Of a stretch of DNA of 64,000 nt, positions 1-64,000 are shown one piece after another (positions within the stretch are counted from its first letter, which is position 1; each line of letters begins with the position of its first letter). Source of the stretch: Marivivens sp. (GTDB lineage Bacteria > Pseudomonadota > Alphaproteobacteria > Rhodobacterales > Rhodobacteraceae); the NCBI GenBank assembly GCA_024642115.1, contig JAHEBU010000001.1:620001-684000 (forward strand), in the 5' to 3' direction. Below the pieces are notes generated by a model that was given only the letters and a program-made list of their open reading frames with translations, ran no database searches and was not told the DNA's origin. The position numbers and the translations under genes are program-made.

Positions 1-422
1 TCCTCGATGCTGATGACCTTCATCCCCTTCTTGGCGGCAGGACTGGCTGCCAGCCCCGGCTTGTTCTGCGTGAACAGAACGATGGTCGACGGGGTCACCT
101 CCGGGTCGGGAAACACGAAATCACGGTCGGCCGGCGCCCCGCGCGTGATCTGAAGGTACACCATCCCCTCGTCAATCCCGTTGACGGCGACCAGTTCCCG
201 GTGAACGGCCAGCAATTCCTCCATCGAAATGGGCGCCGCCAGATCCAGTTCCGACAGCGACCGCTGAAGGCGCATCACATGGCCATCAAAATCCACCAGC
301 TTGCCGCCCAGAACCGACGTCACCTCATACACGCCATCGGCCATCAGAAAGCCGCGGTCAAAGATGCTGACTTTAGCCTGATCCTCGGGCAGGTACTCTC
401 CGTTCACATAAACCGTGCGCAT
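1..422 (-). CDS. D-amino-acid transaminase (class IV), C-terminus beyond window
   Basis: About 140 N-terminal residues are visible, beginning MRTVYVNGEYLPEDQAKVS and then IFDRGFLMADGVYEV, the typical opening of PLP-dependent class IV aminotransferases (D-alanine transaminase/branched-chain transaminase fold). The family moves amino groups between D-amino acids and 2-oxo acids in the cytoplasm. The PLP lysine lies further on and is outside the window. The start ATG follows an AGGAGA ribosome site and sits 10 nt after the stop of the DgcA-like racemase, so the two are probably one operon. That pairing favours D-amino-acid metabolism over branched-chain transamination, which is inference. Confidence 0.82.
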   Translation of the reverse strand, partial: MRTVYVNGEYLPEDQAKVSIFDRGFLMADGVYEVTSVLGGKLVDFDGHVMRLQRSLSELDLAAPISMEELLAVHRELVAVNGIDEGMVYLQITRGAPADRDFVFPDPEVTPSTIVLFTQNKPGLAASPAAKKGMKVISIE

Positions 423-432
423 GTCTGGTCTC

Positions 433-1398
433 CTATCCCCACAGGGCTGGCAGCGGGGGATGCACCCCGGCGGCGTCATAGATCAAAGGCTGATCCCGGT
501 CTTGGGCCAGCAACAGCGGGCCGTCAAGGTCAACAAAGTCCGCCCCCTGCGCCACCAGCACCGCCGGGGCCATGGCGAGCGACGTGCCGACCATGCAGCC
601 GACCATGACGCCGAACCCGGCCTTACGGGCGGCATCGCGCAGGGCCAGCGCCTCGGTCAGCCCCCCGGTCTTGTCGAGCTTGATGTTCACCACGTCATAC
701 TTGCCGGCCAGCCCCGGCAACGACGCGCGGTCATGACAGCTTTCATCGGCACAGACAGGCACCGGACGGGCAATTTCGGCCAGCATACCATCGGCCCCCG
801 CTGGCAGCGGCTGTTCGACCAGTTCGACCCCCAGCCGGACCAGATGGGGGGCGAGGTCGGCGTAAACTTCGGCAGTCCACCCTTCATTCGCATCCACGAT
901 GATCCGGGCCGCAGGGGCACCGCGCCGCACCGCCTCAAGCCGGGGCATGTCATCGGGCGTGCCCAGCTTGATCTTGAGGATGGGGCGGGCTGCATGGCGC
1001 CGCGCCGCCGCCTCCATCGCGGCCGGTTCGGCAATCGACAGGGTAAAGGCGGTGACCAGCGGCCCCGGTTCGGCCAGCCCCGCCATCTGCCAGACCCGCC
1101 GCCCGGCCCGTTTGGCCGCATCATCCCAAAGCGCGCAATCGACCGCGTTGCGGGCCGCCCCGGCGGGCAGGGCCGTTTGCAACGCCTCGCGCCCGATCCC
1201 GTCCGGCAACCCCGCAACCTGCCCGGCCACACTCTCCATCGTCTCGCCATAGCGGGCATAGGGCACGCATTCGCCCCAGCCTCGCCCGACCCTGACAGTC
1301 AGCACATCCGCATGGGTCTTGGACCCGCGCGAGATGACGAATGTCTCGGCCAAGGCAAACCGTTCGGCCTGAAATCGAAGCACGCCTGATCCCTTCAC
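433..1398 (-). CDS. dgcA: Enolase-superfamily racemase/epimerase, DgcA-like (N-acetyl-D-Glu racemase or dipeptide epimerase)
   Basis: 321 residues with a GTG start. The muconate-lactonizing-type enolase-superfamily layout is complete: capping domain in the first ~110 residues, KIK at 142-144 (acid/base lysine), metal ligands D169, E195 and D218-E219, and the opposite-face lysine K240 in NIKLDKTGG. This is the residue set of Ala-Glu dipeptide epimerases and of the related racemase called DgcA in marine Rhodobacterales D-glutamate catabolism. The downstream D-amino-acid transaminase fits either muropeptide recycling or D-Glu use. The substrate cannot be fixed from sequence; the partner DgcN would lie outside the window. 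Confidence 0.8.
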   Translation of the reverse strand: MKGSGVLRFQAERFALAETFVISRGSKTHADVLTVRVGRGWGECVPYARYGETMESVAGQVAGLPDGIGREALQTALPAGAARNAVDCALWDDAAKRAGRRVWQMAGLAEPGPLVTAFTLSIAEPAAMEAAARRHAARPILKIKLGTPDDMPRLEAVRRGAPAARIIVDANEGWTAEVYADLAPHLVRLGVELVEQPLPAGADGMLAEIARPVPVCADESCHDRASLPGLAGKYDVVNIKLDKTGGLTEALALRDAARKAGFGVMVGCMVGTSLAMAPAVLVAQGADFVDLDGPLLLAQDRDQPLIYDAAGVHPPLPALWG

Positions 1399-1446
1399 TT
1401 CACCAAATCAACTCCCGCCGGAGGCATTGGCTTTTCGGCAGAAAAG

Positions 1447-1713
1447 TCAATCCGGCCCGTCAAACCAGCGCGATGAAATATTCAGGCGGCCCCAGTCCGC
1501 TTCCGGTATTTCTAAAAATCCCGGGCGCAGGTCAATCAGAACCCAACCGTCGCGATCCATGTGCAAGGCGGCGGGCCAGACCTCGCGCTGCCCGGCGGTG
1601 CCGACGCCGACCCGCACCACGACAGCGCGCCGGAGTGCCTTGGCCAACGCGGCCCGCCGCTCTTGCGGCGCGCCGCACCCCACCGATTGAAACCGGGACC
1701 GGGCGGTGGACAT
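1447..1713 (-). CDS. Hypothetical protein, 88 aa
   Basis: No family recognised. Codon usage is strongly G/C at third positions as in neighbouring real genes, and the C-terminal half (HMDRDGWVLIDLRPGFLEIP) reads like folded protein. No signal peptide or membrane segment is visible. Its ATG overlaps the GTG start of the divergent gene at 1706 by 8 nt, which is unusual; one of the two starts is probably misplaced. It lies 48 nt upstream of the racemase gene on the same strand and could be the first gene of that operon. Confidence 0.5.
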   Translation of the reverse strand: MSTARSRFQSVGCGAPQERRAALAKALRRAVVVRVGVGTAGQREVWPAALHMDRDGWVLIDLRPGFLEIPEADWGRLNISSRWFDGPD

Positions 1714-2059
1714 CTGCTTGCGGGTCTGGAAAGACGACGCTGCAGATCAGCCCCGGCTGGTCGTTCAGGTGGGCGCGACACAACTCAGCTATCAGTGGCG
1801 CAGCATTGCCGACTGCCACGCGATGCTGGCCGAGCAGGCCGACTGGATGCCCTTGGGCAACGCCGACGAAGGCAAACCCACCCAACCCGGCACGATCGAG
1901 GATTGGGCGCGCAGTTCTGGCAATCCGATTGGGGGATATTATGGCCTGCGCAAGGGATACAGGGGGCGGTTTGCCAATTACGTCACCCCGGTGATGGTGA
2001 TGCTGGGTCTGATTGACCTTGAGCACGGGGCAAGGAACAACCAGGCCCGCGCCCTGTAA
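1706..2059 (+). CDS. Hypothetical protein, 117 aa
   Basis: GTG start, no recognised domain. It is Trp/Tyr-rich in the middle and has a Gly/Tyr/Arg cluster near residues 75-90 (GGYYGLRKGYRGRF), followed by a hydrophobic stretch (VTPVMVMLGLIDLEHG) too polar at its ends to be a confident membrane helix. Base composition matches the neighbours. It overlaps the divergent ORF at 1447-1713 by 8 nt. It precedes mcl1 by 101 nt, but the intervening palindromes suggest mcl1 has its own promoter. Confidence 0.55.
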   Translation: MDICLRVWKDDAADQPRLVVQVGATQLSYQWRSIADCHAMLAEQADWMPLGNADEGKPTQPGTIEDWARSSGNPIGGYYGLRKGYRGRFANYVTPVMVMLGLIDLEHGARNNQARAL

Positions 2060-2065
2060 CCGCAC

Positions 2066-2109
2066 TTTTGCTGCACCTGCAAAATGGCGGTTGCGCATGG
2101 CGGCGCAAC
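2066..2109 (+). promoter_or_regulatory. Two stacked inverted repeats upstream of mcl1
   Basis: TTTTGC-N7-GCAAAA (2066-2084) is followed 5 nt later by GTTGCGC-N6-GCGCAAC (2090-2109). Both are perfect dyads in the 101-nt gap before mcl1 and look like regulator binding sites. The first resembles the TTTGC/GCAAA half-sites described for RamB/ScfR-type short-chain acyl-CoA regulators; that assignment is inference. Confidence 0.5.
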
Positions 2110-2160
2110 ATTCTACCCCCTTTGGACACCGATAACGCAATTTCCTGACCAAAGGCCCGC

Positions 2161-3120
2161 ATGTCCTTCCGCATTCAGCCCCCGCCCCCCGCCCGCCCCA
2201 ATCGCTGCCAGTTGTTCGGACCCGGATCGCGCACGGCGCTGTTTGAAAAGATGGCGGCGTCGGCGGCAGACGTGATCAACCTCGACCTCGAAGACTCGGT
2301 CTCGCCCAGCGACAAGGATCAGGCGCGGGCCAATATCATTCAGGCCACGCACGAGGTGGACTGGAACACCAAACACCTGTCGGTGCGGATAAACGGCCTT
2401 GATACCCCCTACTGGTATCGCGACGTGGTGGACCTGCTTGAACAGGCGTCGGACCGGCTCGATCAGATCATGATCCCCAAGGTGGGCTGTGCGGCCGATG
2501 TCTATGCCGTCGATGCGCTGGTCACAGCGGTCGAACGGGCCAAGGGTCGGACCAGGCCCATTGCGTTCGAAGTCATCATCGAATCCGCCGCGGGCATCGC
2601 CCATGTGGAAGAGATTGCCGCGTCCAGCCCCCGTCTTGAGGCGATGTCGCTGGGGGCCGCGGATTTTGCCGCCAGCATGGGGATGCAGACCACGGGCATC
2701 GGCGGGACGCAGGAAAACTACTATATGGCGCACGAGGGCGCGAAATACTGGTCGGACCCCTGGCATTGGGCGCAGGCCGCCATCGTCGCCGCCTGCCGGA
2801 CGCACGGGGTTTTGCCCGTCGATGGCCCGTTCGGCGATTTCAGCGATGACGAAGGGTTTCGCGCCCAAGCCCGCCGGTCGGCGACGCTTGGCATGGTGGG
2901 CAAATGGGCGATCCACCCCAAACAGGTCGCCCTGTCCAACGAGGTGTTCACCCCCAGCGCCAAGGCCGTGACGGAAGCCCGCGAGATTCTGTCGGCCATG
3001 GACGCCGCCAAGGCGCGCGGCGAAGGGGCCACCGTCTACAAGGGTCGCCTTGTGGATATCGCCAGCATCAAACAGGCTGAGGTTATCGTGCGCCAATGGG
3101 ACATGATCAACGGCGCATGA
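2161..3120 (+). CDS. mcl1: L-malyl-CoA/beta-methylmalyl-CoA lyase
   Basis: 319 residues, the usual length of Rhodobacter Mcl1. It belongs to the HpcH/HpaI-CitE superfamily: LFGPGSR near residue 20, NLDLEDSV near 40-47 (metal-binding acidic cluster), QIMIPKVG near 105, FEVIIESAAGI near 138 and GKWAIHPKQ near 255. In the ethylmalonyl-CoA pathway it cleaves beta-methylmalyl-CoA to propionyl-CoA and glyoxylate, and also acts on malyl-CoA. The start follows AAAGG at 5-nt spacing. Its last codon overlaps the next gene (ATGA). It implies acetate/C2 assimilation without a classical glyoxylate shunt, consistent with the phaAB genes at the right end. Confidence 0.95.
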   Translation: MSFRIQPPPPARPNRCQLFGPGSRTALFEKMAASAADVINLDLEDSVSPSDKDQARANIIQATHEVDWNTKHLSVRINGLDTPYWYRDVVDLLEQASDRLDQIMIPKVGCAADVYAVDALVTAVERAKGRTRPIAFEVIIESAAGIAHVEEIAASSPRLEAMSLGAADFAASMGMQTTGIGGTQENYYMAHEGAKYWSDPWHWAQAAIVAACRTHGVLPVDGPFGDFSDDEGFRAQARRSATLGMVGKWAIHPKQVALSNEVFTPSAKAVTEAREILSAMDAAKARGEGATVYKGRLVDIASIKQAEVIVRQWDMINGA

Positions 3121-3740
3121 CGCTTACCCTGCTTCATACGGCGCGCGCCCACATCGCCCGCTTTGACGCGCTGCGCGACCGGATCGCCCCGGATGTAAAG
3201 CTGACCCATGTCGTCCGGCCCGACCTGCTGGACCGGATACGGGCCGAAAAGAAACCCTCGCCCGACCTCAAGGCCGATATTGCCGCCCTGATCGACGCGG
3301 CCAAAGGGACGGTCTTGTGCACCTGTTCGTCCATCGGCCCGGTCGCCGAACGGTCGGGGGCCATCCGCATCGACCGCCCGATGATGGAGGCCGCCGCAGA
3401 CCGGGGCCGACCAATCTGTCTGGCCTACACCGTGCGCAGCACTGCGCTGGTCAGCGGCGACCTGCTGGCCGTCAGCGTCGCCCGATCGGCCAATCCGGGC
3501 TGCGTAATCCGGCCCCTGTTGATCGAGGATGCCTGGGATGCCTTTGAAGGCGGCAACCAGATCGCCTATGCGCAGTTGATCGCCTCGGCCATCCGCGCCC
3601 ACCTGGCCGCCCACCGCGACACGCGCACTGTCGTTCTTGCGCAGGCGTCAATGGATGTGGCCCTGCCATTCTTGACCGGGGTCGGAGCCGAGGTTCTGGC
3701 TCCGGCAGAGCTGGCCTTTCGCAGCGCGATCCGGGCCTAG
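3117..3740 (+). CDS. Asp/Glu/hydantoin racemase-superfamily protein (putative)
   Basis: 207 residues from the ATG that overlaps the mcl1 stop (ATGA). A VLCTCSSIGPVAE segment near residue 65 places a cysteine where this fold carries its first catalytic Cys, and VVLAQASMD near 175 occupies the usual position of the second catalytic loop, but there without a Cys. The fold assignment is by pattern only. If correct, the enzyme has one of the two racemase cysteines, as in decarboxylase/isomerase relatives. Tight coupling to mcl1 suggests a role near malyl-CoA or C4/C5 acid metabolism, which is inference. The stop codon is shared in a palindromic CTAG with the convergent gene. Confidence 0.6.
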   Translation: MTLTLLHTARAHIARFDALRDRIAPDVKLTHVVRPDLLDRIRAEKKPSPDLKADIAALIDAAKGTVLCTCSSIGPVAERSGAIRIDRPMMEAAADRGRPICLAYTVRSTALVSGDLLAVSVARSANPGCVIRPLLIEDAWDAFEGGNQIAYAQLIASAIRAHLAAHRDTRTVVLAQASMDVALPFLTGVGAEVLAPAELAFRSAIRA

Positions 3741-4417
3741 TAGTCGCGCAGCGCGAGCACGCCGTAGGCACACAAGCGGCTGCAATCGCTGGCGTCGTGC
3801 CCCTTTTCATCGCTGTTCAGGGCCATCGCGACCCCCGGCCCTTCGAACCGGCCATCGTCACATTCGCGGTCGTTGGGATAAGTGCCGGAATCGTCACCAA
3901 AGTCGATTGCCGCACAGACGGTGGCGGCGTGCGCCTCGACATAGTTCCACAGGTGGACGGTCCCGCTGGCGACAGCGGCGGCACAGTCTGTCGCATCCGC
4001 GCCCATGTTCTTCCACGAAATGGACGACGCCATGCCGGGGCCGACAAACCGGCGGTCATCACATTCGCCGTCCCGGGTATATTCGCCGCTGTCATTGCCA
4101 TAGTTGATCCCGCCGATGACCAGATCGGCGGCAATAGCGGCTGCCGCCGCCCCCTTGCCCCCCGGCACCGACATCGGCACGTCACCGCGCAGGGTGATCC
4201 GTTCGCCCTGAAACGCGGTGCGGCAATCCGTGGCGTCATGGCCGATATCGGCATCAAGCAAGGGGGTTGTCGTCATGCCGGGGCCGATGAACCGGGGATC
4301 ATCACATTCACCGTCATTGGCCCACTGGCTGCTGTCATCCCCGAAATCAGTGGATTGGGCGGCCAGAGGCGTTGCGGCAAGGGCAAGAATGGCAAAGGCG
4401 ATGGGGGCTAATTTCAT
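3737..4417 (-). CDS. Secreted protein with three Asp/Cys repeats
   Basis: 226 residues with a Sec signal peptide (MKLAPIAFAILALAATPLAAQ). The mature part holds three copies of a ~55-residue unit, near residues 22-70, 100-150 and 165-215. Each opens with (F/Y)G(D/N)DSG/S...(N/R)(D/R)GECDDxRF and GPGM/V and ends in DATDC or DASDC, so each has two or more cysteines likely paired, and many acidic residues that could bind calcium. No enzymatic motif is seen. It is probably periplasmic or extracellular. The repeat is known to me from Rhodobacterales secreted proteins but without an established function. Confidence 0.8.
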   Translation of the reverse strand: MKLAPIAFAILALAATPLAAQSTDFGDDSSQWANDGECDDPRFIGPGMTTTPLLDADIGHDATDCRTAFQGERITLRGDVPMSVPGGKGAAAAAIAADLVIGGINYGNDSGEYTRDGECDDRRFVGPGMASSISWKNMGADATDCAAAVASGTVHLWNYVEAHAATVCAAIDFGDDSGTYPNDRECDDGRFEGPGVAMALNSDEKGHDASDCSRLCAYGVLALRDY

Positions 4418-4508
4418 GACAGTCTCCGCGGCTCAAATGATGCCTCCAGACTGCCCCCCGGCCCAAGCCAAATCAATCGTCTGATTGTGCAGAGCGGTGC
4501 CGGGCCGG

Positions 4509-4537
4509 TTGCATTGCCCCCTGCCACGGCCTTATAT
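4509..4537 (+). promoter_or_regulatory. Candidate sigma-70 promoter for accA
   Basis: TTGCAT (4509-4514), a 17-nt spacer and TTATAT (4532-4537), with transcription expected to start about 15-20 nt before the accA ATG. Spacing and hexamers are close to consensus. Confidence 0.6.
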
Positions 4538-4562
4538 CGCGACAAAGCTGCAGAGGTGCGCG

Positions 4563-5525
4563 ATGACCAACTACCTTGAATTCGAAAAATCGCTGGCCGA
4601 AATCGAGGGCAAATCAGAAGAGTTGCGCACCATGGCCCGCAAATCGCCCGGCATGGATATCGAAAAAGAGGCGACCGCGCTGGACAAAAAAGCGTCGGAT
4701 ATGCTGACCAACCTCTACGGGTCGCTGACCGCATGGCAGAAATGCCAGGTCGCCCGCCACCCGGATCGTCCGCACTGCAAGGACTATATCGAGGCGCTGT
4801 TCACCGAATATACTCCGCTGGCTGGCGACCGGAACTTTGCCGACGACCATTCGGTGATGGGCGGTCTGGCGCGCTTCAACGGGCGGCCTGTCGTGGTCAT
4901 CGGCCATGAAAAGGGCAATGACACCAAATCCCGGATCGAACGCAATTTCGGCATGGCCCGCCCCGAAGGATATCGCAAGGCGATCCGCCTGATGGATCTG
5001 GCGGACCGGTTTGGCCTGCCGGTCATCACGCTGGTCGACACGCCCGGCGCCTATCCGGGCAAGGGCGCCGAAGAGCGCGGCCAGTCCGAGGCTATCGCCC
5101 GGTCCACTGAAAAGTGCCTGTCGATCAAGGTGCCGCTTATCTCTGTCGTCATCGGCGAAGGCGGATCGGGCGGGGCCGTTGCCTTTGCCACCGCCAATCG
5201 AGTGGCGATGCTGGAACATTCGATCTATTCGGTCATTTCGCCCGAAGGCTGCGCGTCGATCCTGTGGAAGGATGCCGAAAAGATGCGCGAAGCGGCCGAG
5301 GCCCTGCGACTGACGGCGCAGAATCTCAAGGAACTCGGGGTCTGCGACATGATCATCAAAGAACCCGTGGGTGGCGCGCACCGTGACCCCGCGACCGCCA
5401 TCGCCAACGTGGGCAAGGCGATCGAAGCGATGCTGGGCCAGTTCACCTCGAAATCCGCCAAAGATGTGCGGGCCGACCGGCGCAAGAAATACCTCGGGCT
5501 GGGGTCAAAGGGGCTGGCAGCCTGA
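4563..5525 (+). CDS. accA: Acetyl-CoA carboxylase carboxyltransferase subunit alpha
   Basis: 320 residues, the normal length. Family features are visible: N-terminal helical region with [13 protein letters not shown], then GHEKGNDTK, the [11 protein letters not shown] motif, [10 protein letters not shown], and the oxyanion-hole glycines IGEGGSGGA. With AccD it transfers the carboxyl group from biotin to acetyl-CoA to make malonyl-CoA, the first step of fatty-acid synthesis. A GAGG ribosome site precedes this ATG; a longer in-frame extension from 4485 runs through the promoter and was rejected. It stands alone, as accA often does. Confidence 0.97.
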
Positions 5526-5613
5526 CCAAGGGCCCCGCGCCGAACCCCGATTGACCATTCGGACCCCGCCGTGCCACTGTCCAGCCTTGCAGGTCGACAG
5601 GGCGTAGGCGGCA

Positions 5614-6183
5614 ATGGCAAATTTCGGACGTCTGATTGATGCCTATATCAGCAATCCCAAAGCGCGCCCAACGATCCTGATCGCCGCCGCTGTAGCGCTT
5701 GGCGTCCTGCTGGCTTATGGCAAAGGCTACCGCGATGGCCAACCCGCAGCCATCAGCGCGACCCGGCCCGCGTCACCGCCTGTCGAGGCCGGACAAATCG
5801 GGTTTGGCCAGTCGGCAGAGGGCGACCTGCCTCAAGGTGAAACTCTGGTCTGGAGCTTTTATGGCGCGCGCGACACCCTTGTCACAATCCGGCTCAGAGC
5901 CGATTGGGTCAGCCAGCTTCGGTTGACCGGGCCGGGCGGGGTCCGTCTGGGCGAAACCTACGTTTCCCCCGGTGAAAAGAGCGCGGTCATCTGCGCCAAA
6001 CGGTTGCCCCAGGATGGCACATACACTGTTCTGCTGAATGGCTGGGGCAGCACCCCGGCGACCAGTTTTGGCCCTTATAGCCTGACGCTGGAGCAGGCGC
6101 AGACCCCTGAACAAACGCCCGAAACCACGACCACCGCTCAAGGAGCCTTCGTCATGGTTCGGACCGTATCCAGCTGCCGCTGA
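5614..6183 (+). CDS. Membrane-anchored protein, 189 aa, function unknown
   Basis: A single N-terminal membrane segment (about residues 20-36, PTILIAAAVALGVLLAYG) is followed by a ~150-residue periplasmic part. The beta-rich pattern (WSFYGARDTLVTIRLRA, LRLTGPGGVRLG, DGTYTVLLNGWG, FGPYSLTLE) resembles a jelly-roll of the bacterial pre-peptidase C-terminal type. No catalytic signature is seen. It lies 88 nt after accA on the same strand and may be read through from it. The tail is Thr/Gln/Pro-rich. Confidence 0.6.
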   Translation: MANFGRLIDAYISNPKARPTILIAAAVALGVLLAYGKGYRDGQPAAISATRPASPPVEAGQIGFGQSAEGDLPQGETLVWSFYGARDTLVTIRLRADWVSQLRLTGPGGVRLGETYVSPGEKSAVICAKRLPQDGTYTVLLNGWGSTPATSFGPYSLTLEQAQTPEQTPETTTTAQGAFVMVRTVSSCR

Positions 6184-6207
6184 TCAGGGCAGCAGAACGA
6201 CATCTCC

Positions 6208-6807
6208 CTACCACATCCGCGTCTTGGCATACGCGGCATAGCCGTTGTCATAGCTTTCGGCGTCAAAGTCAGGTTGGACGTCTTTCACGAATTGGCCGGC
6301 CGTCGGCAGGTCAGGCCGGGGCAGATCGCCCCACAGGGCCGAGCGCAGGATCGCCTTGGCGCACTGGAAATAGACCTCGGCCACCGTGACGACGATGACG
6401 ACCTTGGGATGCTTATCGCCCTGCTGAAACTGGTGGATCACCGTGGGATCGGCTGTCAGAACAGCCCTCCCGTTGACACGAACCACATTGCCGGACCCCG
6501 GGACCATGAACATCAGACTGACCCTGCCATCGCGGACGATGTTGCGCAGGCTGTCGATCCGGTTGTTGCCACGCCAGTCAGGCAGCCAGATTGTCTTGGG
6601 GTCGATGATCCGGACGACCGGCCCATCGTCTCCGCGCGGGCTGCCGTCCGTGCCTTCGGGGCCGACCGTTGACAAAACGCAGAAGCGGGCGGCGGCGATC
6701 CAGGTCGCATACGGAGGGGTGATCTGGCGCACGACCTTGGTCAAGGACGCAGGCACCGCAGCCTCGAACAGGGACTCAAGCGTTTCAAGGTCGGGGATAG
6801 GGGTCAT
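6208..6807 (-). CDS. Pyridoxamine 5'-phosphate oxidase-family FMN protein
   Basis: 199 residues from the ATG preceded by GAGG at 5-nt spacing; an earlier in-frame ATG at 6840 lacks a ribosome site. The split beta-barrel flavin fold is indicated by FCVLSTVGPEGTDGSPRG near residue 40, VRIIDPKTIWLPDWRGN, RIDSLRNIV and MVPGSGNVVRVNGRA. This is the subgroup of PPOX-type flavoproteins seen in many proteobacteria (MSMEG_1061-like); the substrate is not established. It is monocistronic, followed by a repeat-bearing gap before plsC. Confidence 0.8.
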   Translation of the reverse strand: MTPIPDLETLESLFEAAVPASLTKVVRQITPPYATWIAAARFCVLSTVGPEGTDGSPRGDDGPVVRIIDPKTIWLPDWRGNNRIDSLRNIVRDGRVSLMFMVPGSGNVVRVNGRAVLTADPTVIHQFQQGDKHPKVVIVVTVAEVYFQCAKAILRSALWGDLPRPDLPTAGQFVKDVQPDFDAESYDNGYAAYAKTRMW

Positions 6808-6835
6808 GTTCGCCTCGAGGCAGGGTTGGTCAATA

Positions 6836-6925
6836 CCCACCTTACAGCCTGACGGACCGCTTCTGCATCCGCAATTGCGCTGTCAAGGATCGGACAGCCC
6901 CCTGTAAGGTGGGTTTCAACCCACC
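6836..6925. repeat. Dispersed palindromic repeat, copy 1, with inverted half-copy
   Basis: Positions 6903-6925 match the first 23 nt of the identical repeats at 25713-25739 and 26716-26742. The core is a perfect dyad, GGTGGGTT-TC-AACCCACC. An inverted partial copy (CCCACCTTACAG) begins at 6836, so the two could pair over the intervening ~55 nt. The repeat supplies the stop codon of plsC (TGA at 6918-6916). Confidence 0.8.
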
Positions 6926-7650
6926 TTGCCCGATCCGAACCCAGCCTCGGCCATCAGCGCGATGGATCTGTCTTCGACCTCGGCTTCCAACTGCTTCATG
7001 AACGCCTCGACCGGTTTGCCCGCCGAAATGCGCGGCAGGAATTCCACCACCGCCAGCCCCGGCTTCTTGAGGATGCCTTTGCGCGGCCAGAACACCCCCA
7101 CATTGCAAGCTACCGGCACACAATCCTGGCCCAATTCGGAATACAGAACGCCCGACCCGATCTTGTACGGAGCCTTGACCCCCGGCGCGATCCGTGTGCC
7201 TTGAGGATATATGATCAACTGGCCCGGCAGGGCGCGCCCCGCCGCCACATCCGCGACCATCTTCTTGATCGCTTGCCCGCGCTTGCCCCGGTTGACCGGA
7301 ACGCATCCGATCATCAGGGCATATTGCCCAAGGATCGGCGCCCACAGCAATTCACGCTTCATGATGAACTTGCCCCGGGGGACAGCGCCATAAATCAGGA
7401 TGATATCGAGGAAAGACTGGTGCTTGGCCGCGATCAGAACCTCGTCCTTGGGCGGTGTCCCCCGCACCTCTGTCTTGAGCCCGATCAGCCACCCAGCCAG
7501 CCAGACCACGAACCGGCACCAGGCATGACAGGCGGCAATCGCCCCACGTCGGTCAAAGATGGCCCATGGCAGATAAGCAATGGCATAGGGCAGCATCGCC
7601 CCGTAGATCAGGATCGTGAATATCAGCGACCGAACCCATTGAATGGCCAT
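6916..7650 (-). CDS. plsC: 1-acyl-sn-glycerol-3-phosphate acyltransferase family protein
   Basis: 244 residues. The acyltransferase signature HX4D (HQSFLD, near residue 78) and the acceptor motif PQGTR (near 157) are present, with one N-terminal membrane segment (residues 8-28). It acylates lysophosphatidate at the sn-2 position at the inner membrane. The start ATG overlaps the ftsX stop (TGATG), forming ftsE-ftsX-plsC. The final codons and stop lie inside the dispersed palindromic repeat, so the repeat's arrival has set the C-terminus. Confidence 0.9.
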   Translation of the reverse strand: MAIQWVRSLIFTILIYGAMLPYAIAYLPWAIFDRRGAIAACHAWCRFVVWLAGWLIGLKTEVRGTPPKDEVLIAAKHQSFLDIILIYGAVPRGKFIMKRELLWAPILGQYALMIGCVPVNRGKRGQAIKKMVADVAAGRALPGQLIIYPQGTRIAPGVKAPYKIGSGVLYSELGQDCVPVACNVGVFWPRKGILKKPGLAVVEFLPRISAGKPVEAFMKQLEAEVEDRSIALMAEAGFGSGKVG

Positions 7651-8552
7651 CAGGATTGTTCCCTCAAGGTGCGCAGGGCCGCAGCCCGCGTGGCGAAAAA
7701 GGCGGTCACGGCGGCAAGCGGCGGGATCACCAGCGGCCAGAGCCACCCTGTCCCCTGAAAGCCAAGTCCGGTCAGGAACCCGCCCGCCGCATCGGCCCGC
7801 GGCAACAGAAGAATGGCCACGATCCCTGCCAGCGTGCCCACCGCCGCCCCGGTCAGCGCCCGCAGCGTGAACCTGCGGACAAAGGCCCCGGCGATATAGG
7901 TGTCCCGTGCGCCGACAAGCCGCATGACCTTGATGACCTGGGCATTGGCGGCAAGCGCCGCTTGGGCTGCCAGCGTGATCATGGCCGCTGTCGAGGCAGC
8001 GATCAGGACAATCGCCGAAAAGCCCAGCATCCGCAGACGGTTGGCCGCTGCGACCAACGGCTCTCGCCACCGGGTGTGGTCGTCCAGAACCGCCCCCGGC
8101 ACCTCGGCCTGCAACCGGGCGCGCAGACCCGCTGCATCGTATCCATCGCCATCCTCGACAATCTCGATCAGGCGGGGAATGGGCAGAGTCTCGACCGGCA
8201 GGTCCGGGCCGAACCATGGCTCAAGCAGGGCCTTTTGTTCGTCGTCCGTCAGCGGCCGGGCCGAGGCGACGCCCGGCGTCGTCTCAAGCACCTTGACCGC
8301 CGCTGCGGTCTGGGCGGCCATCTGATCGGCCGGGGCCGAAATGCGCAAGGTCGAGGTCCGCGCCAGTTCGGCCGACCACCGATCCGCCAGCCGCCCTGTG
8401 GCCAACGACAAGGCCAGCGCAAAGACCGCCAGAAATGCCATCGCCCCGGCGGTGAACAGGGTCAGCCGCGCCGTGAACCCGGTGGGTGGCACGGCCCGGT
8501 CGGCTTGCGGATCGCCCGTCAGAAGGGCCAGAAGGCGCAACAGTCCCAGCAT
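7650..8552 (-). CDS. ftsX: Cell division protein FtsX
   Basis: 300 residues from the ATG that overlaps the ftsE stop by one base (a GTG one codon earlier is also possible). It has the FtsX layout: N-terminal membrane segment near residues 30-50, a periplasmic domain to about 165, then three more segments (FSAIVLIAASTAAMITLAAQ, the ALTGAAVGTLAGIVAILLL region and the C-terminal LWPLVIPPLAAVTAFFATRA). The LVGARDTYI coupling stretch near 215 is typical. It partners FtsE to control peptidoglycan hydrolases at the septum. Confidence 0.93.
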   Translation of the reverse strand: MLGLLRLLALLTGDPQADRAVPPTGFTARLTLFTAGAMAFLAVFALALSLATGRLADRWSAELARTSTLRISAPADQMAAQTAAAVKVLETTPGVASARPLTDDEQKALLEPWFGPDLPVETLPIPRLIEIVEDGDGYDAAGLRARLQAEVPGAVLDDHTRWREPLVAAANRLRMLGFSAIVLIAASTAAMITLAAQAALAANAQVIKVMRLVGARDTYIAGAFVRRFTLRALTGAAVGTLAGIVAILLLPRADAAGGFLTGLGFQGTGWLWPLVIPPLAAVTAFFATRAAALRTLREQS

Positions 8553-9226
8553 CACAGATCCGCCCCCGCCGCCTGCAACCTGCGCCCCTTCAGGCGCAGT
8601 ACACGCGCCTGCACCTGCGCCTTCGCCGCGCGGATCAGGTTCATGTCATGGGTTGCAACCAGCACCGCCTTGCCCATCCGGTTCAATTCAACCAGCAGGG
8701 TGAGCAGGCGCTGTGACATTTCCCAGTCGATATTGCCCGTGGGTTCGTCGGCAATGATGACATCGGGCGACATGATGACTGCGCGGGCCAGTGCGGCCCG
8801 CTGTCGTTCGCCGCCGGACAGTTGGGGGGGCAATTGGGCAGCCTGTTCGCTTAGCCCGACCCATGCCAGAAGGTCGCCAAGGTTTCCCGCAGCTTCGGAC
8901 AATCGCCCGGCCACGCTCAGCGGCAGGGCCACGTTTTCGGCCAGCGGCAGGTGATCCAGAAACTGGCAATCCTGATGGACGACGCCGATCCGCTGCCGGG
9001 CCATCGCGATTCCGTCGCGGTCCATCGCGCGGGCATCGGCCCCGAACAGGCGCACCTGTCCCGAAGTTGCGATCAATTCGCCGTAACACAGCTTGAGAAG
9101 GGTGGTCTTGCCCGCGCCGGACGGCCCGGTCAGGAAATGGAACGACCCGGGGGCCAATGTCAGGTTCAGTTCGGAAAACAGCTCGCCTCCGCCATAACTG
9201 TAGGCCACGTTCTCGAGCTCGATCAC
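8552..9226 (-). CDS. ftsE: Cell division ATP-binding protein FtsE
   Basis: 224 residues, an ABC ATPase: Walker A GPSGAGKTT near residue 34, Q-loop VHQDCQFLDHL, signature LSGGERQR near 136, Walker B VIIADEPTGNID near 155 and switch ATHDMNL. A GTG start with AGGGGA at good spacing is chosen; a longer frame to 9505 runs across the intergenic region and lacks family similarity. The aspartate of the usual DEPTGNLD D-loop is kept, as NID. First gene of the ftsEX-plsC operon. Confidence 0.95.
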   Translation of the reverse strand: MIELENVAYSYGGGELFSELNLTLAPGSFHFLTGPSGAGKTTLLKLCYGELIATSGQVRLFGADARAMDRDGIAMARQRIGVVHQDCQFLDHLPLAENVALPLSVAGRLSEAAGNLGDLLAWVGLSEQAAQLPPQLSGGERQRAALARAVIMSPDVIIADEPTGNIDWEMSQRLLTLLVELNRMGKAVLVATHDMNLIRAAKAQVQARVLRLKGRRLQAAGADL

Positions 9227-9406
9227 CGATGTCCCCTTTGTGCCGGTCTGTGTGTTCTGCCCAAAAAAGCGAGGGGTTTCAATCACGGTCGCGGGGCGAA
9301 ATCCCGCAAATGGATGCAAAACCTTTGCCATCACCGCGATGATTGTTAAAGAAGTTGCAACAATAAGCAGTCGGTTCTGCACGATCTGGGCAGAAGGGAA
9401 CGGAAA

Positions 9407-10393
9407 ATGCGGTTGATTTGCCCGAATTGCGGGGCCCAGTACGAAGTCGCAGACGACGTCATCCCCGAGGCGGGTCGTGACGTTCAGTGTTCCAATTGCG
9501 GGCACACCTGGTTCGAACGACCCGGCGCATCCGAGTTGGAGGAGCTTGACCCCGTCGAGGTAGCCCCACGCACCTACCCCGCCAGGACCGAACCAGAGCC
9601 GCCGCCCCCGGCCCCGCCCCTTGAGGATCCCGAGCCAGAACAGCCCGAGGCCGAAGAGCCTGATACCGGGTTTGTCCCAACGCCCGATGACGACCTGGTC
9701 GAGGATGTCACGCAGGAGCCTGAGCCCGAGCCGGAACCCGAACCTGAGCCGGAACCTGAGCTAGAGCCGGAACCTGAACCTGAACCTGAGCTAGAGCCGG
9801 AACGGTCCCCGTCCGCCCCGCCTGCCGCCGCGACCGAGGGTCCGGTCCGTCGCCAGCTTGACCCCGATGTCACAGCTATCCTGCGCGAAGAGGCCGCCCG
9901 CGAAGAGGCCCGGCGCCGGGCCGAGCCGCAGCCGATCGAAACCCAGACCGACATGGGCCTCGAACCGTCGACCCAGACCGACGACCAGCGGACCGAAGAA
10001 ACCCGCCGCCGTCTGGCCCAACTGCGCGGCGATCCCGACCCGACCGGAGAGATGGCCCGCCTTGCCGCAGGCCCGCGCCGCGACCGCCTGCCCGACATCG
10101 ACCAGATCAATTCGACATTGCGGTCCACGCAAGAGCGCGAGCCGCAGCCAAGCGAGGCCGATAAAGCCGCCACAGGCGCGCGCGAATTCCGGCTGGGCTT
10201 TGGCACCGTTGTCCTGATCGCGGCCATACTGGCGCTGCTTTATCTGGCTGCCCCACGGCTGATGGTGGCGGTCCCGGCCAGTGCAGGGGTGCTCAAACCC
10301 TATGTAGCGATGGTGGATTCCGGGCGGCTGTGGCTGGACCTGCAAATGCAGGCGCTGCTGGCCAAGATGAATGCAGGGGCCGCCCCCAACTGA
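9407..10393 (+). CDS. Zinc-ribbon membrane protein with Glu-Pro repeats
   Basis: 328 residues. The N-terminus is an MJ0042-type zinc ribbon (CPNC at residues 5-8, CSNC at 29-32). Residues ~50-150 are Pro/Glu-rich, with a PEPEPE/ELEPE tandem tract near 104-130 encoded by 6-nt repeats and one longer duplicated block. A charged Arg/Glu-rich helix follows, then one membrane segment (VVLIAAILALLYLAAPRLMV, about 270-290) and a short periplasmic tail. Function is unknown; similar proteins are common next to ftsEX in Rhodobacterales. It diverges from ftsE over a 180-nt gap holding both promoters. Confidence 0.85.
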   Translation: MRLICPNCGAQYEVADDVIPEAGRDVQCSNCGHTWFERPGASELEELDPVEVAPRTYPARTEPEPPPPAPPLEDPEPEQPEAEEPDTGFVPTPDDDLVEDVTQEPEPEPEPEPEPEPELEPEPEPEPELEPERSPSAPPAAATEGPVRRQLDPDVTAILREEAAREEARRRAEPQPIETQTDMGLEPSTQTDDQRTEETRRRLAQLRGDPDPTGEMARLAAGPRRDRLPDIDQINSTLRSTQEREPQPSEADKAATGAREFRLGFGTVVLIAAILALLYLAAPRLMVAVPASAGVLKPYVAMVDSGRLWLDLQMQALLAKMNAGAAPN

Positions 10394-10396
10394 TCG

Positions 10397-13057
10397 CTAG
10401 AACTGGTTGAGTAACCGGCGCAGGTAGTCGCGTTCGACCTGCGGACGGTCCTGTTCGGCGGACCGGCGGCGCAATTCATTCAGCAATTCCTCGGCCCGGC
10501 GATAGACGTCCTGTCCCTGCAACAGGTTTTCGTCAGATCCGTATTGCCCGGTGTTGCCGATCTGACGGCCCAGCGGGTCGCGGCGGGACGGTTCGACGCG
10601 GCCATTTGCGTCGCCCTGTTGCTGGCCCTGGCCGGACTGGTCGGTCTGGTTCTGGGCCAGCGCCTCGCCCATGCTGCGGATACCTTCGCGCAGGGCGTCC
10701 ATCGCATCGGCCTGCTTGTCGATTGCGTCTGCCAGATTGCCATCGCGCAGCGCCTGTTCGGCCCCGTTCATAGCGCTTTCGGCCCGATCCAGCGACCGGC
10801 GGGCCGCAGCCCCCGCATCACCGTCAAGGCTGGGAAGCTGGTTCTGTTGGCGCTGCAATTCCTGCCGCAGGGCCTGCTGCCGGTCGGCAAGGCTTTGCTG
10901 CTGGCCTTCGCCGCCGGTCCCCTGATCGCCCTGCTGGCCGCCTTCGTTGTTGTCGCCTTGGCCCAGCCCCTGCCCCTGTTGGCCATCTTGCCCCTGCTGG
11001 CCGGGCTGCTGGCCCGGTTGCTGCTGGCCATTCTGGCCCTGCTGGCCGGGCTGCTGCTGGCCCGGTTGGGGCTGGCCGTCCTGTCCGGGCTGGCCGGGCT
11101 GTTGGCCGGATTGGGGCGGATTGAATCGATCCTGCAAATCGCGAAACGCCTGATCGGACAGCCCCTGCTGGTCGCGCAAGGTATTCTGAAGATCCTGCAT
11201 GGACTGCTGGCCGGGGGTTTGCGGGCCATCGCCCTGCCCCTGCCCTTGGGTGACTTGCAGATTTTCCATCAGTTGATTGAGCTGATCCATCAACTGCTGG
11301 GCTTCGGCCATGTTACCTTCTTCCATCAGCTGCTGAATACGGTCCATCAGGGCCTGAATCTGGTCGCGGGTGACCTGCATCGAATTATCGCTGCTTTGCG
11401 GCTGATCGGTCTGGTTTTCCGGCGGCTGCGACTGTTCGGCCAGCATCTGCGTATACGCGTCGATGGCGTCGCGCAGTTCCTGCATCAGGTCGGCGATTTC
11501 CTGATCGGACGCGCCGTTGCGCATCGCCTCGGCCAGCCGTTCCTGCGCACGGCGTAGGCGTTCGCGGGCGTCCGCCAGTGTGCCATCCTCAAGCTGGATC
11601 GCCAGATCCCACAGCGCCTTGGCCACGTCGGTCTGCACCTCGTCGGACAGGTTGACGGGGATAGCGGCCTCAAGCTGACGAATGGCGACGCGCAGGCGCA
11701 GGTATGTGGTGTTGTTGGTAAAGATGTCGTCGGGCCTGTTCGAGATGGCCTTGAGCACCGATACGATTTCCGGCGCGTTCGACTTGGACCACAAAAGATC
11801 GCGCCGCTGTTCGATCACCGCCTTGGCCAGCGGTTGGAAAAACCGGCGGCCGGGCAGGACCATCTGTTCGCGCGGGGTCGCACCGGTCAACCCGGCGGCA
11901 TCGGTCACGTTCAGCGTGATCGTCACAGGCAGGTTGGCAAAGGGATGCTCGGACAGATCCTCGATCAGCTTTTCCTCGAAATCCGACCGATCGCCGTTGA
12001 ACGGCATCGGCAGGTCCAAAACCAGCGGGTCCCGCGGGTCAGGGTCGATGGTCAGGCCATAGCGCCGGTCCACAGCGGCCAAATCCAGCGCGATGGTCGC
12101 CGTACCAGAGGTGACGCCGTGGTCATCCATCGCCTGAAACGGCTGGGACATCTCGCCTTTTGCATCCGCCTCGACCGGGCCGGTCAGATCTACGGTAGGC
12201 GGCTGGTCGGGGATCATGGTGATCTGCCACTGCGCCCCGCCGGGGCCATTGATGGCCAAGGTTCCGTTCTTGGTCACCTGAAACGACTGCTGCGCCTCGC
12301 TGGCGCTGCCGACTTCGCCCGTTCGACCAGACACGGTTTCGGCCACGGTCAGCGAACCCACATCCCCATACAGCCGCAAGGTCACCGTGCTGCCCTGCGG
12401 GACGGACAGCGGACCAGCAGGGATATCTGCCAGATAAAGGGACGGTTTGCCCGTGTAGGGGGGCGGTTCGATCCACCCTTCCCAGACGGGGCCAGCGGCG
12501 GCAGTCTGACCGGCACCGGGTGTCATCGTGCTGACGGATCCCACACGCCAGACCGACCCGAACATGAGGGCGACCAAAAAGAACAACAGCGCGATATACC
12601 GCAGGCCAAAAGGATCGCGGGCGCTGACCCGCAGGTCGGGATCGACCATGCGGGCATCTTTGGTCCGTTCAGCCATGCGAGATTGGTGGGCACGCCAGAC
12701 CGCTTCGGACGCGGGGTCACCCGTGCCGATTGCCTGACTGTCGGCCAACGTGGCAATGGGGCGGCCCGGCAGGGTCGCATCGACCCGCGCCAACGCCTCG
12801 TTCTTGTGCGGCCAGCGGAATGCGCGAACCCCAATGAACGCCGTGACAGCCAGCCCGATGACCACCAGAACGCTGAAGCCCCACACAGCCTCGAGAGGGA
12901 ACACGTCCTGCCAACCCAACATGAGCGGCGCGAGGGTCACGAACAGCACCGTCCAGAATGGCCAGAAGGCCCGCGTCAAACGCTCTGCCACCATGCCTGC
13001 CTGCGTGGCAAGGACGGGGAATTTCAGGTGGGTCAGAGGGTCGTTGGCACCGGTCAG
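10397..13057 (-). CDS. TIGR02302/DUF4175-family membrane protein, probable CTG start
   Basis: About 886 residues. There are two N-terminal membrane segments, another near residue 150, a long beta-rich periplasmic region, then helical stretches. The C-terminal ~250 residues are extremely Gln/Gly/Pro-rich (repeated QPGQQGQ-like units, 10900-11160). The first ATG (12994) leaves out conserved-looking residues. The open frame continues upstream to the lysA stop with no ATG, GTG or TTG, but CTG at 13057 follows AGGAG with an ideal 7-nt spacer. It is the last gene of argH-lipoprotein-lysA. Function unknown; probably cell-envelope. Confidence 0.85.
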   Translation of the reverse strand: MTGANDPLTHLKFPVLATQAGMVAERLTRAFWPFWTVLFVTLAPLMLGWQDVFPLEAVWGFSVLVVIGLAVTAFIGVRAFRWPHKNEALARVDATLPGRPIATLADSQAIGTGDPASEAVWRAHQSRMAERTKDARMVDPDLRVSARDPFGLRYIALLFFLVALMFGSVWRVGSVSTMTPGAGQTAAAGPVWEGWIEPPPYTGKPSLYLADIPAGPLSVPQGSTVTLRLYGDVGSLTVAETVSGRTGEVGSASEAQQSFQVTKNGTLAINGPGGAQWQITMIPDQPPTVDLTGPVEADAKGEMSQPFQAMDDHGVTSGTATIALDLAAVDRRYGLTIDPDPRDPLVLDLPMPFNGDRSDFEEKLIEDLSEHPFANLPVTITLNVTDAAGLTGATPREQMVLPGRRFFQPLAKAVIEQRRDLLWSKSNAPEIVSVLKAISNRPDDIFTNNTTYLRLRVAIRQLEAAIPVNLSDEVQTDVAKALWDLAIQLEDGTLADARERLRRAQERLAEAMRNGASDQEIADLMQELRDAIDAYTQMLAEQSQPPENQTDQPQSSDNSMQVTRDQIQALMDRIQQLMEEGNMAEAQQLMDQLNQLMENLQVTQGQGQGDGPQTPGQQSMQDLQNTLRDQQGLSDQAFRDLQDRFNPPQSGQQPGQPGQDGQPQPGQQQPGQQGQNGQQQPGQQPGQQGQDGQQGQGLGQGDNNEGGQQGDQGTGGEGQQQSLADRQQALRQELQRQQNQLPSLDGDAGAAARRSLDRAESAMNGAEQALRDGNLADAIDKQADAMDALREGIRSMGEALAQNQTDQSGQGQQQGDANGRVEPSRRDPLGRQIGNTGQYGSDENLLQGQDVYRRAEELLNELRRRSAEQDRPQVERDYLRRLLNQF

Positions 13058-13093
13058 CGGCTCTCTCCTGTTGGTTGGCCTGACCTTAACAGA

Positions 13094-14359
13094 TCAAAGC
13101 CACTCTGGGATGGTATCGCGCGCAATCATTTCGTCAAAGGTCGGACGTGCGCGGATAACCGCGAATTGATCGCCTTGGACAAGGACCTCGGGGATCAGCG
13201 GGCGGGAATTGTATTCGCTCGACATCACAGCACCATAAGCACCCGCCGACCGGAATGCGACAAGATCGCCCGCAGCCAGCGGCGGCATCATCCGCTGCTT
13301 GGCAAAGGTATCGCCGGATTCGCAGACGGGGCCAACGATATCATAGGGTTGAGGTTCGACACCGACCTGCGGCTCAATCACCGGAACGATGTCATGGTGG
13401 GCATCATACATGGCCGGGCGGATCAGGTCGTTCATCGCCCCGTCAAGGATCATGAAATCCCGCCCCTCGCCCGATTTCACATAGATCACCTTTGACACCA
13501 TAAGGCCCGCATTGCCCGAAATCAGGCGGCCCGGCTCAATCTCGATCTCGCAGCCCAGATGACCCACGGTCCGCTGGATCAACGCGCCATAGTCAGACGG
13601 CAACGGCGGGGCGGCGTTGGAGCGGGCATAAGGAATGCCAAGGCCGCCGCCAAGGTCCAGCCGTTCGATGGAATGGCCGTCGGCCCGCAGGATTTCGGTC
13701 AGTTCGGCGACCTTGCGATAGGCCGCCTCGAACGGGGCAAGGTCGGTCAACTGGCTGCCGATATGCACGTCGATCCCGATGACCCGCAGACCGGGCAGGC
13801 GGGCGGCCATCGCATAGACCTCGCGGGCGCGGCTGATCGGGATGCCGAATTTGTTTTCGGATTTGCCGGTGGCGATCTTGGCATGGGTTTTCGCATCGAC
13901 GTCAGGATTGACACGAACCGTGATCGGAACAGTGACACCCAGCGATACGGCAACGGCGCTCAGCGCCTCCATTTCCGGCTCGCTTTCGACGTTGACCTGC
14001 CGGATACCGCCCTCCAGCGCCAGCCGCATCTCTTCGACGGTCTTGCCCACGCCGGAAAACACGATGCGGTCGCCGGGGATACCGGCCGCGCGGGCGCGGC
14101 GGTATTCCCCGCCCGACACCACGTCCATGCCCGCGCCCGCATCGCCCAACAGTTTCAGAACGGCCTGATTGCTCAGGCTTTTCATGGCGAAACAGACCTG
14201 ATGCGGCATTCCGGCCAGCGCCTCGTCGAACAGGCGGAAATGGCGCAGCAGAGTGGCGCTGGAGTAGACGTAAAACGGAGTGCCCACGGCGGCCGCAATC
14301 TCGGACACCGCCACGTCCTCGGCAAACAACTGCCCGTCACGATACAGAAAATGGTCCAA
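13094..14359 (-). CDS. lysA: Diaminopimelate decarboxylase
   Basis: 421 residues, the usual length. Fold-III PLP decarboxylase motifs: PLP lysine in CFAMKSLSN near residue 59, HIGSQL near 195, LDLGGGLGIPY near 235, EPGRLISGNAG near 280, and CESGDTFA near 345 carrying the catalytic cysteine. It converts meso-diaminopimelate to lysine in the cytoplasm. It follows the small lipoprotein gene and precedes the TIGR02302 gene in the same reading frame. Confidence 0.97.
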   Translation of the reverse strand: MDHFLYRDGQLFAEDVAVSEIAAAVGTPFYVYSSATLLRHFRLFDEALAGMPHQVCFAMKSLSNQAVLKLLGDAGAGMDVVSGGEYRRARAAGIPGDRIVFSGVGKTVEEMRLALEGGIRQVNVESEPEMEALSAVAVSLGVTVPITVRVNPDVDAKTHAKIATGKSENKFGIPISRAREVYAMAARLPGLRVIGIDVHIGSQLTDLAPFEAAYRKVAELTEILRADGHSIERLDLGGGLGIPYARSNAAPPLPSDYGALIQRTVGHLGCEIEIEPGRLISGNAGLMVSKVIYVKSGEGRDFMILDGAMNDLIRPAMYDAHHDIVPVIEPQVGVEPQPYDIVGPVCESGDTFAKQRMMPPLAAGDLVAFRSAGAYGAVMSSEYNSRPLIPEVLVQGDQFAVIRARPTFDEMIARDTIPEWL

Positions 14360-14432
14360 GCTCAGGCTCCCGCGCGTCAGTCCCGCAGGGACATATCAGA
14401 ACCACAGCCAAGCCCAAGCCCGGATTTGCGCC

Positions 14433-14609
14433 TTAGCAGGCGACGGACAGGGTGATCGTTCCGTTGCTTGTGCCCAGGTTGCAACTGGGGGACACGCCGC
14501 CCGGCCCCGCGCTGAGCCCAACGTTGGCGGTGGGGTAGAACGGCGCGCCGTTCGCGCCACACCCGGCCAGCAGGCCAAGCGTCAGAAGGGTCACGATAAC
14601 TCTGGTCAT
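14433..14609 (-). CDS. Small lipoprotein, 58 aa
   Basis: Begins [20 protein letters not shown]: an n-region, hydrophobic core and the lipobox LLAGC with Cys17, so an SPase II lipoprotein. The mature part is only ~42 residues, Gly/Ser/Thr-rich with two further cysteines (43 and 58). Its ATG overlaps the argH stop (ATGA), so it is translationally coupled. Small lipoproteins at this position, between argH and lysA, are characteristic of Rhodobacterales and other proteobacteria; function unknown. Confidence 0.8.
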
Positions 14610-15994
14610 CCCAGTCTCTCCTTCCAGTCGGCGATCCGTGCCCTGACCTGCGCAGGGGCGGTGCCGCCAAAACTCACCCGCGAGGCGACCGAATTGCCCA
14701 CGCCCAGAACATCGAACACCTCGGCCCGGATATCCTTATGCACCGCGCGCATGTTATCCAATGTCAGGTCGGGCAGGTCGCATCCCTTGGCTTCTGCCAT
14801 CGCCACCAGCGCCCCCGTCACATGATGCGCCTCGCGGAACGGCAGGCCCAGTTCACGCACCAGCCAGTCGGCCAGATCGGTGGCGGTGGAAAACCCGGTC
14901 GCGGCAGCGGCGCGCAGGTTATCCACCTGTGCCGTCATGTCGCCCACCATGCCGGTCATCGCGGCCAGCGCCAGCATCAGGTTGTCGGCGGCGTCGAACA
15001 CCTGTTCCTTGTCCTCTTGCATGTCCTTGGAATAGGTCAGCGGCAGCCCCTTCATGACGGTCATCAGGGCAACGTTAGCCCCAAAGATACGCCCGATCTT
15101 GGCCCGGATCAGTTCGGCGGCGTCGGGGTTGCGTTTCTGCGGCATGATCGACGATCCGGTGGACCATTTGTCGGACATGCGGACGAACCGGAACTGGGCC
15201 GAGGACCAGATCACCAGCTCTTCGGCGAACCGGGACAGGTGCATGGCGCAGATGCTGCTGGCCGCCAGAAATTCCAGCGCAAAGTCGCGGTCAGACACGG
15301 AATCAAGGCTGTTGGCCGTGGGCCGGTCAAACCCAAGCGTTGCGGCAGTCATATGCCGGTCGATCGGGAACGACGTGCCAGCAAGAGCCGCCGCCCCCAA
15401 CGGCGATTCGTTCATCCGCGCCCGTGCATCGGCAAAGCGGGACCGGTCGCGGGCGAACATTTCCACATAGGCCATCATGTGATGACCCCATGTGACGGGC
15501 TGGGCGACCTGAAGGTGCGTGAAGCCGGGCATGACCCAATCGACCCCCGCCTCGGCCTGCCCGATCAGGGCCAGCATCAGCGCCTTGATCGCGCCATCGA
15601 CGGCATCGCACTGGTCGCGCACCCACAGGCGGAAATCGACAGCCACCTGATCGTTGCGCGACCGGGCGGTGTGCAACCGCCCCGCCGGTTCACCGATCAG
15701 ATCCTTCAACCGGGCCTCCACATTCATGTGGATATCTTCCAGCGCCGTCGAAAACTGGAACTTTCCGGTTTCAATCTCTGACAAGATGGTGAGAAGGCCT
15801 TCCCTGATCGCCTCGGCGTCCTTACTGGTCAGGATGCCTGTGGCGGCCAACATGGCGGCATGGGCACGCGACCCGGCGATGTCCTGGGCGGCCAGACGCT
15901 GATCGAACCCGATCGAGGCATTGATCGCCTCCATGATCGCGTCCGGTCCTGCGGCGAACCGCCCGCCCCACATCGCATTCGAGGATTTGGTCAT
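14606..15994 (-). CDS. argH: Argininosuccinate lyase
   Basis: 462 residues, normal for the family. The fumarase/aspartase-superfamily signature [12 protein letters not shown] (near residue 277) is intact, as are [11 protein letters not shown] near 107 and [14 protein letters not shown] near 155. It splits argininosuccinate into arginine and fumarate. I chose the ATG for [13 protein letters not shown]; the ATG at 16009 would overlap the divergent thioredoxin-like gene's start. It heads argH-lipoprotein-lysA-TIGR02302. Confidence 0.97.
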
Positions 15995-16007
15995 CTGGAA
16001 GGGCCCC

Positions 16008-16559
16008 ATGAAACTGTTGTCCGCGCTGCTTTATACCTCCCTCGCGCTTGGCGCAAACATCGGCCATGCCGATCCGGCAGCGATTGAGGCGTTGCGCGAT
16101 GGCGACATGCGCAAGTTACAGATCGCCAGCACCCCCGCCGACCTGCCCAGCACACCGTTTCAGGACGAGACGGGGGCAGACATGACGTTGGCCGACCTCA
16201 AGGGGCAGGTCACGCTGGTCAATTTCTGGGCGACATGGTGCGCGCCCTGCCGCAAGGAAATGCCGCATCTGGCCGAATTGCAGGCCGAATTGGGCGGTGA
16301 CGATTTCCGCGTCGTCACGATCGCCACCGGGCGCAACAGCCCCGACGGCATCACCCGGTTCTTTGACGAAATCGGCGTGGACAGCCTGCCGCGCTATACC
16401 GACCCGCGACAGGCATTGGCCCGCGATCTGGGCATCGTCGGGCTGCCGGTCACGCTTGTCCTGAATCGCGACGGGCAAGAGGTCGGGCGGCTTCTGGGCG
16501 ACGCCGACTGGTCGTCCGACAGCGCCAAGGCCATCGTGTCGGCCTTGATTTCGGAATAG
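16008..16559 (+). CDS. TlpA-family thiol:disulfide oxidoreductase
   Basis: 183 residues with a signal peptide ([21 protein letters not shown]). The thioredoxin fold shows the active site WCAPC in [17 protein letters not shown] near residue 77 and the cis-proline in GLPVTLVL near 150. It is periplasmic and reduces protein disulfides; relatives serve cytochrome c maturation and oxidase copper centres. GGAAGG precedes the ATG at good spacing. Divergent from argH with 13 nt between the chosen starts. Confidence 0.9.
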
Positions 16560-16626
16560 ACCGCCATTCTTTCGGCCAAATGTTCAGCCAGACCAAAGGT
16601 GAAGACAACAGATCCGGTCTAAACCT

Positions 16627-17310
16627 ATGCCCGACAACGTCGCAGTCTTTGTAGACGGAGAGAACATCAGTGCCGACCATGCCCCGGCGATCCGGGGGAT
16701 CGCGGAGGATTTGGGGGCCCCCAATTTCCTCAGGGTCTATGGCGATTCCACTAAGCTGCCGATGTGGCACAAGGTTCCGGGGTTCCGGCTGATTGATGCG
16801 GGGACAGGCAAAAACGCCACGGACATCCTTTTAGTGGTCGATGCGATGGACCGGGCCAAGTCCGGTGCATCCGGCACCATCATCATCGCCAGTTCAGACC
16901 GGGATTTTACTCATCTGGCCATCCATCTACGCGAGAGCGGCTTGAAAGTCGTCGGCGTGGGCGGCCCGCTGACGACAATGAAATTCAGGTCGGCATGTAC
17001 TGTGTTTCATCAATTGAAACCCACAAAACTCGCCGCAACTCAGCCGACGCCCGTTGTTCAAATCGTTTCAAACGAGTCTTTGGACCAAAAAATCGCCCGC
17101 CTGATCAGCACCCTTGCCCAAGGTGACGCGGGCATTGAAATCACGCGTCTGAATGCCGCCTTGCGCCATGAAGCCGCTTTCAAGATCACTTCGGTCGCCA
17201 AAACGTGGTCTGCATACTTTTCGGCAAGACCACAAATCTACGAACTGCTGGGCAAGGGGGCGGATGTAAAAGTCCGGTTGATCTCGCAAGGCAAAAAGCG
17301 TCAGGCCTAG
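16627..17310 (+). CDS. NYN-domain (LabA/DUF88) protein with C-terminal OST-HTH/LOTUS domain
   Basis: 227 residues. The NYN/PIN-like nuclease core shows FVDGENIS near residue 8 (first catalytic Asp), NATDILLVVDAMD near 63 and ASSDRDF near 92, the expected acidic triad. Residues ~150-225 (KIARLISTLAQGD to YELLGKGADVKVRL) resemble an OST-HTH/LOTUS winged helix, an RNA-binding module. This suggests a small RNA-cleaving protein. Codon use is less GC-biased than in the flanking genes, hinting at a different history. The stop shares a CTAG with convergent yqgE. Confidence 0.8.
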   Translation: MPDNVAVFVDGENISADHAPAIRGIAEDLGAPNFLRVYGDSTKLPMWHKVPGFRLIDAGTGKNATDILLVVDAMDRAKSGASGTIIIASSDRDFTHLAIHLRESGLKVVGVGGPLTTMKFRSACTVFHQLKPTKLAATQPTPVVQIVSNESLDQKIARLISTLAQGDAGIEITRLNAALRHEAAFKITSVAKTWSAYFSARPQIYELLGKGADVKVRLISQGKKRQA

Positions 17311-17876
17311 GCCCGCCCGCCTTGGGACGACAACAACAGCGGGTCGATCCCCAGCACCCTTAGAGCGGCTGTCCACTTGTGTTCATTGGCCCGGCCGAAC
17401 AGGATTTCGGGCCGTGGATCGCAGGACAACCAGCCATTGCCGGCGATTTCGCCCTCCAGTTGCCCCGGGCCCCATCCCGAATAGCCCAGCGCCAGCATCG
17501 ACGATTTCGGGCCGCGGCCCCGGGCAATATCCTCAAGCACGTCCAGCGTGGCGGTCATCGCGGTGTCGTTGTCCACTTGCAACGTCCCTGCGCCTTGCAG
17601 GTAGTCCGCCGAATGCAGGACAAACCCCCGACCATGTTCAACCGGGCCGCCGTAATGGACCCGGATATCGCGGTAATTCGGGCCTGCTTCGATCCCCAGT
17701 TGCACCAACAATTCGGAAAACCGCATATCGGGCGCAGGTTTGTTCACGATCAATCCCATCGCCCCATCGGCAGAATGGGCACACATGTAGATCACGGAAT
17801 GATCGAACCGCGAATCGCCCATGCCCGGCATGGCGATCAACAACTTGCCGACAAGAAATGCCTGGTCCATACCCAT
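17307..17876 (-). CDS. YqgE/AlgH family protein
   Basis: 189 residues from the ATG for MGMDQAFLVGKLLIAMPGM. DUF179 features: LIAMPGMGDSRFDHSVIYMC near residue 12-32, GAMGLIVNKP near 40, YGGPVEHGRGFVLHS near 74 and ALGYSGWGPGQLEGEI near 128. It is a cytosolic conserved protein of uncertain role; AlgH affects alginate regulation in Pseudomonas. A longer frame back to 17972 has no ribosome site and overlaps the divergent gene. Confidence 0.92.
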   Translation of the reverse strand: MGMDQAFLVGKLLIAMPGMGDSRFDHSVIYMCAHSADGAMGLIVNKPAPDMRFSELLVQLGIEAGPNYRDIRVHYGGPVEHGRGFVLHSADYLQGAGTLQVDNDTAMTATLDVLEDIARGRGPKSSMLALGYSGWGPGQLEGEIAGNGWLSCDPRPEILFGRANEHKWTAALRVLGIDPLLLSSQGGRA

Positions 17877-17970
17877 GCCCCGATGATGGGACGCCCGAAG
17901 GATGCAATCAAGAGGACACCTGACCGCAACGTGACTTCCCATTACAAGCGACATGGCTTTAGACGGCTGC

Positions 17971-18762
17971 ATGAGATATCTGATCGCCCTTGCCCTCGCG
18001 GCCCTGCCCCTGCCCGCCCTTGCACAGTCTCCTGACGGTGTTGTTTCGGCCCACGTGATTCCTGGCTGGCGTACCGCTCAAGGCACCACAATGGCAGGGC
18101 TGCAACTGACGCTTGCCCCCGGGTGGCACACGTATTGGCGGGCGCCCGGCGACGCGGGCATTCCCCCGCACTTCGACTGGTCAGGGTCAGAAAACCTGTC
18201 GGCGGTTCAGGTCCATTGGCCCACGCCCGAGGTGTTCGATCTCAACGGGATGCGGTCAATCGGCTATGTCGATCAGATTGTCCTGCCAATCGAACTGACC
18301 ACCACCGGCACCGGGCCGGTCCACCTGCGCGGCCAGATCGATATCGGGGTGTGTGACGAGGTCTGCGTGCCCGCCAGCCTGACCATCGACACAACTCTGC
18401 CCGCCGACGGTCCGCGCAGCCCAAACCTGGCTGCCGCCCTTGTCGATCAGCCCATGACCGAGGCTGAAGCGCATGTAGGTCCCGTGACCTGTCAGACCGA
18501 ACCGACCGATGATGGCTTGCGCCTGACCACCCGGATCAGCGTCCCACAAATGGGCGATGCCGAAACCGTAGTGATCGAGGCAGGCGATCCTCGCGTCTGG
18601 GTCTCCGAGCCCACGGTTAACCGGAATGGTGACACGCTTCGCGCCACCGCCGATCTGGTTCAGGTCGACGGCGATGCCTTCGCGCTCAACAGATCTGCCG
18701 TGCGGATCACTGTTCTGGGGAGCCACTCCGCCGTGGACATTCAGGGCTGTACGGGCGGCTGA
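17971..18762 (+). CDS. DsbD N-terminal-domain protein (periplasmic thiol-disulfide carrier)
   Basis: 263 residues with a signal peptide (MRYLIALALAALPLPALAQ). The DsbDalpha-like domain contains TLAPGWHTYWRAPGDAGIPP, FDWSGSENL and the paired cysteines in IGVCDEVCVPA near residue 130, the redox-active CX3C of such domains. No membrane or thioredoxin domain follows, so it is a stand-alone carrier. With the TlpA-like protein nearby it suggests periplasmic disulfide reduction. The 3' end overlaps the convergent RND permease by 22 nt. Confidence 0.85.
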   Translation: MRYLIALALAALPLPALAQSPDGVVSAHVIPGWRTAQGTTMAGLQLTLAPGWHTYWRAPGDAGIPPHFDWSGSENLSAVQVHWPTPEVFDLNGMRSIGYVDQIVLPIELTTTGTGPVHLRGQIDIGVCDEVCVPASLTIDTTLPADGPRSPNLAAALVDQPMTEAEAHVGPVTCQTEPTDDGLRLTTRISVPQMGDAETVVIEAGDPRVWVSEPTVNRNGDTLRATADLVQVDGDAFALNRSAVRITVLGSHSAVDIQGCTGG

Positions 18763-21700
18763 TCGGATTTGCGCCGCAGGGCAAACACAAGTCCGCTGAC
18801 CGCGTAGACAACCAGCAGCCAGATCAGCAGTCCCGCAGCAAATACGCCCAGCGCAGGCACCGGCCCGCCCGCGAGCATCGGCAGGGCAGCCGCAGCCGAG
18901 GGCCATGCCGCCTCGGTCAGCAGGATCGGGCCCAGCGTCACGGAAAACAGGGCAACAGATCCCGCAACAGCGACCCAAGAAGCCACACCAGCCAGCGACA
19001 TGCCCCCGCGCAGCGCACGCCGCGCCGCCTGCACCTGCCGATAAAGGTCCGCCTGTGCGGCCATCAGGGCGGGGACGATGAACAGAACCAGCACCATCCC
19101 GAAACTCAGCCCATAGACCAGCGTGATGACCGTCGGTTTCAGAAACTCCGCCTGACTGGATGGTTCGAACAACAAGGGGGCGAGGCCCAACACCGTCGTC
19201 GAGGTCGTGAGGAACACCGGGCGCAACCGGTCGCTCACCCCGTCGATGATCGCCGGGATAAGGCCTCGGTCGGCGGCATATTCGTCGATCGTGCCGACCA
19301 GGACGATGGAGTCGTTGATGATGATCCCCACCATCCCCAACAGGCCGACCACCGTAAACATGCTCATCGGGATACCCCATTGCTGGTGGCCATAGATCGT
19401 GCCAACCAGCGCAAAGGGAATGATCGACATGACCACCAATGGCCGGGTCCAACTGCTGAAAATCCAGGCCAGCACCAGATAGATCCCCGTCAGAACCAGT
19501 GTCAGGCCAGTCGTCGCATCCGACAGGAACGCGCCCTCCTGCTCGCTCAGTCCGGCCAGTTGGGTGCCCACGCCATAGGTGCTTTCGATCCGGGGCAGGA
19601 TATCGTCGGTGATCGTCTTTTGAATGGCGACCGCGCGGTCGGGGTCATCGTCCGACAGATCGCCCGTGACAGAGATCAGGGCAATGCCGTTTTCCCGCTG
19701 CACGGTGGAAAACCCTGTGCGTGTCTGCACTGTGACAATATCGCCCAAAGGGACATAGACGCCAGACGGGGCGCGCATCTGCGTGCGGTCCAGGAAATCG
19801 GCGGTCAGCTCGCCCTCGGGCAGTTGTACGCGGATCGTGGCGCTGCGTGGCCCGTCTGGATAGGTGGCCGCCTCGATCCCACCCAGCCGGTTGCGCAGGT
19901 CACGGCCCAGCGCGTCGATGGTAAAGCCCAGCGCCTGCCCCTGCGGGGTCAGGTCGAGGATCATCTCCTGCTTGTCATAGGACAGGCTGTCCTCCAGCCC
20001 CGAAACTTCGGGGAACTGGGACAATTCGGCCTTGAGCGCCTCGGCGGCGTTTTTCAGCACCTGCGCATCCGCGCCCGACAACTGCACCTCGAGGCTATTG
20101 CCCCCCGGCCCCGCCCCCCAACTGCGGAAACTGACGGTCTCGGCCATCGGGGTCTGCACGACCGCCTCTTGCAGGTCGGCCACAAAGGCGCTGCTGGTAT
20201 AGGGGCGCAGGTCGGCGTCGATCAGATCAATGGTGATCGCGCCCAACTGGTAGCTTTCCTTGTTCTCGGTCCCCGACAGACCGCGCCCTGAATTCCCGCC
20301 GATCTGCGTGACCACATAGGCCAGCGGGCTTTGGCCATATTTCTCGGTATAGGTGGCGGCGACCTGATCGGTGGCGCGCTGCAATTCTTGCATCATGGCG
20401 ATGCTGTCCTCACGCGTGGCACCGGGCAGCATGGCAAAGTTGCCACTGACCTGCCCCTGTTCGGGCGAAGAAAAGAAACGCCATTGCACGTCGCCGCGAA
20501 TGAACAGCGCCGCCTGGCTGGCCAGAATGACAACGGCCCCCGCCATGACGGGATAGCGGGCCCAGATCACGGCGGCAATGAACGGGCGGAACAGGGTGCG
20601 TTGGAACCACGCAAAGCCCCGGTTCACTTGGCGTGATGGCCAGTCATACCATTTCTCGCTCACGCCACCGGCCAGCGCATGGGACAGGTGGTTGGGCAGG
20701 ATCAGGAAACATTCAAAGGTGCTGGCGGTCAGCACGGCAATGACGGTGAACGGAATATCCGAAATCAGATCGCCAAAGCGGCCACCCACGGCGATCAGGC
20801 CAAAAAAGGCGATGTTGGTGGTGATCGTGGCGGAAAAGACAGAACTGAACATCTTGCGGGCGGCGTTCTCAGCGGCCTGAACGCCACTCTCGCCCAAGCG
20901 TCTGACACGGAAATCGGCGTGTTCGCCGACCACGATGGCGTCGTCCACCACAATCCCCAGCGTGATGATCAGCGCAAAGATCGAGATCATGTTGAACGTC
21001 AGGCCCGCCCAATACATAACCGCGATAGCGGCCAGCATCGACACCGGAATACCGCTGGCCACCCACAGGGCGGTCCGGGCGTTGAGGAAAAGAAACAACA
21101 GGATCAGGACCAACGCCAACCCCTGCAACCCGTTCACGAACAGGATGTGCAGCCGGCTGGTGATCTGTTCAGCCCGGGCGTTGACCAGATCGACCTTGAC
21201 GCCATCGGGCAGCGTTGCCTCGACCTGATCGGCGACCGTCTGGACGGTGTCCTGAATACCCACTGCATCGCCCTTGGCGTTGCGGTCCACGCGCACTTGA
21301 ATGGCCGAGTTGTCACCGACGAAATAGGCCGCATCGCGGTCAGAACCTTCGACAGTGATGGTCGCGACATCGCCGATGGTCAGGTTGGACCCATCGGGGT
21401 TCGACCGCAGGGCAATGCCGGAAATCTCTTCGGCGCTGCGTTTGGGGACTCCGGTGCGGATACGGGCGGTGCCGGTCACCTCGCCTGCCGGATCGGCCGC
21501 GACCTCGGCGGCAATGGCGTCGGCGATCTCGGCCATGGTGACGTTATTCTTGATCAGGTTGATCGACGGCACCTCGATGATGGTCGAAGGGGCGGCAACC
21601 CCTTGGATGGTGGTCCGCGTCACCCCTTGGGCGAACAATCGCACGACCAGTTCATCGGCAAAACGGGCCAACTGATCCACACCCACCGGCCCGGTGATGA

Positions 21701-22154
21701 CCACATCGGTCACCCGGTCCGACCAGCCCGACCTGCGGATCACCGGATCGTCGGCATCTGCGGGCAGGTTACCGGTGGCATCCACCGCCGCCTGCACATC
21801 CTTTTCGCCCTTGTCCATGTCATAGCCGGGCTCGAATTCAAGCGAGATTCGCGCCCGCCCTTCGGACGACGAGGACGAGGTGGCCGTGACCCCCTCGACG
21901 GAAATGAGCGCTGGTTCGAGGACCTGCACGATTGCGGTGTCCACATCCTCGGCCCCGGCCCCGGACCAGCCGACGGACACGCTGATGCTGTCGATCACCA
22001 CATCGGGAAAGAACTGCGCCCGCATTTTGGGATAGGCAAAGATGCCCGAGATCAACATGAGAACCAACAACAGGTTCGCCGCAGTCCCGTGGCGGGTGAA
22101 ATAGGACAGGATACCCCCCGCGCCTTGGTTCAGCCTGTCTCCTCCGGTGGCCAT
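18741..22154 (-). CDS. RND efflux transporter permease
   Basis: 1137 residues. AcrB/MexF-type layout: first membrane helix near residues 25-42, large periplasmic loop, helices from about 345 with GIVVDDAIVVGEH (proton-relay aspartates, TM4) near 410, a second loop from ~560-850, and the final helices including GIIINDSIVLV near 955. The C-terminus carries extra hydrophobic segments (about 1050-1125) beyond the usual twelve helices. It probably exports hydrophobic compounds with the adaptor encoded 3 nt upstream. No outer-membrane channel gene is adjacent. Confidence 0.93.
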   Translation of the reverse strand: MATGGDRLNQGAGGILSYFTRHGTAANLLLVLMLISGIFAYPKMRAQFFPDVVIDSISVSVGWSGAGAEDVDTAIVQVLEPALISVEGVTATSSSSSEGRARISLEFEPGYDMDKGEKDVQAAVDATGNLPADADDPVIRRSGWSDRVTDVVITGPVGVDQLARFADELVVRLFAQGVTRTTIQGVAAPSTIIEVPSINLIKNNVTMAEIADAIAAEVAADPAGEVTGTARIRTGVPKRSAEEISGIALRSNPDGSNLTIGDVATITVEGSDRDAAYFVGDNSAIQVRVDRNAKGDAVGIQDTVQTVADQVEATLPDGVKVDLVNARAEQITSRLHILFVNGLQGLALVLILLFLFLNARTALWVASGIPVSMLAAIAVMYWAGLTFNMISIFALIITLGIVVDDAIVVGEHADFRVRRLGESGVQAAENAARKMFSSVFSATITTNIAFFGLIAVGGRFGDLISDIPFTVIAVLTASTFECFLILPNHLSHALAGGVSEKWYDWPSRQVNRGFAWFQRTLFRPFIAAVIWARYPVMAGAVVILASQAALFIRGDVQWRFFSSPEQGQVSGNFAMLPGATREDSIAMMQELQRATDQVAATYTEKYGQSPLAYVVTQIGGNSGRGLSGTENKESYQLGAITIDLIDADLRPYTSSAFVADLQEAVVQTPMAETVSFRSWGAGPGGNSLEVQLSGADAQVLKNAAEALKAELSQFPEVSGLEDSLSYDKQEMILDLTPQGQALGFTIDALGRDLRNRLGGIEAATYPDGPRSATIRVQLPEGELTADFLDRTQMRAPSGVYVPLGDIVTVQTRTGFSTVQRENGIALISVTGDLSDDDPDRAVAIQKTITDDILPRIESTYGVGTQLAGLSEQEGAFLSDATTGLTLVLTGIYLVLAWIFSSWTRPLVVMSIIPFALVGTIYGHQQWGIPMSMFTVVGLLGMVGIIINDSIVLVGTIDEYAADRGLIPAIIDGVSDRLRPVFLTTSTTVLGLAPLLFEPSSQAEFLKPTVITLVYGLSFGMVLVLFIVPALMAAQADLYRQVQAARRALRGGMSLAGVASWVAVAGSVALFSVTLGPILLTEAAWPSAAAALPMLAGGPVPALGVFAAGLLIWLLVVYAVSGLVFALRRKSDQPPVQP

Positions 22155-22157
22155 GCG

Positions 22158-23630
22158 TCAGCTTCCCATCCGGGATTCGATCCGGGCGACCGTTTCGGCA
22201 GGCACCTGATCCTCTTGCAACTGCGACAGGATGCGGGTCTTGGCCTCGGGGGGCATCCGGCTGTTCTGGACAAAGTCCACCAGCTTTGCCCGGCGTTCGG
22301 GGTCCAGCGCGATCATCTCGGGCGCGGCGGGGGCAGCATTGGCAACAGGCGGTGGGGCATCGGCCTCGGTCAAGGGGCGCACCTTGATCCCGGCACCGAG
22401 CAACGGTGACCGTTCGGCGACGACCACCCGACCGACCAGCCCCTCGGCACTGACGATCACGTTGTCAGCCTGTCGGCGCAAAACCTGCACCGGCACAACC
22501 TCCAGCCGATCATCGGACCCCATCGCCAGAACCGTCTGGTCGGCGGCAACGGCACTGGCGGGCAACAGGGCCACGTTGTCCAGTGCGGGTTCGGCCACGA
22601 TCACGGTCACGAAATCGCCGGGGCGAAATCCTGGGGCGGCGTCCAGGCTGGCAAACAGCAACCGCCCTGTCTGGCCTTCGCCCACGGCGGCACTTTCGCG
22701 GGTGATCCGGCCCGTTGCCTGCAACGCCACATCGGCCACATCCAAAGACACCGCAATCGGCGCGTCGATCAGGTTGCCCTGCCCGTCCAACAGCCGGGCA
22801 TACTGCGAGGTGGACACCCGAAACGCGACCTCAAGCGCCTTGGCGTCGATCAACTGGCCGATCTGTTCGTTGGCCGTCACCCGGCCGCCCTCAACCACGG
22901 TCGCGCCCGACAACGTGCCGTCAAAGGCGGCGGTGACGGTGGTGTCGGCCAAGGTGCGCTCGGCCTCGGCCAGCGCGATTCGCGCGCGGGACAAGGCAGT
23001 TGTGGCCTGATCCAGCTTGGTCTGCGCCTGCGCCTGCGATTGGCGGCGGGACAGCACGGCGGCATCGGCACTCGACGCTGCCAATTCGGCTGTCTCCACG
23101 GCGGACGCGCTGCCCACCCCCCGCGTCTGCAAATCTTGCGCCCGGGTCAGGGCCTGCGCCCGCAAACCCGCCTGTTCGACGGCAGCAGCCAGTTCATCCT
23201 GACCCAAGGCCAAGGCGCGCTGCGAATCCTGCAACCCCGCCTCGGCATCCGCCAGATCAGCGCGAGCACGGTCCAACGCCGCCTGCGCCTCGACCGGATC
23301 AATGCGGAACAGGACCTGGCCCGCACTCACCTGCCCGCCTTCGACAAAGGCCGGATCGGCCATCACGACGGTCCCGCCCACCGTGGGGCGCAGGTCGAGC
23401 GTGCGTCGGCTTCGGATATCGCCAAACACAGTGAGTTCAGGGGGGATCGTGGCCGTGTCGACCGTCACCACGTTCACAGCCTGCACGCGTTCGCGTTGCG
23501 GATAAGTTCGCGGCTCTGCATTCAGCTTGGCCTCGACCGCCGAGCGCACCATTTCTCCCGCCCAGGCGAGCAAGGCGATGGTCATCGACAACAGAAACAC
23601 GCCGATCAGGCTGCGTCGCAAAAATCGCAT
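22158..23630 (-). CDS. RND efflux periplasmic adaptor subunit
   Basis: 490 residues. There is one N-terminal membrane anchor (residues ~5-24), a first lipoyl half near 85-120 (GGTVVMADPAFVEGGQV), a long alpha-hairpin coiled coil (~125-215, rich in Ala/Gln/Glu), the second lipoyl half (TAAFDGTLSGATVVEGGRV near 230) and beta-barrel domains. The tail (~425-490) is helical and Pro-rich. It joins the permease to an outer-membrane channel. It is the first gene of the pair; the permease starts 3 nt after its stop. Confidence 0.92.
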   Translation of the reverse strand: MRFLRRSLIGVFLLSMTIALLAWAGEMVRSAVEAKLNAEPRTYPQRERVQAVNVVTVDTATIPPELTVFGDIRSRRTLDLRPTVGGTVVMADPAFVEGGQVSAGQVLFRIDPVEAQAALDRARADLADAEAGLQDSQRALALGQDELAAAVEQAGLRAQALTRAQDLQTRGVGSASAVETAELAASSADAAVLSRRQSQAQAQTKLDQATTALSRARIALAEAERTLADTTVTAAFDGTLSGATVVEGGRVTANEQIGQLIDAKALEVAFRVSTSQYARLLDGQGNLIDAPIAVSLDVADVALQATGRITRESAAVGEGQTGRLLFASLDAAPGFRPGDFVTVIVAEPALDNVALLPASAVAADQTVLAMGSDDRLEVVPVQVLRRQADNVIVSAEGLVGRVVVAERSPLLGAGIKVRPLTEADAPPPVANAAPAAPEMIALDPERRAKLVDFVQNSRMPPEAKTRILSQLQEDQVPAETVARIESRMGS

Positions 23631-23712
23631 TCATCCATCCTGTTTGGTCTGCCGAAAAGCTAGGCCGTTGCGGACCGGTGTCCATCCGTCAAATATTCAA
23701 CGAACCGTGTCG

Positions 23713-24249
23713 TCACTTCCGTCGCTGATGTTCGTCAAGACGCGGCAAGATTTCCACGAAATTGCACGGCTTGTGGCGAAAATCGAGTTGTTTGCTCAAT
23801 ATTTCGTCCCAGGCGTCGCGGCAGGCGCCCGGACTGCCGGGCAAGGCGAACAGATAGGTGCCATTTGCAACGCCGCCCGTCGCGCGGCTTTGGACCGCAC
23901 TGGTGCCGATCTTTTGCATCGACACGATGGTAAAGACGGTGCCAAAGGCGTCGATCTCTTTCTCATAGACATCGCGGTGGGCCTCGACGGTGACATCGCG
24001 GCCGGTCAGACCCGTGCCGCCCGTCGAAATCACCACGTCGATGGCTGGATCGGAACACCAAGCGCGCAACTGATCGGCGATCAGGGCGCGCTCATCGGGC
24101 AGGATCATCCGGGCGGCGAGCACGTGACCGGCGTCCTGCACCCGCTGCACCAGTGCATCGCCCGACCGATCATCGGCCAGCCCGCGGGTGTCGCTGACGG
24201 TCAGGATGGCGATGCGGACTGGGATAAACGGCTTGCTCTCGTCAATCAT
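23713..24249 (-). CDS. moaB: Molybdenum cofactor biosynthesis protein B
   Basis: 178 residues. MogA/MoaB family motifs: LTVSDTRGLADDRSGD near residue 16, the MPT-binding loop STGGTGLTGRDVT near 78, and LPGSPGACRDAWDEIL near 140. It adenylylates molybdopterin or acts as the MogA equivalent before molybdate insertion. Its ATG overlaps the LysE gene stop (ATGA), making UDG-LysE-moaB one transcript. mobA and mobB occur 26 kb away in this window. Confidence 0.93.
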   Translation of the reverse strand: MIDESKPFIPVRIAILTVSDTRGLADDRSGDALVQRVQDAGHVLAARMILPDERALIADQLRAWCSDPAIDVVISTGGTGLTGRDVTVEAHRDVYEKEIDAFGTVFTIVSMQKIGTSAVQSRATGGVANGTYLFALPGSPGACRDAWDEILSKQLDFRHKPCNFVEILPRLDEHQRRK

Positions 24250-24869
24250 CGACGCACCTCCAGCGCCAGTTTCAGGGCCAATGCACAAAATACGCTGGCC
24301 GAGGCACGGCGCAGCCACAGATCAACCCTCGGATCGCGGGCCAACGCCCGACCAAGGCCCCCGGCAAAACTGCCGACCAGACCGTTCACGATAAACCCGC
24401 CCAACGCAATCACCGCGCCAAAGATCAGGAATTGCGCCAGCACCTGCCCCCGCGCCGGGTCTACGAACTGGGGAATAAAGGCGAGGATGAACAGGATCAC
24501 CTTGGGGTTCGAGACGTTCACGACAAATCCGTCCCGAAACGCCCGCGCCGGACGCACCGGTGGCAGGTCAGGGCGGCCCATCGGCGTGTGCCAGGTTTTC
24601 CAGGCCAGCCACAGCAGATAGACCACGCCCACCGCCTTGATCGCGTGGAACAGGCCCGGCAAGGACACGATCAACGCGCCCAAGCCCAGCCCCGCAAGCC
24701 CAACGTTGACGATCGCCCCGGTCGATACCCCGGCCGAAGCGGCGATGGCGGCGCGCGGACCGCCCCGCATGCCCTGTCCCAGACACAGCATCATGTCGGC
24801 CCCCGGCGTAAGGTTCAGGGCCAGCGCGGCAGGCACAAAAGCGGCCAGAACGACAGGATCAACGGTCAT
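24246..24869 (-). CDS. LysE/RhtB-family amino-acid exporter
   Basis: 207 residues with six hydrophobic segments. The family signature near the N-terminus (AFVPAALALNLTPGADMMLCLGQGMRGGP) is clear, and VNVSNPKVILFILAFIPQFV near residue 112 matches the conserved NPK motif. It exports amino acids or homoserine lactone-like substrates. Both ends overlap neighbours through ATGA, so UDG, exporter and moaB are translated together, although the functions look unrelated. Confidence 0.92.
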   Translation of the reverse strand: MTVDPVVLAAFVPAALALNLTPGADMMLCLGQGMRGGPRAAIAASAGVSTGAIVNVGLAGLGLGALIVSLPGLFHAIKAVGVVYLLWLAWKTWHTPMGRPDLPPVRPARAFRDGFVVNVSNPKVILFILAFIPQFVDPARGQVLAQFLIFGAVIALGGFIVNGLVGSFAGGLGRALARDPRVDLWLRRASASVFCALALKLALEVRR

Positions 24870-25669
24870 CCCAGCCGCGCCTTCAGCGTCAGCAGATCGG
24901 CCCAGGCCTCGCGCTTGGCCTCGGGCGTGCGCAGCAGGGTGGCGGGGTGGAACATGGGCAGGGCCGGACGGGCCAGAACCTCGGCCCATTCGCCGCGAAC
25001 CCGGGTGATGCCCGCTTTGCCCAACAGGGCCAGACAGGGGGCATTGCCCATCAGGACCACCAGATCAGGATTGGCAAGCGCAATATGACGTTCCAGAAAC
25101 GGCAGCATCATGGCGACATCGGCGGGGTCCGGGGCGTTATCGGCAGGCGGTCGCCAGGGCAGGACCGTGGTCAGATAGACCGCGCTGGAAGGATCGGTCG
25201 CCCGGCGGTCCAGCCCGATGGCAGCAAGCATCCGGTCCAGCATCTGGCCCACCTTGCCCACGAACGGCCTGCCCTGCTGATCCTCGTCGCGGTCCGGCGC
25301 CTCGCCCACGATCATCACGCGGGCGGCTGGCTGTCCATCGGCAAACACGAAATTGCGGGCGCCCTTCTTGATCTCGCACAGGTCAAACGCCTGCATCGCC
25401 TGCGCAAGGGCCGGCAGATCGGCCGCCGCCCGCGCCATGCGGGTGGCAGCGGCGGCCGCATCGACCTTGATGGGCTCCACGATGGCAGGAGGGGCTGCGG
25501 GCGCGGTCGGCTGCGCCACCTTCGGGGCCACATGGGGCAACACCTTGGGGGCCTCCGCCTCAAGCGCATAACGATTGACCGGGGCCTCGTCCAAAGCCTC
25601 GTCAGCGCCCAGTTCTATCTGCCATTCCAGCAGGGCGCGGGCCGTCCAATATTCGATCGCCGGGTCCAT
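24866..25669 (-). CDS. Family-4-type uracil-DNA glycosylase lacking the Fe-S cysteines
   Basis: 267 residues. After a ~90-residue Ala/Pro-rich leader come the UDG motifs: GEAPDRDED near 123, GRPFVGKVGQML near 133, VLPWRPPADNAPDP near 169 and FHPATLLRTP near 240. It should excise uracil from DNA. Family-4 enzymes bind a 4Fe-4S cluster with four cysteines; here the equivalent positions are F95, C98, W172 and M188, so three of four are lost. The start ATG is at 25669; the longer frame runs through the repeat at 25713. Confidence 0.85.
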   Translation of the reverse strand: MDPAIEYWTARALLEWQIELGADEALDEAPVNRYALEAEAPKVLPHVAPKVAQPTAPAAPPAIVEPIKVDAAAAATRMARAAADLPALAQAMQAFDLCEIKKGARNFVFADGQPAARVMIVGEAPDRDEDQQGRPFVGKVGQMLDRMLAAIGLDRRATDPSSAVYLTTVLPWRPPADNAPDPADVAMMLPFLERHIALANPDLVVLMGNAPCLALLGKAGITRVRGEWAEVLARPALPMFHPATLLRTPEAKREAWADLLTLKARLG

Positions 25670-25712
25670 GTGGCGCAGACTAGCGACAATCGGCGGGAAT
25701 GGGCAGGGGGCG

Positions 25713-25739
25713 TGTAAGGTGGGTTTCAACCCACCCCGC
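25713..25739. repeat. Dispersed palindromic repeat, copy 2 (left flank of HNH gene)
   Basis: A 27-nt unit identical to 26716-26742 and in the same orientation. The core is an 8-bp perfect dyad, GGTGGGTT-TC-AACCCACC. It lies between the divergent UDG and HNH genes. Confidence 0.85.
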
Positions 25740-25777
25740 CTCTTGCCCGGCGCGTCGGCGTTGGGCACTCTCCTGAC

Positions 25778-26692
25778 ATGACCAAGGCCGTCTTCATCGC
25801 CTCCGCACACAGCCGCTATAACGATGTCCCCGGGCAGGCCTATCACTTTCCGGCGCAATATCTGCGCCGCGTTGAACAGGCGGTCGGGGACTGGGTGATC
25901 TTCTACGCCGGACGGCGCGGCGGAAACCTCGGGTATTATGCCGTGCAACGGGTGGAAAGGATCGTTCAGGACACCACGATGGACGGCCATTGGCTGGCCC
26001 TTCTCTCGCCGGGAACGCTGCTTGATTTTGAAATGGCTGTGCCCCGGCTCCGTCCGGACGGCACACCGTACGAGACCGGGCTGCCACTGTCGCGTGGGTC
26101 GAACACCGCTGCCGTGCGGCTTGTGTCCGATGGGGATTTCGCAGCGATCATCATGGCGGGGCTCAACAGCGGCACTGATGCCGACTGCCTACCGCGCAGC
26201 GGCCCGCTCCCGGTGGCATCGTCCTCGCCCGTGCCGGGCTTTGCCGAGATGGTCCAGCCATTCGACGGCCTGCCTGGTCCTGATGCGCTGCGCGACCGGA
26301 TCCTGACCTCGCGGGCCTTTCGGGACGCCAGTTTTGCGCGGACAGTCAAACGGGCGTATGGGGCGCGCTGCGCGATGTCGGGCTTGTCGCTCCGGAACGG
26401 TGGCGGCCGACCCGAGGTCGAAGCGGCGCATATCCTACCAGTAGAGAGCAATGGTCCGGACACGGTGCTCAACGGTCTGGCGCTCAGCGGAACCCTGCAC
26501 TGGATGTTCGACCGGGGGCTGGTCAGCGTGGATGACGATCATTCTATTCTGGTGGCCAAGGACAGTGTGGCGGACGAGGTCGGGGCGCGACTGCTCACTG
26601 CCGACCGGCGACTGATCCTGCCCGCCGATCCCCGCTGCCATCCCCACTCGGCCTTTCTGGAGTGGCACCGGCGCAAGGTGTTCAAGGGGTGA
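25778..26692 (+). CDS. HNH endonuclease with N-terminal EVE/PUA-like domain
   Basis: 304 residues. Residues ~5-100 (FIASAHSRYNDVPGQAYHFP, VGDWVIFYAGRRGG, YYAVQRVERI) match the N-terminal EVE/PUA-like module of a family of HNH endonucleases; such modules can read modified bases. Residues ~185-285 form an HNH_2-type nuclease: CAMSGL, EAAHILPV, then NGLALSGTLHWMFDRGL. It probably cleaves DNA, perhaps modified DNA, but the target is unknown. It is a single gene between two identical 27-nt repeats, next to a uracil-DNA glycosylase, with no methylase nearby. Confidence 0.85.
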   Translation: MTKAVFIASAHSRYNDVPGQAYHFPAQYLRRVEQAVGDWVIFYAGRRGGNLGYYAVQRVERIVQDTTMDGHWLALLSPGTLLDFEMAVPRLRPDGTPYETGLPLSRGSNTAAVRLVSDGDFAAIIMAGLNSGTDADCLPRSGPLPVASSSPVPGFAEMVQPFDGLPGPDALRDRILTSRAFRDASFARTVKRAYGARCAMSGLSLRNGGGRPEVEAAHILPVESNGPDTVLNGLALSGTLHWMFDRGLVSVDDDHSILVAKDSVADEVGARLLTADRRLILPADPRCHPHSAFLEWHRRKVFKG

Positions 26693-26715
26693 CGCAGGCG
26701 GACAGTGCGGTGGCC

Positions 26716-26742
26716 TGTAAGGTGGGTTTCAACCCACCCCGC
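26716..26742. repeat. Dispersed palindromic repeat, copy 3 (right flank of HNH gene)
   Basis: Identical over 27 nt to 25713-25739, same orientation, starting 24 nt after the HNH stop. On RNA the 8-bp stem could act as a weak terminator; no U-tract follows. Confidence 0.85.
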
Positions 26743-26909
26743 GCCTGATGATCGAATTCTTACCCATCTATTAAATTTGTAAATACCTATAATAATCAAT
26801 ATCTTAGAATCCGTTCAACCTTGAACGCCCTGTTCGGACACATCCCCACCTCCCCTTGCCGCCCCCCCACGACCCGCCTATAACCCCGCAAATTCCATCG
26901 GAGGCCGCG
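26743..26909. other. AT-rich intergenic region before pyrB
   Basis: Positions ~26750-26815 are strikingly A+T-rich compared with everything around and contain a perfect TATAAT (26788-26793) without a clear -35 partner on the plus strand. No ORF is present. The region probably contains the pyrB promoter; GGAGG at about 26900-26904 is the pyrB ribosome site. Confidence 0.5.
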
Positions 26910-27869
26910 ATGACTTTCCGCGCACAGCATCTTCTGGGCATCGAACCGCTCCACCCCACCGAAATCACCGCCCTGCTCGACCTGTCCGACCGCTACGCCG
27001 AGGAAAACCGGCGCGGGGTGCGTCACAAGGACGTGCTGGCAGGGCTGACCCAGATCAACATGTTCTTTGAAAACTCGACCCGGACGCAGGCGAGCTTTGA
27101 ACTGGCCGGCAAACGGCTGGGCGCGGATGTGATGAACATGTCGATGGGCCAGACCAGCCTGAAAAAGGGGGAAACGCTGATCGACACGGCGCTGACCCTC
27201 AACGCCATGCACCCCGATCTGCTGGTGGTGCGGCACCCCAATTCCGGGGCGGTCGATCTGCTCGCTCAAAAGGTCAACTGCGCGGTGCTGAACGCAGGTG
27301 ACGGACGGCACGAACACCCCACCCAGGCGCTGCTGGACGCGCTCACGATCCGCCGGGCCAAGGGTCGCCTGCACCGCCTGTCTATCGCCATCTGTGGCGA
27401 CATCGCCCATTCCCGGGTGGCGCGGTCCAACATCACGCTCTTGGGCAAGATGGAAAACCGCATCCGCCTGATCGCCCCACCCACGCTAATGCCCGCAGGC
27501 ATCGCCGAATTCGGCTGCGAGGTGTTCGACGACATGGAAAAGGGGCTCGAAGGCGTCGACGTCGTCATGATGCTTCGCCTGCAAAAGGAACGGATGGACG
27601 GCGGGTTCATCCCGTCCGAACGGGAATATTTCCACCGCTACGGGCTGGACGCCAACAAACTGAAATTCGCCAAGCCCGATGCTATCGTCATGCACCCCGG
27701 CCCGATGAACCGCGGCGTCGAGATTGACGGCGTGATCGCCGACGACATCAACCGCAGCGTCATCCAGACCCAGGTCGAGATGGGGGTGGCCGTACGGATG
27801 GCCGCGATGGACCTTCTGGCGCGCAACTTGCGGGAACGGAGGGTCGACAACAGGCCGGTGCTGGTGTGA
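26910..27869 (+). CDS. pyrB: Aspartate carbamoyltransferase catalytic subunit
   Basis: 319 residues. Carbamoyl-phosphate motif [14 protein letters not shown] near residue 52, HPTQALLD near 136, [12 protein letters not shown] near 160, and [11 protein letters not shown] near 265 are intact. It condenses carbamoyl phosphate with aspartate, the second step of pyrimidine synthesis. GGAGG precedes the ATG. No regulatory subunit PyrI is adjacent; the inactive PyrC homologue downstream is the likely partner, as in pseudomonads. Its stop overlaps the next gene's GTG (GTGA). Confidence 0.97.
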
Positions 27870-28426
27870 CTCAGTTGGTCATCCCCCCGCACCAGTACGG
27901 CAAAGTCCACCTGTTCGAAGTGCTGCTGCCCAAGGACGATCTGATCCAGACGCCCCCCTCTGGCGCCAATCCGGCGATGATCGGGGCAGGACCAGTCGCC
28001 ATTCAACTGACCGGGGACGAGGGGCTCAACCCCCGCTCCGCTGCGCTGTTCGAAATGGCCGACCTTGGCGACCAGCCATTTTCGCAATTCCTGATTCAGG
28101 TCGAAGACTTGTCTCAAGACCAAGTCCTGCGCGACGCCGCCCGGCTGGACGCCCTGCGCGGGCAAGTCCTGCTGGTCGGGTCGGCGGCATTCGAGGGGCG
28201 CGGCGTCACCCTCGATCTGGGCGACCGACTGGCCTTGATCGGCACTTATGACGTGGTCCGCAATCCCGTCCGATTCGACCCCCTGCCCTCCGAGGCAGCC
28301 AAAGGTGTTCTGACCCCGCCCCCCGACCTTGCCAAGACGAACCGAAGGATGATGGGCCTTGTCTCGACCATCACGCTGCTCTTGATGCTGGGACTTGTCG
28401 CCCTGATGATCTGGATTGCCGGATGA
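27866..28426 (+). CDS. Membrane-anchored protein between pyrB and pyrC homologue, 186 aa
   Basis: GTG start overlapping the pyrB stop. There is a soluble N-terminal ~155 residues with no recognised domain ([37 protein letters not shown]) and one C-terminal membrane helix (about 162-185, [20 protein letters not shown]), so a tail-anchored protein facing the cytoplasm is likely. Translational coupling to pyrB suggests co-expression. It is not a known pyrimidine enzyme. Confidence 0.7.
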
Positions 28427-28519
28427 TCGACGCCTGACTGCCCCGGCCATCCTGCTTCGGCTTGAAGCTGGTCAGCCCAAGGGGTTATGTGCGCCAGATA
28501 CCAAAGGGATGATCCTTCC

Positions 28520-29806
28520 GTGACCGACCTTGTCCTTGCCAACGCCCGCCTCATCGACCCCGTGACGCTGACCGACCAGATCGGCGGCCTTCGGGTGCGC
28601 GACGGGGCCATTGCCGATGTCTGGATCGGGGCCGAGGGCAAGCGCCCCAAGGGGGTCACCGTGATCGACTGCGGCGGCATGTGCCTTGCCCCCGGAATCG
28701 TCGATATCGGCGTCAAGGTCAGTGAACCGGGCGAGAGGCACAAGGAATCGTTCCGCTCGGCCGGGCGGGCGGCGGCGGCGGGCGGGATCACGACGATCGT
28801 CACCCGCCCCGACACCACGCCCCCCATCGACACGCCCGAGGTGCTGGAGTTCGTGGCCCGCCGTGCCGCCCTTGATTCCCCTGTCCGCGTGCTGCCCATG
28901 GCGGCGTTGACCAAGGGACGGCAAGGGCACGAGATGACCGAGATCGGGTTCCTGCTGGACGCCGGGGCCGTCGCCTTTACCGACTGCGACCGGGTCGTCA
29001 CCAATACCAAGGTGCTGGCCCGCGCCCTGACCTATGCTCGTGGCCTGAACGCGCTGGTGATCGGTCATGTGCAGGAACCCGGTCTGTCCGAGGGGGCGGT
29101 GGCCACCAAGGGCAAATTCGCATCGTTGCGCGGCCTGCCTGATGTGTCCCCGATGGCCGAACGAATGGGGCTGGACCGGGACATTTCCCTGCTGGAAATG
29201 ACTGGAGCCCGGTATCACATCGACCAGATCACGACTGCCCGCGCCCTGCCCGCGCTGGAACGGGCGAAACGGAATGGGCTGGACATCACCGCAGGCGTTT
29301 CGATCCACCACCTGACCTTGAACGAATTCGACGTGGCCGATTACCGGACATTCTTTAAACTCACCCCGCCGCTGCGGTCCGAAGATGACCGGATCGCCGT
29401 GATCGAGGCGGTCAAGTCGGGCCTGATCGACATCATCTGTTCGATGCACACGCCACAGGACGAAGAATCCAAACGGCTGCCTTACGAAGAGGCGGCAAGC
29501 GGCGCGGTGGGCCTTGAAACCCTGCTGCCCGCCGCCCTTCGGTTGGTGCACGCAGGGCAGATTGACCTGCCCCGCCTGTTCCGCGCCTTGTCGCTGAACC
29601 CATCGCACAGGCTGGGTCTGGCATCGGGCCGCCTGATGGCCGGGGCGCCCGCCGATCTGGTGCTGTTCGACCCGGATGCGCCCTTTGTGCTGGACCGGGC
29701 CACACTGAAATCGAAATCCAAGAATACCCCCTTTGATGGCGCCCGGATGCAGGGCAAAGTCCTGGGGACCTGGGTCGCCGGGGTCGAGGTTTCGGGGAGG
29801 ATCTGA
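28520..29806 (+). CDS. pyrC: Dihydroorotase-like protein, predicted inactive (PyrC')
   Basis: 428 residues with a GTG start. Type I amidohydrolase alignment is clear (AAAAGGITTIVTRPDTTPPI near 84-103), but the metal site is broken: HxH is G64/K66, the HVST histidine is Q236 and the catalytic Asp of TDHAPH is M309; only D155 and H183 remain. It should not hydrolyse dihydroorotate. Pseudomonads have such a dead PyrC' that binds and stabilises aspartate carbamoyltransferase; adjacency to pyrB supports the same role. A functional dihydroorotase must be encoded elsewhere. Its stop overlaps plsY by one base. Confidence 0.9.
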   Translation: MTDLVLANARLIDPVTLTDQIGGLRVRDGAIADVWIGAEGKRPKGVTVIDCGGMCLAPGIVDIGVKVSEPGERHKESFRSAGRAAAAGGITTIVTRPDTTPPIDTPEVLEFVARRAALDSPVRVLPMAALTKGRQGHEMTEIGFLLDAGAVAFTDCDRVVTNTKVLARALTYARGLNALVIGHVQEPGLSEGAVATKGKFASLRGLPDVSPMAERMGLDRDISLLEMTGARYHIDQITTARALPALERAKRNGLDITAGVSIHHLTLNEFDVADYRTFFKLTPPLRSEDDRIAVIEAVKSGLIDIICSMHTPQDEESKRLPYEEAASGAVGLETLLPAALRLVHAGQIDLPRLFRALSLNPSHRLGLASGRLMAGAPADLVLFDPDAPFVLDRATLKSKSKNTPFDGARMQGKVLGTWVAGVEVSGRI

Positions 29807-30414
29807 TGCCGGACATGACAAGCACGCCGCTGGTTCTGCTGATCTGGGCGGTCGCGGGCTATCTGCTGGGTTCGGTGCCGTTTGGCCTGCTGATCTCGCG
29901 GGCGATGGGGCTGGGTGATATCCGCGCCATCGGGTCGGGCAACATCGGGGCCACCAACGTCCTGCGCACCGGGAACAAGCGGGCCGCCGCGCTGACCCTG
30001 CTGCTGGACGGCGGCAAGGGGGCGGTGGCGGTCCTGATCGCCCGGCAATTCGCGGGCGAAGATGCCGTGCAACTCGCCGCCCTTGCGGCCTTTTTGGGCC
30101 ACTGTTTCCCGGTCTGGCTGGGGTTCAAGGGAGGCAAGGGCGTCGCCACGTTCATCGGGCTGACGCTTGCACTGGCCTGGCCTGTGGGTCTGGCCGCCTG
30201 CGCCACCTGGCTGGTCGTGGCCACCATCAGCCGCTATTCGTCGCTGGCCGCGCTGATGGCCGCAGGCATGTCGCCGGTCTGGGCGGCGCTACTGGGTCAG
30301 GGGCAGATATTCATCCTCGGGATCGTTCTGGCGGCCCTCGTCTATGCCCGGCACTGGGGCAACATCCAACGGCTGCGGGCCGGGACCGAAAGCAGGATCG
30401 GCAAAAAGGGCTGA
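29806..30414 (+). CDS. plsY: Glycerol-3-phosphate acyltransferase PlsY
   Basis: 202 residues, about five membrane helices. The three PlsY motifs are visible: GSVPFGLLISR with GSGNIGATNVLRTG (near 22-56), LLDGGKGAVAVL near 66, and GHCFPVWLGFKGGKGVAT near 98. It acylates glycerol-3-phosphate from acyl-phosphate at the inner membrane. It is coupled to the pyrC homologue by a TGATG overlap. Confidence 0.96.
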   Translation: MPDMTSTPLVLLIWAVAGYLLGSVPFGLLISRAMGLGDIRAIGSGNIGATNVLRTGNKRAAALTLLLDGGKGAVAVLIARQFAGEDAVQLAALAAFLGHCFPVWLGFKGGKGVATFIGLTLALAWPVGLAACATWLVVATISRYSSLAALMAAGMSPVWAALLGQGQIFILGIVLAALVYARHWGNIQRLRAGTESRIGKKG

Positions 30415-30501
30415 CGCCCTGAAATTGCCCCAGTCTCTCCATGTCGTGACCGCACGAACACCCCACGGTTGTTGAAACACCGTTTGGCAAGGAGTTGGGT
30501 C

Positions 30502-31053
30502 ATGGGGCCGCTGCGTTCACTGGATTCCGTATTTTCGAAATATTTCACGATCAAAGGGCGCGCATCGCGGTCCGAATTCTGGTGGTATTCGAGCTTTCAG
30601 AGCCTTGCCATGTTTACAGCCATCGGGGTCGACATCGTCCTGTTCGATCCGGCAACGACAAGCGGCCTGTGGTCGTTTGCCACGGTCTGGATTTTCCTTC
30701 TGACAATGATCCCGAACCTTACGGTCGCTATTCGGCGCCTTCACGACACGGGTCGCAGCGGGATGTGGATGTTCATCACGATGGTGCCGTTCATCGGGGG
30801 GATGTGGTATCTGGTCCTTCTGGTGCTGCCGTCCGAACAGGACGACAACATCTACGGCCCGCCCCCCGGCATGCGCCGCCGCGCAACCTATGGCGAGGGG
30901 ACCGGGGGCGTCGTCCGCCCGGCCAAATCCAACCCTTTCGCCGCCTATGCCCATCTTGAGGCATCGCGCAACACGCCATCGGCCGATCTTCAGGCGCAGC
31001 GACGCGCCCAGATCGAGGAATATTACCGGACCAAGGTGGTCAAGGCCGTCTGA
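30502..31053 (+). CDS. DUF805 membrane protein (copy 1)
   Basis: 183 residues from the ATG preceded by AGGAG at 7 nt. DUF805 features: KYFTIKGRASRSEFWWYSSF near residue 12-30, then two to three hydrophobic helices and AIRRLHDTGRSGMW near 75. The C-terminal ~55 residues are a charged cytoplasmic extension not typical of the short family members. Function unknown. A second DUF805 gene lies 1 kb downstream. Confidence 0.85.
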   Translation: MGPLRSLDSVFSKYFTIKGRASRSEFWWYSSFQSLAMFTAIGVDIVLFDPATTSGLWSFATVWIFLLTMIPNLTVAIRRLHDTGRSGMWMFITMVPFIGGMWYLVLLVLPSEQDDNIYGPPPGMRRRATYGEGTGGVVRPAKSNPFAAYAHLEASRNTPSADLQAQRRAQIEEYYRTKVVKAV

Positions 31054-31115
31054 CGCCCTTGCAGCATCGGACCAGCCCCCACTAGACTGGACCGGCAATT
31101 CATTCGGGGGTCGTC

Positions 31116-31646
31116 ATGCTGCGGATTACAGCCATTCTTTGCCTGATAGCCACGTCCAGTCAGGCACAGGATTCGGATTACCGGTCTTTTTACGGGATCG
31201 AAAACTTTCCCAAAACGCTCGAAATCCTGGATAGTGCCGCGGCCGAATGCACAGCACAGTCACAAGGCCAGCTTGAGGTTCTCGACGAACGCGCACTGAC
31301 CTGGATTGACCTGGATGGCGACGCGCAGATGGCAGACAATATGCCCGACGACATGGTCATCGACTTCAACTTTATCTTTTGCAGTACGGGCAATCTGTGG
31401 GGCGGCACGGGCGGGGCGCCGGTGCATTTCGTCCTGAACGGCACCACGTCGGCCAGTTGGACCGGCGGAAACTGGGACGTCGTGCGCACCCGCACCCTGT
31501 ATTCGCCGGTGATCTTGTTGCCCCGGCATGGCAGCGCCTGCGACGGCTACGGGGCGCAACCCTGTGTTCAGGCGATCGTGGCATACGAAGACGGGTTTTC
31601 GACCGTCCGCTTTCCCGAGTCCAGCGAAGAGCCGCAGGCGGAGTGA
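31116..31646 (+). CDS. Secreted hypothetical protein, 176 aa
   Basis: Signal peptide MLRITAILCLIATSSQAQ with an AQA-type cleavage site. The mature part has four cysteines (in AAECTAQ, FIFCSTGN, SACDGYG and QPCVQA), aromatic residues and Gly-rich segments. No family recognised. Probably periplasmic. Its stop overlaps the GTG of the next gene. Confidence 0.7.
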   Translation: MLRITAILCLIATSSQAQDSDYRSFYGIENFPKTLEILDSAAAECTAQSQGQLEVLDERALTWIDLDGDAQMADNMPDDMVIDFNFIFCSTGNLWGGTGGAPVHFVLNGTTSASWTGGNWDVVRTRTLYSPVILLPRHGSACDGYGAQPCVQAIVAYEDGFSTVRFPESSEEPQAE

Positions 31647-31900
31647 ACGCGTTTCTGGCGGCTTTTGACGCCCTTCCGTTGGGAACGTTCCGCGGGCTCG
31701 CACACGGTCGCCGCTACGTCGTCACGCGCAGTCAGGTGGCCGCCGGACGCGGTGAAAAACTGGTGGCAGAGGCGCTGGATGGCAGCGACTACATCAGCCT
31801 CAACCTTTATCGGCTGTCATCTGGTACCCGGCTCAAACCCTGCGAAATGCCCAAGGACAAGGTGGTTGCCTTTGTTCTGAGCCTTTGCCCGGAATTCTGA
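31643..31900 (+). CDS. Conserved small protein, 85 aa
   Basis: GTG start overlapping the preceding stop (GTGA). It reads MNAFLAAFDALPLGTFRGL, then GRRYVVTRSQVAAGRGEKLVA and SLNLYRLSSGTRLKPCEMP. The pattern, including the KPCEMP box with a single cysteine, is one I associate with short uncharacterised Rhodobacterales proteins. No membrane segment. Function unknown; coupling to the secreted protein gene suggests co-expression. Confidence 0.65.
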   Translation: MNAFLAAFDALPLGTFRGLAHGRRYVVTRSQVAAGRGEKLVAEALDGSDYISLNLYRLSSGTRLKPCEMPKDKVVAFVLSLCPEF

Positions 31901-32010
31901 CTGGTCTGCCCGCAAAAGTATTAACGACTGCCCATTTTCACGGTATGGTGAGCTTGGCCGTTGGCATCCGGAAATTCACCGGCGCACGGGCCGAAAACAA
32001 GGGGACTGCA

Positions 32011-32406
32011 ATGTCATTTACCGAAGCGATTAAAACCTGTTTTTCCAAATATGTTACGTTTTCCGGACGGGCCAGACGGTCCGAATTCTGGTGGTGGGCG
32101 CTGTTCATCATCGTCGCCACCATCGTGCTTACCATCCTGGACATCTCGTTGTTCGGATCGACGACATCCGGTCCGGGCGAAATCAGCGGATCGACCAGTT
32201 TCGCACCGTTCAGCTGGATTTTCATGCTGCTGACCTTCCTGCCGGGGCTGTCCGTGATGGTGCGCCGTTTGCATGACACGGATCGCAGCGGCTGGTGGTA
32301 CTGGATCGCGCTGATCCCGCTGATCGGGTTCATCGTGCTGATCGTCTGGTTTGCCAACGTCGGCACCAAGGGCGACAACCGTTTCGGGGCTGATCCGCTG
32401 GCCTGA
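32011..32406 (+). CDS. DUF805 membrane protein (copy 2)
   Basis: 131 residues; AGGGGA precedes the ATG. It reads KYVTFSGRARRSEFWWWALF near residue 13-32, MVRRLHDTDRSGWWYWIALIP near 82 and FANVGTKGDNRFGADPL at the C-terminus, the usual short DUF805 form with about three to four membrane helices. It is similar to the copy at 30502 in the same positions, so the two are probably old duplicates. Function unknown. Confidence 0.88.
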   Translation: MSFTEAIKTCFSKYVTFSGRARRSEFWWWALFIIVATIVLTILDISLFGSTTSGPGEISGSTSFAPFSWIFMLLTFLPGLSVMVRRLHDTDRSGWWYWIALIPLIGFIVLIVWFANVGTKGDNRFGADPLA

Positions 32407-32415
32407 TGATGATAC

Positions 32416-32450
32416 TGTCCGGGGACGAAGCGCCGCGCCGCCCCCGGACA
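32416..32450 (+). terminator. Terminator-like hairpin between convergent genes
   Basis: TGTCCGGGG (32416-32424) and CCCCGGACA (32442-32450) form a perfect 9-bp stem just after the DUF805 gene. There is no T-tract, so intrinsic termination is uncertain. Confidence 0.4.
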
Positions 32451-32465
32451 CTGGCAGCGGCCATT

Positions 32466-32765
32466 CTATCGGTTGGCCAGCTTTTCCATCGCCTCGGCGG
32501 TGCGGCGGGTGTTGTGGTAAATCCCTAACCCCAGATAAAGAAAGCCGCCCACAAAGATCAGGTACACAAACCCACCGACCAAAATCATAAGGCCGGACAT
32601 GGGCCCGCCCCCCATCGTCCCGATACCGATGGGCGATTGCGCCGCCGACATAGCGGGATTCCTCGAAAGGGCCACGGCGACGGCCGCGCCGATGACGCCA
32701 AGACCCCCAAGAATGACAAAGATGCTGACGACTGCATCCAAAGCCGAAATAAAGAAATGCCTCAT
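32466..32765 (-). CDS. Small membrane protein, 99 aa
   Basis: Two hydrophobic helices: about residues 8-32 (DAVVSIFVILGGLGVIGAAVAVAL) and 58-80 (LMILVGGFVYLIFVGGFLYLGL), with a Ser/Met/Gly-rich linker and a basic C-terminus. AGGGG precedes the ATG MRHFFISAL. Function unknown. Confidence 0.65.
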   Translation of the reverse strand: MRHFFISALDAVVSIFVILGGLGVIGAAVAVALSRNPAMSAAQSPIGIGTMGGGPMSGLMILVGGFVYLIFVGGFLYLGLGIYHNTRRTAEAMEKLANR

Positions 32766-32848
32766 GATAGGATGACCCCTGTTGTCGTAATTGACAGGGG
32801 ATTCATAACAGGGCGTAACCGACCCCGGCAAAGGATTTTCAGGCGGAT

Positions 32849-34222
32849 CTAGTAACTGTATTCGGCGTAAATCCGGCTCAGGTCGCCGTTCCAATCGCCG
32901 TTGTAATGGTCAATCAACTCGTCCGCCGGGGTCTTGCCCGTCTCGATGGTTTCCTTGAGCGCGCTCAGAAAATGCGTCTCGTCCGGGACCATGCCACCGG
33001 CACCGGGGCGCGCGCGCGCCTTCAGGCCTGCCTCGGAAATGGCAACCACCTCGCGGGCCAGATCGTGCATGTCAATCTTGCCCACCTTGGCATCCAGTGC
33101 ATCGACGGATGCAGCCACCCGCAGCGCCTCGCGCGTTTCGGCATCCCAGTCCTTGCACAGGTCCCATGCCGCATCCAGGGCGGACTGGTCATACATCAGC
33201 CCGACCCAGAGGGCAGGCAAGGCGCACAGGCGGCGCCACGGCCCACCATCGGCCCCGCGCATTTCGATAAATTTCTTCAACCGCGCCTCGGGAAAGGCCG
33301 TTGTCAGGTGATCGGCCCAGTCCGACAGCGTCGGCTTTTCGCCCGGCAGCGCGGGCAGTTCACCGCGCAGGAAATCGCGGAACGACTGGCCCAGCGCGTT
33401 GATGTAGGTCCCGTCGCGATAGACGAAATACATCGGCACATCGAGCATGTATTCAACATAGCGTTCAAAGCCGAACCCATCCTCGAACACAAAGGGCAGC
33501 ATCCCGGTGCGGCTGTTGTCCAGCCCCCGCCAGATCCGGCTGCGCCACGATTTGTGACCATTCAGCTTGCCCTCGAAAAAGGGCGAATTGGCGAAAAGGG
33601 CGGTCGCCACTGGCTGCAACGCCAGCGCCACGCGCATTTTCTGGACCATGTCCGGCTCGGACGAGAAATCGAGGTTGACCTGCACCGTGCAAGTCCGCCG
33701 CATCATCTGTGTGCCGTGGGTGCCGACCTGCCCCATGTAATCGTTCATCAGCCGATAGCGCCCTTTGGGCATCAGCGGCATCTGGTCATGGGTCCAGACC
33801 GGGGCGGCGCCCAGACCGATAAACCGCGCCCCTATGGTATCGGCCACATCCTGCACTTCGCGCAGGTGTTCGTTCACCTCGTCGCAGGTCTGGTGGATCG
33901 TCTCAAGCATGGCGCCGGACAATTCGAACTGCCCACCCGGCTCTAGGCTGATGTTGGCCCCGTCCGCGAAATTCAGGCCGATCATCTTGTCCTTTTCATA
34001 GACCGGGACCCAGCCGTATTTGTCGCGCAGGCCCTCGAACATCTTGAGGATTGATCGCGGCCCGTCATAGGGCAGCGGCAGCAGCGTGTCCTTGCAATAG
34101 CCGAACTTCTCGTGCTCGGTCCCGATCCGCCAGTCGTCCTTGGGCTTGCAGCCGCTGGCAAGGTATTCGGCCAGCTGTTCGTAGCGTTCGATCGGGCCAC
34201 CGCCGGACTGGGGAATGGACAT
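32849..34222 (-). CDS. gshA: Glutamate-cysteine ligase, plant/alphaproteobacterial type
   Basis: 457 residues from MSIPQSGGGPIERYEQLAEY. GCS2-type motifs: RIGTEHEKFGY near residue 32, NISLEPGGQFELSGA near 90, GLGAAPVWTHDQMPLMPKGR near 137, TCTVQVNLDFSSE near 178. It joins glutamate and cysteine, the first step of glutathione synthesis. The C-terminus (HYNGDWNGDLSRIYAEYSY) is typical of the alphaproteobacterial enzymes. The gene stands alone on this strand; rsmE, often its operon partner, is 1.4 kb upstream. Confidence 0.96.
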   Translation of the reverse strand: MSIPQSGGGPIERYEQLAEYLASGCKPKDDWRIGTEHEKFGYCKDTLLPLPYDGPRSILKMFEGLRDKYGWVPVYEKDKMIGLNFADGANISLEPGGQFELSGAMLETIHQTCDEVNEHLREVQDVADTIGARFIGLGAAPVWTHDQMPLMPKGRYRLMNDYMGQVGTHGTQMMRRTCTVQVNLDFSSEPDMVQKMRVALALQPVATALFANSPFFEGKLNGHKSWRSRIWRGLDNSRTGMLPFVFEDGFGFERYVEYMLDVPMYFVYRDGTYINALGQSFRDFLRGELPALPGEKPTLSDWADHLTTAFPEARLKKFIEMRGADGGPWRRLCALPALWVGLMYDQSALDAAWDLCKDWDAETREALRVAASVDALDAKVGKIDMHDLAREVVAISEAGLKARARPGAGGMVPDETHFLSALKETIETGKTPADELIDHYNGDWNGDLSRIYAEYSY

Positions 34223-34282
34223 GGGCAGGCTCCGTTTCGGATAGGGTTCAGGGCAGAGAGGTGGCGGCAAGCGACGGGGAAG

Positions 34283-34798
34283 TCAATGGAGCCGACGCTG
34301 CGGCGCCTCCCAGACGGTCACACGCGCATCGGGTGTGCGCGACAGCACATCCAGCATCCGCTCGGTCTGGATGCCGGGCAGGGCGGCAAAGACATCGAAC
34401 AGCGCCTCGGCACCGGCCGCATTGACCGGAATGGCCACCTCCTGCCCTCCGTGGGCTGTGAGGATCCAGTGCGGGGCCGGATGTGATTTGGGTTCAAGAG
34501 CCACCTTGGCCAGATCGCCCAATTCGATGATCCCGCCCGTCAACGGCCCAAAGTAGGACAACCGCCGTTCATCCACCTGCACAACCCCCGGCCCCTGACC
34601 GGCGCTGTGGAACCGAACACGCTGGACGGCGGCAACCGCATAGGCGGCAGCCAGGACCACCAGCGCATAGCCAAGATAGCGCACAACCCCGAAACTGTGC
34701 AGGCCCCACCACAGGCCAATCGCCGCGACCAAACCAGCCCCGATGACCTCGCGCCAGCGCCAAAGTGTCGTCTGAAGTTCGGGCCGGATGAAGCTCAT
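34283..34798 (-). CDS. Inner-membrane protein, 171 aa, function unknown
   Basis: Two adjacent membrane helices near residues 18-60 (GAGLVAAIGLWWGLHSFGV, then YALVVLAAAYAVAAV), followed by a ~110-residue cytoplasmic beta-rich domain (VVQVDERRLSYFGPLTGGII, ELGDLAKVALEP). Resembles membrane-anchored PH-like domains, by pattern only. The ATG overlaps the stop of the GNAT gene (ATGA), so rsmE-GNAT-this gene is one operon. Confidence 0.7.
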   Translation of the reverse strand: MSFIRPELQTTLWRWREVIGAGLVAAIGLWWGLHSFGVVRYLGYALVVLAAAYAVAAVQRVRFHSAGQGPGVVQVDERRLSYFGPLTGGIIELGDLAKVALEPKSHPAPHWILTAHGGQEVAIPVNAAGAEALFDVFAALPGIQTERMLDVLSRTPDARVTVWEAPQRRLH

Positions 34799-35634
34799 GC
34801 GCGGCACTCCTGCGGTCCGTCGAACAGCAGCAGGGTCCAGTCACCGATCTGGTCGAACCCGATCGACCGGTAGGACCGCACCGCCATGTCGGACGAGGCA
34901 AACAGCGTCGCTTGCCCGACGCCCGCGTTCCTTGCCTGCGCCAGATGCAACGCCAACGCCCGTCTGGCATATCCCTGTCCACGCTTGTCGGGCGGCGTGT
35001 AAACCCCGCCAATCTGCACGACCTCGGGCAATTGCGCGTTAAAGCCCGTCATCGCCAGCGGCATGTCCCCGTCCATCAGCACGACATGGCTCTTTCGGGT
35101 ACAGAATGTTTGGTGCGACTGCCGCGCGCGAGCCCGCGCCTCGCCCGGCGGAGTACCCAGGACGGTCCGCTGATAGTCCTCCATCCAGTCATACAGGGTC
35201 GCGGGCGGTGCCTCTGCAATTGGTACGATCTGACCGGGGCCGTCCGGGATCGTCAGCCGGGTCAGGTCCAGACGTAAGTGGGGTTCGTCGTGGTCGAGAT
35301 TGCGCGGGGCCTGCGTCAGCCCCACCGCCGCCTCGATCCCCCGGACCTGCAATCGGGGGCCGATGATCCCCAGCACCTGCTGACCCGACAGCACCGGCGC
35401 GGCAGCCGCGACATCGGCGTCAGGCAGGCAGGGCATGACGGTCCCGGCCCGGGTCGTTGATAGGATGCCGGTGATCCGCCCCCCTGTTTCGGCCAGCCAG
35501 AACCGCATGGAATAATCCTGTTCATCCGCCATCCCATAGGTGGCCAGATTGGACAGCGGGAACATGGCATGGACTACATGATGGCGCAGGAACGCCTCGA
35601 TCGCCGGACGACCCGCCTCGGTCGCGCGCCTCAT
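34795..35634 (-). CDS. GNAT-family N-acetyltransferase
   Basis: 279 residues from MRRATEAGRPAIEAFLRHH. The C-terminal half carries the acetyl-CoA loop in GGVYTPPDKRGQGYARRALALHLA (pyrophosphate-binding RGQGYA near residue 218) and the usual FASSDMAVRSYRSIGF end motif. The N-terminal ~130 residues are a second, divergent GNAT-like lobe. Substrate unknown. The start overlaps the rsmE stop (ATGA). Confidence 0.85.
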   Translation of the reverse strand: MRRATEAGRPAIEAFLRHHVVHAMFPLSNLATYGMADEQDYSMRFWLAETGGRITGILSTTRAGTVMPCLPDADVAAAAPVLSGQQVLGIIGPRLQVRGIEAAVGLTQAPRNLDHDEPHLRLDLTRLTIPDGPGQIVPIAEAPPATLYDWMEDYQRTVLGTPPGEARARARQSHQTFCTRKSHVVLMDGDMPLAMTGFNAQLPEVVQIGGVYTPPDKRGQGYARRALALHLAQARNAGVGQATLFASSDMAVRSYRSIGFDQIGDWTLLLFDGPQECRA

Positions 35635-36347
35635 CGCCAGTCTCCGAACGCGTTTTGCCACAGGGTCATGGCGGCCACCGCAGCGGTCTCTGCTCGCAAT
35701 ATCCGTGGGCCAAGGCTGACCGGGTGAGCAAAGGGCAGGCCGCGCAGCCGGTCGCGTTCGCCGTCAGAAAACCCGCCCTCTGGCCCGATCAGAATCGCCC
35801 AAGGTCCACGGTCCCCGGACAAGGCCGAGGCCTGTCCGATCATCGCCTCGTCACAGAACATCAACCGTCGGGTGGGGTCCCACCCGTCCAGCACACGGCC
35901 CAGTTTCACGGGCTCATCCACCACCGGCAGAGCCGTTGCCCCACATTGCTCGGCGGCCTCGATCACATGGGCGAGCATCTTGTCGCCCCGCACGCGTTCT
36001 GCATTTGTGAAATCGGTCAACACGGGCATGATCCGCGCCGCCCCCATCTCGACCGCCTTTTCAACGATGAAGTCCGTGCGGGCCTTCTTGACCGGGGCAA
36101 ACATCAGCCACAAGTCGGGCGGCGGGACCAAGGGGCGCGTCTGTCCCTCGCAGACCAGCGCCCCGCGCTTGCCGGCCTGCGCCACTACACCGTCCCATTC
36201 GCCGTCGCGCCCGTTGAACAGACTGACCACCGCGCCGACCGGCAGACGCATCACATTGAACAGGTAATGCCCCTGCCCCTGCGACAGGGGAACGGTTTGC
36301 CCTTGACCCAAAGGGTGATCTACAAAGAGGCGGACCTTGGATGCCAT
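35631..36347 (-). CDS. rsmE: 16S rRNA (uracil-1498-N3)-methyltransferase
   Basis: 238 residues from MASKVRLFVDHPLGQG. SPOUT-family features: HYLFNVMRLPVGAVV near 27, KARTDFIVEKAVEMGAARI near 88, LIGPEGGFSDGERD near 185 (knot and SAM loop) and SLGPRILRAETAAVAAMT near 210. It methylates U1498 of 16S rRNA. The extended frame to 37229 is antisense to ubiA and rejected. Its start is 12 nt from the divergent ubiA ATG. Confidence 0.95.
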   Translation of the reverse strand: MASKVRLFVDHPLGQGQTVPLSQGQGHYLFNVMRLPVGAVVSLFNGRDGEWDGVVAQAGKRGALVCEGQTRPLVPPPDLWLMFAPVKKARTDFIVEKAVEMGAARIMPVLTDFTNAERVRGDKMLAHVIEAAEQCGATALPVVDEPVKLGRVLDGWDPTRRLMFCDEAMIGQASALSGDRGPWAILIGPEGGFSDGERDRLRGLPFAHPVSLGPRILRAETAAVAAMTLWQNAFGDWR

Positions 36348-36359
36348 GGAGCAAACCAT

Positions 36360-37340
36360 ATGATCGACCCTGCCCAAGTGCCAGAGGCGGCCCCGAATTC
36401 TAATGCCGGGCAGGTCGCAGATGCGGTTGCCGGCAACTGGGTCGATACAGTGGCCCCAGACTGGTCGCGGGCCTACCTGCGGCTCAGCCGGGCGGACCGG
36501 CCCATTGGCACCTGGCTTTTGCTGCTGCCGTGCTGGTGGGGGCTGGGGCTGGCCGCGATCCTGACGCGGACCTTTACCCTCTATGACCTGTGGATCGGGG
36601 TGGGCTGTGGGGCGGGGGCATTCCTGATGCGGGGGGCGGGGTGCACCTGGAACGATATCACCGACCGGCACATCGACGACAAGGTGGCGCGGACGCGGTC
36701 CCGGCCGATCCCGTCCGGGCAGGTCAGCGTCCGGCAGGCGGCGGTCTGGATGGTAGCGCAGGCGCTGGTGGCCTTTGGCATTTTGATGACGTTCAACCTT
36801 GTAACCATCGGGCTGGGGGTCCTGTCCCTGCTGCCGGTAGCGATCTATCCCTTTGCCAAGCGGTTCACCTGGTGGCCGCAGGTGTTTCTGGGGCTGGCGT
36901 TCAACTGGGGGGCCCTGTTGGCGTGGACGGCACATACCGGATCGTTGGGCTGGCCAGCTGTTGCCCTGTATCTGGCGGGGATCGTCTGGACGCTGTTTTA
37001 CGACACGATCTATGCCCATCAGGATACCGAGGATGATGCGCTGATCGGGGTCAAATCCACCGCACGGCTGTTCGGGGACAACTCGCGGCGCTGGCTGACA
37101 GGGTTCATGGTGGGGACGGTGCTGCTGATGACCTTGGCCGTGGTTCTGGTGGGCGTCACGCGGTCGCCGCTCGCGCTGGTGGTGATGATCGGCGCGCCCT
37201 GGGCGATTGGCTGGCACCTCGCCATTCAACTGATGCGGTTCGATGCGACCGACTCGGCCCGCCTGCTGACCCTGTTCCGGTCGAACCGCGATGCGGGGCT
37301 TTTGCCTGTGCTGTTTTTCGCCGCTGCGTGGTTCCTCTGA
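36360..37340 (+). CDS. ubiA: 4-hydroxybenzoate polyprenyltransferase
   Basis: 326 residues. An acidic ~35-residue leader is followed by 8-9 membrane helices. The two Asp-rich prenyl diphosphate sites are intact: NDITDRHIDDKVARTRSRPI near residue 98-117 and YDTIYAHQDTEDD near 218. It prenylates 4-hydroxybenzoate in ubiquinone synthesis. The polyprenyl donor could be made by the synthase at 58893. An ORF extended upstream to 35655 is antisense to rsmE and not real. Confidence 0.96.
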   Translation: MIDPAQVPEAAPNSNAGQVADAVAGNWVDTVAPDWSRAYLRLSRADRPIGTWLLLLPCWWGLGLAAILTRTFTLYDLWIGVGCGAGAFLMRGAGCTWNDITDRHIDDKVARTRSRPIPSGQVSVRQAAVWMVAQALVAFGILMTFNLVTIGLGVLSLLPVAIYPFAKRFTWWPQVFLGLAFNWGALLAWTAHTGSLGWPAVALYLAGIVWTLFYDTIYAHQDTEDDALIGVKSTARLFGDNSRRWLTGFMVGTVLLMTLAVVLVGVTRSPLALVVMIGAPWAIGWHLAIQLMRFDATDSARLLTLFRSNRDAGLLPVLFFAAAWFL

Positions 37341-37399
37341 TTGAACCCTCGCCCGGTTGGTCCTAGACAGTCCCGACTCGTCCCAAACTCAGGTACTCG

Positions 37400-39358
37400 A
37401 TGAGACTGTCTGCCTTGTTCATTCGTCTGGGCGTCTTTGCCGTGGCGGCGGCGCTGGCCTTTGTGGCGGCACGGGCGACTGTGTCCGTGGTCGAGGATCG
37501 GTCAGTTGCGGCCGTCCGTGGCGCCCTGATTGACAAGGGCGACAACTGGGCAAGCGTGCTGGGCGACGGGCTTCAAGTCATCATCGAGGGCACCGCCCCC
37601 AGCGAAGCGATCCGTTTTCGCGCCATCACCCTTGCCGGCACGCTGGTCGATGCCAGCCGGGTGATCGACAACATGACGGTGATCGACCCCGCCGGGATCG
37701 CCCCCCCAGAGTTTTCCATCGAAATTCTGCGTAATGACAGTGGCGTGTCCCTGATCGGCCTCATTCCGCAATCCACCGACCGCGAGGCGCTTGCCGCCCG
37801 GATTGCCGAAATTGCCGGGGGCGCACCGGTGACGGACCTGCTCGAACAGGCCGACTATCCGACACCCGACACATGGCGGGCGGCGATGACCTATGCCTTG
37901 CGGGCCTTGGGGGAACTGCCCCGGTCCAAGATTTCGGTGAACGCCCGGCGGGTCACGGTGAACGCCATTTCCGACAGCCCTGAACAAAAGCGGCAGTTAG
38001 AGACCTCGCTTGCCCGCCAAACGCCGCAGGGTGTTCAGGTCGCCGTCAGCATCAGCGCGCCGCGCCCGGTCATCACGCCCTTTACCACCCGCTTTACCCT
38101 CGATGCCGAAGGGGCGCGGTTCGATGCCTGCGCTGCCGACACCGAAGAGGCCGAACGGCAGATCGTCGCCGCCGCCGTCGACGCTGGATTGCAGGGCAAG
38201 GCGAATTGCATCCTCGCCCTTGGCACGCCCTCTGGCACATGGGGGCGGGCTGCGGCGCTGTCGATCAAGGCGGTCAAGGATCTGGGCGGCGGCACCGTCA
38301 CGCTCAGCGATGCAGACGTGGCTCTGGTGGCCCCCGAAGGGACCGATCAGGAGCTGTTCGACCGGGTTGCGGGCGATTTGGACAATGCCCTGCCAGACCT
38401 TTTCGTGCTGACCGCAACCCTGCCCGTTGCCGCCTCTGCCAGCAGCGAAGGCCCGCCGCAGTTCAGCGCCACCCTCAGCCCCGAAGGCGAGGTTCAGATC
38501 CGTGGCCGAGTCGGTGACGACCTGATCAATACGACCGTGGAAAACTATGCCTCGGCCAAGTTCGGCCGCGAACACCTGACCATGGGAACCCGCGTGGTCG
38601 AAGGGCTGCCGCAGGGCTGGTCGATCCGGGTTCTGGCCGCGCTGGATGCGCTGTCCAAGCTGTCCAACGGATCGGTTCTGGTCCAGCCCGACCTGATCGA
38701 GGTGCGCGGCAACACCGGCAATCAGGCCGCCGGGACCGAGATTTCGCAGCTTTTGATCGACAAGGTCGGCCAGTCCGAAGAGTTCAAGATCAACGTCACC
38801 TATGTCGAGGCTCTGGACCCCGTCGCGGCCCTTCCCACCCCCGAGGAATGTGCCGCCCGCGTGACTGAGGCGACGGGCGACCGCAAGATCACCTTTGACC
38901 CCGGCTCGGCCACGCTCACTTCGGACAGCCAGCAGATCGTGGCCGATATCGCCACTGCGCTGGATCGGTGTATCGACATTCCGATCCAGATTTCGGGCTA
39001 CACTGACAGTCAGGGCCGCGAAGAGATGAACCAGCAGCTAAGCCAGGACCGGGCCGACGCCGTTCTGGCCGCCCTGCGCGCCCGGCGCGTGTCGGTCACC
39101 AACTTTACTGCCGTAGGCTATGGCGAAGCCGACCCGATTGCGGATAATGAGACCGAAGCGGGCCGCGAGGCAAACCGCCGGATCGAGTTCAAGCTGATCG
39201 TCCCCGAGGCCCCCGCCGAGGTTCAGACGACGCTGGAAGGTGCAGCCGCAGGCGATGCCGGCGCCGCCCCGGCCGAAGGAACCGACGCCGGCGTCTTTGT
39301 CGACGGGGCGGTCCCGCCGCCCACGGACGGGGCAACCGATCAGGGGTCGGGCGACTGA
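37400..39358 (+). CDS. OmpA-family envelope protein with BON domains
   Basis: 652 residues. It starts with a membrane anchor or signal (residues 7-26). BON-like phospholipid-binding units follow in residues ~40-230 (for example KISVNARRVTVNAISDSPEQ), a further repeated region to ~470, then an OmpA/MotB peptidoglycan-binding domain (~510-630: ITFDPGSATLTSDSQQIVAD, SGYTDSQGREEMNQQLSQDR, GYGEADPIADNETEAGRE, NRRIEFKL). The tail is Ala/Gly/Pro-rich. It probably links membrane and peptidoglycan. The coiled-coil gene 18 nt downstream is likely co-transcribed. Confidence 0.9.
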   Translation: MRLSALFIRLGVFAVAAALAFVAARATVSVVEDRSVAAVRGALIDKGDNWASVLGDGLQVIIEGTAPSEAIRFRAITLAGTLVDASRVIDNMTVIDPAGIAPPEFSIEILRNDSGVSLIGLIPQSTDREALAARIAEIAGGAPVTDLLEQADYPTPDTWRAAMTYALRALGELPRSKISVNARRVTVNAISDSPEQKRQLETSLARQTPQGVQVAVSISAPRPVITPFTTRFTLDAEGARFDACAADTEEAERQIVAAAVDAGLQGKANCILALGTPSGTWGRAAALSIKAVKDLGGGTVTLSDADVALVAPEGTDQELFDRVAGDLDNALPDLFVLTATLPVAASASSEGPPQFSATLSPEGEVQIRGRVGDDLINTTVENYASAKFGREHLTMGTRVVEGLPQGWSIRVLAALDALSKLSNGSVLVQPDLIEVRGNTGNQAAGTEISQLLIDKVGQSEEFKINVTYVEALDPVAALPTPEECAARVTEATGDRKITFDPGSATLTSDSQQIVADIATALDRCIDIPIQISGYTDSQGREEMNQQLSQDRADAVLAALRARRVSVTNFTAVGYGEADPIADNETEAGREANRRIEFKLIVPEAPAEVQTTLEGAAAGDAGAAPAEGTDAGVFVDGAVPPPTDGATDQGSGD

Positions 39359-39376
39359 GAAGCCAAAGGATGCGAC

Positions 39377-39706
39377 GTGAACAGAACTGAATTCATCATC
39401 GCCACGGCGATCATCCTTTTCGTCGCCTTCTGTCTGGGGTGGTTTGCCAGCTGGCTGGTCAACCGGTTCACCCGCGTCACCAAGGCCGAGATCGGCGAGT
39501 TGGACAAGATGGCTCAGGCGCTGCACGAGGCCGAGGAAACCCGCGATCAGGCGATCACCTACCTTCAGCAAAGGGAGGCCGAGATCACCAACCAGCTGAG
39601 CCAGACCGAGGCAGAGCTGAGGGCGGCGATGGATGGTCTGAGGGAGGCCCGCCGCGAGGCGGAGGAGATGCGGACCTATATCGAGCGCAAGAACATGGCT
39701 GGCTGA
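39377..39706 (+). CDS. Membrane-anchored coiled-coil protein, 109 aa
   Basis: GTG start after AAAGGA. One membrane helix (residues ~6-28, FIIATAIILFVAFCLGWFAS), then a continuous heptad-rich Glu/Arg/Gln helix to the end (about 38-103). This is a common small companion of OmpA-like proteins in Rhodobacterales. No enzymatic motif. Confidence 0.8.
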   Translation: MNRTEFIIATAIILFVAFCLGWFASWLVNRFTRVTKAEIGELDKMAQALHEAEETRDQAITYLQQREAEITNQLSQTEAELRAAMDGLREARREAEEMRTYIERKNMAG

Positions 39707-39901
39707 TCCGGCGTGTTCACGTTTGAACGCCATGCAAGATATTGAATTAAATAAATAAAAGTGTTAACGGCGTTTTCTGACCCAACATCGCAGCCCAAAT
39801 GTCCAGTCGCCACGGCCAGTGGTTCAAGGTCGTAAAGCCCCGACAAAAGCGCAGACAGGCAGACGCTGGGACAGGCGGATCGGCCTGCAATCGAGATGGC
39901 C

Positions 39902-40443
39902 TTACCTTGCCCTGTCCTGTTCATATGGGTTCGGGCTGATCAGAGCCAATTTCCCCGGCCCTTCGAACACCTGTACCCCGCCAATCCATCGGACGACTGG
40001 AAAGTCCGCGGTCATGGCGGACATCCGTGAAGGGTCATCGGGCGAGTCTACGGTGGCCGCGCCGAACACATTCGGCAAGAACGCCTGAACGTGGACCAGC
40101 CCTAATTCGGCCGGACTGTCCGCCCTCTTTCCAACCCGTTCAAAGACCACATCAAGCGCATGGTAGTCCAACAAATAGCCTGTGACCGGCGGATCGGACA
40201 GGAACAAGTCTGTAGCGTCGATGGCCCAGATGAAATCGCCCTCTGCCTGCTGCAAAAGTCCGGTAGCCGGATGGCCGGGGACGGAGGCGAGACCGAAATC
40301 ATCCTTGAAAACCCGGCGCTGGCGGTCGCCCCCAGAACCGCAGTGCCGGACCGGGCGCAACCGCCGGCGCCGGGTCGGAAGCGATGTCCGTCAGTTCGGG
40401 ACAGCCCCGCCAGAGCTTGAGTTAGCACCAGATCGTCGCCCAC
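39902..40443 (-). pseudogene. Decayed gene with two single-base frameshifts
   Basis: Three successive frames read as one protein: VGDDLVLTQALAGLSR, then LTDIASDPAPAVAPGPALRF, then DRQRRVFKDDFGLASVPG and onward for ~140 residues (FIWAIDATDLFLSDPPVTGY, VFERVGKRADSPAELGL, VVRWIGGVQVFEGPGKLAL) to a TAA at 39902. The shifts fall near 40395 and in the five-base run at 40329-40333; each looks like one extra base. No family recognised and the true start is unclear. The rest of the 39707-40575 gap holds no other credible gene, and 39730-39780 is AT-rich. Confidence 0.55.
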
Positions 40444-40575
40444 TGCGATTCCGGCGGGTCGGTCATCCGGTCAAGGCAAAGGTCGGACATTGGGCCAGCT
40501 GCACACAGAACACTTTGCGACCCAAGACAGAGATACGGGCCGGGATCAACCGATCCCGGCCCGCACAGAGTTACC

Positions 40576-40908
40576 TCAGCACGGAACGCAGGCGCATTCC
40601 GGCGGGTTTGCATCGTTGCAGATGCAGCACCAGTTGGACACCGCGCCGACAGCCCCCAGATTGGGGATCAGCGACCCCGCGCCGGGCATCGGGCGCGTCA
40701 CGAAGTGAAAGCTGGACGCGGTGATCTTTTCGGAGCCTGCCAACCGCTGAAGCTCCAGCAATTTGTAGGCCCGTTCGACCACGGCGGCCCGCGCCTCTTC
40801 GGGGTCAGACAGCTTCATCGCCTTGACCCAGTCTGCCGAGGCGCTGGCCTTGAGAAAGCGGCGGTCCTTTTTGGTGGTGACGGCCACGAGTGTCGAAATA
40901 TCCGACAT
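40576..40908 (-). CDS. Small protein with Cys-rich C-terminus, 110 aa
   Basis: The ATG follows AAAGGA at 7 nt. Residues 1-70 are charged and helical (KKDRRFLKASASADWVKAMK, DPEEARAAVVERAYKLLELQ). A Gly/Pro linker follows (RPMPGAGSLIPNLGAVGA), then the last 18 residues WCCICNDANPPECACVPC contain six cysteines (94, 95, 97, 105, 107, 110) and end in Cys. A leader-plus-core layout like this is seen in ribosomal peptide precursors and in metal-binding tails. No modification enzyme, transporter or immunity gene is adjacent, so function is unassigned. It has no signal peptide. Confidence 0.75.
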   Translation of the reverse strand: MSDISTLVAVTTKKDRRFLKASASADWVKAMKLSDPEEARAAVVERAYKLLELQRLAGSEKITASSFHFVTRPMPGAGSLIPNLGAVGAVSNWCCICNDANPPECACVPC

Positions 40909-41047
40909 GATTTGTCCTTTCAAAATTGAGTTCTTAAAAAGCCGCCTGCCGAACCGGGGAAAATACCCCAAAGACCTGCGACAAGATAAAGGTGCCATAT
41001 CAATCGCCCCCCGCCTATGGGGGTATTCATGACCTTGCCCCCAACAG

Positions 41048-41989
41048 CTAGCGGGGCGCTGCCGCCCGCCGCAGCCGATCATTGATTGCCCGCCCCAGCC
41101 CGTGGTCCGGGATTGGGGCCACGGCAATGTGGGTAGCGGTCATCGCGTCAAGCTGGTGGAGCCGGTCAAACAGCACCGCCGCCGCCTCGGTCAGGTCGCC
41201 CGTGGCCGACAGCGTCAGGTCGCCCTTGATTGGTCCGAAGCCGAGCAGCGTTTCCCCCGCATTGGCCGTGGTTGCCTCCATTCGGACCGATCCTGCGGGG
41301 GCGTAATGCGAGGCCAGTTGCCCGGGGGCGGTAATGTCTACCCCTGCGGCGGCCAGAGGGTAACCCAGACACGCCTCGATCGTCTCGGTCGGTATGCCCC
41401 CCGCCCGCAGCAACGCAGGTTCCCCCGCGCAACCGATGATCGTGGATTCAAGCCCCACACCACAGGCCCCGCCGTCCACGACCGCGTCGATCCGACCCGA
41501 CAGACCGGCAAGCACATGCACCGCCGTTGTCGGGCTGATCCGCCCCGAGGGGTTGGCCGAGGGGGCTGCGACCGGCCCGCCGAACGCGTGCAGCAGTCCC
41601 TGCCCGACCGCATGGTCCGGCACCCGCACCGCCAGCGTGTCCAGCCCTGCCGTCACCAGCTGCGAAATCCCCGATCCGGGTTTCAGCGGCAACACCAGCG
41701 TCAGAGCCCCCGGCCAGAATGCGTCGGCCAGTCCCAGCGCATCGGGCGTGAAATCAACCAATTCCTGCGCCGCCTCAAGGTCCGCTACATGCACGATCAA
41801 AGGGTTGAACGAGGGCCGCCCCTTGGCCGCATAAATCCCCGCAACCGCCCGGTCATTGCGGGCGTCAGCCCCAAGTCCGTAGACCGTTTCCGTAGGGAAC
41901 GCGACCAATCCGCCCCTTTGCAGGATTTCGGCGGCATTGCGCAACCCTGCCGTGTCGGCCGACAGAACAAGGGTGGTCTGGTCCGTCAT
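41048..41989 (-). CDS. L-threonylcarbamoyladenylate synthase (Sua5 type)
   Basis: 313 residues. The YrdC/TsaC domain occupies ~1-200: VAFPTETVYGLGADA near 30, KGRPSFNPLIVHV near 56, PSANPSGRISPTTA near 140 and STIIGC near 183. A C-terminal Sua5 domain follows (SHYAPAG linker near 224), so this is the long form. It makes threonylcarbamoyl-AMP for t6A37 of ANN-decoding tRNAs. The ATG at 41989 is used; the frame upstream to 42403 overlaps the divergent dehydrogenase gene. Confidence 0.93.
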   Translation of the reverse strand: MTDQTTLVLSADTAGLRNAAEILQRGGLVAFPTETVYGLGADARNDRAVAGIYAAKGRPSFNPLIVHVADLEAAQELVDFTPDALGLADAFWPGALTLVLPLKPGSGISQLVTAGLDTLAVRVPDHAVGQGLLHAFGGPVAAPSANPSGRISPTTAVHVLAGLSGRIDAVVDGGACGVGLESTIIGCAGEPALLRAGGIPTETIEACLGYPLAAAGVDITAPGQLASHYAPAGSVRMEATTANAGETLLGFGPIKGDLTLSATGDLTEAAAVLFDRLHQLDAMTATHIAVAPIPDHGLGRAINDRLRRAAAPR

Positions 41990-42120
41990 GACGCCGCGTT
42001 CCTGTTGAAGGTGGCCCGCCGTGGGATACCGTGGGCCAAGTAAGATCATTGACATAGACGTGCCCCGGCCCCTTTCGCAAGTCCAGCAGCCGGTCACAGC
42101 CAACCAGAGGGATCGTTCCC

Positions 42121-43821
42121 ATGCCCTATCGCGCCCCTGTCGCTGATTTCCAGTTCCTGCTGGATCATGTCGCCCGATTTGCCGAAGTGGCCGCCACCGA
42201 CCGCTTTGCCGATGCGACCCCTGACACGGTGATCGCCATTCTCGCCGAGGCCGCCAAGCTGTCGGACGAGGTGCTGGCCCCCTTGCAGCGCAACGGCGAC
42301 AAGCATCCGGCCGCTCTGGAGAATGGCGTCGTGCGCACATCCCCCGGCTTTGCCGACGGGTATCGCGCCATTGCCGAGGGTGGCTGGCTGGGCATTTCTG
42401 CAAGTCCCGAAGTCGGCGGCATGGGGTTGCCGATGACCCTGACCACTGCCGTCAACGACATGATGGCCGGGGCCTGTCTGTCATTGCAGTTGAACCCGTT
42501 GATGAGTCAGGGCCAGATAGAGGCCCTTGAGCATCATGCCAGCGAAGCGATCAAGGAGTTGTATCTGCCCAAGCTGATTTCCGGCGAATGGTGTGGCACG
42601 ATGAACCTGACCGAACCGCAGGCCGGGTCGGATGTGGGTGCGTTGCGGTCCAAAGCTGAACCCAACGGCGATGGTACCTATGCGATCACCGGCCAAAAGA
42701 TCTATATCTCTTGGGCCGACAACGATTTCACCGAAAACGTTTGCCATCTGGTGTTGGCCCGGTTGCCTGACGGTGTGCCGGGGACCAAGGGGATCAGCCT
42801 GTTCATGGTCCCCAAGATCATTCCCAACGAGGATGGCACCTTGGGCGAGCGCAATGCGCTGCGCGTCGTGAGCCTTGAGCACAAGATGGGCCTGCATGGC
42901 TCGCCCACCGCTGTCATGTCCTATGAAGGCGCCCGGGGCTGGCTGGTCGGGCCGGAACATGGCGGCATGGCGGCCATGTTCACCATGATGAACAACGCCA
43001 GATTGGGTGTGGGCGTGCAGGGCATCGGTGTGGCCGAGGGCGCCTATCAGCACGCCCTTGCCTATGCCCGCGACCGCAAGCAGGGCAAGGCCCCCGGAAC
43101 CGGGTCGATCATCGAACATGCCGATGTCCGACGGATGCTGTCGACGATGAAGGCCGAAACCTTTGCCGCCCGGGCCATATCGTTGATGTGCGCCGGTGCA
43201 ATCGACATGGCCACCGCCACCGGCAAGGACGGCTGGAAAGCCCGCGCCGCCTTGCTGACCCCCATCGCCAAGGCGTTTGGGACAGATACCGGGATCGACG
43301 TGTCGTCGCTGGGTGTGCAGGTCCACGGCGGCATGGGGTTCATCGAAGAGACAGGCGCCGCCCAGTATTCCCGCGATGTCCGCGTGACCGCCATCTATGA
43401 GGGCACCAACGGCATTCAGGCGATGGACCTTGTCGCCCGCAAGATGATGGACGGGGGCGAGGCCGCGTTCCGCCTGCTGGACGAGGTCGAGGCCGGGGCC
43501 GAGGCCGCCCGTGCTACCCATCCTGATCTGGCCGCCGCCGTATGGAACGCCGCCGCCGAACTGCGCGAGGCTACAGAATGGCTGGTGGCGCAGTCTATGG
43601 ACGACCGCTTTGCCGGGGCTGTCCCCTATTTGCGCGCCTTTGCGCGGGTACTTGGCGGTCATGCCCATCTGGCGGCGGCCGTTCATGGCGACGCGGGTCG
43701 CGCCCGGTTGGCGGCCTTTTACATCACCCGCCTGCTGCCGGAACATCAGTCGCTGCTGGCCCATGTTCGGCAGGGCGCCGAGGGTTTGATGGAAATCACC
43801 CCTGACGATCTGGCCGCCTGA
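42121..43821 (+). CDS. Acyl-CoA dehydrogenase, large type
   Basis: 566 residues. It has a longer N-terminal region, then the acyl-CoA dehydrogenase core: MNLTEPQAGSDVGALRSKA near residue 161, KIYISWADND near 196, QVHGGMGFIEETGAAQYSRD near 400 with IYEGTNGIQAMDL near 423 (the Glu position typical of catalytic bases), plus a C-terminal helical domain. This is the architecture of DmdC-like and FadE-like enzymes; substrate not determined. Electrons would pass to ETF and then the ETF-QO at 54573. Its stop overlaps the MBL gene (TGATG). Confidence 0.9.
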   Translation: MPYRAPVADFQFLLDHVARFAEVAATDRFADATPDTVIAILAEAAKLSDEVLAPLQRNGDKHPAALENGVVRTSPGFADGYRAIAEGGWLGISASPEVGGMGLPMTLTTAVNDMMAGACLSLQLNPLMSQGQIEALEHHASEAIKELYLPKLISGEWCGTMNLTEPQAGSDVGALRSKAEPNGDGTYAITGQKIYISWADNDFTENVCHLVLARLPDGVPGTKGISLFMVPKIIPNEDGTLGERNALRVVSLEHKMGLHGSPTAVMSYEGARGWLVGPEHGGMAAMFTMMNNARLGVGVQGIGVAEGAYQHALAYARDRKQGKAPGTGSIIEHADVRRMLSTMKAETFAARAISLMCAGAIDMATATGKDGWKARAALLTPIAKAFGTDTGIDVSSLGVQVHGGMGFIEETGAAQYSRDVRVTAIYEGTNGIQAMDLVARKMMDGGEAAFRLLDEVEAGAEAARATHPDLAAAVWNAAAELREATEWLVAQSMDDRFAGAVPYLRAFARVLGGHAHLAAAVHGDAGRARLAAFYITRLLPEHQSLLAHVRQGAEGLMEITPDDLAA

Positions 43822-44855
43822 TGGAGGATTTCGGCGGCCTGCGCTATCCGTGGGCCGAGCCACCGGCAGAGGGCCAAGCGACCGAGGTCGCGCCCGGCAT
43901 CCTGTGGATGCGCCTGCCCCTGCCGATGGCGCTGGACCATGTGAATGTCTATGCGCTGGACGACGGTGACGGATGGACTGTCATCGATACCGGCTTTTCC
44001 AGCAAACGCAGCAAGTCGATTTGGGACAGTCTGCTGGCTGGACCGCTGGGCGGCAAACCCGTCACCCGCCTGATCGTCACCCACCATCACCCCGACCATG
44101 TCGGCCTTGCCGGGTGGTTCGTCGACCGCGGGGCCGCGTTGTGGATGCCTCGCGTTGCTTACCTTATGGCGCGGATGCTGACGCTGGACGTGCAGACCAC
44201 ACACGACGCCGCATCGCTGGATTTCTACACCCGCAACGGAATGGATCCGGCCATTTTGGCCAAACGCAAGGCCGAGCGTCCCTTCAACTTTGCCGATGCG
44301 GTGGACCCGGTCCCGCTGGGCTATCGCCGCCTGACCGAGGGCGAGGTGATCCGCATGGGGGGCCGCGACTGGGACGTGCGGATGGGCAATGGCCACGCCC
44401 CGGAACACGCCACCTTCTGGAGCCGGGATGACGCGGTGGTCATCGGCGGCGATCAGTTGCTGCCGTCGATCAGCCCCAACCTTGGCGTCTATCCAACCGA
44501 ACCCGAGGCTGACCCGGTCACCGACTGGCTGGACAGTTGCGAACGGTTACAGGTCTTTGCCACGCCCGGCCAACTGGTCCTAGGCGGACACAAGACGCCC
44601 TTTACCGGCCTTCCGACCCGCCTGACCCAGCTGATCGACAACCACCACGGCGCCCTGTCCCGGCTGTGGGATCATCTGGCCGAACCCCGCCGGGGCGGCG
44701 AATGCTTTACCCCTCTGTTCAAGCGCGAGATCGGCGAAGGAGTTTATGGCATGGCTCTGGTCGAAACCATCGCCCATCTGAACCACCTGCATCAGGCTGG
44801 AAAGATCGAGCGATGGCAGGCCGACGACGGCATCTATCGCTGGCAGCGTCGGTAG
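43821..44855 (+). CDS. MBL-fold metallo-hydrolase
   Basis: 344 residues. Metallo-beta-lactamase motifs: TVIDTGFSS near residue 53, THHHPDHVGLAG (HxHxDH) near 86-97, GHAPEHATF near 195 and GGDQLLPSIS near 212; LGGHKTPF supplies the last metal histidine. The C-terminal helical domain (~245-344) is of the type fused to thioesterase-like MBL proteins. Coupling to the acyl-CoA dehydrogenase suggests acyl-CoA or thioester hydrolysis, which is inference. Confidence 0.88.
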   Translation: MEDFGGLRYPWAEPPAEGQATEVAPGILWMRLPLPMALDHVNVYALDDGDGWTVIDTGFSSKRSKSIWDSLLAGPLGGKPVTRLIVTHHHPDHVGLAGWFVDRGAALWMPRVAYLMARMLTLDVQTTHDAASLDFYTRNGMDPAILAKRKAERPFNFADAVDPVPLGYRRLTEGEVIRMGGRDWDVRMGNGHAPEHATFWSRDDAVVIGGDQLLPSISPNLGVYPTEPEADPVTDWLDSCERLQVFATPGQLVLGGHKTPFTGLPTRLTQLIDNHHGALSRLWDHLAEPRRGGECFTPLFKREIGEGVYGMALVETIAHLNHLHQAGKIERWQADDGIYRWQRR

Positions 44856-44891
44856 AGCGGTTTTAACCCTTTGCCCCTAGTGTCCGATGTC

Positions 44892-46280
44892 ATGAGACAG
44901 GACCAATTTCAGATGTATCGTGGCCGCAAGGCCACCGATGGCCGGACGATCCGGTTGGCCGAATTGCTGGGCCTGCTGTCCCACGCGCTGGACATGACAG
45001 AAGGCCAGCCCATCGGCCATTGTGCGCGCGCCTGCTGGATCGGCACCCATGTCGGCATGGCGCTGGGCATGGCCGACGATGATCTGGCGGACCTGTATTA
45101 CACGATCCTGCTCAAGGATCTGGGCTGTTCGAGCAATGCCGCCCGCATCTGCGCCCTGTATCTGGCCGACGACATCCGATTCAAAAAGGATTTCAAGACT
45201 ATCGACGGAAGCCTGAGCGCCGCCCTGCGATTCGTATTCGCCAAGACCGGACTGGAATCGGGCCTATCGGAACGGCTGCGGGCTATCGTCAATATCCTTC
45301 AGAACGGGGGCCAGATCAGCCGCGACCTGATCGAAACCCGCTGTCACAAGGGGGCGGATATCGCCGCGCGGATGCGGTTTTCGCCAGCGGTCCAGGATGG
45401 CATCCGCTGTCTGGACGAACATTGGGACGGCGGCGGCAAGCCAGAGGGATTGCGCGGCGACGCGATCCCCCGCGCCGCCAACATCGCCCTGCTGGCGCAG
45501 GTGGCCGATGTATTCCGCACCGACAGAGGCCCACAGGCCGCCCTGGCCGAAGTGCGGGCGCGATCAGGCAAGTGGTTTGATCCGGCGCTGGTCGCCGCCT
45601 TTCTGGAGGTTGCCGAGGCGCCGCATTTCTGGGATGCCTTGAACGCTCCCGATCTGGAACAGCGCCTGTTCGCCCTGCCCCCCGCGCTGCGCGCCGCCCC
45701 GGTGGACGAGACGTTTCTCGATGACATCGCCGGGGCCTTTTCCGATGTGATCGACGCCAAAAGCCCCTTTACCGCCGACCATTCCGGCCGCGTGACCCTG
45801 TACACCGACATGATCGCCGAACAGTTCGGACTGTCGTCCGCCCACCGCCGCTGGCTGCGCCGGGGCGCGTTGCTGCACGATCTGGGCAAGCTGGCCATCA
45901 GCAACCAGATCCTCGACAAGCCGGCCAAGCTGGAGGACCACGAATGGAAGGCGATCCGCACCCATTCCTGGCATTCCGAGCGGATTCTTGAACGGGTCGC
46001 CGCCTTTGCTGATATTGCCCCCATCGCGGGCGCCCATCACGAACGGCTGGACGGCAAGGGCTATCCTTATGGTCTGAAGGCCGAGGAACTGTGTCTGGAG
46101 GTCAGGATGCTGACGGTGGCGGATGTGTTCGACGCCCTGTCCGCCGAACGCCCGTACCGCGCCGCCATGCCAATCGACCAGGTGTTTGCCATTCTGGAAA
46201 AGGACGTCGGCACCGCCTTTGACGGCGAATGCGTGGCCGCCCTGCGCGAGGCCCTGTCGCGCCTGCGATACGCGGCTTAG
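44892..46280 (+). CDS. HD-GYP domain protein with degenerate first HD half
   Basis: 462 residues from the ATG MRQDQFQMYRGRK; an upstream TTG at 44871 is less likely. The C-terminal half (~270-460) is a full HD-GYP: HSGRVTLYTDMIA, LLHDLGKLAIS, HSWHSERIL, GAHHERLDGKGYPYGL and VADVFDALSAERPYR. The N-terminal half repeats the fold with lost residues (LLKDLGCSS replacing HD, HWDGGGKPEGL replacing GYP). It probably hydrolyses cyclic di-GMP or a related cyclic nucleotide. The stop shares TTAG with the convergent gene. Confidence 0.88.
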   Translation: MRQDQFQMYRGRKATDGRTIRLAELLGLLSHALDMTEGQPIGHCARACWIGTHVGMALGMADDDLADLYYTILLKDLGCSSNAARICALYLADDIRFKKDFKTIDGSLSAALRFVFAKTGLESGLSERLRAIVNILQNGGQISRDLIETRCHKGADIAARMRFSPAVQDGIRCLDEHWDGGGKPEGLRGDAIPRAANIALLAQVADVFRTDRGPQAALAEVRARSGKWFDPALVAAFLEVAEAPHFWDALNAPDLEQRLFALPPALRAAPVDETFLDDIAGAFSDVIDAKSPFTADHSGRVTLYTDMIAEQFGLSSAHRRWLRRGALLHDLGKLAISNQILDKPAKLEDHEWKAIRTHSWHSERILERVAAFADIAPIAGAHHERLDGKGYPYGLKAEELCLEVRMLTVADVFDALSAERPYRAAMPIDQVFAILEKDVGTAFDGECVAALREALSRLRYAA

Positions 46281-47035
46281 GCGGCGGCAGACAGCTCCAG
46301 CCCGGCGGGGCCAAGGGTGCAGAGCGTATCGGCAGGTACCGCCGTCCAACGTTCGGGATGCCCGCAGAGCGGTTCCGAGGCGATGGCCCGCCCCCCATGA
46401 TCCAGCACGCCGGACGCATAGAGCGTCGGGCATTTCCCGTCCGACGCGTGGCGAAAGGCAAAGAGCCGGACACCGTCCGAAAACACCAGTGTAAGCCGAA
46501 TCGGTCCCTCGTCCGCCGCCGGTCCGATCGCGTCGAGCGTGGCGGCAAGGGATGCGGCCGGGTCCCGATCCAACCCATGCGCCAGCATCAGAAGAAAGAT
46601 CACCTCGCTGTCCGTGGTCCCGCGCCGCTGGGCATACAGGTCATCGGGCAATAGGGATTCCAGTCGTCGCCGGATGCGCGGGAACTGCGGCACCTGCCCG
46701 TTGTGGCAGAACGCCCAGCGCCCGTGGGTGAAGGGGTGACAATTGGCCCGGCTGGTTTCGCCCACGGTCGAGGCGCGGATATGCCCGATAAAGAGCGACG
46801 AACGGACCATCCGGCACAGGCTGGTCAGATTCCCGTCAGCCCAGGCAGGCAGCACGTCGCGGTAAAGCCCAGGTGCTGCGTCCTGTCCATACCAGGCGAT
46901 CCCGAATCCGTCGCCATTGACCGCCAGCTTTGCCTCGAGCGCGTGCTGGCTTTGGCTGAGCAGAGAATGGGCTGGCCGGACGATGATGTTTTCCAGCGGA
47001 ATGGCGGGGCCACTGTAGGCCGCGATCCGGCACAT
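46277..47035 (-). CDS. Class II glutamine amidotransferase (EgtC-like)
   Basis: 252 residues. Cys2 immediately after Met is the N-terminal nucleophile (MCRIAAYSGPAIPLENII). GDGFGIAWYG near 42, FIGHIRASTVGE near 82 and NCHPFTHGRWAFCHNGQV near 98 match the Ntn-hydrolase glutaminase fold. Relatives include EgtC of ergothioneine synthesis and the DUF3412-type YafJ, but no other ergothioneine gene is here. Usual length for the stand-alone family. Confidence 0.88.
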   Translation of the reverse strand: MCRIAAYSGPAIPLENIIVRPAHSLLSQSQHALEAKLAVNGDGFGIAWYGQDAAPGLYRDVLPAWADGNLTSLCRMVRSSLFIGHIRASTVGETSRANCHPFTHGRWAFCHNGQVPQFPRIRRRLESLLPDDLYAQRRGTTDSEVIFLLMLAHGLDRDPAASLAATLDAIGPAADEGPIRLTLVFSDGVRLFAFRHASDGKCPTLYASGVLDHGGRAIASEPLCGHPERWTAVPADTLCTLGPAGLELSAAA

Positions 47036-47278
47036 TCAGTGGGCCGTGTGCCGTGCTTCGATCCGGGCATGCAGCCGCCGCAGGATCCGGCTGGTCGTGG
47101 TTTCGCAAACCGCCGGGATCACCGCATGGGCGAGCGCCGCCAGCGCCGCCGTCCCCAGCCAGAAGGCAAAGGTCGCCGCAAAGCGCATGTGCTGAAAATA
47201 ACTTTCATCGACCGACGCGGGGTGATCGAGAAAAAGCGTGGCAAAAACGGAGGAGGAGGGGTTGCTGCTGTCGGTCAT
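47036..47278 (-). CDS. Small membrane protein, DUF6356-like, 80 aa
   Basis: Begins MTDSSNPSSSVFATLFLDHP, then VDESYFQHMRFAATFAFWLG with one membrane helix (~34-55) and a basic C-terminus (RILRRLHARIEARHTAH). The F(L)DHPxSVxESYxQH pattern matches a short conserved family. GAGGCAG precedes the ATG. The stop directly abuts the amidotransferase start, so the two are one operon driven from the intergenic region shared with the Lrp gene. Confidence 0.75.
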   Translation of the reverse strand: MTDSSNPSSSVFATLFLDHPASVDESYFQHMRFAATFAFWLGTAALAALAHAVIPAVCETTTSRILRRLHARIEARHTAH

Positions 47279-47370
47279 GGTCTGCCTCGATTTGGGGGTG
47301 GCGTGAGTGGCCGGAGTTGACGTTTCTTGATAAGGGCAGATTAGACGCTGACGATGGTAAAGAGGTCTCA

Positions 47371-47397
47371 AATATTCTTTCAAAATGTCAGAATATT
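47371..47397. promoter_or_regulatory. Inverted-repeat operator between Lrp gene and DUF6356 gene
   Basis: AATATTCT (47371-47378), an 11-nt spacer, AGAATATT (47390-47397): a perfect, AT-rich 8-bp dyad 17 nt before the Lrp-family ATG, the expected place for autoregulation and control of the divergent operon. Confidence 0.65.
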
Positions 47398-47413
47398 AGG
47401 ATAGAATCCCAAC

Positions 47414-47875
47414 ATGTCGTCAAATCTGGATACGATAGACCGCGCCATCCTGTCTGCCCTGCAACAGGACGCCACCCTGTCCGCCGACGAGGTGAGTGAG
47501 AGGGTGAACCTGTCCCGCAACGCCTGCTGGCGCAGGATCAAGGCGATGGAGGAGGCTGGGGTCATCCGGGGCCGCGTGGCATTGGTCGATGCGGGAAAGG
47601 TCGGATGTCCCCTGACCGTCATGGTCCTGATCCGCACGAATGCCCATGACGGCGGCTGGATGGACCGATTTCAGACTGTCCTGCGCGCCATGCCCGAGGT
47701 GGTGGGCGCCTATCGCATGACCGGGGACCTAGACTATGTCCTGCGAGTCAGGGTGGCTGACGTCCCCGCCTATGACGCCTTTTACAAGCGCCTGATCGGC
47801 AAGGTCAGCGTGAGCGACATCAGCGCCAGTTTCGTCATGGAAGAGATCAAGGACACGACGGCCGTGCCGCTTTAG
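47414..47875 (+). CDS. Lrp/AsnC-family transcriptional regulator
   Basis: 153 residues. The N-terminal AsnC-type winged helix (LDTIDRAILSALQQDATLSA, then VSERVNLSRNACWRRIKAME) is followed by the RAM ligand domain (~70-150: VVGAYRMTGDLDYVLRVRVA and IGKVSVSDISASFVMEEI). It senses an amino acid or related small molecule. An 8-bp AT-rich palindrome lies directly upstream, and the divergent membrane protein-amidotransferase operon is a likely target. Confidence 0.93.
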   Translation: MSSNLDTIDRAILSALQQDATLSADEVSERVNLSRNACWRRIKAMEEAGVIRGRVALVDAGKVGCPLTVMVLIRTNAHDGGWMDRFQTVLRAMPEVVGAYRMTGDLDYVLRVRVADVPAYDAFYKRLIGKVSVSDISASFVMEEIKDTTAVPL

Positions 47876-47980
47876 CCGCCTGATCACGTATCTGCGACCA
47901 CGTGACCGCAAGGCGAGGCGTGACAGGGCGGAATGAATCGTCTATCCCCGCCCCAGACGTTTCGACCCAAGGAGCCCGAC

Positions 47981-48115
47981 ATGACAGAGCCGACACCCGG
48001 TAAGATGGATATTTCCGTTCAGGAAAAGACCTTTGACGGATTCATCAGAATGGTGACACGGGGTGCGATCCTGGTGATTTGCATCCTGATCTTCATGGCG
48101 CTGGTCAACGCCTGA
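47981..48115 (+). CDS. aa3-type cytochrome c oxidase subunit IV, 44 aa
   Basis: Short protein with a cytoplasmic N-terminus ending MDISVQEKTFDGFIRMVTRG and one membrane helix (~26-42, AILVICILIFMALVNA), the size and pattern of bacterial CoxIV (Pfam 07835). It sits beside subunit III in the aa3 oxidase. AAGGAG lies 7 nt upstream. Other oxidase genes are not in the window. Confidence 0.85.
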   Translation: MTEPTPGKMDISVQEKTFDGFIRMVTRGAILVICILIFMALVNA

Positions 48116-48138
48116 CCTACCCCGAAGGGACTTTGCCG

Positions 48139-48753
48139 ATGTTGCGACGGTCGTTTATGGTCGGCCTTCCCCTTGCGCTTGCCGCCTGCGGCAAGGACCA
48201 CGTGTTTGCCCCCGATGATGTGATCGCCCGTGTGTTCTATCGGGACCCCGGTCCGGCCAAGCTGACCCTGTTCACGATGAAGAACACCGGGTCTGACAAT
48301 GGCGCCCACACCGGGTTGATGATCAACGCAAGCCAGCGGGTCATCTTTGATCCGGCGGGAAGTTTCAGCCAGCCGTCGATTCCCGAGCGCAATGACGTGT
48401 TGTTCGGGATCACTCCACGCGTCGAACAGTTTTACCTGTCCTATCATTCGCGCATCACCTACTACACCCTGATTCAGGAAGCAGTCGTGCCGGACGAAGT
48501 CGCCGAAAAGGCGCTGCAATTGGCCTTGGTGACCGGTCCGGTCAGCAAATCTGCCTGCACGATCTCGACCTCTGGCCTGCTGCGTCAATTGCCGGGGTTC
48601 GAGTTCATCCACTCGACCCTGTTCCCTGACAATCTGTCCAAGCAGTTCACAAACTATCCGGGCGTCACGTCCCGCGAATACCGCGAGAACGACAGCGACG
48701 ACAAAACTGTTGCCGCCCGCGAGATCGCACAGGAACTGGCCACCGGTCAGTAA
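48139..48753 (+). CDS. Lipoprotein, 204 aa, function unknown
   Basis: Lipobox LALAACGKD at residues 12-20 of MLRRSFMVGLPLALAACGKD, so probably lipidated at Cys17. A histidine in NGAHTGLMINAS and a cysteine in KSACTISTSGLL could be a papain-like pair, as in NlpC/P60-type folds, but this is speculative. No close family is recognised. It lies 23 nt after the oxidase subunit gene on the same strand. Confidence 0.7.
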   Translation: MLRRSFMVGLPLALAACGKDHVFAPDDVIARVFYRDPGPAKLTLFTMKNTGSDNGAHTGLMINASQRVIFDPAGSFSQPSIPERNDVLFGITPRVEQFYLSYHSRITYYTLIQEAVVPDEVAEKALQLALVTGPVSKSACTISTSGLLRQLPGFEFIHSTLFPDNLSKQFTNYPGVTSREYRENDSDDKTVAAREIAQELATGQ

Positions 48754-49086
48754 CTAAAGCCCCGTCAGCCAAAGTCCGGCATAGAGCGTGGCCGCCCCGG
48801 CGACCATGGCGGCCAGCGTGTTGCGCCGCCAGACCCCCACCAGTAACGCCACCCCGGCGGCGGCCAGCCGCACCGGGTCGGGCTGTCCCCCTGTCGCCTG
48901 CGGCCAGACGACCAGCGGCGCAACCATCGCCGGGATAACCGCTACGGGCGTATAGCGCAGCAACCGCAGGACCAACGGGGGCAGCGCCCGATCGCCGATC
49001 AGCCCCAGGAACGAGAACCGGATCAGGAACGTCCCCACGGCCAGAATCCCGATGATCGCCCAGATCTGGTCCGAGGTCAGGGTCAT
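48754..49086 (-). CDS. azlD: AzlD-family branched-chain amino-acid exporter subunit
   Basis: 110 residues, four short membrane helices, with the AzlD pattern IIGILAVGTFLIRFSFLGLIG near residue 11 and LRLLRYTPVAVIPAMVAPLV near 40. With AzlC it forms a two-component exporter of leucine-type amino acids or analogues. The ATG overlaps the azlC stop (ATGA). Its stop codon directly abuts the TAA of the convergent lipoprotein gene. Confidence 0.9.
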   Translation of the reverse strand: MTLTSDQIWAIIGILAVGTFLIRFSFLGLIGDRALPPLVLRLLRYTPVAVIPAMVAPLVVWPQATGGQPDPVRLAAAGVALLVGVWRRNTLAAMVAGAATLYAGLWLTGL

Positions 49087-49787
49087 GTCCGCTCCATCCA
49101 GATTTCGGTGGCCGCCCCTGCCCCCATCGCCGCTGCCGCCGCGATCAACAGCCCGACTCCAGAGGGCAGCCCAGCCAGTGCCAGCCCCAGAATCGCCGCC
49201 ACCCCTGCCGCCACCAGATGCGGTAGGGTCCGCATCATTGGCGCCGCCAATGCGATAAAGGTGATCGGCAGAGCAAAATCGAGCGCCAGCCAGTCAGGCA
49301 GCGCCGCCCCGATCTGCACACCGACAAGGGTCGCCGTGATCCAGCTGATCGTGAGCGGCGTGGCTACCCCGAAAAAGAACCCGATCCGCGTCGGCACATC
49401 CCAGTCCGGCTGTTCCTCGTACCGGGCCGTCGACATCATATAGGTCTGGTCAAAGTTGAGGTAGGCCACGAAGGCCCTTTGCCACAGCGGAGCCTTGCCC
49501 AGCCAAGGCGCTAGCGACGCTGAATACATCGCCATCCGCAGGTTGACCGCCAGCGCCGCCAACACGATCAGCAGGATCGAGGCATCGTGCACCATCATGT
49601 TGAGCGCCGCGAACTGCGCCGCCCCGGCAATGACCATAACCGAAAACCCCATGACCTGGCTCAGTGGCAGCCCCGCCTCGGTCGCCACGACACCGAACAG
49701 GACGGCAAAGGGGATGGCCACGAACACAAAGGGCAACCCGTCGATGACCCCCGTCCGGTAGGCCGATTTGGCTGTGGTCGCGGTCAT
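49083..49787 (-). CDS. azlC: AzlC-family branched-chain amino-acid exporter
   Basis: 234 residues, about seven membrane helices. AzlC features: GVIDGLPFVFVAIPFAVLFG near residue 13, GAAQFAALNMM near 54, and AVNLRMAMYSASLAPWLG near 79. It is the large subunit of the AzlCD exporter, encoded just before azlD. Confidence 0.93.
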   Translation of the reverse strand: MTATTAKSAYRTGVIDGLPFVFVAIPFAVLFGVVATEAGLPLSQVMGFSVMVIAGAAQFAALNMMVHDASILLIVLAALAVNLRMAMYSASLAPWLGKAPLWQRAFVAYLNFDQTYMMSTARYEEQPDWDVPTRIGFFFGVATPLTISWITATLVGVQIGAALPDWLALDFALPITFIALAAPMMRTLPHLVAAGVAAILGLALAGLPSGVGLLIAAAAAMGAGAATEIWMERT

Positions 49788-49844
49788 GCCAGTGTCCTAG
49801 ATTGCGGTTGGCGACAGGCCTAGCGGGCGGGCGGGGGAATGACA

Positions 49845-50438
49845 ATGACGGCTGTAACCGCCCCGGTGGGTGTCATCCTTGCCGGGGGTCAATCGCGCCG
49901 GATGGGCGGTGGGGACAAGGCGTTGTTGCCGCTGGGGGCGGCCACGCTGCTGGGCCATGTGATGGCCCGCCTGTCCCCGCAGGTGGCCGATCTGGCGCTG
50001 AATGCCAACGGCGACCCGTCCCGGTTCAGCCAGTTTGGAGTGCCTGTTTTGCCCGATCCCCTGCCCGATCATCTTGGCCCGTTGGCAGGCGTTCTGGCAG
50101 GGATGGAGTGGGCGGCGGACGTTGGCGCAGACTGGATTGTCACCGTTCCCGCCGACACCCCGTTCCTGCCCCCCGATCTGGTTCCGCACCTGTTGCTGGC
50201 CGCTGAATCAGCGCCGATGGCTGTGGCCGCCACCGACCGTGTCCATCCCACCTGCGCCCTCTGGCCCGTCGCCCGGAGGGATGCCCTGCGCGATGCCCTG
50301 ATTGGCGGCCTGCGCAGGGTCACCGACTGGACAGAGGCCGAAGGCGCCGCCGTCGCCCGGTTTCCCGTCGGCGCCGTCGATCCGTTCTTTAACATCAACA
50401 CCGCTGACGATCTGGAGCAGGCAAGGGGCAGGATATGA
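49845..50438 (+). CDS. mobA: Molybdenum cofactor guanylyltransferase
   Basis: 197 residues. Nucleotidyltransferase motif LAGGQSRRMGGGDKALLPLG near residue 11, then DHLGPLAGVLAGM near 75 and VPADTPFLPPDL near 98. It attaches GMP to molybdopterin for DMSO reductase-family enzymes. The second ATG is chosen because GGGGGA lies 6 nt before it; the first ATG at 49839 has no spacing. It is coupled to mobB (ATGA). Confidence 0.95.
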   Translation: MTAVTAPVGVILAGGQSRRMGGGDKALLPLGAATLLGHVMARLSPQVADLALNANGDPSRFSQFGVPVLPDPLPDHLGPLAGVLAGMEWAADVGADWIVTVPADTPFLPPDLVPHLLLAAESAPMAVAATDRVHPTCALWPVARRDALRDALIGGLRRVTDWTEAEGAAVARFPVGAVDPFFNINTADDLEQARGRI

Positions 50439-50929
50439 GGATTTACGGGGTGGTCGGTTACAAGAACGCGGGAAAGACGGGACTGATGGAACGGCTGGTG
50501 GCCGAGATCACGGGGCGCGGGTTCACCGTGTCCACGATCAAGCACGCCCATCATGCCTTTGATCTGGACCAGCCCGGCAAGGACAGTTTCCGCCATCGTG
50601 CCGCTGGGGCGCGACAGGTTCTGCTGGCCAGCCATGCCCGGTGGGCGTTGCTGTCCGAAGTCCAGGACCAAGAGCCGACCATGACCCAGATGCTCGCCCG
50701 GATGGACCCCGTCGATCTGGTGCTGGTCGAAGGCTACAAGCGCGACACCCACCCCAAGATTGAGGCGTTCCGGGGCGAGACCGGCCAGCCGATGATCGCC
50801 CCCGATGATCCGACCGTGCGGGCGGTGGCGACAGATGTCGTCGTGGCCATCGACCGGCCGGTGTTTGATCTGAACGATACGGTGGCCATTGCGGACTTTA
50901 TCCTGACTGAGGTCGGGCTTGGCGTTTGA
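50435..50929 (+). CDS. mobB: Molybdopterin-guanine dinucleotide biosynthesis protein B
   Basis: 164 residues. P-loop GYKNAGKTGLMERLV near residue 6; STIKHAHHAFDLDQPGKDSF near 35 and DLVLVEGYKR near 92 are the family's conserved blocks. A GTP-binding helper of MobA. It overlaps mobA at its start (ATGA) and the following gene by 11 nt. Confidence 0.95.
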   Translation: MRIYGVVGYKNAGKTGLMERLVAEITGRGFTVSTIKHAHHAFDLDQPGKDSFRHRAAGARQVLLASHARWALLSEVQDQEPTMTQMLARMDPVDLVLVEGYKRDTHPKIEAFRGETGQPMIAPDDPTVRAVATDVVVAIDRPVFDLNDTVAIADFILTEVGLGV

Positions 50930-51737
50930 CACGTTCCTGATGGTGGACTGGTCTGGGGGCAACGACAGGGGATTGCGCCCAACCAAGGATGCGATCTGGA
51001 CCTGTGTTGCCCGTCGGGGAAAGCCCGAGCCGCCCCGGTATCATCGCAACCGGCAGGTGGCCGAGGCGTGGTTGACGGACCTGTTCGAGGTTGAACTGAC
51101 GGCCGGGCGCAAGGTCTGCGCTGGGTTCGACTTTCCCTTTGGGTATCCGGTGGGCTTTGGCCGCGCCGTCGCTGGGTCGGACGATCCGTTGGCCCTGTGG
51201 GACTGGCTGGCCGAACGGGTGGCCGATGCGCCCAAATCCAACAACCGCTTTGACGTTGCGGGCCAGATCAATGCCCTGTTTCCCGGCCTAGGGCCGTTCT
51301 GGGGAAACGGTCTGGCCCGCGACATTGCGCATCTGCCCCGCAAGGGGAACGACCGCACCTTTCGCTGGTCCCCCGAACGCCGCAGGGCCGAGGCGCATCC
51401 AAGGGCCAAGGGGGCATTTACCTGCTGGCAGATGTCGGGGGCGGGCGCGGTGGGCGGGCAGGTCATCATGGGCCTGCCGGTGTTGTCCCGATTGCGCCGG
51501 GCCTTTCCAGGTCAGATCGCGGTGTGGCCGTTCGAACCGCTGACGTCTGCCATCGCCCTGGTCGAAATCTGGCCCAGCCTGACAGTGACCGAGTTTCCTG
51601 CCGACACGATCCGCGATGCCTGGCAGGTGCAAAAGGTCGCAACCGACCTGTCCTGCCTGCCCGTGGCCGATCTGGCCGGACTGCTGAACGTGCCAACCAC
51701 TTCTGAGGGCTGGATTTTGGGGCTGGACCCCCGTTAG
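50919..51737 (+). CDS. Conserved protein in mob operon, TTG start, 272 aa
   Basis: TTG start inside the mobB end (11-nt overlap), preceded by GAGG; an ATG seven codons later is the alternative. It reads FLMVDWSGGNDRG near residue 6 and AGFDFPFGYPVGF near 70, an Asp-rich fold resembling RNase H-like/actin-like nucleotidase cores by pattern only. In Rhodobacterales this gene is commonly attached to mobAB and given the uninformative name molybdopterin guanine dinucleotide synthesis protein. No catalytic role is known. Confidence 0.75.
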   Translation: MAFDTFLMVDWSGGNDRGLRPTKDAIWTCVARRGKPEPPRYHRNRQVAEAWLTDLFEVELTAGRKVCAGFDFPFGYPVGFGRAVAGSDDPLALWDWLAERVADAPKSNNRFDVAGQINALFPGLGPFWGNGLARDIAHLPRKGNDRTFRWSPERRRAEAHPRAKGAFTCWQMSGAGAVGGQVIMGLPVLSRLRRAFPGQIAVWPFEPLTSAIALVEIWPSLTVTEFPADTIRDAWQVQKVATDLSCLPVADLAGLLNVPTTSEGWILGLDPR

Positions 51738-51746
51738 GTTGCGCCC

Positions 51747-52331
51747 ATGATCGTCACCCGCGGAATCCCGGCCCAAGACCTGCCCGCCGCCGCCGCCCTG
51801 TATTGGGAGGCGTTCGGAGGCAAGTTGGGCGCTGTCATGGGCCCAAAGGCCCGCGCCCAAGCCTATATCGAACGGGTGATTTGTCCTCATCACGGGATCT
51901 GCGCCCATGATGACGACGGCACGCTGTTGGGCGTGGTCGGGTTCAAGACGGCGCAGGGGGCGTTGGTTGGCGGCGACCTGTCGGACATGCGCCACGTTTA
52001 TGGCGGCTGGGGCGCTGCATGGCGCAGCCTGTTGCTACGCCTGTTGCAGCGCGAAACGGACAACCGGCGGTTCTTGTTGGACGGCATCTTTGTCCACCCC
52101 GAGGCACGGGGGCGCGGTGTCGGCACGCTGCTTTTGGATGCTGTAACCGCCGAGGCGGCTGCCAGAGGCTATGCCGAAATCCGGCTGGACGTGATCGACA
52201 GCAACCCCCGAGCCAAGGCGCTGTATGAACGGGTCGGGTTTACCGATGCCGGGTCGCAGTCGATCGGGGTCTTGCGCCATGTATTCGGGTTCAGATCGGC
52301 CACGACGATGGTGCGGCCGACGACACCCTGA
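51747..52331 (+). CDS. GNAT-family N-acetyltransferase
   Basis: 194 residues. It has the acetyl-CoA loop in GIFVHPEARGRGVGTLLLDA (RGRGVG near residue 122), followed by LDVIDSNPRAKALYERVGF, the full GNAT C-terminal half. Substrate unknown. It starts 9 nt after the preceding gene and may be part of the mobAB transcript. Confidence 0.88.
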   Translation: MIVTRGIPAQDLPAAAALYWEAFGGKLGAVMGPKARAQAYIERVICPHHGICAHDDDGTLLGVVGFKTAQGALVGGDLSDMRHVYGGWGAAWRSLLLRLLQRETDNRRFLLDGIFVHPEARGRGVGTLLLDAVTAEAAARGYAEIRLDVIDSNPRAKALYERVGFTDAGSQSIGVLRHVFGFRSATTMVRPTTP

Positions 52332-52333
52332 CC

Positions 52334-52732
52334 CTAGCTGCCGTTCAGGTTCGCCACGATCTGATCCAGCTGGGCGACGGATTTCAGTGTATAGCGGGTC
52401 AGGTCAGCCAGCCCCAGTTGATCCATGGGCCGCAGGGCCGGATGGCGACCATACATCACCTTGCCACCCTTGTTCGTGAGCTTGTTCAGATCCTTGGCAG
52501 GATAGTCGCGTTGCAGGATGCGGTCAGTCGAAATCGGATTCACGACGTCCGAGCGGACCCAGAGATTGGCGTTTCCCGTACCCCCCTTTTCGAACATCAG
52601 CTCGACCGGTTTGCCGCCGGTCACGGGCAGGACATACCGGTTGGCATAAGCCGTTTGATGGCCAAGCGAATGTGTCTTGGCGATCGAATCGAGGCGGGCC
52701 ACGATATCGGCCTTGAGTTTTGCACGAAGCAT
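52334..52732 (-). CDS. Hypothetical protein, 132 aa
   Basis: Starts MLRAKLKADIVARLDSIAKT after GGAG. Soluble and basic, with NRYVLPVTGGKPVELMFEKG, a predicted beta pair near residues 30-50, and a C-terminal helix. No family recognised. The upstream 11-bp inverted repeat (52743-52803) may control it. The only close neighbour is the convergent GNAT gene. Confidence 0.6.
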   Translation of the reverse strand: MLRAKLKADIVARLDSIAKTHSLGHQTAYANRYVLPVTGGKPVELMFEKGGTGNANLWVRSDVVNPISTDRILQRDYPAKDLNKLTNKGGKVMYGRHPALRPMDQLGLADLTRYTLKSVAQLDQIVANLNGS

Positions 52733-52742
52733 GAGGTCACTC

Positions 52743-52803
52743 CAATTAGGCGCGGCACCGGGCAGATGTCCGGCCACGAGGTCCGTCTACCTGCGCCTAA
52801 TTG
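52743..52803. repeat. 11-bp inverted repeat upstream of the 52334 gene
   Basis: CAATTAGGCGC (52743-52753) and GCGCCTAATTG (52793-52803) are exact reverse complements separated by 39 nt. The near arm begins 11 nt before the ATG, overlapping the ribosome-site region. Confidence 0.7.
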
Positions 52804-52833
52804 CGGGGGAATGACAGCGCCGAATGGCGGTGC

Positions 52834-53862
52834 CTAGTCAAAGGCGCCCGTCACACGACCCAGCAACATGAAGGCGCGGGCGGTTCGAGTTTCGGACAAG
52901 TCCGAGATATCCTCGTCGGTGGCCGTTTCCTCAAAGGTCACAAGCGTCTGATCGAAACGGCGCAGAAAATGGTGGGCAGCATCACGGAAAATCGTATCTT
53001 CGCGCATCCGGCCGGAGGTCAGGGCAAGGCAGGACCGATCCCGCACACCCCCCAGCGCCGCGACCGCCCGCCCACGTTCGCCCTTTGCAAAACGCCGCCA
53101 GATTTCCGGCCGCGCCCGGTCGGGCCGCAGATCGTCCATATAGATGCCGTCCTGGCTGAGCAGGGTCAGTACGTCCTGGCTGGCCTGCACCAGCTGCCGC
53201 GCCTGTCTGTCCTTGAGAGCCCGACGCAGCGCAGCGAACCCTTCCTCGTCCTTGTCGGTGTCGGGGAAATTCAGCGCCCGGATCAGGTCGGCCTTGTCCA
53301 ACGGAGGCAGGATGTCTTCGGCGCTGGTGCCGAGCGCCAAGGACGGCTGGTCGTCGGCCTGCCCCACCACCCGCGCCGACGTGATGGCCAGCGGGCGGCG
53401 GCCCGCATCGCGCGACGAGGCAAAGGTGGCCAGAGCCGATTCTGTCTGCCGGGTCGCCTGCGCGATCTCGTTGAGCTTTTTTTCTACCGTCGGCTGAAGC
53501 GTGGTAGCACCCCGGTTCTGGCGGTCGGCCAGATAGGTCTGCCGCATGGCGTCGATGGCGATCTGAAGCCGCTGCGATTCTTCGCGCATGACGCGCGTGG
53601 ACCGGGCGGCAGAGGCCGCGACCCAGATCATCGCTACAGGCAGGAATACCGCCATCAGCGTGATGACAAACCGCAGGCTGTCAACGCCGCTGCCATCCTG
53701 CGAGGCGGGCAGGGTCAGAAAGAATAGCGCGGCCACCCCCATCCAGAGCAAGCTGAGGGCGATGGCCACGACTTCGGTGGCGGTGATCCGCGGATATTGG
53801 GCCTTTGCAGGGATGCCCAGGGATGACTCCGTCGTGGTCTGGCGTTCCGCCATGTCCGGCAC
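52834..53862 (-). CDS. Inner-membrane protein with coiled coil, 342 aa
   Basis: Two membrane helices (about residues 29-50 and 64-84), then a coiled-coil stretch (~90-145, REESQRLQIAIDAMRQTY, KLNEIAQATRQTESALA) and a helical cytoplasmic domain to the end (PLDKADLIRALNFPDTDKDE, RRFAKGERGRAVAALGG). GTG or the ATG three codons later could be the start. Similar proteins occur widely in Rhodobacterales beside greA, with no known function. Confidence 0.75.
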   Translation of the reverse strand: MPDMAERQTTTESSLGIPAKAQYPRITATEVVAIALSLLWMGVAALFFLTLPASQDGSGVDSLRFVITLMAVFLPVAMIWVAASAARSTRVMREESQRLQIAIDAMRQTYLADRQNRGATTLQPTVEKKLNEIAQATRQTESALATFASSRDAGRRPLAITSARVVGQADDQPSLALGTSAEDILPPLDKADLIRALNFPDTDKDEEGFAALRRALKDRQARQLVQASQDVLTLLSQDGIYMDDLRPDRARPEIWRRFAKGERGRAVAALGGVRDRSCLALTSGRMREDTIFRDAAHHFLRRFDQTLVTFEETATDEDISDLSETRTARAFMLLGRVTGAFD

Positions 53863-53884
53863 TCGGTTCTGCTGCTGTCGCGCG

Positions 53885-54355
53885 TTAGATATACGAGATC
53901 TTCAGGATTTCATAACTGCGTTCGCCACCGGGCGTCCGCACTTCGACGCTGTCGCCCTCATCCTTGCCGATCAAGGCGCGGGCCAGCGGCGATTTGACGT
54001 TGAGCCGACCATTTTCGATATCGGCCTCGTATTCGCCCACGATCTGATAGGTCTTTTCCTCGTCCGTCTCTTCATCGACCAGAACGACCGTCGCGCCGAA
54101 CTTGATCGTGCCGTTCAGTTTGGTGGCGTCGATCACCTCGGCCAGCGAAATCACGCCTTCAAGCTCTTTGATCCGCCCTTCGATGAACGACTGCTTTTCC
54201 TTGGCCGAGTGGTATTCGGCGTTTTCCGACAGGTCGCCATGCGCCCGCGCTTCGGAAATCGCCTCGATGATGGCGGGGCGTTCGACGGACTTGAGCTGCT
54301 TGAGCTCGGCATCCAGCTTGTCATAGCCAGAGCGGGTCAGCGGGATCTTTTCCAT
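53885..54355 (-). CDS. greA: Transcription elongation factor GreA
   Basis: 156 residues, the standard length. The N-terminal coiled coil carries the tip acidic residues in [20 protein letters not shown] near 33-52, and the C-terminal FKBP-like domain has [18 protein letters not shown] near 122. It rescues backtracked RNA polymerase by stimulating transcript cleavage. A consensus-like promoter lies at 54396-54425. It probably leads a transcript into the membrane protein gene downstream. Confidence 0.97.
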
Positions 54356-54395
54356 CGGACGGTCCTTGCAACCAAAGGGCGGGTCAATCGGACGT

Positions 54396-54425
54396 TCATA
54401 ACCCATCCGGGCGGATCAAAGTCAA
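54396..54425 (-). promoter_or_regulatory. Candidate sigma-70 promoter for greA
   Basis: On the minus strand: TTGACT (54425-54420), 18-nt spacer, TTATGA (54401-54396), about 40 nt before the greA ATG. Confidence 0.6.
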
Positions 54426-54572
54426 GGGCAAGCGCCCAAAAGGCGTGCGCAAAGGTCGCGGGGCGCCGTTTTAACGTCGTGTCGCGATTGCCCCGATTTG
54501 CCCGGTGCGATACGCCCATGTCGCAAGATTGTTTCACCGGGCCACTGCCCGACGCAGCCAAAGGACCAAGCC

Positions 54573-56222
54573 ATGACCGAGATCACCCGCGACGCCATGG
54601 AATTCGACGTTGTCATCGTTGGCGCAGGCCCCGCAGGCCTGTCGGCCGCCATCCGGCTCAAGCAACTGGATGCTGACCTGAGCGTCGTCGTGCTGGAAAA
54701 AGGGTCAGAAGTGGGCGCGCATATCCTGTCGGGCGCAGTGCTGGACCCGGTCGGCCTGAACGCCCTGATCCCCGACTGGAAAGAAAAGGGCGCCCCGATC
54801 ACCGTCCCGGTGAAAAAGGACAATTTCTATATGCTGGGTGAGGCAGGCAAGATCCGCATCCCCAACGCCGTCATGCCCCCGCTAATGAACAACCACGGCA
54901 ATTATATCGTGTCGATGGCCAATGTCTGCCGCTGGATGGCCGAGCAGGCCGAGGCGATGGGGGTCGAGATTTTCCCCGGCTTCGCCTGTTCCGAACTGGT
55001 CTACCGCGAGGACGGGTCGGTCAAGGGCGTCGTCGCCGGCGAGGTCGGCAAGAACGCCGACGGGACCCCCGGCCCCCGGTATGAGCCCGGCATGGAACTG
55101 CACGGCAAATATGTGTTCCTGTCCGAAGGCGTCCGCGGATCCCTGTCCAAGCAGGTGATCGCCAAATACGATCTGGCCAAGGGTCACGATGTCCCGAAAT
55201 ACGGCCTGGGCATGAAGGAAATCTGGGAGATTGACCCAGAAAAGCACCGCGAAGGGACGGTCACCCATACGATGGGCTGGCCGCTGGGTGGCAACGCGGG
55301 CGGCGGGTCGTTCATCTATCACCTTGAGAACAATCAGGTTTACGTCGGCTTTGTCGTCCACCTGAATTACAAGAACCCCTATCTGTTCCCCTACATGGAA
55401 TTCCAGCGGTTCAAGCATCATCCGATGGTGGCCGAACTGCTCAAGGGTGGCAAACGCGTGGCCTACGGCGCCCGCGCCATTTCCGAAGGCGGCTATCAGT
55501 CGATCCCGCAGACCGCCTTTCCGGGTGGGGCGCTGCTGGGCTGTTCGGCCGGGCTGGTCAACGTGCCGCGCATCAAGGGCAACCATAACGCCATGCTGTC
55601 GGGTATGCAGGCCGCCGAGGCCGCCCATGCCGCCATCAAGGCGGGCCGCGAGGGCGATACGCTGACCGAATATGATACCGCCCTGCGGGCCGGGCCGGTG
55701 GGCAAGGATCTGCGGCGGGTACGCAACGTCAAGCCGCTGTGGTCGCGCTATGGCCTGATCGCCTCGCTGGGCCTTGGCGGGTTCGACATGTGGACGAACA
55801 ACCTGTTCGGCCTGTCCCTGCTAGGCACACTCAAGCACGGCAAGACGGACGCGGCGGCGACCGAACCCGCCAGCAGGCACAAGGACATCGCCTATCCCAA
55901 GCCCGACGGCAAACTGTCGTTCGACCGGCTGACCAACGTTGCGTTTTCGTTTACCAACCACGAGGAAAGCCAGCCCGCCCACCTGAAATTGGCCGATCCA
56001 AAGGTCCCGGTGGACGTGAACCTGCCGAAATACGCTGGCCCGTCCGCCCGGTATTGCCCGGCAGGCGTCTATGAATTCGTGGGTTCGGGCGCAGATACCC
56101 GGTTCCAGATCAATTTCCAGAACTGCGTTCATTGCAAGACCTGCGATATCAAGGACCCCAGCCAGAACATCACCTGGACGGTCCCGCAGGGGGGCGACGG
56201 GCCCAACTACCCGAACATGTGA
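54573..56222 (+). CDS. Electron transfer flavoprotein-ubiquinone oxidoreductase
   Basis: 549 residues. FAD-binding GAGPAGLSAAIRLKQ near residue 17, the GxxG stretch AISEGGYQSIPQ and PGGALLGCSAGLVNVPRIKG near 320-345, and at the C-terminus the 4Fe-4S cysteines of CPAGVYEF plus NCVHCKTCDIKDPSQNI (near 500-535). It passes electrons from ETF (fed by acyl-CoA dehydrogenases such as the one at 42121) to ubiquinone at the inner membrane. The start ATG at MTEITRDAMEFD matches the family. Confidence 0.97.
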   Translation: MTEITRDAMEFDVVIVGAGPAGLSAAIRLKQLDADLSVVVLEKGSEVGAHILSGAVLDPVGLNALIPDWKEKGAPITVPVKKDNFYMLGEAGKIRIPNAVMPPLMNNHGNYIVSMANVCRWMAEQAEAMGVEIFPGFACSELVYREDGSVKGVVAGEVGKNADGTPGPRYEPGMELHGKYVFLSEGVRGSLSKQVIAKYDLAKGHDVPKYGLGMKEIWEIDPEKHREGTVTHTMGWPLGGNAGGGSFIYHLENNQVYVGFVVHLNYKNPYLFPYMEFQRFKHHPMVAELLKGGKRVAYGARAISEGGYQSIPQTAFPGGALLGCSAGLVNVPRIKGNHNAMLSGMQAAEAAHAAIKAGREGDTLTEYDTALRAGPVGKDLRRVRNVKPLWSRYGLIASLGLGGFDMWTNNLFGLSLLGTLKHGKTDAAATEPASRHKDIAYPKPDGKLSFDRLTNVAFSFTNHEESQPAHLKLADPKVPVDVNLPKYAGPSARYCPAGVYEFVGSGADTRFQINFQNCVHCKTCDIKDPSQNITWTVPQGGDGPNYPNM

Positions 56223-56235
56223 TCGGATTTGGCCG

Positions 56236-56267
56236 CCGGGCCTTGCGGGAAACCGCCGCAGGCCCGG
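56236..56267 (+). terminator. Terminator-like hairpin after ETF-QO
   Basis: CCGGGCCTTGCGG pairs with CCGCAGGCCCGG (12 bp, one bulged base, 7-nt loop), starting 14 nt after the stop. No T-run follows, so it may stabilise the transcript end rather than terminate. Confidence 0.45.
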
Positions 56268-56340
56268 ATGGTTGATTGCGACCTTGGGGGCGGTTGTCTA
56301 ACCTGAGTGCAACCACAAAGCACAGCAGGACCTACCCACC

Positions 56341-58041
56341 GTGACCTACGCCGTTCGACTGATGACCCTTGCCGCTGCATTGGGGGGATTTTTCCCTGCC
56401 ATCCTTCAGGCCCAGGCCGCACCGGGGTCCTACCTGGCTGCCCGCCATGCCAGCGCCGAAAGCGATTTCGAAAAGGCGGCCGAGTATTATGGCGAGGCGC
56501 TCAAGGGCGATCCTGCCAATCCGTCCCTGCTGGAGGCTGATCTCGTGGCCCTTGTGGGGCTGGGGGCATTTGATCGGGCCATCTCGGTGGCAAACGGGAT
56601 GGTCGACATGGGGATCGACAGTCAGACCGCCCATATCGTCATGGTCGTGGACGCCGCCCAGACCGACCACTGGTCCGAGATTTTCGCTGCGTTGGAGGCG
56701 GGCCGCACCATCGGCCCGCTGATCGACGGCCTTGCCCAATCCTGGGCCTATGTGGGCGAGGGTCAGATGACCAAGGCGCTGTCATCGTTCGACGAAGTGA
56801 TCGACGCCCCGGGCCTCAAGGCGTTTGGCCTGTATCACAAGGCGCTGGCGCTGGCGTCGGTCGGGGATTTCGAGGGGGCCGACAAGATTCTGTCCATGAC
56901 CCCCGAACAGGGTCTGCCACACACCCGCCGCGCCGCCATCGCCCATGCTCAGGTGCTGAGCCAGTTGGGCCGCGATGCAGATGCCGTGATCATGATCGAT
57001 AGCATCTTTGGCAGCGATCTGGACCCCGGTCTGGTGCAATTGCGCGACAGCCTTGCCGCAGGGCAAGTCGTGCCTTTCACCTTTGTCCCTGACGCCAAGG
57101 CCGGTCTGGCCGAGATGTTTCACAACGTCGCCGCCGCTTTGGCCGGTGAAAACGACGATGTCTATACATTGCTCTATGCCCGCGCCGCCGAACAGCTAAG
57201 CCCCGGCGATGCCGAGATCATTCTGGGCGTCGCACAGACGCTCGACCGGCTGGGCCGCTATGATCTGGCCAATGCCGCCTATTCCCGCGTGTCTCGGGAC
57301 GATCCTGCGTTCCATGCCGCTGAATTGGGCCGCGCGGAATCCCTGCGAAAGGCGGGCAAGCTGGAGGCAGCCATCGAGGTGCTACAGCAACTGTCCCGCA
57401 GTCACGGCGACCTGCCGCTCGTTCAGGCAACCTTGGGCGACCTGCTGCGCCAGAACAAGGATATGGCGGGTGCAAACGCGGCCTACACCAAGGCGATCGA
57501 CCTTTATGGTCCGGACAATCCGCAGGCTTGGCTGGTCCATTACACCCGTGGCATCACCGGCGAACGTCTGGGCAACTGGGCCGAGGCCGAAGCCGATTTC
57601 CGCAAGGCGCTGGAGCTCAATCCTGGCCAGCCGCAGGTGCTGAATTACCTTGGCTATTCGTTGGTCGAAAAGCAGGAAAAGCTGGACGAAGCGCTGAAAT
57701 TGATTGAACAGGCCGCCGCCGCGCAGCCCGACAACGGGGCGATCATCGACAGTCTGGGATGGGCGCAATACCGGCTGGGCCAGTACAAGGATGCCATCGT
57801 CAACATGGAAAAGGCGATCCTGCTGGAACCAGTTGATCCGGTAGTTAACGATCATCTGGGCGACGTCCTGTGGTCTGTCGGTCGCGAGGTCGAAGCACGG
57901 TTTCAGTGGCAACGCGCCCTGTCCTTTGGCCCCGAAGACGCCGACGCCACCCGCATCCGCCGCAAGCTTGAGATCGGGCTGGACGCCGTTCTGGCGGAAG
58001 AGGGTGCAGAGCCCCTGCGCGTTGCCCGTGACAATCGCTAG
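56341..58041 (+). CDS. Tetratricopeptide-repeat protein, exported
   Basis: 566 residues with a GTG start and a signal peptide (VRLMTLAAALGGFFPAILQAQA). At least nine TPR-like helix pairs run through the protein; clear ones are YYGEALKGDPANPSLLEADL near 47, AEADFRKALELNPGQPQVLN near 415, and IVNMEKAILLEPVDPVVNDH near 485. It is likely periplasmic and holds protein complexes together. Its last 14 nt overlap the ispE start, so the two are coupled. Confidence 0.9.
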   Translation: MTYAVRLMTLAAALGGFFPAILQAQAAPGSYLAARHASAESDFEKAAEYYGEALKGDPANPSLLEADLVALVGLGAFDRAISVANGMVDMGIDSQTAHIVMVVDAAQTDHWSEIFAALEAGRTIGPLIDGLAQSWAYVGEGQMTKALSSFDEVIDAPGLKAFGLYHKALALASVGDFEGADKILSMTPEQGLPHTRRAAIAHAQVLSQLGRDADAVIMIDSIFGSDLDPGLVQLRDSLAAGQVVPFTFVPDAKAGLAEMFHNVAAALAGENDDVYTLLYARAAEQLSPGDAEIILGVAQTLDRLGRYDLANAAYSRVSRDDPAFHAAELGRAESLRKAGKLEAAIEVLQQLSRSHGDLPLVQATLGDLLRQNKDMAGANAAYTKAIDLYGPDNPQAWLVHYTRGITGERLGNWAEAEADFRKALELNPGQPQVLNYLGYSLVEKQEKLDEALKLIEQAAAAQPDNGAIIDSLGWAQYRLGQYKDAIVNMEKAILLEPVDPVVNDHLGDVLWSVGREVEARFQWQRALSFGPEDADATRIRRKLEIGLDAVLAEEGAEPLRVARDNR

Positions 58042-58900
58042 CGGTCTTGCCACCGCGACGGCCCCTGCCAAGGTCAATCTGACCCTGCATGTGACCGGCC
58101 AGCGGGCGGACGGATATCATATGCTGGACAGCCTTGTCGTGTTTGCCGGGGTCGAGGACCGGATCACCGCCCGCCCTGCCCCGAACCTGAGCCTGTCGGT
58201 CAACGGCCCCTTTGCCGAAGGCGTGCCGACCGACCACACCAACCTGATCCTGCGCGCCGCCCAGGCGCTGCGCGCTGCCCGAGGATTCACCAAAGGCGCC
58301 GCCCTGACGCTGGAAAAGAACCTGCCCCATGCCGCAGGCGTCGGCAGCGGATCGTCGGATGCCGCCGCCACGCTGCGCCTGCTGGCCGACCTGTGGGGCG
58401 TACCGCCGCTGACCATCCGCGACCGGGCGACGGTCGAATTGGGGGCGGACGTGCCGGTCTGCCTGATGGCCCCGCAGCCAACCCGAATGACCGGCATTGG
58501 CGAGGGTCTGTCGCCCATGCCGGCCCTGCCCAGCTGCGCGATGGTGCTGGTCAACCCGCGTGTGGACTGCCCGACGGGCAAGGTGTTCGCCGCCATGACC
58601 CAAAAGGACAATCCGGGGATGACGCCGATGGTACCGGGCCTTGATTTCGATGGCTTTGCCACATGGCTTGCGGCGCAACGCAACGACATGCAGAGGGCCG
58701 CGGAATCCATTGCCCCCGAAATCACCAAGGCGCTGGCCTTGTTGCGCAAGATGCCCGCCGTTCGCGTCGCCGTCATGTCGGGGTCGGGGGCGACCTGCGT
58801 TGGTCTTGTCCGCGATATGGCAGAGGCGCGGCTGGTCGCCCGTGCTGTTCAGTTGTCTGAAATGGGCTGGTGGGTCGCGCCCGCGCCGCTGCTTAGCTGA
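58028..58900 (+). CDS. ispE: 4-(cytidine 5'-diphospho)-2-C-methyl-D-erythritol kinase
   Basis: 290 residues from the GTG inside the TPR gene's end. GHMP-kinase motifs: APAKVNLTLHVTGQRADGYH near residue 12-31, LPHAAGVGSGSSDAAATLRL near 97 (ATP loop), and VAVMSGSGATCVGL near 248. It phosphorylates CDP-methylerythritol in the MEP isoprenoid pathway. The 3' end overlaps the convergent polyprenyl synthase gene by 8 nt, so two isoprenoid genes face each other. Confidence 0.95.
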   Translation: MTIASGLATATAPAKVNLTLHVTGQRADGYHMLDSLVVFAGVEDRITARPAPNLSLSVNGPFAEGVPTDHTNLILRAAQALRAARGFTKGAALTLEKNLPHAAGVGSGSSDAAATLRLLADLWGVPPLTIRDRATVELGADVPVCLMAPQPTRMTGIGEGLSPMPALPSCAMVLVNPRVDCPTGKVFAAMTQKDNPGMTPMVPGLDFDGFATWLAAQRNDMQRAAESIAPEITKALALLRKMPAVRVAVMSGSGATCVGLVRDMAEARLVARAVQLSEMGWWVAPAPLLS

Positions 58901-59894
58901 TCCGGGCCACGACGTAATCGGCAAGGTCGGACAGCATGTCGCGGATCGGATGATCGGGCAGGTCGGTCAGCGCGGATTTGGCCGTCGCGGCCCAATCAAG
59001 TGCGGTATGGCGGACAGATTCCATCGCGCCATGCCTGGCCAGCAGGGACAAGGCGGTCTCCAGATCGCCCTCCTCCTGTTTGCCCTTCGCAATGGTGCGT
59101 TCCCAAAAGGCCCGTTCGGTGGCGTCGGCCGCAGCCACGGCGCGGATCACTGGCAGCGTCAGCTTGCGTTCGCGGAAATCGTCGCCAGTGTTCTTTCCGA
59201 TCACCGACGAGGTCCCTCCGTAATCTAGCAGATCATCGACCATCTGGAACGAAATGCCCAGCGCATCGCCATAGGTGAACAGCGCCTTGACCGCCACATC
59301 ATCCATACCGGCGATTACACCGCCCACCTCGGTTGCGGCAGAAAACAGCGCCGCTGTCTTGCCTCGCACGATCTTGAGGTAGGTGTCCTCGGTCGTTTTC
59401 AGGTCGGCGGCAGCGGTCAGTTGCAGGACCTCGCCCTCGGCAATCGTGGCGGCGGCATTGGCCAGAATGTCCAGCACCCGAAGCGACCCTGTTTCGACCA
59501 TCAACTGAAAGGACCGGGCGAACAGGTAGTCGCCCACCAGCACCGACGACGTATTGTCCCATAGCAGGTTGGCCGTGGGCCGCCCGCGCCGCTGGGTGCT
59601 TTCGTCAACCACGTCGTCGTGCAGCAGGGTGGCGGTGTGGATGAATTCGACCGTGGCGGCGAGGTGGATATGATAGGGGCCATCGTAGCCGCACATCTTG
59701 GCCGCAGCGAGCGTCAGCATGGGCCGCAGGCGCTTGCCCCCTGCCTCGACCAGATGGGCGGTCACTTGCGGGATGCGCGGCGCATGTTCCGAGGCCATCC
59801 GTTGCGCAATCATCGCGGTCACAGCGGCCATTTCCCCGTCAAGCGCTGCGGCCAGCCGTTCGTGCGGTTTGGTGGCAGCGACATCAAGGCTCAT
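58893..59894 (-). CDS. Long-chain polyprenyl diphosphate synthase
   Basis: 333 residues from MSLDVAATKPHERLAAALDG; GGATGGA is the ribosome site. Both Asp-rich motifs are present: LLHDDVVDESTQRRGRPTAN near 88 and FQMVDDLLDYGG near 216, with GGKRLRPML near 52. The residue before the first motif is small, consistent with a long (C40-C50) product for the ubiquinone side chain, used by UbiA. Product length cannot be read exactly. Confidence 0.94.
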   Translation of the reverse strand: MSLDVAATKPHERLAAALDGEMAAVTAMIAQRMASEHAPRIPQVTAHLVEAGGKRLRPMLTLAAAKMCGYDGPYHIHLAATVEFIHTATLLHDDVVDESTQRRGRPTANLLWDNTSSVLVGDYLFARSFQLMVETGSLRVLDILANAAATIAEGEVLQLTAAADLKTTEDTYLKIVRGKTAALFSAATEVGGVIAGMDDVAVKALFTYGDALGISFQMVDDLLDYGGTSSVIGKNTGDDFRERKLTLPVIRAVAAADATERAFWERTIAKGKQEEGDLETALSLLARHGAMESVRHTALDWAATAKSALTDLPDHPIRDMLSDLADYVVARIS

Positions 59895-59950
59895 TTTTCC
59901 ATCCCGGTGATTCATGGACAAACGGGGTCGCCCATCTTAGGTCTGATGAC

Positions 59951-60166
59951 ATGAAAGAGCTTTTGCGCACCAACGACCCGACGGTCATCGCCTTTGCCAC
60001 GGCCCTGCTCAAGGGCGAGGGTATAGACTGGTTCGAACTGGACGTAAACATGAGCATCCTTGATGGAAGCCTTGGCATTTTGCCGCGCCGGATCATGGTT
60101 CGGGACAAGGACCTGTTCATGGCCCGGGTCGTCATGCGCGACAACGAGATTGATCTGGGCCAGTGA
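59951..60166 (+). CDS. DUF2007-like small protein, 71 aa
   Basis: Reads MKELLRTNDPTVIAFATALL, then GIDWFELDVNMSILDGSLGI, ending in VVMRDNEIDLG. This is the signal-transducing PII-like DUF2007 pattern: a short ferredoxin-like fold that starts with a domain-swapped access to sequence changes in location or copy. It is coupled to trmN6 by a GTGA overlap, the usual arrangement in Rhodobacterales. Function unknown. Confidence 0.85.
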   Translation: MKELLRTNDPTVIAFATALLKGEGIDWFELDVNMSILDGSLGILPRRIMVRDKDLFMARVVMRDNEIDLGQ

Positions 60167-60915
60167 CCGAAACCACGAACGACGATTTCCTGGGCGGTCG
60201 GCTGCGGATCACGCAACCGGCCAAGGGGTATCGGGCGGGCGTCGATCCGGTTCTGTTGGCGGCCAGTGTGCCTGCGGTAGCCGGGCAGCGGGTGCTGGAG
60301 CTTGGATGTGGTGTGGGCGTGGCGACCTTATGTCTGGGGTGGCGGGTGCCGGGGCTGACCCTGATCGGGGTCGAGGTGCAGCCAGGTTATGCCGATCTGG
60401 CCCGCGCCAATGCAGTCGCCAACGGGCATGACGTCGAGGTGGTGACTGCCGATCTGCGCGCCCTGCCGACCGACCTGCGCCAGCGGCAATTCGATCATGT
60501 CCTGATGAACCCCCCTTATTTCGACCGGGTGACCGGCACCGCCGCACAAGATTGCGGGCGCGACATCGCGCTGGGCGGGGATACCCCGTTGGCCGACTGG
60601 ATCGACGTGGCCGCGCGCAGGCTTTCCCCGCGCGGGCATCTGACCCTTATCCAGCGGATCGAACGCCTGCCCGATGTGCTGGCGGCACTTGAGGGGCGGC
60701 TGGGGTCTGTCGTTGTGCGCCCCCTGATCGCCCGCCCCGGCCAACCGGTCAGCCTGTTTTTGCTGGGGGCGATCAAGGACGGCAAGGCGCCGTTTCGCAT
60801 GTCAGCCCCCCTGTTGACCCATCAGGGCGACAACCACGTTAAGGATTCGGAAAGCTATGCACCGGAAATGCGCGCCATCCTGCGCGAAGGCGCATCCTTG
60901 AGCATCCGCACTTAA
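60163..60915 (+). CDS. tRNA1(Val) (adenine-37-N6)-methyltransferase-like protein
   Basis: 250 residues with a GTG start. Class I SAM fold: VLELGCGVGVATLCLGWR near residue 43, VEVQPGYADLARANA near 68, and NPPYFDRVTG near 112, the N6-adenine methyltransferase NPPY motif. The family member TrmN6 (YfiC) methylates A37 of tRNA-Val. The N-terminus GGRLRITQPAKGYRAGVDPV is the family's diagnostic block. Confidence 0.9.
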   Translation: MTETTNDDFLGGRLRITQPAKGYRAGVDPVLLAASVPAVAGQRVLELGCGVGVATLCLGWRVPGLTLIGVEVQPGYADLARANAVANGHDVEVVTADLRALPTDLRQRQFDHVLMNPPYFDRVTGTAAQDCGRDIALGGDTPLADWIDVAARRLSPRGHLTLIQRIERLPDVLAALEGRLGSVVVRPLIARPGQPVSLFLLGAIKDGKAPFRMSAPLLTHQGDNHVKDSESYAPEMRAILREGASLSIRT

Positions 60916-61038
60916 CCTTTTGGTAACCCGGTGGCGCGAACCTGTCGAAATGGACGGTGCGACGCCTTGGATGGTGACAGAATTGTAAAACTGTGGTGCA
61001 CTGTCATTACGATGCAACCAGAGAGAGGAGTTTTCTAC

Positions 61039-61206
61039 ATGGCCATGAGTTCACACTTGATGGAACTGAAGAAGAAGCACCAACACCTCTCGGACGCCGT
61101 GGAAGTGGCTCAGCGCAGCCCGGCCGCCGACGACCTTGAAATCGCCCGCATGAAGAAACAGAAACTGGCGTTGAAGGAAGAGATCAGCCGTCTTAGCCCG
61201 AACTAA
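61039..61206 (+). CDS. DUF465/YdcH-family protein, 55 aa
   Basis: MAMSSHLMELKKKHQHLSDA and a helical tail ending KLALKEEISRL. All-helical, charged, with the KKKHxxL and KKQKLxLKEEI pattern of the YdcH family. GAGAGGAG precedes the ATG. Found in most alphaproteobacteria; role unknown. The 3' end overlaps the convergent exporter by 14 nt. Confidence 0.9.
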   Translation: MAMSSHLMELKKKHQHLSDAVEVAQRSPAADDLEIARMKKQKLALKEEISRLSPN

Positions 61207-62074
61207 GGCGATCTGCCCGGGCGCTGGCCCATGCGGCCAGCGCAGCCCCACCTGTGATGGCGCAAGCTGCTAAGACGAGCGTCAAGGTTGGTTTAGCTAT
61301 TCCCGCAGCGATCAAGGCAAGTGTGGACAACACCGGGGCAGCATAAGAGGCCACGCCCAAAAGCTGGATATCGCCACGCTTGACCCCGATATCCCAGACG
61401 AAAAAGGCAAGGCCGACCGGGCCAAGCCCAAGGCCAAGAATCGACAGCCAACCCAGCGAGGTCTGAGGCCAGTTAGTTTGTTCCAGCGCCAAGTGCGCCG
61501 GAACAGAAAGAATGGCCGTGGCAATACAGAATACCGCGACCGACGCTGTCGGCACCGCGCCGAAACTGCGCGAGATCACTGAATAGCTCGCCCATGTCAG
61601 CGCACAGAGGAAAGCGAGACCATAGCCGGGCAGCGCCTGCGCGCTGAACCCTGACGCCCCCGTGGCCACGATCAGCGCGGCCCCCGCAAATGCAATCATC
61701 CCGCCAATCAGGTGGCCCGGCAGGATGCGTTCGCCCGGCAAAAGCCCCGACATCAGCACGATGAACAGCGGCCAGAGATAGGCGATCAACCCCGCCTCGG
61801 CCGCCGGAGCCAGTCGCAGGGCGGAAAAATATAGGAAATGATAGCCGAACAGACCCGCCGTTCCGATCAGATAGACCCGCAGGGGCACGCGGCGCAGCAC
61901 CCCGAACCCACCGGTTGCCGCCACCCAGATCAGGCCGATCACCCCGCCGATCCCAAAACACAACGCATTCAACTGAAACGGCGGCACGGGTGCCGACCCG
62001 ACTGTCAGCAGCGCCAGAAGCGACCAGAGCAGGACCGCGCCGAATCCGATCAGCGTGGCGGTGGGGCGGGACAT
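61193..62074 (-). CDS. DMT-family exporter, YddG-like
   Basis: 293 residues with ten hydrophobic helices, two EamA repeats (~1-140 and ~150-290). GYHFLYFSALRLAPAAEAGL near residue 77 and CALTWASYSVISRSFG near 157 are typical of the aromatic amino-acid exporter YddG subgroup. Substrate uncertain. It follows phaB on the same strand but a terminator separates them. Confidence 0.85.
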   Translation of the reverse strand: MSRPTATLIGFGAVLLWSLLALLTVGSAPVPPFQLNALCFGIGGVIGLIWVAATGGFGVLRRVPLRVYLIGTAGLFGYHFLYFSALRLAPAAEAGLIAYLWPLFIVLMSGLLPGERILPGHLIGGMIAFAGAALIVATGASGFSAQALPGYGLAFLCALTWASYSVISRSFGAVPTASVAVFCIATAILSVPAHLALEQTNWPQTSLGWLSILGLGLGPVGLAFFVWDIGVKRGDIQLLGVASYAAPVLSTLALIAAGIAKPTLTLVLAACAITGGAALAAWASARADRLSSG

Positions 62075-62089
62075 GGGGAACCTCGAACG

Positions 62090-62117
62090 AAAAAGGGCCG
62101 GTCGCTGTGACCGGCCC
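62090..62117 (-). terminator. Rho-independent terminator after phaB
   Basis: On the minus strand, GGGCCGGTC and GACCGGCCC form a perfect 9-bp stem with a 5-nt loop, followed directly by TTTTT. It ends the phaA-phaB transcript 22 nt after the phaB stop. Confidence 0.85.
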
Positions 62118-62138
62118 CTTGTGACACGAACCCGAAGG

Positions 62139-62864
62139 TCAGGCCATATACTGCCCGCCGTTGGCGCTCAGCGTGGCCCCGGTGATGAAACCGGCATCGT
62201 CCGAGGCCAGGAACACCACGGCGCGCGCAATTTCCGACGGTTCGCCCAGACGTCCCACGGGGATCGCGGGCAGGATGACCTCGTTCATCACCTTCTCGGG
62301 GATCGTGCTCATCATCTCGGTGTTGATGTAGCCGGGGGCGATGACATTGACGGTGATCCCGGCACGGGCGCCTTCCTGGGCCAGCGATTTGGTAAACCCA
62401 ATATCGCCCGCTTTGGATGCGGCGTAATTTGCTTGCGCGAACTGTCCCTTTTGCCCGTTGATCGACGAAATGGTGATGATCCGCCCGAACTTGCGTTCAC
62501 GCATCCCCGGCCAGATTGGATGGGTCATGTTGAACACGCCGTTGAGGTTGGTGCCGATGACCTCGTTCCACTGTGCGGGCGTCATCTTGTGAAAGGGGGC
62601 GTCGCGAGTGATGCCGGCGTTGTTCACCAGAACGTCAATCGGTCCCAGATCAGCCTCGACCTGTTTGATCCCGGCGGCACAGGCGTCGTAGTTGGCCACG
62701 TCCCATTTGTAGGTCTTGATGCCGGTCTCGGCCGTAAAGGCAGCAGCCTTTTCATCGTTCCCGGCATAGGTCGCGGCGACCTTGTAGCCTGCATCCTTGA
62801 GAGCCGTGGAAATGGCCGCGCCGATACCGCGCGACCCCCCGGTGACGAGGGCGGTTCTGGACAT
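62139..62864 (-). CDS. phaB: Acetoacetyl-CoA reductase
   Basis: 241 residues. Short-chain dehydrogenase: TGGSRGIGAAIS near residue 8 (NADPH site), NNAGITRDAPFHKM near 88, catalytic S near 140 in TISSINGQKGQFAQANYAAS with Tyr/Lys of YxxxK near 153, and the C-terminal SANGGQYMA end of PhaB. It reduces acetoacetyl-CoA to (R)-3-hydroxybutyryl-CoA for polyhydroxybutyrate and the ethylmalonyl-CoA pathway. GGGAGGAG precedes the ATG. Confidence 0.95.
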   Translation of the reverse strand: MSRTALVTGGSRGIGAAISTALKDAGYKVAATYAGNDEKAAAFTAETGIKTYKWDVANYDACAAGIKQVEADLGPIDVLVNNAGITRDAPFHKMTPAQWNEVIGTNLNGVFNMTHPIWPGMRERKFGRIITISSINGQKGQFAQANYAASKAGDIGFTKSLAQEGARAGITVNVIAPGYINTEMMSTIPEKVMNEVILPAIPVGRLGEPSEIARAVVFLASDDAGFITGATLSANGGQYMA

Positions 62865-62910
62865 TGTATTCTCCTCCCGAATTCTTGTCTTGTAATGTTG
62901 TTATCGCGTT

Positions 62911-62947
62911 GATCTTTCCTGCGCAATATTATTGCGCAGGAAAGATC
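62911..62947 (-). repeat. Perfect 17-bp hairpin between phaA and phaB
   Basis: GATCTTTCCTGCGCAAT (62911-62927) and its exact reverse complement (62931-62947) are separated by 3 nt, 14 nt after the phaA stop. No T-tract follows on the minus strand. A second dyad, CCCCTGA-N5-TCAGGGG (62950-62968), overlaps the phaA stop codon. It may tune phaB relative to phaA by processing, stabilising or partly terminating the transcript. Confidence 0.8.
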
Positions 62948-62961
62948 AGCCCCTGAACAGA

Positions 62962-64000
62962 TCAGGGGCGTTCGATGCACATAGCAACACCCATGCCGCC
63001 GCCGATGCACAGGGTCGCAAGGCCCTTTTTGGCCCCGCGCCGCTTCATTTCGAACAGCAGGGTGTTGAGGATGCGCGCGCCCGAGGCACCAATGGGGTGA
63101 CCGATGGCGATGGCCCCGCCGTTGACGTTCACGATGGACGGATCCCAGCCCATGTCCTTGTTCACGGCGCAGGCCTGTGCGGCAAAGGCCTCGTTCGCCT
63201 CGACCAGATCAAGGTCGGTCGCTTTCCAGCCCGCCTTGGCCAGTGCCTTGCGGCTGGCGTGGATGGGGCCGACGCCCATGATCGACGGGTCCAGACCAGC
63301 AGTCGCATAGGACACGATCCGGGCCAACGGTTCGATCCCGCGCTTTTCCGCCTCGTCCGCGGTCATCAGCAGCGTGGCCGCCGCCCCGTCGTTCAGGCCC
63401 GAGGCGTTGGCCGCGGTGACCGATCCGTCCTTGGTGAAGGCCGGGCGCAGTTTCTGCATGGACTCGATCGTGGCGCCGTGGCGGATGTATTCGTCGCTGT
63501 TGACCACCACATCGCCCTTGCGGGTCTTGATGGTGAAGGCCACGATTTCATCGGCGAACTTGCCCGCCTTCTGCGCCGCCTCGGCCTTGGTCTGGCTGGC
63601 CAGCGCGAATTCGTCCTGCATCTCGCGGGAAATCTGCCACTGGTTGGCGACGTTTTCCGCAGTTTGGCCCATGTGGTAGCCATTGAAGGCGTCCCACAGG
63701 CCATCGCGGATCATTGTGTCGATGTAGGACATGTCGCCCATCTTTTGACCCTGCCGCAGGTTGGCGGCGTGGGGCGACATCGACATGTTTTCCTGCCCAC
63801 CCGCGGCGATGATCGTGGCATCGCCCAACTGGATGTGCTGGGCGGCGATGGCCACCGCGCGCAGACCCGACCCACAGACCTGGTTGATCGACCAGGCGGC
63901 GGATTCGACAGGCAACCCGGCATTGATATGCGCCTGACGGGCCGGGTTCTGCCCCTGGGCGGCGGTCAGGACCTGACCCAGGATGGTCTCGCTCACCTCG
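62962..64000 (-). CDS. phaA: Acetyl-CoA C-acetyltransferase, N-terminus beyond window
   Basis: About 346 C-terminal residues are visible, beginning [20 protein letters not shown]; roughly 45 residues lie off the right edge. The thiolase nucleophile is in [19 protein letters not shown], with the remaining active-site histidine in [18 protein letters not shown] and the second cysteine in [14 protein letters not shown] at the C-terminus. It joins two acetyl-CoA to acetoacetyl-CoA. First gene of phaA-phaB. Confidence 0.96.

Follow-up and report, generated by a model that had tools for sequence, protein, structure and literature searches.

An orphan open reading frame with a six-cysteine C-terminal tail in Marivivens sp.

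The 64,000-nucleotide stretch of Marivivens sp. DNA analyzed here, referred to as the window, carries on its minus strand an orphan open reading frame (ORF) of 110 codons (positions 40579-40908, stop codon at 40576-40578) that probably, though not certainly, represents a real gene. Our best explanation, held tentatively, is that of a lineage-specific, single-copy orphan whose product would be a cytosolic protein combining a basic helical front with a β-hairpin tail able to bind a soft metal through its cysteines. The ORF lies where the original prediction had placed it with the strand unstated; the plus frame across 40576-40908 corresponds to a different sequence, and the minus-strand protein has the C-terminus ...SNWCCICNDANPPECACVPC. 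The encoded protein, with a calculated mass of 11,756 Da (11.8 kDa), begins with a charged leader, as had been described, with residues 1-58 (40735-40908, minus strand) being basic (pI 9.6) and containing two low-confidence predicted helices at 25-30 and 36-57. The Gly/Pro linker that had been noted is found at residues 74-90, and the tail (residues 93-110, WCCICNDANPPECACVPC; 40579-40632, minus strand), predicted to form a β hairpin (93-98/104-109), contains cysteines at 94, 95, 97, 105, 107 and 110, exactly the positions originally listed. Inspection of the sequence also agreed with the earlier statement that a signal peptide is absent, and no Sec-like signal was seen.

The gene call is based on codon use together with a ribosome-binding site and a terminator-like hairpin. 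Direct reading of the sequence identified AAGGAC at 40914-40919 (minus strand), 5 nt upstream of the ATG, which bears out the good ribosome site reported before. An alternative in-frame start, a TTG at 41127, would extend the protein upstream, but the ribosome site sits at the ATG instead. Directly after the stop codon lies a G+C-rich intrinsic-terminator-like hairpin (40533-40566, minus strand; 15 base pairs, a 4-nt loop and a weak T run), a feature absent from the original prediction. The hairpin stretch folds with -35 kcal/mol (z -5.4), and none of 200 shuffles was equally stable. GC content by codon position is 0.57/0.52/0.82 for the ORF (40579-40908). With a log-odds coding score trained on 15 genes from the window, the gene frame was the best of six at 0.30 bits per codon, the other minus-strand frames scoring -0.48 and -1.11. 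For stretches of 110 codons, this value falls between the 1st (0.24) and 5th (0.34) percentiles of true genes and exceeds the threshold for the top 1% of wrong frames (0.22). We also scored synonymous codons, a measure insensitive to the rarity of cysteine; this score was positive in both halves of the protein, reaching 0.15 over residues 1-58 and 0.19 over residues 59-110 (reference values: true-gene median 0.22, wrong-frame 95th percentile 0.08). We consider it unlikely that the ORF is spurious and untranslated. Such an explanation could draw on the codon signal missing from the last 18 codons (-0.09 when taken alone, with too few codons to judge), on one antisense frame that scores nearly as high in the C-terminal half (synonymous-codon score 0.13) and on the fact that conservation was not found in the searched genomes. 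However, the gene frame scores best overall, GC at the third codon position reaches 0.82 and both a ribosome-binding site and a terminator-like hairpin are present.

Cysteine accounts for 0.72% of residues in genes and 3.5% in wrong-frame DNA, the latter being five times richer in Cys codons. At the gene frequency, the probability of finding at least six cysteines in the last 17 residues is 1.7 × 10⁻⁹, or 6 × 10⁻⁶ over a nominal 3,700 genes, while the same chance in wrong-frame DNA is 1.8 × 10⁻⁵ per ORF. Because wrong-frame DNA is richer in cysteine, the six cysteines can be said to exceed chance only if the ORF is a gene. Among 383 ORFs of at least 60 aa in the window, no other exceeds four cysteines in its last 17 residues.

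Judged by sequence comparison, the orphan status of the 110-aa protein is firm within the databases searched. No family match was obtained in Pfam, NCBIfam, PHROGs or PADLOC, and tblastn detected no relatives in 397 family genomes, each from a different genus, or in 385 genomes of the class; in this searched set, the genus is represented by the present genome only. The gene is single-copy. Scanning some 85,000 GTDB species genomes for exact peptides, a method that detects close relatives only, returned nothing, and no relatives were found in plasmids, phages or viral contigs. Weak tblastn matches in 6 family and 18 class genomes were dismissed as chance, those inspected being wrong-frame, stop-containing or without the Cys tail. 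Scanning for the tail pattern yielded low-complexity or wrong-frame sequences, both among the matches listed from a collection of genome contigs and in the 397 family genomes. A scan of viral contigs for CCxC...PP...CxC returned short Cys/Pro-rich frames that are mostly repeated and probably not genes. Many viral contigs (L210-L237) share a common repeated Cys/Pro-rich frame, CCPCxxPxPPWCCCP, which is probably a single conserved viral gene read in the wrong frame. Separately, an even denser Cys tail (GNWCCQCLCMNLMCRGCCCIPC; L016, match at 5994-6056) was observed at the end of a Clostridia protein that is about 208 aa long and looks TPR-like on visual inspection. The 110-aa protein resembles bacterial ORFans in having no detectable relatives, in being short and single-copy and in occupying a variable spacer; it differs from them in the unusually high Cys density of its tail.

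Upstream of the ORF and outside the feature lies the conserved gene for threonylcarbamoyl-AMP synthase (Sua5; 41048-41989, minus strand), followed by a divergent acyl-CoA dehydrogenase gene. The Sua5/acyl-CoA dehydrogenase adjacency is kept in nearly all of 29 relatives inspected, none of which carries the 110-aa ORF beside Sua5. On the other side, past a decayed ORF, a 109-aa coiled-coil-like protein and then an OmpA/BON protein are encoded. The 109-aa protein (39377-39706, plus strand) is conserved, apparently membrane-anchored and without a Pfam family above cut-off; a counterpart in genome G032 shares 85% identity with it over 88 residues. The corresponding G032 spacer, from Sua5 to the 109-aa protein, contains an unrelated Imm49 immunity gene instead (L134:2634-3461), and a weak match found in this spacer proved to be that gene read in a wrong frame. 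Since G032 holds Imm49 there, the spacer accepts accessory genes and looks like a site for such genes that varies between genera. A decayed gene had originally been placed next to the ORF, and this stays plausible for the orphan stretch at 39905-40461 (minus strand), whose frame is open yet non-coding-like, with apparent frame changes, and for which no relatives were found in the 397 family genomes. It contains a weak glycosyltransferase family 2-like motif (AEGDFIWAIDATD), and the stretch LLQQAEGDFIWAIDATDLF aligns to a solved glycosyltransferase in the PDB at E 1.6, a lead only. This neighbor was also considered as a modification enzyme and set aside, as it has no family match and the glycosyltransferase with E 1.6 is its only such match in the PDB.

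It is conceivable, though rather doubtful, that the ORF represents a young or decaying orphan without settled function, that is, a recently acquired coding sequence between two convergent conserved genes whose Cys-rich tail is accidental. The fivefold excess of Cys codons in wrong-frame DNA, the failure to find relatives in the searched genomes, an adjoining ORF that is also decayed and orphan and a spacer that accepts accessory genes, such as Imm49 in G032, are all consistent with a sequence of this kind. However, codon usage over the whole ORF equals that of an established gene, and the ribosome-binding site is accompanied by a strong terminator-like hairpin.

Going by its motifs, metal binding, which the original prediction had offered as an alternative, appears to stay the simplest reading of the protein. 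A basic helical front half would be joined through the Gly/Pro linker to the C-terminal β hairpin and, in the reducing cytosol, the six thiols would most likely hold a soft metal ion, either Zn(II) or Cu(I), with the CCxC and CxCxxC groups of the tail serving as ligands. The protein could then be a small module that binds or buffers metal. We infer the cytosolic location, the metal binding and any such role: because no export signal was seen, reduced thiols are expected, which makes metal binding the simplest mechanism. In favor of the metal reading, single-sequence modeling of residues 75-110 alone predicted a hairpin with strands at 93-98 and 104-109 (pLDDT averaging about 78 across the final 16 residues); the full-length single-sequence model contains nearly the same strands at poor confidence (pLDDT 47.7). 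In the predicted register, C97 faces C105 and C95 faces C107, with C94 and C110 flanking them.

Similar to bacterial metallothioneins of the SmtA type, the 110-aa protein is small, shows no export signal and has dense CxC and CxxC thiols, and the CACxxC piece of its tail is reminiscent of this type. It differs in that its cysteines all lie in the C-terminal 18 of its 110 residues, that it has only one His and that it has no Pfam match. No metallothionein match was found in Pfam, NCBIfam or the PDB, and Pfam searches at E 10 gave no match for either the whole protein or the tail. No metal-handling genes were found among the neighbors examined. Small Cys-rich proteins binding Zn and Cu are found in bacteria, and bacterial metallothioneins commonly contain His (PMC10612145), whereas the 110-aa protein has one His only, which argues against the metal reading, as does the failure to find a homologue that would show the cysteines to be conserved. 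The CCxC motif is shared with the copper chaperone Cox17, where it binds Cu(I) (PMC7909247); however, the 110-aa protein is bacterial and has neither the twin CX9C helices nor detected sequence similarity to Cox17.

The same hairpin could alternatively be laddered by disulfides and act on a protease through a Bowman-Birk-like canonical loop, C97-N-D-A-N-P-P-E-C105, with D99 as P1, which we regard as improbable. In PDB sequence searches, the tail matched only Bowman-Birk inhibitors, three in number (E 0.13, 2.4 and 4.1), CICNDANPPECAC fits the pattern CxCx4PPxCxC and the predicted register suits 97-105 and 95-107 pairing. When the last 18 residues were shuffled 100,000 times, this spacing occurred 113 times and the similarity score was reached 4 times, although the comparison was picked after the match had been seen and even the best E is 0.13. 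In the Bowman-Birk inhibitor motif CTP1SxPPxC, the P2 residue T and the P1' residue S are conserved (PMC7760496), whereas CNDANPPEC retains C, PP and C, with N and A replacing T and S. Foldseek analysis of the tail model returned no Bowman-Birk inhibitor among 50 listed PDB matches (best E 2.5), an uninformative result given that a model of 36 aa is short for this method. Further, there is no Pfam match, and with no export signal seen, disulfides are unlikely. The likeness to the inhibitor loop consists of the CxC-x4-PP-x-CxC spacing with NPPxC and a predicted hairpin, while the T and S are absent, P1 would be Asp, there is no second loop and neither an export signal nor a fold match was found. 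That the tail represents a bacterial Bowman-Birk-like loop evolved independently of plants and frogs, in the form of a minimal Cys-laddered C-terminal hairpin with an Asp P1 and a helical carrier, seems highly improbable.

The original prediction had further suggested a RiPP precursor, in which a helical leader and a Cys-rich core would be modified by an enzyme encoded elsewhere. The shape is leader-core-like and the genome does hold an MNIO enzyme, but this reading is otherwise unsupported, and we consider it very unlikely and reject it as the lead explanation. Reading of the ORFs over 36-46 kb and Pfam searches on 20 neighboring ORFs confirmed that no modification enzyme is encoded nearby. 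No SPASM radical SAM, YcaO or LanC-like protein was found genome-wide, with positive controls detected, in a search that took in these three groups and MNIO; the genome is 99.99% complete (tool estimate). Without SPASM, YcaO and LanC-like proteins, the most common routes of Cys modification in RiPPs drop out. The sole MNIO/DUF692 enzyme is part of a Buf1 bufferin operon on contig C8 (L008:940-3597), which encodes DUF2282, MNIO and DUF2063 proteins along with one that is DoxX-like by eye, and which provides the enzyme with its own DUF2282 substrate, to which the 110-aa protein shows no likeness. In Buf1 operons, precursors with Sec signals accompany the DUF2063 partner type (PMC12452194), whereas the 110-aa protein is without such a signal. 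The refuting test set beforehand was a lack of homologues with conserved tail cysteines; as no homologues were found in the genomes of the family and class, or in the plasmids, phages and viral contigs, the outcome by this measure went against a RiPP. MNIO-modified RiPPs such as bufferins and pearlins also have small Cys-containing precursors; the present system differs from them by the lack of an adjacent enzyme or partner gene, a Buf1-like Sec signal and a precursor-family match.

The 110-aa protein opens no new RiPP class and probably, in the main, comes from an orphan gene that is ordinary apart from the curious tail it encodes. If expressed, it would be one more species-level orphan whose function is unreadable from homology; its tail would offer a concrete and cheap handle in the form of an 18-residue synthesizable peptide for metal binding or protease inhibition.
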